In this document: in pieces, positions 1 to 26,123 of the stretch
Numbering within the stretch: position 1 is the stretch's first letter
How the letters are laid out: each line of letters begins with the position of its first letter
IMG/VR virus record: IMGVR_UViG_3300027806_000995
Span: 1 to 26,123 of that record
Source of the DNA: a virus
Strand: one strand, 5' to 3'
Length of the DNA: 26,123 bases
Position numbers and translations under genes: made by a program
Notes under the pieces: model-generated
What the model was told of the DNA's origin: nothing
What the model saw: only the letters and a program-made list of their open reading frames with translations
Database searches by the model: none

Positions 1-1
1 G

Positions 2-802
2 GAGGAACCCTACGATGCCATAGCGGCAAAGCTCGCTAATGGCGGGCGCATCCGCATCACCAGCCAGGAACAATTCAATGCGCTCTCCGAGCCGCAGAAA
101 GCCGTGGTGCGAGCGGCAGTGGCTACCGGCGGCAAGCTTCGCGCCAATGATGCCCTGCGCGTGTATCAAGATACCCTCAAGCAAGCCCGCGCCTCGCAGG
201 TGCAGACCGTCAAGACCAGCGATGGCCGCACGATTGATATGCTGAACGGCCAAATCATCCCGCCCGCAAAGCAAGAGGAGCCGGTAAAAATGGAACGCTG
301 GAATGCGGACGACGGCACGGTGATGCTCACCGATCCCACCTCAGGCCGCACCTTTCCCGCATGGAACGAGCAAACCGGCGAGCCGATGCGCACCGCGCCA
401 AAACTTTCCGAAGGCCAAAAGATGAAAGCCACACCGATTCAAAACCGGATCGACATGAACAAAGGCCAAGCGGCCCTCCTCCAAGGATTCACGCCAGACG
501 CCAAGGTGAAATGGAACGCAGAGAAAATGGAATACGAGACCCCATGGATGGGTGGCTCGACCGTGCAGGATGAGATGAACCGCCTCGCCAAAGACACCGA
601 ACTCCAAGAGAGCAAACTCAACAACATCCTCAATCCCTCGGGCAACGCCCCCGCCAAATCCTCCCCCGCGCCGAAGGCCACGCCTTCGCCAACGCCCGCC
701 GCTTACGGTTCGCCGGATGATGTCCGCGCCGCCGTGCGCGCTGGCAAGCTAGATCGCGCCGCCGCCGCGAAAATCCTTCGCTCGCAGTTTCAATTTCAAT
801 GA
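2..802 (+). CDS. Partial phage protein of unknown function, 5' end outside window
   Basis: The reading frame is open from base 2 to a TGA at 800-802, giving at least 266 residues. The first ATG inside the window (104) is probably internal, because the coding frame continues upstream without a stop. The protein is hydrophilic and glutamine/lysine-rich, with no signal peptide or membrane segment. A Pro/Ala/Ser-rich linker leads to a C-terminal helical segment beginning GSPDDVRAAVRAG and ending in ILRSQFQFQ. A segment of this kind, proposing an inter-repeat of acidic start and 'AGKL' helix, is often seen at the end of phage structural or internal virion proteins. Its stop overlaps the start of the polyvalent protein gene by four bases (ATGA), so the two are translationally coupled and probably co-packaged. 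I infer a virion-associated or tail/internal protein but do not recognise a named family. Confidence 0.75.
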   Translation, partial: EEPYDAIAAKLANGGRIRITSQEQFNALSEPQKAVVRAAVATGGKLRANDALRVYQDTLKQARASQVQTVKTSDGRTIDMLNGQIIPPAKQEEPVKMERWNADDGTVMLTDPTSGRTFPAWNEQTGEPMRTAPKLSEGQKMKATPIQNRIDMNKGQAALLQGFTPDAKVKWNAEKMEYETPWMGGSTVQDEMNRLAKDTELQESKLNNILNPSGNAPAKSSPAPKATPSPTPAAYGSPDDVRAAVRAGKLDRAAAAKILRSQFQFQ

Positions 803-3800
803 CCGCCGAAGCCTTCCTCGACGAAGAACTCCCTTCCGCCGAGGCGTTCTTGGATGCGGCCGAGCCCGCCCCGTCCATCAGCGCGGAAGCGTTTCTTGAC
901 GCCCCCGAGGAGCCGTTGCCCTCGCCGGTGCCGACGCCCTTCGAGGAGCGCCCGACCGGCATGGTGGCGCTCGATCCTGTGCCCCAGGCGAAACCCTCGC
1001 CGCTGCCCAACCCCGCCGAGGAGCAGACGGCCAGCCTCTCCCGCGATGCGCTCGCCGATGCCAATGCCAAGCGTGGCATTTTCTCCCCCGACTCCGCGCC
1101 CTATCGCCTGATCGGCGAGCAATTCGCCATCGACCCGCTCCGCTATGACGAAGCCGCCGAGGAGTTGTGGAAGGATGGGCTCATCGACTCGGATCAATAC
1201 TACCGCATGATGAACGATGCGGTGGAGATCAAGCCCGCCGCCCAGCGCCGCCGCGCCCTGGAAACCCAAGCGGGCACCAACCCGGAACTGAAAGCCGCCC
1301 TCTACGGCCTCACCAAAGGCGCGATCCAAACTGCCGGAGCCATTGGCGTGGGCGGAGCAGCAGGAGCCGGGCTGGCTGCGACCGGCCCCGGAGCCATTGT
1401 CGGCGGCATTGCCGCAGGCACCGGCACCGCCATGGTGTTGGGCGACATGGTGGATACCTTCGCCGAAAAGCTCGCGCAGGAGAATGAAACCATCGCCTCG
1501 CTTCTCGCCGCCAAAGAACTTTTCCCTGGCTACGACACCGCCGGGCAACTCGCCAGCGTGGTGATCCCCGCTCCGTATGCCGTGAGCAAACTCAAGACCG
1601 CCGCTTCCCTCATCGCCACAGAGCGCGGTGCGGGAGAGGCGGCCAAGTTTGCGGCCCGAGTCACCGGCACGGGCGCAGGCATTGGCGCAGCGACCGACCT
1701 GGCCGTGCAAGGCGGGATGGCTGGCGTGAACCTCGCCACCGGAAACCCCGTGGATTTTTCCATGGAATCTCTCGCCGTTTCGACCGCCCTCGGCGGACTC
1801 ACGGCGGGCCTTGGCGTGCGCTCGCAGAACAAAATCTACAAGCCCGAGGAATTGGTGGGGCTGGAACGCCGGGCGCTCGATGGCACGGCGAGCTTCGAGG
1901 AATTTCGCGACTACTCCACCATGCGCGCAGCCGTGGAGACCTTGCGCAAGGATGACCGCCTGCTCTCCGCCGATGCCGTGCGCCGCGCCACCGCCGACTT
2001 CATGGGCACCCCGGCCCTTGATGTCACCGAGATCATCAACCCCCGCTTCCAACAGCAAGCCCTCGCCGATGCCGGGCTGGTGCTGCCCTACGCCGCCGCC
2101 CCCACCGCCGCGCCAGTGGCCGGAGCTCCCGTGGCCTACACCGGCCAAGCCTTCCTCGACCGTGGCGGCCCGGCCCCCGCTTTCCAAGGCGGCACAAACG
2201 CCCTGCCCGGCCCCGAGGGAATCCCCGCCCTGCCCGGCCCGCTGCCGGAAGCGCCAGCAGTTAACCCACAAATTAACCCTGCCCCCGCGCCGCTGCCTGA
2301 GTCGCCGACCGAATCGACACTCCTCGAAGCGCCGATTGTGGAATATCCCGTGGCGAATTTGAAACTCTCCAAGGATGTGCCGAACTTCAAGGAGAACGCC
2401 GACCCGCAGACCGGCGTGGTGAAGGGCGAGGCGTTGCAGGGCCAAGTGGATCGCCGGGGCATGGCTCCGATTGTGGCTTGGCGCAGGTTGAACGGCCAAG
2501 TGGAAGTCATCAGCGGACGCCACCGGCTCGACCTCTTTCGCCGCAATCAAGTGGGGACAATACCTACCCAGATTTTCAACGAAGCCGATGGCTTCTCTAT
2601 ACAAGACGCACTAACCTTAGATGCAGAACTCAACATCCGCGATGGACAAGGAACAATCAAAGACTATGCAGACTACTTCCGAAACTCCGAAATCGGCGAA
2701 CAGCAAGCAACTGAGAGAGGACTTCTATCGCGCCAGAAGGGAATATCCGGCTTCGCGATTGGCAAAGGTGGCAGCGATGATCTCTACGCAGCCTTCTCAG
2801 CGGGCAAGCTCTCCGAATCCAAGGCCGCAGCCATAGCCCTTGCCGCCCCCGGCGATGCAGAGATGCAGCGCGTGGGGATGCAGTTTGCCAAAGAGCTTTC
2901 CGCCCCGGAACTCACGAGCTTCATCGCCGTGAACCGCCGCGCCAAGCAGCCGGGAGCCAAGCAAGGCGACCTCTTCGGCAACTCGGACGACAATTTGAAT
3001 GCCGCCGTGGCGCTGGTGAAAGCCAGCCGCAAACGCATCGGCGAACTCGACGACCAAATCCTCTCGGTGAAAGGCGCGGTGAAGCGCCCCGAGGCCGCCC
3101 GCAAGATGGGCGTGGATGTGAACGACCCCGAGGCCATCCGCACCCGCATGGTGGAACTCGAAGCGCAGAAGGAGAAATACATCCGGTTCTTCGACCACCC
3201 GGAAATCCTCAGCGAAGTGCGCGCCCTGGCTTTTGGCGAGGCCGCGCCGATCAAGCCGCCGACCATTGCCACTAATGGCGAGGGCAATCTGATCGCCGAG
3301 GGCGAGATGCCTTTCAACCTCACGAGCGAACCGGAACCCGCGCCTGTCGCCATTGAACCAGTGGATGAGGACGCCGCCCGCCGCGCCGCGATCCGCAAGG
3401 CCGGTGAGGAGAACACCATGTCCCTCTTCGATGCCGGTCCGCTCCCCGCCGCCAAGCCGAAAGGCAAATCCTCTGGCTATGCCGACGCCGGGCCACTCAC
3501 GGCCCCGGCTCCCGTGTCCGCCCCAGCCGCGAAGCCGGACATGGCCACTTACTCGGACGCTCAAATCTATGCCGACTATCCCGAAGCGGTGGGCGTGGTG
3601 CGCACGAAGGGGCCGGGCTGGACAATGCCGCTCATCCTCGGCGGCACAGACAAGGTGCCGGTGATGGAGATGCCGGAGATCGTGGAGTTTTACCGCTCAC
3701 TTGTTGGGCAAGACCCGAGCGTGCGCAATTTGCGCAGTCTGGGGCTTTTCAATCCAGCCTCCGGGAATGTTTCCATCCGCCCGGACATTTTCCAAAACGA

Positions 3801-6798
3801 GCAAAGCGCCCTCATGACGCTGGCCCACGAGATCGGCCATGTGGTGAGCTGGATGGACGAGCGAGACATCCGCCTCGGCAACCTGGGCGGGCACATCATG
3901 AATGTGCAGAAGTTTTTGAAAGGATCGTTCCCGCTGGATGGAAAGAACATTGCCGTAAAGGACATCAAAGCAGAATTGATCGGCGTCTCGGAATGGTGGA
4001 AGCCCATCGACCATAAGCGTGCTCCGGCTCCGTATGTGAAATACCGACACAGCGCGGTGGAGCTGTATGCCGATGCCGTCTCGGTGTTGTTCAACTCGCC
4101 TGCCGACCTGGAGCAACGCGCGCCGAATTTCTGGAAAGCCTTCTGGAACTACGCCGACGCCCGCCCACAGGTGAAGGCGAGCTTGTTTGAAATCCAAAGC
4201 CGGATTCAGAACGGGCGGGAGGCCGTGCTGGACAAGCGCCTGGAGCGCGACTTGGCCTCTTTCAAAGCCGGGCGCGAGACTTTCCTGCGCAAGCACAACG
4301 CCGCCCAAGAGCGCCGCCGCTCGCTCACGGGCTGGTGGGAGGATGTCAAAGACCAATACTGGGCCCGCTACCAACCCCTCATTGAGTCCGCCGCCAAGGC
4401 CCGCGCCGCCGGGAAGATCACCCCCGCCGAGGAGGACGCCTACCGATGGATGACCGAGGAACACCCGCTGGCCGATGGCAAGCTGCAACTCCACCTCGCC
4501 GATATTGGCCGCCTCTACCAAAAGCTCGACGAGGCGGGCATCTCCCGCGACCTGCTCGGCCTCTCGCTGAAATACCACCGCATCGCCAACGAACGGCTCG
4601 ATGTGATGCAACAAATCGACGGTGAGATGGTGAAGGTGGGCGAGACGGGCCGGGCCGTGATGGCCAACCCTGGCGGCGAAACCGCCCGCACCGCCACCGA
4701 AATGCTCGCCAAGCTGCGCGCCTCGATGTCGCCGGAGCAGGCCGCCGCCCTGGATGAAACCCTCTCGGGCTTTCGCGCCGTGGTTTTCTCTGTAATGGAG
4801 GATGCCAATGCCTCCGGGATGTTCAGTCCGCAACTCTGGGAAACTATTAGCAATAACCGCGAGAACTACGCGGCCTTCACTCCGCTGGAATATGTGGAGG
4901 AGTATTTGCCCTCGGCCATCAAGAAGCAGATTGGAACCTTCAAGGAAATCGCCGACCCGCTCCAACAAACGGTGCTCAAGATGATCTCGATCCACCGCGC
5001 CGCTCAGAACAACCGCTTCAAGCTGGGCGTGGCCGACATGCTCCGCGAAGTCGCGCCGGAACTCATCACCGATGCGCCGATGGCTTACAACGGCAAGGCC
5101 ATGGTGCCACAGCCGCCCCGCGACAGCGATCTCGCCTTGCTGCAATGGAAGGACGCCGGGCAACTCCAGGGGATCCATATTCCCAAACGCTACGCCGCCA
5201 TGTTCGAGGACAAGAGCCCGTCGGAGCGCGATGCCATCCTGCGATTCCTCGCCACGGGATTCCAGCGGGCCGTTTACGGAGCGATCATCCGCTACAACCC
5301 GGCCTTCCAGTTTTTCATGTCCCCGGCCCGCGACCTTCAACGCTCGCTCACCAACATGCCGGGCGGAGTGAAAGGCCGGGCCAAATTTTTAATGAACCTG
5401 TTAAGCCCGCAATCTTGGGGGGCCTCGGTGGATTGGGCGCGGGGAGATATTGGGCGCTCGGCCCTCCTGCGCGAGATGGTAGAGAACGCCGCCGTGGGCG
5501 GGCCGCACTCGGCCTTTGGCGGGAAATTGCAGGGCGATGATGATGCGCTCGTGGCGATCCTGCGAAAATTCCACCTTCAAGACCAACCCACCCGCAATGC
5601 GCTCCTGCGTCCTGTGATGAGAACGCTTAAAGCCATCGAGTTTGGCGGGCAAGTCCTGCAACTCCTGCCAAAAGCCGCCGCCTATCAGGTGATGGTAAAG
5701 GATATGGGGATGCCCGCGCCGCAAGCTGCGAACTCGATCCGCAACCACATCGGCATTCCGAACTACTACAAGAAGGGCCGCAATGTCACCTCCGCCGGGG
5801 CGTTGGTGCCGTTCCTCAACATTTTTCTCCGCTCCTACGAATCGCTCTACCGCAATCTCTCGGGCAAGGAGCGCAACATGGGTGGCAAGGAATGGTGGAT
5901 CGCCTGGGCGCTGACCGGCGGTGGCCTCTACGCCGTAATGCAAACGCTCGCCCGCGAGGGAGTCTTTGGCGAAGACCTCCAGCGCCTCTACTCCCGTGTG
6001 CCGAATTGGGACATGACGAACTTCGGCATTGTGCCGCTCGGCGAAGTCTCGACCGGCGACACCGGAGGCAAGACGGTTTACCTCCGCCTGCCGCAAGACG
6101 AGGGCTTGCGCGTCATTAACGGCACGGTGGCGAAGCTCCTGCAATCTGGCATCCGCACGGCCCAAGGCGACCCGACCGCGCCAAAGCTCGGCGAGGTTTT
6201 TGACGGCATCAGCAGCCAGGTTCCCGGCGTGAATCCCGTGGTGGAAGTGGCACAGAACTGGACAACCTTCCTCGCCGGGCGCAACCCCCGCGACGATTTC
6301 CGAAACAAGAACATCCTCACCGAGGATCAATGGCTGGCCGGTGGCTGGGACGCCGCCAAGCCAATGCTGGGCTGGACGCTCGGGGCCACTGGCATCACGA
6401 ACTTTTTCAATTACGATCCCGAGGCGGACACCTTGACCGAGATGGCCATCTCCTCCACGCCGGTCTTCAACCGCCTGCTCAAGATCAGCGACCGGGGCGT
6501 TTACCAAAACGAGAAAGCCGTGGATCAAGCCGATGCCCGCGACATGGCCAAGGCGCGCCTGACATTGCCCGATTTTGTGCAAGGGCTACGCACAGAATTT
6601 AACTACCTCAAAGGCCGAGGCGACCGCCGCAGCGAGCGCGAGAAAGACCGCTACAGCGAACTTCTCCTCTGGAACCGCTCCTACCGCGACGCCATGGAGC
6701 AAGTGGAAACCTCGATGGAACAAGGCAACCGCCCCTCCGCCCGAGACGCCATCCAAACCCTCATCCAAGAAAGCCGCGACTACCGGCCCGCGAACTAA
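799..6798 (+). CDS. Large polyvalent protein with ParB-like and HEIGH metallopeptidase domains (probable ejected internal virion protein)
   Basis: A 1999-residue multidomain protein. In order: an N-terminus with three AEAFLD repeats (residues 3-8, 14-19, 29-34) and a fourth QAFLD at 450-454; a Gly/Ala-rich hydrophobic stretch near residues 180-215 that could insert in a membrane; a ParB-like domain at about 515-620 with ISGRHRLDLF near 570; a zinc metallopeptidase-like domain with HEIGH at 1010-1014 and a likely third ligand Glu1088 in AVELYADA; a long helical region; and a C-terminal segment with NPAFQFFMSPARD and hydrophobic helices, resembling the LPD38-type domain of polyvalent proteins. 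Polyvalent proteins of phages and conjugative elements are known to enter the cell with the DNA and act early against host defences or in DNA handling. Peptidase activity and ejection are inferred. Codon use drops in GC around 2556-2750, suggesting a swapped segment. The stop overlaps the convergent integrase stop. Confidence 0.9.
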   Translation: MTAEAFLDEELPSAEAFLDAAEPAPSISAEAFLDAPEEPLPSPVPTPFEERPTGMVALDPVPQAKPSPLPNPAEEQTASLSRDALADANAKRGIFSPDSAPYRLIGEQFAIDPLRYDEAAEELWKDGLIDSDQYYRMMNDAVEIKPAAQRRRALETQAGTNPELKAALYGLTKGAIQTAGAIGVGGAAGAGLAATGPGAIVGGIAAGTGTAMVLGDMVDTFAEKLAQENETIASLLAAKELFPGYDTAGQLASVVIPAPYAVSKLKTAASLIATERGAGEAAKFAARVTGTGAGIGAATDLAVQGGMAGVNLATGNPVDFSMESLAVSTALGGLTAGLGVRSQNKIYKPEELVGLERRALDGTASFEEFRDYSTMRAAVETLRKDDRLLSADAVRRATADFMGTPALDVTEIINPRFQQQALADAGLVLPYAAAPTAAPVAGAPVAYTGQAFLDRGGPAPAFQGGTNALPGPEGIPALPGPLPEAPAVNPQINPAPAPLPESPTESTLLEAPIVEYPVANLKLSKDVPNFKENADPQTGVVKGEALQGQVDRRGMAPIVAWRRLNGQVEVISGRHRLDLFRRNQVGTIPTQIFNEADGFSIQDALTLDAELNIRDGQGTIKDYADYFRNSEIGEQQATERGLLSRQKGISGFAIGKGGSDDLYAAFSAGKLSESKAAAIALAAPGDAEMQRVGMQFAKELSAPELTSFIAVNRRAKQPGAKQGDLFGNSDDNLNAAVALVKASRKRIGELDDQILSVKGAVKRPEAARKMGVDVNDPEAIRTRMVELEAQKEKYIRFFDHPEILSEVRALAFGEAAPIKPPTIATNGEGNLIAEGEMPFNLTSEPEPAPVAIEPVDEDAARRAAIRKAGEENTMSLFDAGPLPAAKPKGKSSGYADAGPLTAPAPVSAPAAKPDMATYSDAQIYADYPEAVGVVRTKGPGWTMPLILGGTDKVPVMEMPEIVEFYRSLVGQDPSVRNLRSLGLFNPASGNVSIRPDIFQNEQSALMTLAHEIGHVVSWMDERDIRLGNLGGHIMNVQKFLKGSFPLDGKNIAVKDIKAELIGVSEWWKPIDHKRAPAPYVKYRHSAVELYADAVSVLFNSPADLEQRAPNFWKAFWNYADARPQVKASLFEIQSRIQNGREAVLDKRLERDLASFKAGRETFLRKHNAAQERRRSLTGWWEDVKDQYWARYQPLIESAAKARAAGKITPAEEDAYRWMTEEHPLADGKLQLHLADIGRLYQKLDEAGISRDLLGLSLKYHRIANERLDVMQQIDGEMVKVGETGRAVMANPGGETARTATEMLAKLRASMSPEQAAALDETLSGFRAVVFSVMEDANASGMFSPQLWETISNNRENYAAFTPLEYVEEYLPSAIKKQIGTFKEIADPLQQTVLKMISIHRAAQNNRFKLGVADMLREVAPELITDAPMAYNGKAMVPQPPRDSDLALLQWKDAGQLQGIHIPKRYAAMFEDKSPSERDAILRFLATGFQRAVYGAIIRYNPAFQFFMSPARDLQRSLTNMPGGVKGRAKFLMNLLSPQSWGASVDWARGDIGRSALLREMVENAAVGGPHSAFGGKLQGDDDALVAILRKFHLQDQPTRNALLRPVMRTLKAIEFGGQVLQLLPKAAAYQVMVKDMGMPAPQAANSIRNHIGIPNYYKKGRNVTSAGALVPFLNIFLRSYESLYRNLSGKERNMGGKEWWIAWALTGGGLYAVMQTLAREGVFGEDLQRLYSRVPNWDMTNFGIVPLGEVSTGDTGGKTVYLRLPQDEGLRVINGTVAKLLQSGIRTAQGDPTAPKLGEVFDGISSQVPGVNPVVEVAQNWTTFLAGRNPRDDFRNKNILTEDQWLAGGWDAAKPMLGWTLGATGITNFFNYDPEADTLTEMAISSTPVFNRLLKISDRGVYQNEKAVDQADARDMAKARLTLPDFVQGLRTEFNYLKGRGDRRSEREKDRYSELLLWNRSYRDAMEQVETSMEQGNRPSARDAIQTLIQESRDYRPAN

Positions 6799-7976
6799 AG
6801 CGGGTCCGGCTCGGTCACGAGGTCGTGATAATAAGCCCAGGTGGTCTGTGTGCTGGCATGGCGGAGCATCCGGCTCGCCACCTCCAACCCGTCGCGCATG
6901 GCAATCTCCGCGCCGAACTGCATCCGCAGATTGTAAGATAATTTTTTCCCACGGCGTGCGAGGAACTTTTCGACAAAGCGATTGATGTCCCGCTGGCAAA
7001 GGTTCTCTGCGTCGGTCTTGTTTTCCCTGGGGATCACATATTCCTGCGCCTCGGGGAAAGCGGCGCGCAACTGCGCCAGCAAATCCTCGCGCACCGGCAC
7101 CGCACCATCCCGGCCCTTGGGATAGTAAAATTGCCCGCCGCCCAAGTCGCGCTTCACAAAATCGAGCGCCTTGCTTTTCTTTCCCTGGCGAATCCACGCC
7201 CAGCGAAGATCCACGGCCTCGGTATTCCGCAGCCCACACCACCGCATGAGCGCAAAGACCGCCCACACGCGCCGGTCTTGTGGATCGGCGCTCTGGCGCA
7301 ACCGCTCCGCCGCCTCCTCCATTCTCTTCAAAACCTCGGGAGAGATGCAGACAAACGCCGACCTCTTTACCGCGCCCTTGCCCTCCCGCCGCCTCGTGGA
7401 GAACACCACGGAGCGGAAGTTTTCCACCGGGGGCAATTTCAAAGCGGCATAGGCATGAATCACGCTCGGCTGCACCACGCTCTTGATCGAGGCCACATCG
7501 GAGCGAATGCCATCCTCGCCGCGCCCGGCCTTGGCCTGCTCCTGAGTCCACCGCCGCAGCGCCTCGCCATCGAGCGCCCGGTCTAGCTTCACCTCACGGG
7601 GGCTGGTCGTCTCGAAAGCCGCCTCGACAAACCGCTCGAAGCGGCGCGCCACGGCCTTGGCGCTTTTTATCGGCCCCGCCTCCTCCCAGCGATCCATGAG
7701 CTCGCCCACCGTGGAAAACCCCGGGCGAGCGACAACGGCATCGAGCGCCACCTGATCCTGCTCGAAAAGCGCCCTTGCCATTTCCTTCGCCTTACGCTCC
7801 GCCGACCGGCGCTCGGATTTGGAACGAATCTCGGTGCTGCGTTTGTAGCGTTTGCCCGCAATCTGGACGCGATAATACCAAGCGCCCTTCTCCTCATCCC
7901 AATAAACCGAAGCCTCGCCATGTTTGCGGATCTGTTTTGGGGGGCCACTTTGGGGGCCACTTTGGTTAGGATTCAT
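6795..7976 (-). CDS. int: Tyrosine recombinase integrase
   Basis: A 393-residue site-specific recombinase that would integrate the phage into a host tRNA-Lys gene using the adjacent attP. The N-terminal part (about 15-75) is a basic arm-binding-like region, residues 85-185 form the core-binding SAM-like helices, and the C-terminal half is catalytic. Visible catalytic residues are Arg250 (CGLRNTEA), Lys287 (PKGRDGAVPV), Arg351 in YNLR, His373 in LRHAS and the nucleophile Tyr382 in AYYH. The usual first His of the HxxR box is Tyr348, a tolerated substitution. The start ATG at 7974-7976 lies just outside two tandem copies of the attP arm repeat, which are translated as SGPQSGP, so attP and the int 5' end overlap. 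It converges with the polyvalent protein gene, overlapping it by four bases. A TTGACA lies upstream (8012-8007 on the minus strand) but I see no well-spaced -10. Confidence 0.95.
   Translation of the reverse strand: MNPNQSGPQSGPPKQIRKHGEASVYWDEEKGAWYYRVQIAGKRYKRSTEIRSKSERRSAERKAKEMARALFEQDQVALDAVVARPGFSTVGELMDRWEEAGPIKSAKAVARRFERFVEAAFETTSPREVKLDRALDGEALRRWTQEQAKAGRGEDGIRSDVASIKSVVQPSVIHAYAALKLPPVENFRSVVFSTRRREGKGAVKRSAFVCISPEVLKRMEEAAERLRQSADPQDRRVWAVFALMRWCGLRNTEAVDLRWAWIRQGKKSKALDFVKRDLGGGQFYYPKGRDGAVPVREDLLAQLRAAFPEAQEYVIPRENKTDAENLCQRDINRFVEKFLARRGKKLSYNLRMQFGAEIAMRDGLEVASRMLRHASTQTTWAYYHDLVTEPDPL
7940..7962 (+). repeat. attP arm repeats 1 and 2 (tandem GGGGGCCACTT)
   Basis: Two copies of GGGGGCCACTT with a 12-bp period (7940-7950 and 7952-7962). 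They lie inside the first codons of the integrase gene. An identical doublet occurs on the other side of the tRNA-like core at 8149-8171, which is the arrangement expected of arm-type integrase or accessory-protein sites. Confidence 0.8.
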
Positions 7977-8048
7977 GGATTAAATGGGACAGATGGAACA
8001 GAGCAATGTCAAGGCCAGTTGATCGTTTTCCCTAGTGAAATGCCCGAA

Positions 8049-8059
8049 GGGGGCCACTT
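8049..8059 (+). repeat. attP arm repeat 3 (GGGGGCCACTT) next to the core
   Basis: A single copy of the 11-mer ends five bases before the CCA end of the tRNA-like core. It forms a small palindrome with the following AAGTGG. It is preceded at 8027-8038 by TTTCCCTAGTGA; the same pair of blocks at the same spacing recurs at 12621-12653. Confidence 0.8.
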
Positions 8060-8063
8060 CAAG

Positions 8064-8110
8064 TGGTGCGCCCCCCGGGACTCGAACCCGGAACCAATTG
8101 ATTAAGAGTC
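8064..8110 (-). other. attP: attP core: 3' half of tRNA-Lys(CTT)
   Basis: Read on the minus strand, this segment gives the anticodon loop CTCTTAA with anticodon CTT, the variable loop, a complete T arm (CCGGG, TTCGAGT loop, CCCGG), the 3' acceptor strand GGGGCGC, a discriminator A and CCA. No 5' half follows at higher coordinates: neither a D arm nor a matching GCGCCCC acceptor strand is present, and the 5' anticodon stem strand does not pair. It is therefore a tRNA 3' fragment, as carried by phages that integrate into tRNA genes and restore the gene. Integrase lies on the 3' side of the fragment, the classical arrangement. Phage genes flank both sides, so this is attP and not attL or attR of a single prophage. 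Confidence 0.88.
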
Positions 8111-8148
8111 GGGTTTTGTGGTGTTGACTGACAATACATTAGATAAAA

Positions 8149-8171
8149 GGGGGCCACTTTGGGGGCCACTT
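8149..8171 (+). repeat. attP arm repeats 4 and 5 (tandem GGGGGCCACTT)
   Basis: A second tandem doublet (8149-8159 and 8161-8171) with the same 12-bp period as the doublet at 7940. It ends three bases before the stop codon of the neighbouring minus-strand gene. With the other three copies it brackets the tRNA-derived core within about 230 bp. Confidence 0.8.
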
Positions 8172-8173
8172 GG

Positions 8174-8392
8174 TCATTCTTTGTAGCGGGGGATTTTGCT
8201 TTCTTCGGGTTTGGCGTGGGGGTTTTGGGCGAGCCAATTTAGGCCGTCGCGAATCCAGGTGGCTAAGGGGTGGGGCTGGGCGGCGGCGACCCAGGCGGCT
8301 TTTTCTTTGCGGGTGACGCGGAGGATGACTTGGCTTTCGAGGGGGTCTTGGCCGAGTTGGGCGTTTTTGTTGCCGGTGGGTGCGGGTGGCAT
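8174..8392 (-). CDS. Small RHH-like DNA-binding protein, last gene of the leftward operon
   Basis: A 72-residue protein. Residues 20-55 have the pattern of a ribbon-helix-helix or Arc/CopG-like fold: a beta strand SQVILRVT, then a helix starting KEKAAWVAAA, then a second helix LATWIRDGLNWLA. Proteins of this type bind DNA as dimers and act as repressors, partition factors or recombination accessories. It is the gene nearest the attP right arm, and its stop codon lies three bases from the repeat doublet. This makes it a candidate excisionase or architectural protein, but that is inference from position. Its ATG overlaps the previous stop by one base (TAATG). No strong ribosome binding site is visible, so coupling is likely. 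Confidence 0.6.
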   Translation of the reverse strand: MPPAPTGNKNAQLGQDPLESQVILRVTRKEKAAWVAAAQPHPLATWIRDGLNWLAQNPHAKPEESKIPRYKE

Positions 8393-8679
8393 TAGGGGTG
8401 GGTGCTTTCTAAAATTTTTCCCGCGCCCTCCGCCGGGATGTTCTCGAAAGTGGCGGTGGTGGGTTGGCTAAATTTTCCCGCGCCGCCTGCCGTGATGTTC
8501 TCGAAGGCGTTGTTGGGGGTTTGGGTGCGGCTGGGCGTTTGGCCGTTTACCAGGGCGGGCAGGATTTCGGCGTCGTCCTGGGCAAGTTCGGCCTCGGTGG
8601 TGTGGCCGGGCGGGATGTCGAGACGGTGAAGCGCCGCCTCGAGTTGCGAGGCGGCGCGGGTGAGTTGCTCGGGCGTCAT
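8392..8679 (-). CDS. Hypothetical protein with internal FENI repeat
   Basis: A 95-residue protein of unknown function. Residues 1-45 are helical and acidic (MTPEQLTRAASQLEAALHRL). The second half contains two copies of a short unit, FENITAGGAGK and FENIPAEGAGK, matching a DNA duplication at 8411-8508. The C-terminus is otherwise low in complexity and has no membrane segment. The gene sits in a leftward operon between a 59-residue protein and the RHH-like gene, coupled to the latter by a one-base stop/start overlap. I do not recognise a family. Confidence 0.55.
   Translation of the reverse strand: MTPEQLTRAASQLEAALHRLDIPPGHTTEAELAQDDAEILPALVNGQTPSRTQTPNNAFENITAGGAGKFSQPTTATFENIPAEGAGKILESTHP
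8411..8508 (-). repeat. Imperfect direct repeat of about 39 bp inside the FENI-repeat gene
   Basis: Copy one spans about 8411-8450 and copy two about 8470-8508. Both contain TTTTCCCGCGCC followed by GATGTTCTCGAA, and they differ at a few bases. The duplication preserves the reading frame and creates the two FENI.A.GAGK units in the protein. Confidence 0.75.
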
Positions 8680-8686
8680 AGCGTTT

Positions 8687-8866
8687 TCATTTTTCGTTGG
8701 TTTTTGGGTTGGTTTTTAGAAGGAGGGTTTCGGATTTTTCGAGCGCGTGCTCGAGGTCTTCGAGGTTGTATTTTGTGGCTTTGGGCTTGGCAATCTCGGC
8801 GCGGGTTTGCCGGACTGACAGGACAAGGTGCGCCAGGGCGTTATAAAGTCGGTTTTCGGTGCTCAT
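8687..8866 (-). CDS. Small helical hypothetical protein
   Basis: A 59-residue protein beginning MSTENRLYNALAHLV. I chose the ATG at 8864-8866 over a longer start (8953) for two reasons. A purine-rich GGGAGG lies about ten bases upstream, and the ATG overlaps the stop of the preceding small gene by four bases. The longer N-terminus is only the shadow of that gene. The protein is predicted to be mostly alpha-helical and charged, possibly a short coiled coil (residues 15-50). No function is recognisable. Confidence 0.6.
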   Translation of the reverse strand: MSTENRLYNALAHLVLSVRQTRAEIAKPKATKYNLEDLEHALEKSETLLLKTNPKTNEK

Positions 8867-9024
8867 GCGGCGGCCTCCCGGGGGAATAGCTCGGCTTGGA
8901 TGGGTGGCGGCTCGGGCGGGCTTTGGTTGGCGGCTGCGGGGATGTGGTCGCATATGAGATTGAAGGGGATTTCTGTTTCGAGGAATAAATTGCCTTCGCC
9001 GTGGGTGGTGATGGTGGGGATCAT
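8863..9024 (-). CDS. 53-residue protein sharing a segment with the polyvalent protein
   Basis: This short gene starts with ATG at 9022-9024 and ends with TGA at 8863-8865. It overlaps the previous gene (stop 9021-9023) and the next gene (start 8866) by four bases each, which supports its reality. Residues 3-23 contain GEGNL and PFNL and align without gaps to residues 821-841 of the 1999-residue polyvalent protein, with 15 of 21 identical. The C-terminal half is proline-rich (QSPPEPPP). There is no signal peptide or membrane helix. I infer that the shared segment is a small fold or binding motif, perhaps for a common partner. The function is unknown. Confidence 0.65.
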   Translation of the reverse strand: MIPTITTHGEGNLFLETEIPFNLICDHIPAAANQSPPEPPPIQAELFPREAAA

Positions 9025-9368
9025 TCGCCGTCCTCTCCAGTGGCGGTGGCGATGGCTTCGGCGATCTGGTCGCGGAGCTGCTCGCCTTCGGTGCCTGCTG
9101 CGTCTCGGGCGTCGTAGGTGTCGCCTATGGCTTCGAGGGCGGCGCGGAGTGCTTCGAGCATTTGCGGGGCTGCGGCAATGAGGCGGGCGTTAGCGTTTGC
9201 TTGCTTTATACTTTCCGCAACGATTGCATCCCCCGAATTTGTAACTGATTTAAGTGTGCGCCATTTAATGGCTGGGTGTTCTGCAATCCATGTTCCGCCA
9301 TTGTTTCCAATTATTGCGATGTCTGTTAAATACCACGGGCCGGGCGTGTGTTGTGTTGTTGTGCTCAT
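9021..9368 (-). CDS. HTPGPW-type conserved phage protein
   Basis: A 115-residue protein with the hallmark N-terminal HTPGPW (residues 7-12) and the conserved helix ANARLIAAAPQMLEAL at about 58-73. This pair defines a very common phage and prophage family of unknown biochemical role. The C-terminal third is an acidic helix. It is the first gene of a tightly overlapping run of five small leftward genes and is separated from the upstream DUF932 gene by 44 bp containing a perfect hairpin. The ATG is at 9366-9368, with no clear ribosome binding site. Confidence 0.85.
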   Translation of the reverse strand: MSTTTQHTPGPWYLTDIAIIGNNGGTWIAEHPAIKWRTLKSVTNSGDAIVAESIKQANANARLIAAAPQMLEALRAALEAIGDTYDARDAAGTEGEQLRDQIAEAIATATGEDGE

Positions 9369-9380
9369 GTTTTGAAAGTT

Positions 9381-9403
9381 GGCGAGGGGATCGGACCCTC
9401 GCC
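9381..9403 (-). promoter_or_regulatory. Perfect 8-bp hairpin between DUF932 and HTPGPW genes
   Basis: GGCGAGGG (9381-9388) pairs with CCCTCGCC (9396-9403) around a 7-base loop. There is no following T-run, so it is a poor intrinsic terminator. It lies 12 bases before the HTPGPW start codon in leftward transcripts, so it could instead attenuate, protect an mRNA end, or control translation. Confidence 0.5.
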
Positions 9404-9412
9404 GGGTTGGGG

Positions 9413-10279
9413 TCAGGCGGCTTTCAGTTTCTTCATTTCCTCAGCCAGGGCCCAGAGGGCGCGGTTGATGTTGGTGTTTTGGTCGATGCCTCCGATTTCA
9501 CGGGTGCGGCGACGGGCTACGAGGCGGCCGTTTTCGTTGCGTTGGACATAGCCAAGGCCACCGCGGACGAGGTTTTCCTGCACGGCGTTGAGCGTGTTCC
9601 ACATGGTCGGGGCTGCGTCCTCATGGCGGCGGAGGGTGAGGATCTGCTCGGCTTTGACGGGTGCGGGTTTCTCGGGGTCGTCATATCTGGCAACCAGGGC
9701 GGCGCGGGCGAATGCTTGGCGCTCGCCTTCGGTGAGTCTGAGGGCGGCCATTTCGTTGACGCTCTCCGAAACCTCGGGGAGCCGGTCGAGGATGCTGATA
9801 CAGCCTTCGATGACTTGGCCCTCGATGTTTCCCTTGTGGGGGATGCGGATGTCGTCGATGAGGTTTTGAGCGACTACCATGCCGTTGCCGCAAACGAGGC
9901 GGAAAACTCCGGCCATGAGGCGATAGGCGCTTGTCCCGTCATGGGAATTGAGAAGGACGATCTCGTTATGCGTGCCGCCGACCTGGAGCGGCTGGCTGTC
10001 GTGGCGGAGGCGGATGAGGTGCTTTGTGAAGCCTCGTTTTTCTTCCTCCCGGCTGCCGCCTTGCATGACGGCGTATGGGCGGAAACCCTCACGGGCAAGG
10101 CCGGTGAGAATTTCGCTCGTTGGGATGTATTTGTAAGCGGCGGACCGGCTGCCGTGGGCACCTTCGGCAAATACCGAAGGAGCGATCTGGCGGAGGCGTT
10201 CGGGTTCGATGGGGCCGGTGCGGCTGGTGAAGTTTACGGCTCCGTTGCTGCGGGTTCTTGCGAATCGATTGATTGTCAT
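9413..10279 (-). CDS. DUF932 family phage/plasmid protein
   Basis: A 288-residue protein with features of the DUF932 (YfjQ-like) family common on phages and plasmids: a strand/helix-rich centre with GGTHNEIVLLNSHDGTSAYRL followed by RLVCGNGMVV at about residues 115-150, and a long helical C-terminal half. The molecular role of the family is not established; links to plasmid or phage DNA maintenance have been suggested. I chose the ATG at 10277-10279 (MTINRFART) over the upstream in-frame ATG at 10375. The extra 32 residues are basic and low-complexity and cover a promoter-like and hairpin-rich leader. It is followed by the small-gene cluster and preceded by a 169-bp leader. Confidence 0.85.
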   Translation of the reverse strand: MTINRFARTRSNGAVNFTSRTGPIEPERLRQIAPSVFAEGAHGSRSAAYKYIPTSEILTGLAREGFRPYAVMQGGSREEEKRGFTKHLIRLRHDSQPLQVGGTHNEIVLLNSHDGTSAYRLMAGVFRLVCGNGMVVAQNLIDDIRIPHKGNIEGQVIEGCISILDRLPEVSESVNEMAALRLTEGERQAFARAALVARYDDPEKPAPVKAEQILTLRRHEDAAPTMWNTLNAVQENLVRGGLGYVQRNENGRLVARRRTREIGGIDQNTNINRALWALAEEMKKLKAA

Positions 10280-10347
10280 TTTTCGTCTTTCTTTTAGAGG
10301 TGCCCGGTGCCGCCGGGTCGGAGACTGCGTTTTGCGGTCTGGCGTTG

Positions 10348-10375
10348 AATGTATCGACAAACAAAAGGAGCGCAA
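10348..10375 (-). promoter_or_regulatory. Candidate promoter and leader for the DUF932 gene
   Basis: On the minus strand, TTGCGC (10375-10370) and TACATT (10353-10348) are separated by 16 bases, a plausible though weak sigma70-type promoter. The 68-base leader down to the ATG contains two small inverted repeats: CCCGG/CCGGG (10303-10317), and AGACTGC/GCGGTCT (10322-10340) with one non-Watson-Crick pair. Confidence 0.35.
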
Positions 10376-10395
10376 GAGATTTTTTTTGAGGGAGT

Positions 10396-10415
10396 GAAAT
10401 TTTTCTGAAAATTTC
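10396..10415. promoter_or_regulatory. AT-rich palindrome between lipoprotein and DUF932 genes
   Basis: GAAATTTT (10396-10403) and AAAATTTC (10408-10415) are perfect inverted repeats separated by four bases. In a GC-rich genome this AT-rich palindrome stands out. It lies 33 bp downstream of the lipoprotein stop and upstream of the DUF932 candidate promoter, so it may be an operator or a weak terminator. Confidence 0.4.
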
Positions 10416-10448
10416 TGTTGACAGGCGCGGAAGCCGATGGAATGGGCG

Positions 10449-10883
10449 TCAGCGGGTGGCGGGGAGTTTGTGCGGGTAGCGTTTGGAGCTGGCTTGCTTG
10501 CCCCATTCGAGGTCTATGTCGGGAATGCGGGAGGGACTGACGATGCCGATTTCGGAGGGGAGTTTTTCGGAGCTGGAAAAGGTCTCGGTATTCCAGGAGC
10601 CATCGGGCCAGCGGGCGCGGAAGAATTGCAGGGAAGCGCCGTTCTCGGGCCACCTCGGGAAGGAGTCGAACGAGGCGAAGCGGGGCGGGAGCGAAATGGT
10701 GACGGGTGCGGCTCCGAGAACATCGCCGTTCCAATCGACGATGCCGCCGGGTGGGCTGGTGCGGATGGTGATCTGGTGCGGCGGGAGCGTGGCGCGGCGC
10801 TCGGGCAGCGGCTCGGCGGGTGGCCGGGTGGCGCAGGCGGTGAGGAGGGCGCAGGCGGCTAGGATGGCGGCTCGGCGGGGCAT
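10449..10883 (-). CDS. Phage-encoded lipoprotein with PEGA-like domain
   Basis: A 144-residue protein starting MPRRAAILAACALLTAC. It has a short basic n-region, a hydrophobic helix and a lipobox LTAC, so Cys17 would be lipidated and the protein anchored in a membrane. I took the ATG at 10881-10883 because the longer frame (10949) would bury the signal peptide. Residues 40-70 (IRTSPPGGIVDWNGDVLGAAPVTI as a pattern of small beta strands with the GxxxDWNGDxxGxxP spacing) resemble a PEGA domain. The start lies one base after the stop of the RHH gene, so it is coupled to a regulatory gene expressed leftward. Candidate roles are lysogenic conversion, superinfection exclusion or a lysis accessory; none is shown. 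Confidence 0.7.
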   Translation of the reverse strand: MPRRAAILAACALLTACATRPPAEPLPERRATLPPHQITIRTSPPGGIVDWNGDVLGAAPVTISLPPRFASFDSFPRWPENGASLQFFRARWPDGSWNTETFSSSEKLPSEIGIVSPSRIPDIDLEWGKQASSKRYPHKLPATR

Positions 10884-10884
10884 G

Positions 10885-11181
10885 TCAGGTCGTGGATTTG
10901 TCCGATCCAGTCTTGTGGGAGTGGGGTTGCGGGGCTGTTGATGACCCAATGGCGAAATTCTCGGACGCTTTCAAGATCTCGGCACCAACATTCCCGCTCT
11001 GGGGCGCGGTTTTTCCCTGGGATTGAGCGAATGCCACGGGGTTGCTCGGCATCATGCCGAAGAACTGCCGGAGCGAGGCAACGACAACCTGCGAGCGCGA
11101 CAAATTATTTTGCTCGGCGTAGGCGCTGACAAGCCTGTGCAAGTCCTCGGGCAGGCGGGTGTCGATTTTTTTATGATTCAC
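10885..11181 (-). CDS. Ribbon-helix-helix regulator (leftward, divergent pair)
   Basis: A 98-residue protein if translation begins at GTG 11179-11181. The N-terminus KKIDTRLPEDLHRLVSAYAE and the following NLSRSQVVVASLRQFF have the strand-helix-turn-helix pattern of the RHH fold; such proteins bind operators as dimers. An upstream in-frame ATG (11370) would run through the coding region of the divergent RHH gene, so I prefer the GTG, although no clear ribosome binding site precedes either. The C-terminal half is Ser/Gln/Pro-rich. It is transcribed leftward with the lipoprotein gene. With the divergent RHH gene it flanks a promoter region carrying two copies of CAAATGTCGG, so it probably autoregulates and helps set the phage's developmental choice. 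Confidence 0.72.
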   Translation of the reverse strand: MNHKKIDTRLPEDLHRLVSAYAEQNNLSRSQVVVASLRQFFGMMPSNPVAFAQSQGKTAPQSGNVGAEILKASENFAIGSSTAPQPHSHKTGSDKSTT

Positions 11182-11263
11182 GCCGCAAATGTCGGAAATT
11201 TTCAGATGAGCGCAATGTTTTTTATTTGACAGTCTGCAAAGTTCTGACAAATGTCGGCGCCGC
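11182..11263. promoter_or_regulatory. Divergent promoter/operator region between two RHH genes
   Basis: This 82-bp gap is distinctly AT-richer than its surroundings. It holds a direct repeat CAAATGTCGG at 11186-11195 and 11248-11257. Rightward, TTGACA (11226-11231) is followed after 17 bases by AAATGT (11249-11254), which overlaps the second repeat. Leftward, TTGTCA (11250-11245) is followed after 17 bases by AAATAA. Repressor binding to the repeats would block both candidate promoters. The rightward start codon at 11264 is only nine bases past the -10, so that transcript would be leaderless or nearly so. Confidence 0.5.
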
Positions 11264-11458
11264 ATGAATGAGAAACCTAAACACCAACGCGTGACAACGC
11301 GGCTTCCAGAGCCGCTCTGTGAGATGATCCGCGAGCGAGCGGATAAACAAATGTGCAGCACATCGGACATCGTTCGGCAATCGTTGCTCGCTTTTTTTGC
11401 GGGTGGTTGTCAGACAAACACGGGCAAAACTCTGGCAGCCGAGGAGGTCGCAATATGA
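11264..11458 (+). CDS. Ribbon-helix-helix regulator (rightward, divergent pair)
   Basis: A 64-residue protein with the RHH pattern HQRVTTRLPEPLCEMIRERA followed by STSDIVRQSLLAFFAG. It is the first gene of the rightward replication/packaging operon, the position of a Cro-like regulator. No ribosome binding site precedes the ATG, and the candidate promoter places the transcript start close to the start codon. Its stop overlaps the next ATG by four bases. With the oppositely oriented RHH gene it could form a two-regulator switch: family membership is read from the sequence, and the switch role is inferred from layout. Confidence 0.72.
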   Translation: MNEKPKHQRVTTRLPEPLCEMIRERADKQMCSTSDIVRQSLLAFFAGGCQTNTGKTLAAEEVAI

Positions 11459-11607
11459 AACGGGAGCGGCTTTTTTTGGTGCGCGGGTTTGACCCGTTCA
11501 CGGGTCCGGTGGGGGAATATTTTTGGGCAGCGACGCGCACGGCGGCGGAGGCGGCTTTTTTTGGCCGGTTCGGGCTGCGGGCTTCGAGCGTGGAGGGTGT
11601 GCGATGA
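11455..11607 (+). CDS. Small phage protein, 50 residues
   Basis: Begins MKRERLFLVRGFDPF and continues through an aromatic, Ala-rich segment (EYFWAATRTAAEAAFFGRFG). The start is supported by GAGGAGG at 11441-11447 and by a four-base overlap with the RHH stop; the following gene also overlaps it by four bases. The residue pattern suggests one small alpha/beta unit similar to short soluble phage proteins of unknown role. No catalytic motif or membrane segment is visible. Confidence 0.6.
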   Translation: MKRERLFLVRGFDPFTGPVGEYFWAATRTAAEAAFFGRFGLRASSVEGVR

Positions 11608-11714
11608 GTGGCGCGGATTTTTTGCGCCTGGGCGGTTATTTTTTGGAATTTGCCGCGACGGTTGGGGTGCCGGTTTTCTTTTTAACCTGGGCTACCTGGA
11701 GGGCGGCGCGATGA
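11604..11714 (+). CDS. 36-residue single-pass membrane protein
   Basis: Begins MSGADFLRLGG. Residues 12-32 (YFLEFAATVGVPVFFLTWATW) form a probable transmembrane helix, followed by a short basic tail RAAR. It overlaps both neighbours by four bases (ATGA at each end), and GGAGGG lies upstream at 11592-11597. The tight coupling argues that it is genuinely translated. Small early membrane proteins of phages often alter host membrane or exclusion functions, but nothing here identifies the role. Confidence 0.5.
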   Translation: MSGADFLRLGGYFLEFAATVGVPVFFLTWATWRAAR

Positions 11715-11932
11715 TTGAGCAGCATTGGAGCATTCAGAAACTAGCGGATCGCCTCGGGCTGGCTAAATCCTCGATTCATCGGGCGATCACTGAGGGGCGG
11801 CTGTCGGCGGTGTCCTTTGGGCACCGGCTCCTGATCCCTGAGAGCGCCATCGAGGCATATCTAGACTCGCACCGGCTGGGGCCGCCACTGCCCGACCGGA
11901 AGACTCGGCAAACGACACCCGCTCTTTCTTAA
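11711..11932 (+). CDS. Excisionase/MerR-like helix-turn-helix protein
   Basis: A 73-residue protein. Residues 6-55 fit the winged-helix HTH seen in excisionases and DNA-binding 'helix-turn-helix domain' phage proteins: WSIQKLADRLGLAKSSIHRAI, then a wing GRLSAVSFGHRLLIPESAIEAYL. It has a good ribosome binding site (GGAGG near 11698) and overlaps the previous stop by four bases. Such proteins bend DNA at attachment sites or regulate transcription. It is one of two short HTH proteins in the window that could be the recombination directionality factor; the other is at 18870. Confidence 0.75.
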   Translation: MIEQHWSIQKLADRLGLAKSSIHRAITEGRLSAVSFGHRLLIPESAIEAYLDSHRLGPPLPDRKTRQTTPALS

Positions 11933-11935
11933 CCC

Positions 11936-12838
11936 ATGCCACCCGAGGACGCGCCGACGTCTTTTTTTTGCGCCCAAAATTCCCATGGGGTGAATACCCC
12001 AGAGGGAAAGACCCCATTGCAGACCGTGGAAGCTGCCTCCGCTGCCGCGCCTTTTCTTTTTTCGGAGGCGGAAATCGGGTTTGAGAAATTGGAGGCTGTC
12101 GGGGAGTTCACCGGCGAGAGGTTGCTTGCCCGGAGACCGGAGACATACCGGGCCCTGGTTCGGATGCTGGCGGAGGGATTGAGCGGGTCGAGCATCGCCC
12201 GGGCTTGTCAGGTCTCACGGAACACGGTGGCGGCTGTCCGAGAGCGGGAAGGGTTTTCCATAGAGCAGCAGAAAAAGGAGCTGCTGACGACGATTCGCCG
12301 GGGATCGCAAGTCGCCGCCGAGCGTGTGGTCGAGCTGATCCCGCACATCCAGAACGCGAAGGATGCCGCCATCACCCTGGCTGTTCTCGTTGACAAGGCG
12401 CAACTTCTGGCCGGTGAGGCGACGAGCCGAGTGGAGAGGGTTGACGCTACCGAGGACAAACTGCGGGACATGCTGGCTTCCCTGCCGGTCCTCGAGGCCG
12501 AGGTTGTGCCGGCAACCGGTCCAAGCTCCGGCGCGCCGGGACAAAAGGGGCCGGATGCCGGGGCGCTGCCTGGCCTGGCCGAGGCTCGGGTTGATATAGG
12601 ATCAACTGCTTTCGAGGCCGTTTCCCTAGTGAGCGCCGAAGCGGGGGCCACTTTGGGGGACCACATGGCCGAGGCTGAGGAGGTTGAGCCGGTCGAGACG
12701 ACACCCCGGGCCGAGGATTTGAGGGGGGGGGCGGGGGTCGAGATTTTGGCAGCCCCCCCACATCACACCACTCATTCGGGTTCACAGAAAATTTTATCCA
12801 AAGGCGACCCCTCCGTGCCTGCGCCAGAAGCCCCCTAG
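11936..12838 (+). CDS. HTH protein, possible terminase small subunit-like
   Basis: A 300-residue protein. Residues 63-105 form a helix-turn-helix (ALVRMLAEGLSGSSIARACQ then VSRNTVAAVREREG). They are followed by a helical domain to about residue 170 with the pattern KDAAITLAVLVDKAQLLAGE, resembling HTH proteins of phages that sense DNA for packaging or regulation. The last 130 residues are low-complexity and rich in Ala, Glu, Gly and Pro. This tail encodes the second copy of the attP arm element (12621-12659) and a run of nine Gs (12723-12731), so its end may be recombined or prone to frameshift. It is far from terL (17135), so the small-terminase label is tentative. No ribosome binding site is evident; an alternative GTG lies about 18 codons in. 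Confidence 0.65.
   Translation: MPPEDAPTSFFCAQNSHGVNTPEGKTPLQTVEAASAAAPFLFSEAEIGFEKLEAVGEFTGERLLARRPETYRALVRMLAEGLSGSSIARACQVSRNTVAAVREREGFSIEQQKKELLTTIRRGSQVAAERVVELIPHIQNAKDAAITLAVLVDKAQLLAGEATSRVERVDATEDKLRDMLASLPVLEAEVVPATGPSSGAPGQKGPDAGALPGLAEARVDIGSTAFEAVSLVSAEAGATLGDHMAEAEEVEPVETTPRAEDLRGGAGVEILAAPPHHTTHSGSQKILSKGDPSVPAPEAP
12621..12659 (+). repeat. Second copy of the attP arm element
   Basis: TTTCCCTAGTGA (12621-12632), ten bases, then GGGGGCCACTTTGGGGG (12643-12659). The first block plus the 11-mer occurs at exactly the same ten-base spacing at 8027-8059. The 17-mer matches the arm doublets at 7940 and 8149 exactly. It lies within the low-complexity tail of the HTH protein gene. Confidence 0.8.
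12723..12759 (+). repeat. G9 homopolymer with downstream C7 run
   Basis: Nine Gs (12723-12731), a C, then five more Gs, followed 16 bases later by seven Cs (12753-12759). The runs could form a G:C hairpin and are a hotspot for polymerase slippage. They lie in frame within the end of the HTH protein gene, 80 bp before its stop. Confidence 0.7.
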
Positions 12839-12861
12839 AAACCATTTTCCATTTCCAACCT

Positions 12862-13122
12862 ATGCCTACCCTACAAAAAGAAAAAAAACCCGCGCCGGTC
12901 GCGCCTGTGGCGAAGCCGGAATACATCGAGGCCCAGATCATGGGCCGCGAGATCAACCCCGAATACCTCAGCCTCCGCGTGCCCGATGCGGATGGTAATT
13001 GGCGCAAGGCCCGGCTGCGCATCCCGCGCCGTCTAAGCCATTGCTTCAAAATCCACTCTACCGTGCGCGTCGCTGCTACCGCCGACCCCATGATGTTCGA
13101 GCCCTTCCCTTCCATCCTATGA
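12862..13122 (+). CDS. Hypothetical 86-residue phage protein
   Basis: Begins MPTLQKEKKPAPVAPVAKPE, a basic/Pro-rich tail. It is followed by a probable beta-rich domain (residues 20-75: YIEAQIMGREINPEYLSLRV, then a DADGNW turn and KARLRIPRRL). The strand-turn-strand pattern suggests a small barrel, perhaps nucleic-acid binding, but this is a guess. It overlaps the next gene by four bases. The upstream DNA is A-rich without a clear ribosome binding site. Confidence 0.6.
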   Translation: MPTLQKEKKPAPVAPVAKPEYIEAQIMGREINPEYLSLRVPDADGNWRKARLRIPRRLSHCFKIHSTVRVAATADPMMFEPFPSIL

Positions 13123-13274
13123 GCGCCACAGAAGCTATTCTCTACTCGCTGGTTTCGCTCGGCTCATCCTTCGCTTGCTACCGCATAGGCCGCGACGAGG
13201 AAAAGAAAAAATGGCTCGCATGGTTTCGTGCGCATTATCCGAACCGCCTCAACTCCAAAAACTACCCCGAATGA
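13119..13274 (+). CDS. 51-residue membrane-anchored small protein
   Basis: Begins MSATEAILYSLVSLGSSFAC. Residues 5-22 form a short hydrophobic segment that may span or touch the membrane. It is followed by a charged tail, RIGRDEEKKKWLAWFRAHYP. It is framed by ATGA overlaps on both sides (13119-13122 and 13271-13274). Its role is unknown. The hydrophobic helix with a basic tail resembles small phage membrane proteins more than a holin, as there is only one segment. Confidence 0.5.
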   Translation: MSATEAILYSLVSLGSSFACYRIGRDEEKKKWLAWFRAHYPNRLNSKNYPE

Positions 13275-13828
13275 AAAGCCGACTCCTTATCCTCGACACC
13301 GAGACCGGGGGGCTCGACCCCACCCAGCACGCCCTGCTTTCGCTCGCCGCCGTGGATAGCGCGGATGGCGAGGCGTTTACCGCACTGATACGCCCCTCGC
13401 CCGAGTGGATTTGCGACCCGCAAGCCCTCGCAAAAAACGGCCTCACCCTCGATTTTCTGGAAAAAAACGGGCGGCCCGAGCGCGAGGTTCTGCAAGACTT
13501 CGCCCTGTGGATCGGCGAGCGCCGCTGGCACATCATCGCCGGTTGCAATGTCGCCTTCGACCTCCTCTTCCTCACAGCCGCCTTCCACCGCCAAGGTCTC
13601 GCTTGGACGAGCCGGAAAAACATCGACCTCCAAGCCGCCGCCTGGCTCGCCCACGAGGCCGGTGACATCGCCCTGCCCATAGGGAAGGACGACCAGCCCC
13701 GCCTCTCGCTCGACCACATCGCCGCCACCCTCGGGTTCTCGCGCAGTGGCAAGACCCACAACGCCCTAGAGGACGCCCTCCTCACTATGGCCTGCCTCCA
13801 CCGCCTCATCGCCCCCACCCCCCAATGA
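13271..13828 (+). CDS. DEDDh 3'-5' exonuclease (DNA polymerase III epsilon-like)
   Basis: A 185-residue nuclease of the DnaQ-like superfamily. ExoI has Asp9 and Glu11 in LDTETGGLD, ExoII has Asn93 and Asp97 in GCNVAFDLLF, and ExoIII has His163 and Asp168 in THNALED, giving the complete DEDDh set for two-metal 3'-5' DNA or RNA hydrolysis. The start ATG at 13271 overlaps the previous stop. A longer in-frame start (13175) would add a basic shadow of the preceding gene. Its place just before the initiator and helicase genes suggests a role in phage DNA replication, proofreading or host DNA breakdown. Confidence 0.88.
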   Translation: MKSRLLILDTETGGLDPTQHALLSLAAVDSADGEAFTALIRPSPEWICDPQALAKNGLTLDFLEKNGRPEREVLQDFALWIGERRWHIIAGCNVAFDLLFLTAAFHRQGLAWTSRKNIDLQAAAWLAHEAGDIALPIGKDDQPRLSLDHIAATLGFSRSGKTHNALEDALLTMACLHRLIAPTPQ

Positions 13829-14013
13829 GAGAAGAAACTCGCAAAGCCCAACCCATGCCGCCCGATCTCCAACCCGTCACCCTCCACGACAGCCGCGCCG
13901 GTTGGAAAACCACCTTTAACGCCAAAGAAATCACCGCCGCCTGCAACCGCTGGCTCATGAAAAACGACGCCTCCTTTGCCAAATCCCGCCGAAAAAAATT
14001 CGGCCAAATTTAA
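13825..14013 (+). CDS. 62-residue hypothetical protein
   Basis: Begins MREETRKAQPMPPDLQ and ends in a basic patch SRRKKFGQI. The middle (SRAGWKTTFNAKEITAACNRWL) may form a helix. The ATG overlaps the exonuclease stop by four bases, which supports translation. The basic, short protein lies directly before the initiator gene, so DNA binding is possible. No family is recognised. Confidence 0.5.
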   Translation: MREETRKAQPMPPDLQPVTLHDSRAGWKTTFNAKEITAACNRWLMKNDASFAKSRRKKFGQI

Positions 14014-14020
14014 CCACTTT

Positions 14021-14944
14021 ATGAACTGGATAAAAATGCGCAGCAATCTCTGGGACGACCCTCGCGTCGCCCGGATTTGCGACCTCACCCACAAACGCGA
14101 AGCCGAAGTCATCGGGGGCCTCTACTGGCTCTGGACGATGGCCGACCAACAGACCGCCGATGGACGCCTCGCTGGCTTTTCCCTCGCCGCCATCGACCGC
14201 AAGACAGGAATCAAAAACTTCGGAGCCGCCCTTGCTAAAGTTGGCTGGATTCTGGAAAGCGAAGAAGGCGTGGAGATTGCACGCTTTGATGAGCACAACG
14301 GAGCCTCCGCCAAACGCCGCGCCTCCGAGGCCAAGCGTATGCAATTCCTTCGCAAACCGAGCGCAATCCGTGCGCAACCGATGCGAACGGAAATCGAACA
14401 CGATGCGCAGCTAGATAAGAATAGAATAGAATATACCCCTATAAGTCCCCAAGGGGACGAGGAATTGGAGTTGGATTGCGAGGAATCTTCCGCACCCGAG
14501 CATCCCGTTCTCACCCGCCTGCGCGATTTGTTCCGCATGAAACCCGGAACTGACTTCGACGCCTCCACCCACCGGGCTTGGCAAAAAAATAAAAAAAGCG
14601 CCGCCGCGCTCCCCGAGTCCGATTGGGCTCTCCTCGCGTGGGCCTACCGCCAGACCGAGGGCGACGCCTACCGCTTCCGTCGCCGCGACCCCGCCACCTT
14701 GCTGAATAACCTCCTTGCCGAAGTCCTCCGCGCCCGAGAATGGGCCAAGGCCGCCGGAGTCAACCCCACCGCCGCCCGGCCCCGGCCCACCGAGCCCGAA
14801 GGCTGGCAGGACATCATCACCTCCACCGATCCCAGCTACAACTGCACGACCTGGTTCGAGCTTCCCGAAAGCCTCCGCGCCTTCGTCCGCGAGCGCGTCG
14901 CGCAAATCGAAGCCGAAAACGCCGCCGCTACCGCCGCCGCCTGA
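14021..14944 (+). CDS. Replication initiator, lambda O/DnaT-like
   Basis: A 307-residue protein. The N-terminal 90 residues (MNWIKMRSNLWDDPRVARI through GRLAGFSLAAIDRKTGIKNF) match the winged-helix pattern of phage replication proteins that bind the origin. A variable linker (about 105-150) covers iterons and an AT-rich stretch. A C-terminal domain (about 165-290) would contact the helicase. The gene directly precedes dnaB, the classic initiator-plus-helicase pair. I prefer ATG 14021, just after the upstream stop, over ATG 13976, which lies inside the previous gene; neither has a good ribosome binding site. The origin-like repeats lie in the linker coding region, as in lambdoid O genes. Confidence 0.8.
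   Translation: MNWIKMRSNLWDDPRVARICDLTHKREAEVIGGLYWLWTMADQQTADGRLAGFSLAAIDRKTGIKNFGAALAKVGWILESEEGVEIARFDEHNGASAKRRASEAKRMQFLRKPSAIRAQPMRTEIEHDAQLDKNRIEYTPISPQGDEELELDCEESSAPEHPVLTRLRDLFRMKPGTDFDASTHRAWQKNKKSAAALPESDWALLAWAYRQTEGDAYRFRRRDPATLLNNLLAEVLRAREWAKAAGVNPTAARPRPTEPEGWQDIITSTDPSYNCTTWFELPESLRAFVRERVAQIEAENAAATAAA
14351..14450 (+). other. Candidate replication origin: 11-bp iterons plus AT-rich stretch
   Basis: Three 11-bp units in tandem, CGCAAACCGAG (14351), CGCAATCCGTG (14362) and CGCAACCGATG (14373), are followed by a degenerate fourth at 14384. An AT-rich stretch with three AGAAT units follows within about 14410-14450. The 11-bp period is not a multiple of three, so the repeat is not explained by repeated amino acids. 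The position in the linker of an O-like initiator next to dnaB matches lambdoid origins. Confidence 0.65.
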
Positions 14945-14946
14945 CC

Positions 14947-16317
14947 ATGACCAACCCACTACCCGAAACCTCCCTCGCCGAAAAAGCCATCCTCGGCGCG
15001 GCGTTGCAGAATGGCACCACTGCCGACAGCGTGCTCGAAGCCATCCAGCCCGAGCAGCTTGTCTTGCCCGCGCACCAGATCATCTTGCGCGTCATCGCCG
15101 AGTTGCGCGAGGCCGCGAAGCCCGTCGATTTCATCATTGTCACCACCGAGTTGGAGAAGCGCGGCCAGCTCGGCGAGTGCGGCGATGCCCACTACATCAC
15201 CGAGCTAGGCGCAGATTTCGCCCAAGTTGCGAACTGGCGTCACTACGCCAGCGAAGTCCTCGATACCTGGAAACGCCGCAAAATGCGCGCCGCCGCCCTC
15301 GCCATGGCCGAGGCCGCGAACGACTACGCCCTCACCACCGACGATGCGCAGGAGCGTTGCGAGCAAGTCCTCTACGGCCTCCGCGACCACACTACCCGCG
15401 AGAACCCCGTCGCCCCCTGCCGCGATGCCGTCGTCTCCGCCGTTGAGCACATCGAGGCCGTTTACCACAACCGGGGCAAAACCATCGGCCTCGCCACCGG
15501 CATCCATGATCTCGACCGCAGCACCGGAGGCTTCATGGGCGGCCAGATGATCGTCGTCGCCGCCCGGCCCGCCTGCGGCAAAAGCGCGCTCGGGATGCAG
15601 TTCGCCCTTCATGCCGTCAAGGAACTCGCTGTGCCCACGCTCGTTTTCTCGGTCGAAATGCCCGGGCGCGAGCTTATGGTCCGCGCCATTTGCTCCGAGG
15701 CCGGTGTCAATCTCCAGCGCCTCCGCGATGGATTTTTCGACCAACGCACCCTCGCCAATGTCGCCCACATCGCCGGAGGATTGGTGAAAAGCCCCCTCTT
15801 CATCGACGAGACCCCCGGCCTCACCGTCGCGCAATTCCGCGCCCGCGCCCGCCGCGCCAAGGCTGCCCACAAGATCGGCCTCATCGTCGTGGACTACCTC
15901 CAATTCATGCACGGCAGCGGCGACGCCGCCCGCCAATCCCGCGCCCTCGAAGTCTCCGAGATCAGCAAAGCCATCAAGACCGTCGCCAAGGAACTCGACA
16001 TCCCCATCGTGGCCCTCGCCCAGCTCAACCGCGACGCCGATGGCGACCACACCAAGCCCAAGCTCTCAAACCTCCGCGAGTCCGGCGGCATCGAGCAAGA
16101 CGCCGACACCGTGCTCCTCATCCACCGCCTCGATAAAAACAAAAAACGCGCAGACGAGGACGCCGAGCCCATGGATCACAACACCCTCCTGATCCTCGCC
16201 AAGCAACGCAACGGGCCTACTCCCGAGATCAAGCTGAACTTCATCGGCGAGCACACCGTCTTCCGAAATGTCACCGAAAAACAATACAGCAACAACATGA
16301 ACCAAAGACAGAAATGA
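14947..16317 (+). CDS. dnaB: Replicative DNA helicase, DnaB family
   Basis: A 456-residue protein of usual DnaB length. The N-terminal domain (about 5-100; SLAEKAILGAALQNG, then VDFIIVTTELEKRG) is the helical DnaG-interaction domain. The RecA-like domain has Walker A in ARPACGKS (206-213) and Walker B LIVVDYLQF with Asp316. Downstream are the ALAQLNRD motif and the arginine-containing LRESGGIEQDADTVLLIHR. It unwinds DNA ahead of the phage or host polymerase. The ATG at 14947 lies two bases after the initiator stop; a longer frame (14740) is a shadow of the initiator gene. The stop overlaps the next ATG by four bases. Confidence 0.96.
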   Translation: MTNPLPETSLAEKAILGAALQNGTTADSVLEAIQPEQLVLPAHQIILRVIAELREAAKPVDFIIVTTELEKRGQLGECGDAHYITELGADFAQVANWRHYASEVLDTWKRRKMRAAALAMAEAANDYALTTDDAQERCEQVLYGLRDHTTRENPVAPCRDAVVSAVEHIEAVYHNRGKTIGLATGIHDLDRSTGGFMGGQMIVVAARPACGKSALGMQFALHAVKELAVPTLVFSVEMPGRELMVRAICSEAGVNLQRLRDGFFDQRTLANVAHIAGGLVKSPLFIDETPGLTVAQFRARARRAKAAHKIGLIVVDYLQFMHGSGDAARQSRALEVSEISKAIKTVAKELDIPIVALAQLNRDADGDHTKPKLSNLRESGGIEQDADTVLLIHRLDKNKKRADEDAEPMDHNTLLILAKQRNGPTPEIKLNFIGEHTVFRNVTEKQYSNNMNQRQK

Positions 16318-16541
16318 AATTAACCACATCGAACCCAGAGAACATGGAGAAACGAAAATGGATTTCAACGGATCTCGCCCTGCCTGATGACGACGCCACC
16401 GTGCTGATCCACATCGCCGATGGCGAAGTGTGGACCGGATTCCTTGATGCCGGAACCTGGCGTTATGTTTCCGGCGATAGCATTGAGGCCGAAGTCCTGC
16501 ATTGGCGTCCTTTTCCAGAACCACCGGAGGTCGCAAAATGA
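16314..16541 (+). CDS. DUF551-like small protein
   Basis: A 75-residue protein with the DUF551 pattern: KWISTDLALPDDDATVLIHI, a dg-W turn (GTWRYVSGD), and the C-terminal LHWRPFPEPP, where an HW.P.P ending is typical. Its function is unknown; it is widespread in phages. The start overlaps the dnaB stop by four bases. A second in-frame ATG (16344, MEKRKWIS) sits closer to the domain and could be the true start. Confidence 0.75.
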   Translation: MKLTTSNPENMEKRKWISTDLALPDDDATVLIHIADGEVWTGFLDAGTWRYVSGDSIEAEVLHWRPFPEPPEVAK

Positions 16542-16765
16542 GTGAGCCCTACCAATGCAACGCCTGTGGCCGCGAGTGGCAGGATCACCCGGGAGTGGAG
16601 CCGACTTGCAAGCTGGCCATGGATTTGGCCGTCACGCTCAAGGAAGTGCTCACCTACACCTCGCCCCCCGAATACTCGCGGGACATCACCGAGCAGGAAA
16701 TTTATTTCGACCTCATCGAGAAGGCCCGCCGGTTGATCGTAAAGTCTCGCCATTTTTCGGAATGA
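16538..16765 (+). CDS. 75-residue protein with CxxC motif
   Basis: Begins MSEPYQCNACGREW, with a single CxxC knuckle (Cys7, Cys10) and a third Cys near residue 21, too few for a clear complete zinc site. The remainder is helical and acidic (ITEQEIYFDLIEKARRLI). It is well supported as a gene: GGAGG lies about eight bases before the ATG, and there are four-base overlaps with genes on both sides. I do not recognise the family. Confidence 0.6.
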   Translation: MSEPYQCNACGREWQDHPGVEPTCKLAMDLAVTLKEVLTYTSPPEYSRDITEQEIYFDLIEKARRLIVKSRHFSE

Positions 16766-16974
16766 CCTGCCCCGCCTGCCAATACCCCCGCAGCTCGGTG
16801 GTCAACACCCGCTCCGGCCAGCGCCGCCGCGAGTGCCGCCAGTGCGGGGTGCGGTGGAACACCCTCGAAATCCTCGGGCCGGGCAGCATCCAACCTCGAA
16901 AACCCATCCCCAAAAAACAAAAACCCGAGCCGGAATCATGGCTCACCCGCATCGAAGAAAAACTCAACTCATGA
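16762..16974 (+). CDS. NrdR-like zinc-ribbon protein without ATP-cone
   Basis: A 70-residue protein. Residues 3-6 (CPAC) and 29-32 (CRQC region in RRRECRQCGVRWNTLEI) form a four-Cys zinc ribbon. The spacing and the SSVVNTRSGQRRREC core closely resemble the N-terminal zinc ribbon of NrdR, the repressor of ribonucleotide reductase genes. The ATP-cone that senses nucleotides in NrdR is absent; a basic Lys/Pro-rich tail follows. It may bind DNA or modulate transcription, for example at host NrdR sites. It overlaps both neighbours by four bases. Confidence 0.7.
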   Translation: MTCPACQYPRSSVVNTRSGQRRRECRQCGVRWNTLEILGPGSIQPRKPIPKKQKPEPESWLTRIEEKLNS

Positions 16975-17138
16975 ACGCCCTCCGCGATTACATCGAAGCC
17001 TTCAAGCTCGACGAAACCTCAGTCCTCAACCTCCTCCAAGATCACGGCATCATCAGCGATGAATGCGTGCTCGCCGAGGAAGTGGGGGATTCCGGCAAGG
17101 CCATCTCCTGGCTGGAACTCAACCGCGAAAAATTGTGA
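16971..17138 (+). CDS. 55-residue helical protein upstream of terL
   Basis: Begins MNALRDYIEAFKLDETSVL and continues LLQDHGIISDECVLAEEV, ending near the terminase start. It looks like a small acidic helical protein. The start is coupled to the zinc-ribbon gene by ATGA, and the stop overlaps the terL GTG by four bases (GTGA). Position before terL would fit a small packaging factor, but there is no HTH and no direct evidence. Confidence 0.55.
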   Translation: MNALRDYIEAFKLDETSVLNLLQDHGIISDECVLAEEVGDSGKAISWLELNREKL

Positions 17139-18841
17139 TTCCGCAAACGCCGCACCCCGTCGTTCCCGAAATCCTCGTCGAAGGCCGCTCGCCGGATGGC
17201 CGCATTGTGCTCGTGCACGAAGGCCGCCGCGTCGCCGCCAGCGAAGAGCAATTCCTCGCCATCCACCGCCAGCGCGAGGAGCAGATCGCCCGAATGGCCG
17301 AAGACCCTTGGCGCTACGGGTGGCTGAATCCCGCCTGGGCCCGCGCCGATGCAGCCTTTGCCAGCCTGCGCGAGCAATTCCCCAAAGGCGTCACCGAGCT
17401 GTTGATCCTCGGCGGCAACCGCTCCGGCAAGTCCCGCTACTTCGCCCGTCGCGCCATGCAGCATCTCGTGAACAAGCCCGGCGCGAAGGTCTGGTGCCTG
17501 CAATCCACCGAAGCCGCCTCCATCCAAAACCAGCAGCCCTATTTGTGGGAATACCTCCCCGCCGAGTGGAAGCCCATGGCCAGCGGAAAACTAAAAAAAG
17601 GCGCGGTCGCCAACATCACTTATTCGCAAAAAGGAGGCTTCACCGAGAACTCCTTCGTGCTGCCGAATGGCTCCCAATGCTGGTTTAAATTTTACTCGAT
17701 GGATGTCACCTCCATCGAAGGCTCCGAGTTGAATTTTGTGTGGGCGGATGAGCTTGTCACCCCGGATTGGATCGAGGCTTTGCGTTTCCGTTTGCTCACC
17801 CGCGATGGCGAACTAGGCGTCGGCTTCACGCCCGTTGAAGGCTACACGCCCACCGTGAAAGAATACCTCGACGGCGCGACCACCATCGAGGAGTGCCCGG
17901 CTCCGCTTCTCCCCCGCTACAAAAACGGAAATCTCGTCGGTCTGGAGTCCGTTCCCCGCATCCAGCAATGCACCCGCGAGAAAGCCCGGGTTGTTTATTT
18001 CCACACCGCCGACAATCCCTTTGGAAACCCCGAGGCCATGGAGACCGAACTGCGAGGCTCCAACCGCGAGCGCATTCTAATGCGCGCCTACGGCGTGCCG
18101 ACCAAGGCAAAGCTCTCGATGTTTCCGAAATTCCGCGATCAAGTGCACATCGTGCCGCATGACAAGATTCCGAAGGATGGCACCTGCTACCACTTTGTGG
18201 ATCCCGGCGAAGGCAAGACCTGGGCGATGCTCTGGGTGCGCTTCACGCCCGATGGCCGGTGCTGGGTTTACCGCGAGTTTCCCGATCAAATTTCCTACAT
18301 CGAAGGCGTCGGCCAAGCCGGGCCATGGGCCGAGCCGGATGGCCGACTCCTCGATGGCCGCCCAGGTCCCGCGCAAAAAGCCTGCGCCGGGTTTACCTTC
18401 GCCGATTACAAGCGCGTCATCGAGCTGGCCGAGAAGGAAGACGCCGCCGAGCCGATTGAACGATGGATGGACAGCCGCTATGGCAACACCCCCAGCATGA
18501 CCGAGGAAGGCGTCAAAACCCTCATCGACCAATGCGACGAGAAAATGGACATGCAATTCCGCGCCACCTCCGGCAAAGCCATTGTCGAAGGCGTCGCCGT
18601 TATCAACGACATGCTCGGCTACGACGACACCCGCGAAGTCGATGCCACGAACTCGCCGAAACTCTACATCAGCGAGCGTTGCCAAAATCTCATCTTCTCG
18701 CTCAAGACCTGGACCGGCGCGGATGGCAAAAAATCCGCGAGCAAAGATTTCATCGACATCCTCCGCTACCTCGCCCTCGCCGATGGCGTCGGCTACCAAG
18801 ACCCCGAAGGGCTACGCGCTCGCGGTGGGGGTTGCTACTAA
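17135..18841 (+). CDS. terL: Terminase large subunit
   Basis: A 568-residue packaging motor and nuclease. Walker A is GGNRSGKS (93-100), and Walker B with the catalytic acid is VWADEL (Asp205, Glu206). The nuclease domain has Asp356 in HFVDPGEGKTW and the acidic C-terminal KDFIDILRYLALADG (Asp538, Asp541). It pumps DNA into the prohead at the portal and cuts the concatemer. I chose GTG 17135, which forms a GTGA overlap with the previous stop; the upstream ATG (17063) would lie inside the preceding gene. A long rightward operon ends here, and a new promoter-like element follows the stop by one base. Confidence 0.93.
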   Translation: MIPQTPHPVVPEILVEGRSPDGRIVLVHEGRRVAASEEQFLAIHRQREEQIARMAEDPWRYGWLNPAWARADAAFASLREQFPKGVTELLILGGNRSGKSRYFARRAMQHLVNKPGAKVWCLQSTEAASIQNQQPYLWEYLPAEWKPMASGKLKKGAVANITYSQKGGFTENSFVLPNGSQCWFKFYSMDVTSIEGSELNFVWADELVTPDWIEALRFRLLTRDGELGVGFTPVEGYTPTVKEYLDGATTIEECPAPLLPRYKNGNLVGLESVPRIQQCTREKARVVYFHTADNPFGNPEAMETELRGSNRERILMRAYGVPTKAKLSMFPKFRDQVHIVPHDKIPKDGTCYHFVDPGEGKTWAMLWVRFTPDGRCWVYREFPDQISYIEGVGQAGPWAEPDGRLLDGRPGPAQKACAGFTFADYKRVIELAEKEDAAEPIERWMDSRYGNTPSMTEEGVKTLIDQCDEKMDMQFRATSGKAIVEGVAVINDMLGYDDTREVDATNSPKLYISERCQNLIFSLKTWTGADGKKSASKDFIDILRYLALADGVGYQDPEGLRARGGGCY

Positions 18842-18842
18842 C

Positions 18843-18863
18843 TTGACACCATCCCCCTATAAT
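18843..18863 (+). promoter_or_regulatory. Promoter-like element TTGACA-9 bp-TATAAT before a small HTH gene
   Basis: TTGACA (18843-18848) and TATAAT (18858-18863) have perfect sigma70 hexamers but only nine bases between them instead of about 17. The ATG of the next gene follows six bases after TATAAT. The same arrangement recurs at 25034-25054. Each could be a leaderless promoter, an unusual phage-specific promoter, or coincidence. Confidence 0.45.
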
Positions 18864-18869
18864 TCAGCC

Positions 18870-19022
18870 ATGCCACTCTTGCTCCGCCGCCGCGATGTTT
18901 TGGACCGGCTTGGAATCACGACCAAGCAACTCGACAAGCTCATCTCCACCGGCCTCATCAAGCCCGTTCGCAAACGCGGCTGCCGATCCTGGTTCCGCGC
19001 CCGCGACCTCGAAACAATATGA
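18870..19022 (+). CDS. Short MerR/excisionase-type HTH protein
   Basis: A 50-residue protein, MPLLLRRRDVLDRLGITTKQ, with a helix-turn-helix (residues 8-30) and a wing LIKPVRKRGCRSWFRARDLE. It fits the short DNA-binding HTH proteins related to excisionases and transcription regulators. It opens a new cistron group after terL, with no ribosome binding site but a promoter-like element directly upstream. The stop overlaps the next ATG by four bases. It could be a late regulator or a recombination directionality factor. Confidence 0.65.
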   Translation: MPLLLRRRDVLDRLGITTKQLDKLISTGLIKPVRKRGCRSWFRARDLETI

Positions 19023-19270
19023 CCAAACGCACCGACAACATCGGCTCCCTCTCCCGCAACAAGCGCAAAGAAAAAGAGACGCACCCCGACTTCAAAGGCT
19101 CCTGCACCATCGCAGGCGTGGCCTACTGGATCAGCGGCTACATCAACGAATCCCGCGACGAAGGCGGCGGCAAATACTTCAAACTCTACTACGAGCCCAA
19201 GAAAACCGAATCCTCCGATTCGCCCGCCCCGGCGGCTTCCGCTGCCGCTTCAGAAATCGAACCATGGTAA
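19019..19270 (+). CDS. Conserved small phage protein, possibly a beta-barrel
   Basis: An 83-residue protein. A basic N-terminus (SRNKRKEKETHPDF) is followed by a beta-rich core GSCTIAGVAYWISGYINES and GGKYFKLYYEPK, and then a low-complexity acidic/Ala tail. The PDFKGS..I.G..YWISG..... GGKYF.L...PK pattern recurs in small phage proteins that may have an OB-like fold. The biochemical role is not known. The start is coupled to the HTH gene. Confidence 0.6.
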   Translation: MTKRTDNIGSLSRNKRKEKETHPDFKGSCTIAGVAYWISGYINESRDEGGGKYFKLYYEPKKTESSDSPAPAASAAASEIEPW

Positions 19271-19506
19271 TGAGCGCCGAGGAACTTGAAGCCGCCTGGT
19301 GCGTGCCCGCCGAGGAACCTTGGTTCCGTGCGCTCATGAAGCGACTCGACGACCACATCGCCGACTCGCAAATTTTCGTGACGATGCCCGCGAGCGCCCA
19401 AAATCACGGCACCCTCGCCAGCGCCGCCGGGCGACTCGACGCGCTCCTCACGCTCCGCGAAGACCTCGCCGCCGCCCGAGCCGAGGCATTCGAGGCCAAG
19501 AAATAA
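19264..19506 (+). CDS. 80-residue helical phage protein
   Basis: Begins MVMSAEELEAAWCVPAEEPW and contains RALMKRLDDHIADSQIF and HGTLASAAGRLDALLTLREDL, typical of small phage proteins of unknown function whose C-terminal helices may oligomerise. The start could be ATG 19264, or ATG 19270, which overlaps the previous TAA by one base. It is the last gene before a 231-bp intergenic region. Confidence 0.55.
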   Translation: MVMSAEELEAAWCVPAEEPWFRALMKRLDDHIADSQIFVTMPASAQNHGTLASAAGRLDALLTLREDLAAARAEAFEAKK

Positions 19507-19510
19507 TTCC

Positions 19511-19590
19511 CCCCTCCGTGCCCTCCGTGTCCTCGGTCTTGAATTTATTTTCTCCCCGTTTCTGCCCGTTTCTCCCCGTTTGCTCCCGTT
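19511..19590 (+). repeat. Period-10 C/T-rich direct repeats
   Basis: Four consecutive 10-mers, TCTCCCCGTT, TCTGCCCGTT, TCTCCCCGTT and TGCTCCCGTT (19551-19590), are preceded by CTCCGTG-containing 10-mers (19511-19540). They have no coding role. A repeat array between terL and the head genes could be a protein-binding or packaging-related site. Confidence 0.7.
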
Positions 19591-19627
19591 TCGCCAGCAC
19601 CCTCTAGGCGGGCCCGATTTCTTGTGG

Positions 19628-19730
19628 CAGTCCCCTCATCAGCGCGAGGGCTGCACCGGCTCGCCGCGCCACCCGTGGAAATGTGCGGGCGGCGCTAAAA
19701 CCCACCGGTCTGGATCAGGACTTGGAGACC
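19628..19730 (+). ncRNA. Structured leader with three predicted hairpins
   Basis: Three stems follow one another: CAG..CCCTC with GAGGG.CTG (19628-19653, one bulge region), GCGCC.CCCG with CGGG.GGCGC (19666-19695, one mismatch) and GGTCT with AGACC (19707-19730). This lies directly upstream of the scaffold gene, whose ribosome binding site GGAG (19724-19727) sits at the base of the last stem. It may be a structured 5' leader or small RNA; it matches no RNA class that I can name. Confidence 0.4.
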
Positions 19731-19737
19731 ACATCCC

Positions 19738-20775
19738 ATGGGACAAGCAGACGAAAGCATTCAACTCGGAGACATCCTTGACGAGCTCGGAATTCAACTT
19801 CCGACCGTCGATGAACCAACAGCCCCGGAATCAACCCCTGAGGAGCCAACAGACGCCGAGCCGACAGAAGAAATTGACACCACCACCGACGACGACACCG
19901 CCGACGAATCCAACGATTCGACCGACGAGCCGGAATCGACCGAAGAAACCGACGACACCGAGGAATCCGAAGAGGAGCCCGAGGAGGACGCGCCCGAGCC
20001 AGCGCCGGAAAAATCCGTGCAAAAACTCTCCAAGCGCGTGGACAAGCTCACCGCCCGCGCCAAAAGCGCCGAGGAGCAAGCCGCCGCACTCGAAAGCGAA
20101 TTGGCCCAAACCAAAGAAGCTCTCGCCAAAGCGCAACCCATCATCGTCCAGGATGCCGCCGACCCGCTCGCCGACATCCAAGATGCCGCCACCCTCGAAG
20201 CCCGCCTCACTGCCGCCAATACCGTTCTCGACAATGTGCCCGACCTACTCGCCAAAGCCGAAATCGAAGGCGGCGAAGTGGAAGTGCCGATGGGCAACGG
20301 AGCCGTGCAGAAGTTCACCAGCGCCCAACTCCGCGACCGATTGAATATGGCGAAAGCCATTGTGCGCGGCGAGTCAAACAAGCGCGCCTACTTCGCCCAA
20401 CGCGAGACCTACATCGCCGAAGCACGGAACAGCTACCCGGAGATTTTCCAAGAGGGCGCTCCCCTGCGGAAAGTCATGCAGGAAAGCCTGCGCGCCCACC
20501 CCGCGCTGGCCAAGCTCCCGAACCTCGAACTCATCATCGGTGACGCCATGCGAGGCCAAGCCCTCCGCTTCCAACAACTCGAAGCGGTTCGCAAAAACTC
20601 CGCAAAACCCGAGGCCAAGGCCAAAACCGCCGCCCCGGCCAAAGTCGCTCCCAAGGTGCCACAACCTTCCGCTGCGCCCCGCGCCAAATCCGCCCCGAAT
20701 GCCTTAGCCGCTTTGAAACAAACTGGCAGCCGTGAGGCCGCCGAATCCTTCGTCGCAGCCCTGCTCGACGACTAA
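19738..20775 (+). CDS. Scaffold-like head protein
   Basis: A 345-residue protein directly before the major capsid gene. Residues 20-95 are extremely acidic and Thr/Ser-rich (repeats of Glu, Asp, Thr and Pro). Residues 93-135 form a coiled coil (KLSKRVDKLTARAKSAEEQA). A folded region spans 170-280, and the C-terminus is Ala/Lys/Pro-rich, ending in an acidic helix AAESFVAALLDD. Acidic, coiled-coil proteins upstream of a capsid gene are typical scaffolding proteins, which guide prohead assembly and then leave. The start ATG 19738 has GGAG ten bases upstream. No protease motif is visible here. Confidence 0.8.
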   Translation: MGQADESIQLGDILDELGIQLPTVDEPTAPESTPEEPTDAEPTEEIDTTTDDDTADESNDSTDEPESTEETDDTEESEEEPEEDAPEPAPEKSVQKLSKRVDKLTARAKSAEEQAAALESELAQTKEALAKAQPIIVQDAADPLADIQDAATLEARLTAANTVLDNVPDLLAKAEIEGGEVEVPMGNGAVQKFTSAQLRDRLNMAKAIVRGESNKRAYFAQRETYIAEARNSYPEIFQEGAPLRKVMQESLRAHPALAKLPNLELIIGDAMRGQALRFQQLEAVRKNSAKPEAKAKTAAPAKVAPKVPQPSAAPRAKSAPNALAALKQTGSREAAESFVAALLDD

Positions 20776-20805
20776 CTCCAAACCTTAAATCCAAAATAAA
20801 ATATT

Positions 20806-21828
20806 ATGGCTACATCCATCCTCACCGTTAAAGGACAACACGAAGACCTGTCCGACGCTATGGTTCTAATCGAACCAGGCGATACCCCGATCTTCTCCAT
20901 GTGCAAAAAGGGCAAAGAGCCCGCCAATGTGCTTTTCCAATGGCCCGTTGACCGCTACGACACCCCGAACACCGATGGCGTTCTCGCCAACGCGGCTGTC
21001 ACAACCTACGCCGACAAGCACGCCAACCGCGAACTGCTCTCGGGCCGTGTCATGAAGGCACGCCGGGCGTTTCAGGTTGATGATTTCGTCGAAAATGTGG
21101 CCGATCTCGCTGGCGTGGGCAAAAAGCAAGCCTTCAACAAAGCCGCTGCGAAAGCCCTCGTTGAGCTGAAAATCGACATCGAGTCTGTCATGGGCTCCGA
21201 CAATGATTCCGTCCCGGCTTCCGGCAACCAATCCTCCGGCGGTGTCGCCAACAAAACCCGTGGCCTCGGCTCATGGATCAGCAACTCGGCTCAGTCTGAC
21301 GCCGCGACTGCCGTTCCTGCTGCTTACCGCACACCAGCCGCTTCGATCAATACGACTGCGCCGGGCAGCCTCACCGAGTCGCAAGTGATCGACCTTATGG
21401 AAAGCATCTTCACGGTGCGCCGCCAGCGTCGCAACTACGACCTCGTTTGCGGCACTGCGTTGAAGAAAGCCTTCTCGGGCTTCATCCGCACCTCCGCAGG
21501 CAGCACAAATGTCATGTCCTCCGTTCGCACCTTCACGCAGTCCCTCGACAGCAAAAAGATCAGCAGCGTGATCGACATATATGAGTCGGATTTCGGCACA
21601 CTGAGCCTTCACCCCAGCGTTTACCTGGGCGGAGACGACGCCGCTGAGAAAGCCGCCCGTGGCTATGTGCTCGATATGGACATGGTGGAAATCCGGTTCA
21701 ACCGCAAACCCAACATGCAAAAGCTCCCTGTCGATGGAGCCGGTCCTCGTGGTTATGTCGATGCCATCTTTGGCGTCGCCTGCGCGAATCCCGAAGTCCT
21801 CGGCAAGTTCGCCTACGCCACACCCTGA
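20806..21828 (+). CDS. Major capsid protein, SU10-like (DUF5309)
   Basis: A 340-residue protein matching the SU10-type capsid pattern: an N-terminal TPIFSMCKKGKEPANVLFQWPVDR, a VMKARRAFQVDDFVENVADL helix, a LKIDIESVMGSDN segment, and a C-terminal domain with a Gly/Ala-rich PDGV-like core ending GYVDAIFGVACANP. It forms the HK97-fold head shell. The upstream sequence is AT-rich (TAAATCC, AATAAAATATT) with no Shine-Dalgarno, yet this must be highly translated, so initiation probably relies on an unstructured A/U-rich leader. A perfect 11-bp hairpin follows the stop. Confidence 0.88.
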   Translation: MATSILTVKGQHEDLSDAMVLIEPGDTPIFSMCKKGKEPANVLFQWPVDRYDTPNTDGVLANAAVTTYADKHANRELLSGRVMKARRAFQVDDFVENVADLAGVGKKQAFNKAAAKALVELKIDIESVMGSDNDSVPASGNQSSGGVANKTRGLGSWISNSAQSDAATAVPAAYRTPAASINTTAPGSLTESQVIDLMESIFTVRRQRRNYDLVCGTALKKAFSGFIRTSAGSTNVMSSVRTFTQSLDSKKISSVIDIYESDFGTLSLHPSVYLGGDDAAEKAARGYVLDMDMVEIRFNRKPNMQKLPVDGAGPRGYVDAIFGVACANPEVLGKFAYATP

Positions 21829-21840
21829 TTTGGGTTAATC

Positions 21841-21869
21841 AGCCGGGGGCGGCCCTCGCGCCCCCGGCT
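21841..21869 (+). terminator. Perfect 11-bp GC hairpin after the capsid gene
   Basis: AGCCGGGGGCG (21841-21851) and CGCCCCCGGCT (21859-21869) pair exactly around a 7-base loop, 12 bases after the capsid stop. No T-tract follows, so it is likely a partial or Rho-independent-weak terminator, or a 3' stabiliser that raises capsid mRNA relative to downstream genes. Confidence 0.7.
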
Positions 21870-21877
21870 CTAGCTCT

Positions 21878-22234
21878 ATGCCAAACGACGAACTCAGAGA
21901 CCTCCTTTCCGAAATTCCCTCCGATCTCGCCGAGGGCGCGAGGCAGGAACTCGCCGAGCAGTGGGAGCAAAAAGCGATCCACGCCGAGGCCCGCCAAGCG
22001 GCCATCGCCGCCGACCGCGCCTCCACCCCGCTCAACGCCGTGGATGGAATCGGGTATCTCGATATGTCCGTCGATGCACAGATTTACCATTGGTGGAATG
22101 CCAAGGTGCCAGGCTGCTGGCGCGACAAGGAATTCCGCACTTGGTTTAAGAAAAATTTCCCAACGACCGTGGTGAGATCCGGTGGCACCGGCAAAACCAT
22201 GATCCTCATGCCGGGCCTCGGGAAAGCCGCCTAA
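21878..22234 (+). CDS. 118-residue head-region protein
   Basis: The N-terminal half is a charged helix (ELRDLLSEIPSDLAEGARQE). The C-terminal half has aromatic conserved-looking motifs, QIYHWWNAKVPGCWRDKEF and RTWFKKNFP, then VRSGGTGKTMILMPG. The GxGKT-like stretch is short and not followed by Walker B, so it is probably not an ATPase. It sits between capsid and portal, overlapping the portal ATG by one base (TAATG), so a head-assembly role is likely. The family is unknown to me. Confidence 0.65.
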   Translation: MPNDELRDLLSEIPSDLAEGARQELAEQWEQKAIHAEARQAAIAADRASTPLNAVDGIGYLDMSVDAQIYHWWNAKVPGCWRDKEFRTWFKKNFPTTVVRSGGTGKTMILMPGLGKAA

Positions 22235-24315
22235 TGAAAGACAACGAGGACAAGTCCGACCTCAACTATTGGATTCGCGAACTCACCACCGCCGCCACCG
22301 ATGCGTCGTGGTATTCCACCCGCCGAGCCGATAACTACGACACCCGCCTGGCGTATTGGGATGGCCAATCCAGCGATGGCCGCAAATGGAGCGGCAACTA
22401 CCGCAAGAAAATCTTCCCCTGGGAAGGCGCGAGCGATGCCCGCATCCGCCTGGCCGATTTTGTTTCCAACCGCGAAACCCAACTTTGCCTCACGGCTACC
22501 TTTTCCTCCCGCCTGCAAATGCTCCCCGTCGAATCCACCGACGGCATCTTGCAACAACGCAGCGAGTCTTTGCTCAAGTGGATGCTTTACACCCATTGCG
22601 CCGACGACCTTCGCCGTGAACTCGAACTCGCCCTCAACTTCCGCGCCACCTACGGCCTCGCCGTGATGGGCGTTTTCTGGCGCACCACCAGCCGCGTCGA
22701 GATTAAGACCTATAACCTCGACACGCTCCTCGCCATGCTGGCCGAGACGCAAGACCCCGCGCTCGAAGCCTTCATCGGCTCTGTCCTCGACCCGCTCCAA
22801 GAGGATGCCGCCATCGAACTCGCCGATCAATTCGCCCCCGGCGCTGGCACCGCAGCCAATATCAAAAAGCTCCGCGAAGGTGGCGAAGTGGAAGTCCCCA
22901 CGCCCTATGTCTTCGAGAGCCGCCCGGAGTGGTGCGCGCTGGAGCCATTCAACGACATCGTTTTCCCCGCCGCCACCTACGACCTCCAGCGCGCCCCGTG
23001 GATTGCCCGCCGCGAAATGGTCACTTGCGAAGAACTCCGCGAGCGCATCGCCACCGCTGGCTACGACGAGGATTTCGTCGAGAAAGCCGAGCGCCAAAAA
23101 GGCTCCTCGCTCTGGCCGATTATCGTTCAGCAATCCGCAAGCCGCCGCGACCACCTTCTCTTCGAGGAATACCGCGACATGGTGGAACTCTGGCACATTT
23201 ACTCCAAGGAGGAGGACGAGATGACAGGTGCTACGAAACTCATGTGCCGCGTCGTCCACTCCTCGATTAGCGACGCCGCCGCCAAAGAAGAAATCCTCGA
23301 ATACGCGCACGGCCAATATCCCTTTATCGAACTCCCCCGCGAGCGCATCAGCCGGTGCCTCATCGAAGCACGGGGCATTCCCGAAATTGTCGGCACCATG
23401 CAGCAGGAAATCAAAAGCCAGCGCGACTACCGCAGTGATCGCGCCAGTGTGTCTATAATGCCCCCAATGCGCGTGCCCGCGAACAGGGGCAAGCTCGACA
23501 TCATCCTCGGCCCCGGCGTGCAAATCCCCGAGCGCCGCGCCAACGAGTTTGGCTGGCTGCCGCCTCCGCCTTTCGACCAAGGCACCATCGAGATCGAACG
23601 CGCCGTCCGCCGGGATGTGAACGAATATTTCGGCCTGGCCGGAGAAGGCGTCGATCCGAACTACGCCCAGCTTGCCACGCAGCACACGGTGGATCGCTGG
23701 CTCCGAGATTTCAAAGCCATCGTCACGCAGACCTGGCAGCTCATGCAACAATACATGCCCCCCGTCCAAATCCTCCGAGTCTCGGGCGGGCAGAACATTC
23801 CTTTTTCCGCCAACCGCGAGGACATCCAAGGCAAATTCGATCTCTCCGTCACTTTCGACGCCAAGCAGCTCGATAGCGAACTCCTCGGCATCAAGCTCGA
23901 ATACATCACCAAAAACCTTGTGCCGATGGACAACATGGGAGTCATCGACCGCGCCGGGCTGGTGAAGTTTATTATGTCCACGGTCGATCCGAACATTGCC
24001 GACCTCATCGTTCGCGACCCCGGCCCCGCCGCCCAGATCGAGGCCGACGAGGAACAGCTCGCCTACACCAAGATCGCCGCCGGGACAGAGCCGCCGTTGC
24101 CGCAGGAAGGCGTCAACTTCCAACTCCGCGCCCAAGTCCTCCAAGGCATTATCCAAGCGAACCCCGCCATCCAGCAGCGCCTCCAGCAAGACGAAATTTT
24201 CCGCAAGATGATCGAGGCGCGAATGAAGGCATTCGAGTTCCAAAATCAACAACAACAAAACGCCGTCATCGGCCGCCAAGGCACGCTCCCCGCCTTGCAA
24301 CAACCCACCGCGTGA
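22234..24315 (+). CDS. Portal protein
   Basis: A 693-residue protein with the large-portal pattern of podovirus-like phages: a long helical N-terminus (SDLNYWIRELTTAATDASWY), a central AFNDIVFPA-type segment (ALEPFNDIVFPAATYDL), HGQYPFIELPRERISRCLIEARG, IPEIVGTMQQEIKSQRDYR, and a PP.R.PAN region with EFGWLPPPP. The C-terminal 60 residues are Gln-rich helices. It forms the dodecameric vertex through which TerL packages DNA. The gene follows the capsid gene, the reverse of the usual portal-before-capsid order. The start is TAATG-coupled to the previous gene. Confidence 0.86.
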   Translation: MKDNEDKSDLNYWIRELTTAATDASWYSTRRADNYDTRLAYWDGQSSDGRKWSGNYRKKIFPWEGASDARIRLADFVSNRETQLCLTATFSSRLQMLPVESTDGILQQRSESLLKWMLYTHCADDLRRELELALNFRATYGLAVMGVFWRTTSRVEIKTYNLDTLLAMLAETQDPALEAFIGSVLDPLQEDAAIELADQFAPGAGTAANIKKLREGGEVEVPTPYVFESRPEWCALEPFNDIVFPAATYDLQRAPWIARREMVTCEELRERIATAGYDEDFVEKAERQKGSSLWPIIVQQSASRRDHLLFEEYRDMVELWHIYSKEEDEMTGATKLMCRVVHSSISDAAAKEEILEYAHGQYPFIELPRERISRCLIEARGIPEIVGTMQQEIKSQRDYRSDRASVSIMPPMRVPANRGKLDIILGPGVQIPERRANEFGWLPPPPFDQGTIEIERAVRRDVNEYFGLAGEGVDPNYAQLATQHTVDRWLRDFKAIVTQTWQLMQQYMPPVQILRVSGGQNIPFSANREDIQGKFDLSVTFDAKQLDSELLGIKLEYITKNLVPMDNMGVIDRAGLVKFIMSTVDPNIADLIVRDPGPAAQIEADEEQLAYTKIAAGTEPPLPQEGVNFQLRAQVLQGIIQANPAIQQRLQQDEIFRKMIEARMKAFEFQNQQQQNAVIGRQGTLPALQQPTA

Positions 24316-25025
24316 AAGCCGTCACCTACAAATCCCTTCGCGATGGTGTGATTAGCCGCATGGGCCTTGATGCCTCGCTCACGCAGCTCACAAGCCAATC
24401 CGCCGCCCTCGCCGAGTATTTGCAAAGCGCCCTCGATAGCATGTGGGATTTTTACCCGTGGCCCGATGTCACGCTCACCGAGCAACGCACCCCTGCCACG
24501 CACACCATCCACGCTGAGGAGCCTGGCGAAGCCGTCATCGGCGAGTTTTTGGAAATTTACGACAACAACCCCGACGACGATTCGCAGCTCTCGAACAACC
24601 TCCCATACACATCCACCGGCACCGCCGCCGTGTTGTCCTCTGATTTCCATGTGCCGTCTGCTCCCGTGTGGGTGCGGTTTCGCGTTCCCGCTCCGGTCTT
24701 CACTAGCTCCGTTTACTCGGCCGTCACCGCCTATGCCCCAGGCGATGTCGTGTATCACGAATCGACAGGCGATTGCTACCTCTGCACCGCCGCCTCCACA
24801 GGCAATGTCCCGACCAATTCCTCCTACTGGCGTCGCCAACTCATCCCCGCCTACCTCGGCGAGCCCGCCAAACTCCACGCCCTTGCCGAGACCCAGCAGG
24901 AAGACGGCCAATACGACAAGGCCAACTACCTTTTCGCACGCTCACGCGGCCTCCTCGAAGACCGTCAAGACGATTTCTGGATGAAGCGCGACCGCTATCA
25001 CCACTTCACCGCCCGCTTCCAATAA
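24312..25025 (+). CDS. Putative head-tail adaptor with chitin-binding-like segment
   Basis: A 237-residue protein initiated at GTG in a GTGA overlap with the portal stop. N-terminal helices (SLRDGVISRMGLDASLTQL, then LAEYLQSALDSMWDFYPWPDV) and the C-terminal helix fit adaptors that sit below the portal. Between them, YAPGDVVYHESTGDCYLCTAA with a trailing SSYWRR has the small aromatic-rich pattern of carbohydrate-binding modules (CBM5/12-like). The adaptor role is inferred from its position after the portal. The binding segment is a local pattern match. Confidence 0.7.
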   Translation: MKAVTYKSLRDGVISRMGLDASLTQLTSQSAALAEYLQSALDSMWDFYPWPDVTLTEQRTPATHTIHAEEPGEAVIGEFLEIYDNNPDDDSQLSNNLPYTSTGTAAVLSSDFHVPSAPVWVRFRVPAPVFTSSVYSAVTAYAPGDVVYHESTGDCYLCTAASTGNVPTNSSYWRRQLIPAYLGEPAKLHALAETQQEDGQYDKANYLFARSRGLLEDRQDDFWMKRDRYHHFTARFQ

Positions 25026-25033
25026 CACCCCAC

Positions 25034-25054
25034 TTGACAACCAACCCACATAAT
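25034..25054 (+). promoter_or_regulatory. Second TTGACA-9 bp-CATAAT element
   Basis: TTGACA (25034-25039), nine bases, then CATAAT (25049-25054), with the ATG starting five bases later. It is nearly the same as the element at 18843, including the ACTTGACA start and the ATAATT core. Both precede small genes that follow a large structural gene. Confidence 0.45.
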
Positions 25055-25059
25055 TATCC

Positions 25060-25344
25060 ATGAACGCACGACTAGTCACACGCAACGGCGGCACCTCCGA
25101 GGTCGCCACATCCGCCACCGGCGCAAATTTCGTCGCTCTCCCAACCTTCCGCGCCACCAAGGTCACCCTCTTCAACTACACCGGCCAAAAGATCGATTGG
25201 AAGATCGACTCGGGCTCGTTCATCGAGCTGAACAACAACCTCGCCGTCGCCATCGATGGCCTCGTGGGCTCCCAGCAGGTCAGCGTCCGCCGCACCGACC
25301 TGAGCGGGTCGCCCGTCACGGTCAAGTTCCACTACGCCGACTAA
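25060..25344 (+). CDS. 94-residue beta-rich virion protein
   Basis: Begins MNARLVTRNGGTSEVATSAT. The protein is dominated by beta strands (TKVTLFNYTGQKIDWKID, then SGSFIELNNNLAVAIDG and VSVRRTDLSGSPVTVKFHY), with no charged helices. It resembles small decoration or tail-tip beta-sandwich proteins. It lies between the adaptor and a tail/appendage-like gene, behind its own promoter-like element. No family name is certain. Confidence 0.65.
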   Translation: MNARLVTRNGGTSEVATSATGANFVALPTFRATKVTLFNYTGQKIDWKIDSGSFIELNNNLAVAIDGLVGSQQVSVRRTDLSGSPVTVKFHYAD

Positions 25345-25347
25345 GCG

Positions 25348-25872
25348 ATGCGAATTTTCCCGCTCACGCCCAGCGCCGCGCAGGCCGCGATTGTTTCCTC
25401 GGGAACGCTCGCGGACCTCACCTCCGCGCAGCTTGGGTTGATTCAAGAAGGTTCGTTCGTCACCACCTCGGACGGCAAACGCTGGCAATACAAAGGCGCC
25501 GGCGACAAGACGCTCTCCGCCTCCTACATCCTCATCTCCGACGAATCGCCGGAGTGGGCGGCTATCGAGAACAAGCCCGTTCTCGACTTCAACAGCTTCA
25601 CCTTTTCCGGCAACGGCACGCAGACGGTTTTCAGCGTCACCGGCCTCGCCGACAACAACCCTTCAAACACTTTCGTCAACATCAACGGCGTGTCGCAGGA
25701 GCCCGGCAGCGACTACCAGGTCAACGCCGCCGCGCAGACCGTCACCCTCTCCAGCCCGCTTCCAATCGGCAACAAGCTCGTTGTGACAACTCTCGGTCTC
25801 ATCCCCGTCGAAACGACTGCAACCGCAGGAGCACTCACCAACACCAGCGTTGTCGATGGAGGAGTTTTTTAA
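25348..25872 (+). CDS. Tail or appendage-type beta-rich protein
   Basis: A 174-residue protein. The N-terminus (MRIFPLTPSAAQAAIVSSGT) and the WQYKG segment are followed by PEWAAIENKP and a Thr/Ser/Asn-rich beta repeat (FSGNGTQTVFSVTGLADN, then INGVSQEPGSDYQVN). The PEW..I.NKP motif and this beta pattern are typical of phage tail fibre and appendage proteins. It follows the 94-residue protein by three bases and ends close to the next gene. The C-terminus is probably exposed or trimeric. Confidence 0.68.
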   Translation: MRIFPLTPSAAQAAIVSSGTLADLTSAQLGLIQEGSFVTTSDGKRWQYKGAGDKTLSASYILISDESPEWAAIENKPVLDFNSFTFSGNGTQTVFSVTGLADNNPSNTFVNINGVSQEPGSDYQVNAAAQTVTLSSPLPIGNKLVVTTLGLIPVETTATAGALTNTSVVDGGVF

Positions 25873-25875
25873 GCC

Positions 25876-26123
25876 ATGACAACTCTCACAGCCGATCAAT
25901 TCGCCAGCCAGCTCGACCTCTCCGCGAAGACCATCGTCCTCCCGGTCGAGACCGACGCCGTTGTCCACTATGTGGACCGGTCAGATTTTCCGACGGTGGG
26001 CCGCCTGAAGCGCCTCTATGTCCAGCAAAATTCGGGAGTCGTCTGGGCGTGGACCGGAACCGGCTACCAGAAAACCTCCCCGACCACCGACGAATTCGCC
26101 GCATTGCAAGGCGAGGTCGATCT
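25876..26123 (+). CDS. Partial phage tail/appendage gene, 3' end outside window
   Basis: The ATG at 25876 opens a frame that stays open to the end of the window (82 residues visible). It begins MTTLTADQFASQLDLSAKT and continues with YVDRSDFPTVGRLKRLYVQ and VVWAWTGTGYQK, alternating strands with Trp/Tyr turns. It resembles the N-terminal shaft or attachment regions of tail fibre proteins, where a RLYV...W.W.G.GY pattern is common. Its position after a likely appendage gene supports this. Confidence 0.65.
   Translation, partial: MTTLTADQFASQLDLSAKTIVLPVETDAVVHYVDRSDFPTVGRLKRLYVQQNSGVVWAWTGTGYQKTSPTTDEFAALQGEVD

Follow-up and report, generated by a model that had tools for sequence, protein, structure and literature searches.

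A portable two-motif module shared by a giant polyvalent protein and early phage proteins looks like a docking tag

The window analyzed here, the whole 26,123-nucleotide stretch of viral DNA, contains two genes that share a short protein segment: one encodes a giant polyvalent protein and the other, on the opposite strand, a 53-residue early protein (Table 1). The small gene is a member of a run of early genes coupled by ATGA overlaps. Its ATG overlaps the stop codon of the gene at 9368-9021, and its own stop codon overlaps the ATG at 8866. In a near relative, G001, the overlap at the start of the small gene is preserved despite a different upstream gene. An earlier note on this DNA had allowed for the small frame being untranslated; with both ATGA overlaps and a Shine-Dalgarno-like GGAGAGGA immediately 5' of the gene, the frame looks translated, and we consider translation very likely. 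Another early protein of the window, P0006 (8392-8679, minus strand), contains two copies of a FENIxAxGAGK segment, as seen also in L003.

Table 1. Genes and sequence features of the window discussed in the text
Feature	Position	Strand	Basis or remark
Polyvalent protein P0002, 1999 aa	799..6798	+	Reading frame; tblastn relatives; profile match
ParB-like domain, residues 494-809, directly N-terminal of the module	2278..3225	+	tblastn and predicted fold
QGDLFG, the giant's one QxxLF, in a loop of the ParB-like region modeled at low confidence	2962..2979	+	AlphaFold2 model
Module copy in the giant (motif 1, helix, motif 2)	3259..3441	+	Profile match 3265-3441, E 3e-25; pLDDT <50 around the helix
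Motif 2 of the polyvalent copy, TMSLF	3415..3429	+	
HEIGH, zinc-peptidase-like motif 3' of the module	3826..3840	+	
Downstream early gene, starting at the stop of the small gene	8687..8866	-	ATGA overlap; kept in L003
Stand-alone 53-aa early protein P0001 with the module	8863..9024	-	ATGA overlaps at both ends; Shine-Dalgarno-like GGAGAGGA upstream
Motif 2 of the small protein, QAELF	8884..8898	-	Fits clamp-binding consensus QxxLF (PMC12309361)
Motif 1 segment of the small protein, PTITTHGEGNLFLETEIPFNL	8956..9018	-	15/21 identity to the polyvalent copy; profile match 8875-9012
Upstream early gene, HTPGPW protein, phrog_1273	9021..9368	-	ATGA overlap with the small gene

The giant is very large and made up of disparate domains, including a ParB-like fold and a HEIGH motif, features that place it with the DdrB-like ParB-type polyvalent proteins. 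The ParB-like domain resembles sequences of Shewanella phage X14 and Vibrio phages (40% identity, E 3e-50 by tblastn), and its predicted fold is similar to ParB/Noc structures (best E 7.5e-5, Foldseek on an AlphaFold2 model). In the consulted part of Iyer et al. 2017 (PMC5512222), the polyvalent proteins of phages are described as being ejected and acting in the earliest phase of infection. The DdrB-like ParB proteins in that part of the paper are likewise multidomain, with a ParB-like domain and HExxH, in a phage with head genes. The giant is probably injected into the host. Its N-terminus (799-906) contains three AEAFLD(A) repeats, at residues 3, 14, and 29. Similar repeats are present in the giant of L008, and the N-terminal part of the L005 giant repeats NPFADLIP. 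Possibly these repeats form a linear motif of their own, one that might serve, for instance, in capsid targeting.

Residues 3-23 of the small protein and residues 821-841 of the giant align without gaps at 15 of 21 identical positions; on recomputation, the coordinates and identities given in the earlier note proved correct throughout. The DNA similarity that it described also holds, as the corresponding stretches (9018-8956 on the minus strand, 3259-3321 on the plus strand) are identical at 43 of 63 nucleotides. Matches at the first, second, and third codon positions number 15, 19, and 9 of 21, respectively, so the likeness is mainly preserved at the protein level. The best ungapped BLOSUM62 score between the two proteins is 87, against a mean of 34 and a maximum of 45 for 60 shuffles of the small protein, and a tblastn search of the record with its own small protein matched the polyvalent segment (E 2.5e-7). 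The likeness is not limited to the 21 residues first described. Further along, each protein has a second motif of the form xxxLF, which reads QAELF in the 53-residue protein and TMSLF in the giant, and the reading frames of related viral contigs identify the 21 residues as the first half of a module of about 50-60 residues.

This module is made up of motif 1, LFxExEMPFNL, a linker in which E, A, and R are often abundant, and motif 2, [Q/T]xx[L/M]F. The module is predicted to be disordered. In an AlphaFold2 model of polyvalent residues 495-894, the ParB-like region is well predicted and the module mostly has pLDDT values below 50, the exception being the linker, which is predicted to form a helix between the two motifs. 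The module also appears unstructured in an AlphaFold2 model of a fusion to RadC, a poor model overall (mean pLDDT 53, first 79 residues below 50).

Relatives were gathered by the DNA patterns GEGNL/PFNL and LFxxxxxPFNL, together with a search using the ParB region plus tail. G001 was the only match when viral records were searched with the small protein, and it carries both copies. Of 46 whole viral records, 31 contain a match to a profile (A2) built from 17 module sequences, a proportion that is no frequency because many of these records were fetched for a motif match. Eleven records have two copies, with a giant frame carrying one and a short or early frame the other; the two frames are on opposite strands in every case. 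In a set selected by the ParB region alone, with the window and G001 left out, an early copy accompanies the giant copy in 8 of 19 records versus 0 of 15 records that have no giant copy (Fisher p 0.0045, uncorrected for kinship). Each copy also occurs by itself. G013, G016, and G017 (about 41-44 kb) have the giant copy, and a regex scan of them found no small copy; G038 and G039 (about 40 kb, near-complete) have the early copy, and none was found in their giants. Early copies are present as well in phages without a ParB match. Searches by tblastn with the small protein and a 24-residue motif, short queries of limited sensitivity, gave no match in about 50,700 records of cultured phages, where two full modules were also used, or in about 72,600 plasmid records. 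The possibility raised in the earlier note that the segment is a ubiquitous motif is thus not borne out in either collection. One strict DNA pattern scan of bacterial genomes returned a single match, in a frame without the motif.

Within the giants, the ParB-like domain precedes the module in the window and in most other cases, and other sequence precedes it in L118, L110, L106, and L005. In one phage giant frame (L036:10901-12400), ParB comes first, then the module, then a RadC domain (PF04002, E 4.6e-31). A strict tie of the module to ParB was rejected, given the non-ParB sequence ahead of some copies and the early copies in ParB-less phages. A strict tie to the zinc-peptidase motif was likewise rejected, as HExxH was not found in the giant frames of L036, L038, L039, and L044. 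More distant polyvalent proteins (L061, L064, L066, L067, L079, L092, and L094) have another common tail after ParB, consisting of FxLxxET and an E/R-rich stretch, followed in some by FxLTGSxRxADxxxAxGQxDLF. This tail is possibly a remote version of the same module.

The position of the module differs with its carrier, being N-terminal in early payload proteins, internal in the giants, and stand-alone in the window. Stand-alone early copies are found in the window, G001, L045, L046, G005, and L053. As an N-terminal leader, the module is attached to RadC/JAB in L039 and L041 (Pfam PF04002, E 6e-34 and 5e-36) and, by the same sequence, in L099, L103, L107, L108, L112, and L115. It leads a common domain of no assigned family in L043 and L117, and further payloads in L040, L102, and L113. 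The leader is nearly identical in sequence across these differing payloads, and among the matches listed for RadC homologues of 2355 plasmid records, only the part that follows the leader matches. A second stretch resembling motif 1, GADMPFDA, is located close to the C-terminus of the early fusion protein of L043 (17109-17711) and L117 (6186-6788).

Purifying selection acts on the early copies, with dN of 0.02-0.14 and dS of 0.29-1.5 in 36 comparisons among nine early copies. Between the small genes of the window and G001, motif 1 is constrained (dN 0.06, dS 0.23); outside the motifs the protein changes fast (dN 0.19, dS 0.06, over few sites), and QAELF is retained. Recent duplication within each genome was rejected as the origin of the small copies, since 8 of 10 are closer to the giant of another phage and only 2 of 10 are nearest to their own. 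The small copies of L039-L045, for example, score 57-67% against the L118 giant versus 34-41% against their own giant. The module has therefore been exchanged among phage genes rather than recently copied in each genome.

The earlier observation is correct and understates a larger pattern, that of a recurring module. Because the module recurs on differing proteins, is selected, and is predicted to be disordered, it can be regarded as a portable linear-motif docking module, and its use as a leader on RadC and other payloads argues for docking rather than only competing. The small protein is best explained as this module in free-standing form, and the explanation as a whole, including the partner named below, is given a little short of an even chance. 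The module would bind one host partner that is useful early in infection, and proteins delivered with the DNA and those made just after would meet at one place. Judged from sequence, the likeliest candidate is DnaN, the sliding clamp of the host, or else a different replisome protein. In its free 53-residue form the module would occupy that site, favoring phage over host replication, and the fused forms would carry payloads such as RadC to it. A fuller version, in which the injected giant and the first-made proteins, free or payload-fused, gather in two waves on one host replisome protein through the bivalent motif, is proposed more tentatively. The suggestion in the earlier note that the free copy binds the partner of the giant fits the pairing in 11 records and the purifying selection; the superinfection-immunity or inhibitor role that it put forward would be a less simple reading.

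The clamp is suggested primarily by motif 2. The clamp-binding consensus is QL[S/D]LF or QxxLF (PMC12309361, PMC3919608), and motif 2 reads QxxLF or QxxMF, in predicted-disordered regions, in about half of the lineages (QAELF, QGDMF, QGSLF, QQPLF, QVKMF, and QNDLF). In the remainder the first position is T or another residue (TPSMF, TMSLF, and IPPLF), and two module copies are without LF, so agreement with the clamp consensus varies among copies. The clamp-like motif is paired with an unrelated one: motif 1, containing PFNL, is the better conserved half of the module and matches no known clamp motif. A QxxLF-type peptide lies in a flexible region of both window proteins: the small protein has QAELF, and the giant has QGDLF in a loop with low pLDDT. 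Among 17 polyvalent proteins left after dereplication, six have such a motif 3' of ParB, versus 0.36 expected (0 of 1000 shuffles). The QTKMAF of G042 resembles QTSMAF, which PMC12309361 cites for the epsilon subunit of E. coli Pol III. A DnaB-like helicase is encoded in the window, and scanning part of the phage's frames for replication genes turned up no polymerase; the phage therefore probably uses host replication. No tRNA was found in the window. The C-terminal tails of SSB require a free C-terminus, and a resemblance of ExEIPF to these tails was set aside because the motif is internal here.

Alternatively, the module may be a capsid-targeting tag that sends the giant and the early proteins into the virion, with the small and RadC proteins co-ejected, in the manner of the N-terminal signals of P1 DarB and T4 IPIII. 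An exchangeable N-terminal leader on differing payloads is built as a targeting tag would be, a 30-residue N-terminal piece of P1 DarB is enough to package a reporter (PMC9024508), and the giant belongs to a class described as ejected in the consulted part of PMC5512222. However, the giant gene and the early copies are on opposite strands, with the window's early copy sitting in a group of early genes, several copies stand alone without a payload, and the module is internal in the giants, whose N-terminus in the window has the AEAFLDA repeat (three copies), better sited for such a signal. This explanation is considered unlikely. The superinfection immunity put forward in the earlier note, with the free copy blocking either the polyvalent protein of an incoming phage or that protein's partner, is possible, neither favored nor simplest, and to be given only a small chance. 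The early, operon-encoded copy lies near the integrase of a temperate phage, early copies accompany giant copies in the ParB-selected set (p 0.0045, kinship uncorrected), and the closeness of the L039-L045 small copies to the L118 giant is expectable if rivals are the target. A pure competitor is hard to fit with the leader form on RadC and other payloads, however, and no module was found in the giants of G038 and G039, which do have an early copy.

It is less probable again that the module is a processing or regulatory site for the adjoining ParB or zinc-peptidase domain, supplied in trans by the small protein. In the window the module does sit between ParB and HExxH, a region in which polyvalent proteins have been proposed to undergo processing (PMC5512222, consulted in part), but this arrangement is not general: module-bearing giant frames in which HExxH was not found, giants with non-ParB sequence ahead of the module, and early copies in phages without a ParB match all argue against such a role. 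That the small gene is a chance likeness or a decaying, non-functional copy of the polyvalent segment seems very improbable. The fast change outside the motifs between the window and G001 would fit decay, whereas the recurrence of the pairing in 11 records, the purifying selection on early modules, the preserved ATGA overlaps, and the small copies' being mostly not nearest to their own giant do not.

The docking module favored here can be compared with several known systems. In the consulted part of PMC5512222, no linear module common to polyvalent proteins and free early proteins was found described, and RadC is described there as confined to the polyvalent proteins of conjugative elements, unlike the ParB, module, and RadC combination in the phage frame of L036. 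Twort gp168 and G1 gp240 act on DnaN and N4 gp8 acts on the clamp loader (PMC3594737); compared by description only, these phage proteins likewise target the clamp of the host or the clamp loader, but the putative binding segment here is common to an ejected giant and to payload leaders. The capsid-targeting sequences of P1 DarB and T4 IPIII (PMC9024508) are likewise short portable segments on differing payloads, whereas the module is also stand-alone and internal and resides in early genes. A limited search of the open-access literature found no description of a single linear module common to ejected giants, free early peptides, and effector leaders.

What is known of ejected polyvalent proteins is chiefly their series of catalytic domains. 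The module has the look of a tag that can be used repeatedly to bring different phage proteins to one partner, possibly the host DNA-copying machinery. One module peptide used as bait could reveal the target of this whole class of phage proteins, and the leader sequence may be used to find new early effectors by sequence.

Follow-up and report, generated by a model that had tools for sequence, protein, structure and literature searches.

The 26,123-nucleotide stretch of viral DNA analysed here (the window) probably carries, at 14348-14458, the theta-type replication origin of the phage, embedded in its own initiator gene, a reading drawn from sequence comparison and held at a probability of about 0.85. 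It is supported by signs of selection at the DNA level, by the geometry of an array of half-sites, by a half-site word and a protein segment that have been swapped together, and by the conservation of an adjoining tract and hairpin. The most surprising result, which goes beyond what the original prediction had claimed, is that this tract and hairpin are conserved base for base across unrelated initiators. Searches of the open-access literature found in-gene origins (lambda, pSK41, KIRK) but no description of such a tract or hairpin; older work on P22 and the lambdoid phages may cover part of it. The genes and the non-array elements are as follows.

14021-14944, plus strand: replication initiator gene, 307 amino acids, with a winged helix-turn-helix (wHTH)-like N-terminal domain, a disordered linker and a helical C-terminal domain
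14309-14353, plus strand: predicted basic helix (residues 97-111), putative half-site recognition element; its 3' end overlaps half-site F1
14411-14435, plus strand: AT-rich top-strand purine tract CTAGATAAGAATAGAATAGAATATA, probable DNA unwinding element
14436-14458, plus strand: C-run hairpin CCCCTATAA-GTCCCC-AA-GGGGAC, stem 14445-14450/14453-14458
14947-16317, plus strand: DnaB-like replicative helicase (Pfam DnaB_C, 5.3e-81; DnaB N, 6.7e-21), presumed loading target

The initiator gene, with the helicase gene directly downstream, is assigned by its N-terminal domain. PHROG 2509 matches residues 2-124 (E 2.7e-32), and the matches to PHROGs 2509, 9474 and 3926 ('replication initiation protein') are confined to residues 1-134. 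No Pfam family matches the protein up to an E-value of 1, whereas lambda O and P22 gp18 strongly match PF04492 in a Pfam search and fall in different PHROGs, so that the 'O-like protein' of the original prediction is not supported as a family assignment. The full-length AlphaFold2 model was poor (pTM 0.37), and thus the model of the N-terminal domain alone was used (pLDDT 83, with the wHTH core mostly at 87-97). Structural comparison of this domain (Foldseek/VIA) gave a generic wHTH resemblance: Foldseek returned no match at E<=0.001, a PDB sequence search with the initiator returned none, and the Z-scores of 5.5 and 5.2 against the RepA_N structures 5kbj and 4pta are level with those of CRP-type wHTH proteins.

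The tract and hairpin stand out by their synonymous conservation. Among 28 non-redundant relatives, synonymous codons of the tract are 98% identical, those of the hairpin are 98-99% conserved over most of the element, and over residues 127-144 as a whole 98-99% of the pairs that share a residue also share its codon; synonymous identity in the rest of the gene is ~0.4-0.8, typically about 0.6, against an expectation of 0.34-0.44. Within the tract, Tandem Repeats Finder (TRF) reports (AGAAT)3.2 at 14418-14433 with 100% matches, where the original prediction had placed AGAAT repeats. The 17-mer at 14414-14430 occurs in at least 120 loci, compared to 5 for a shuffled 17-mer of equal composition. 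These features suggest that 14411-14435 is probably a DNA unwinding element; a DnaA-trio reading of the tract was rejected, its repeat period being 5-6 bp, not 3. Elsewhere, at L087:3404-3492, AACGTTAC-type repeats are followed downstream by three tandem copies of the AGAAT tract, spaced 36 bp apart.

The hairpin is similarly widespread. A related pattern, ACCCCTATAGTCCCC-N2-8-GGGGAC, with 21 fixed bases, is found in at least 120 IMG/VR viral stretches bearing many different N-terminal domains; the window copy has one additional A ahead of GTCCCC and a 2-base loop. Among 101 newly read copies there are 47 with non-redundant upstream DNA, and these are located mid-ORF in initiator-like proteins; 9 of 10 sampled hairpin proteins match a variety of PHROG families (initiation, O-like, primosomal or DnaD-like). 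Three hairpin-bearing ORFs have the Pfam N-termini PF04492, PF13730 and PF07120, and the CUS-3 O gene also matches PF04492. When named phages were searched blind with a 32-base sequence, the matches in 10 of 13 records lay in genes annotated for replication protein O, DnaD or initiation protein, with individual E-values that are weak. The annotated rep_origin of P22 has a similar C-run hairpin at its right edge, where it ends on ATACCCCCTTACCCCCTAAAGGGGGA.

It is possible, if rather improbable, that the hairpin works outside the origin on the mRNA, as an attenuator, terminator or translational element. The conserved stem does lie in the transcribed strand, and the single-strand folding energy of the window copy is no better than that of shuffles (z -0.4), which would suit such a role. 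Against it, in many initiator families the hairpin holds a fixed position directly 3' of the putative melting tract, and it recurs at the edge of the P22 rep_origin, and no T-run follows the stem. For the hairpin itself, priming, strand marking and an RNA function are all candidate roles.

On the 5' side of the tract lies an array of six 6-bp half-sites (14348-14410), three forward and three inverted, in an 11-bp phase with a central step of 13 bp (F-11-F-11-F-13-R-11-R-11-R).

14348-14353, plus strand: half-site F1, CTTCGC
14359-14364, plus strand: half-site F2, GAGCGC
14370-14375, plus strand: half-site F3, GTGCGC
14383-14388, minus strand: half-site R1, GCGAAC (GTTCGC inverted)
14394-14399, minus strand: half-site R2, TCGAAC (GTTCGA inverted)
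14405-14410, minus strand: half-site R3, GCGCAG (CTGCGC inverted)

The arrangement was read with the help of 44 relatives from IMG/VR (59-97% identity) and one contig of a Verrucomicrobia metagenome-assembled genome, which reveal a nested palindrome with core spacings of 11, 11, 13, 11 and 11, its left half made up of the three direct units. TRF does report an 11-bp array, at 14351-14381 (2.9 copies, 76% matches, score 41), where the original prediction had placed three tandem units and a degraded fourth; the 11-bp direct units are real, but the 'fourth' is an inverted half of the palindrome. On this comparison the repeats, three of the six inverted, are half-sites in phase and not simple tandem iterons.

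The half-sites of the window are themselves degenerate. The lag-11 signal in the window alone is modest (15 of 20 identities; gene-wide P ~0.02-0.03 against synonymous-codon nulls), and a four-site free-consensus version, again for the window alone, is not significant (P ~0.3). The six-site geometry scores 29/36 to GTTCGC, the top score in the 26-kb contig, where unrelated places all reach 21 or less, and a free-consensus test gives P=0.004 gene-wide under synonymous shuffling; this test is independent of the relatives' word, with a geometry nonetheless learned from them. When the word GTTCGC is fixed, none of 1000 synonymous shuffles reaches the score of the window array, a test that is not fully independent because the word was taken from related phages. 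That the 11-bp period breaks the codon register is correct, but without synonymous-shuffle nulls it was an insufficient ground for selection at the DNA level; the DNA-level element is borne out by the synonymous-null tests of the geometry together with the synonymous conservation of tract and hairpin.

Among relatives the half-site word varies (GTTCGC, GTCATC, GTCCGC, GTAACG, GTCACG and rarer words) while the geometry is kept, and relatives of types A-D each show the six-site geometry at the same place (P<=0.014 each). For GTAACG members such as Rac, CP2, VW6S and ZX5 the test on a single gene is weak, and their geometry therefore rests on pooled data. Generality was addressed with loci gathered by tract sequence alone. 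Direct repeats at 11-bp spacing lie 5' of the tract in 24/61 and 40/75 de-duplicated loci, compared to 1/58 and 10/71 control stretches, and inverted repeats at 13 bp in 56 of 75 loci compared to 14 of 71 controls; inverted repeats at 13, 24 and 35 bp are all far above the control stretches.

A second cluster of half-sites stands 210-340 bp upstream of the first, in the code for the N-terminal domain, in 35 of 42 de-replicated AGAGA-tract loci, and its best word is that of the first cluster in 37 of the 42 (21/21, 10/11 and 6/10), a match that counts in favour of the origin reading. In epsilon15 (L168, second cluster at gene nt 43-105) and Rac YdaU (L170, second cluster at gene nt ~147-178), for example, the two clusters share one word. 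In the window initiator gene no second cluster was found, the next best score of 20/36 being at background level. The second cluster could have a role in looping, autoregulation or handcuffing. Half-site clusters are typical of regulators, and a word-matched cluster near the gene start in many relatives is what might be expected if the array were not an origin but served the initiator operon as a transcriptional operator or a site of autoregulation. This is nevertheless very unlikely, given a site in mid-gene, just 5' of an AT/purine tract that is often followed by a C-run hairpin, with helicase or loader genes alongside as at the origins of lambda and P22.

The origin reading is further supported by a cassette that is exchanged between close relatives. 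Phages with near-identical flanks differ only in ~75-100 bp comprising the putative recognition helix and the half-sites: between close type A and type B members, nucleotide identity is 0.81-0.96 over residues 1-96, falls to 0.18-0.33 over residues 105-128, the block encoding the end of the predicted helix plus the half-sites, and returns to ~0.82 from residue 129 onward. The helix (AlphaFold2 pLDDT moderate, ~58-72 by block) has A97, K98, R100 and R111 fixed or nearly so, K98 and R100 being invariant and R111 near-invariant, and the half-site word is tracked best by the columns of residues 103 and 107, which lie one turn apart. These observations suggest that helix 97-111 may read the word. 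In the broad set, mean excess mutual information in the helix block is no higher than elsewhere, and covariation of helix and word there is partly phylogenetic; the A/B swap within the family, which the conserved core does not explain, is the cleaner evidence at the sequence level. Two further loci (L039 and L040) join an entirely different N-terminal domain to the hairpin and C-terminal domain of the window family, a natural domain swap exactly at the candidate origin.

Least probable of all is that selection on the protein, acting on a repetitive basic or acidic low-complexity linker, produced the repeats and tract incidentally: the tract does encode similar peptides (DKNRIE, REEKRRE) in coding contexts, but the lags of 11 and 13 are out of codon register, synonymous sites are 98-99% conserved in the rare codons CTA, ATA and AGA, the stem is retained even where a change in loop length puts its 3' arm in another frame (TPIVPxGD compared to TPIVPKGT), and the module is found away from long ORFs as well. 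One such copy, an AGAAT tract with upstream repeats at 22-bp spacing, is intergenic (L094 ~3433, reverse strand), with genes for an initiator-like protein and a DnaC-like loader alongside, and further tracts preceded by repeats lie outside a long ORF at L075:4485 and L099:4467. Together with the synonymous conservation, this argues for selection on DNA.

A DnaA-driven origin was rejected: no DnaA box TTATCCACA occurs near 14.4 kb, even with one mismatch, and the window as a whole has three matches compared to 1.9 expected. The GC skew, proposed in the original prediction as a check, was also set aside as origin evidence: its extremes (~7.75 and 12.75 kb) coincide with gene-strand switches, and the skew, following gene strand, thus lends no independent support. 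Elsewhere in the window, short 12-bp tandem repeats containing GGGGGCCAC (7936-7965 and 8149-8171) lie beside an integrase gene (6795-7976, minus strand) and are possibly integrase or excisionase arm sites, and a DUF932-family protein (9413-10375, minus strand; 4e-49; phrog_12094) is encoded between the integrase and replication genes.

A plausible mechanism would begin with the N-terminal domains of the initiator occupying the half-sites, lined up on one face of the DNA by their 11-bp phase, while helix 97-111 reads the word and a symmetric nucleoprotein complex is built. Under negative supercoiling the adjoining tract (14411-14435) would then melt, the C-terminal domain would pass DnaB, the product of the adjacent phage gene, to the strand thus exposed, and the single-stranded hairpin may mark or stabilise the point of entry or priming. 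The half-site complex, tract melting and DnaB loading are proposed by analogy with lambda (PMC7466680), pSK41 (PMC5703833) and RK2 (PMC4081077). Since tract and hairpin are common to phages with unrelated initiators, their reader is probably something those phages share (host or replicative helicase/primase/SSB machinery) and not the variable initiator domain. A more tentative extension, with the odds somewhat against it, is that one common factor (e.g. primase, PriA, SSB, or RNA polymerase at a single-strand promoter) reads both tract and hairpin, with initiator domain and half-sites swapped as self-addressed cassettes; if so, many phage origins would have this single-strand element, tract plus hairpin, in common.

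Mapped phage origins are rare, and these features offer a candidate-origin rule for many uncultured phages: phased GTNNNN half-sites, then an AT/purine tract, then a C-run hairpin, all within the initiator gene. The series of half-site words with the variable helix residues 103 and 107 provides a data set for a DNA-recognition code, and the tract and hairpin raise the question of what recognises a DNA element preserved without change in the coding sequence of unrelated phages.

Among known systems, the lambda origin is a precedent for an in-gene origin (PMC7466680). As in lambda gene O and P22 gene 18, the repeats of the window lie in the linker of the initiator coding sequence with a helicase or loader gene downstream, and, as a feature of sequence, the AT-rich stretch 14411-14435 adjoins them on the helicase-gene side. 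The order of iterons, AT-rich DNA and dyad is also that of lambda (28-bp dyad at L175:1163-1190; window dyad at 14445-14458), and P22 has a C-run hairpin of like design at its origin edge. The iterons of lambda are inverted repeats of 18-19 bp with starts 20-24 bp apart, compared to the 11/13-bp half-sites here, and lambda O and P22 gp18 carry the Phage_rep_O domain (PF04492) that the window initiator lacks. The predicted lambda-like origin therefore holds, at the level of sequence, in its place next to dnaB within the gene and in the order of its parts; with iteron type and Phage_rep_O domain, two defining features, both differing, it is classed as a lambda-type variant.

Closer in protein sequence are the PHROG 2509/9474 initiators (epsilon15, phiPSA1, BUCT711, Carin1 and Rac YdaU), whose N-terminal domains are homologous to that of the window initiator (32-61% identity); among them epsilon15, phiPSA1, BUCT711 and Carin1, with the word GTCCGC, also show the geometry above their own shuffles, at the linker or the second cluster. 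These initiators differ in having other C-terminal domains, DnaC/DnaT partners, a purine tract of AGAGA/AGAGGA compared to AGAAT in the window, and often a second half-site cluster in the N-terminal domain code, which the window family lacks. The RepA_N plasmid pSK41 has its Rep boxes centrally within rep (PMC5703833), and DNA-binding domain and origin are exchanged jointly in PLE satellites (PMC8263062) and in pPR9; no Pfam match to RepA_N was found in the window initiator, and the unit exchanged here is ~75-100 bp, unlike the whole domain of RepA_N plasmids and PLE. In RK2 the initiator TrfA binds one strand of the unwinding element (PMC4081077), and the repeats of the window tract, to judge by their sequence, could likewise be read as one single strand, with a different initiator and a different unwinding sequence. 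An origin embedded in its initiator gene is thus of a kind already known, and the unexpected part is the tract and hairpin shared between unrelated initiators.
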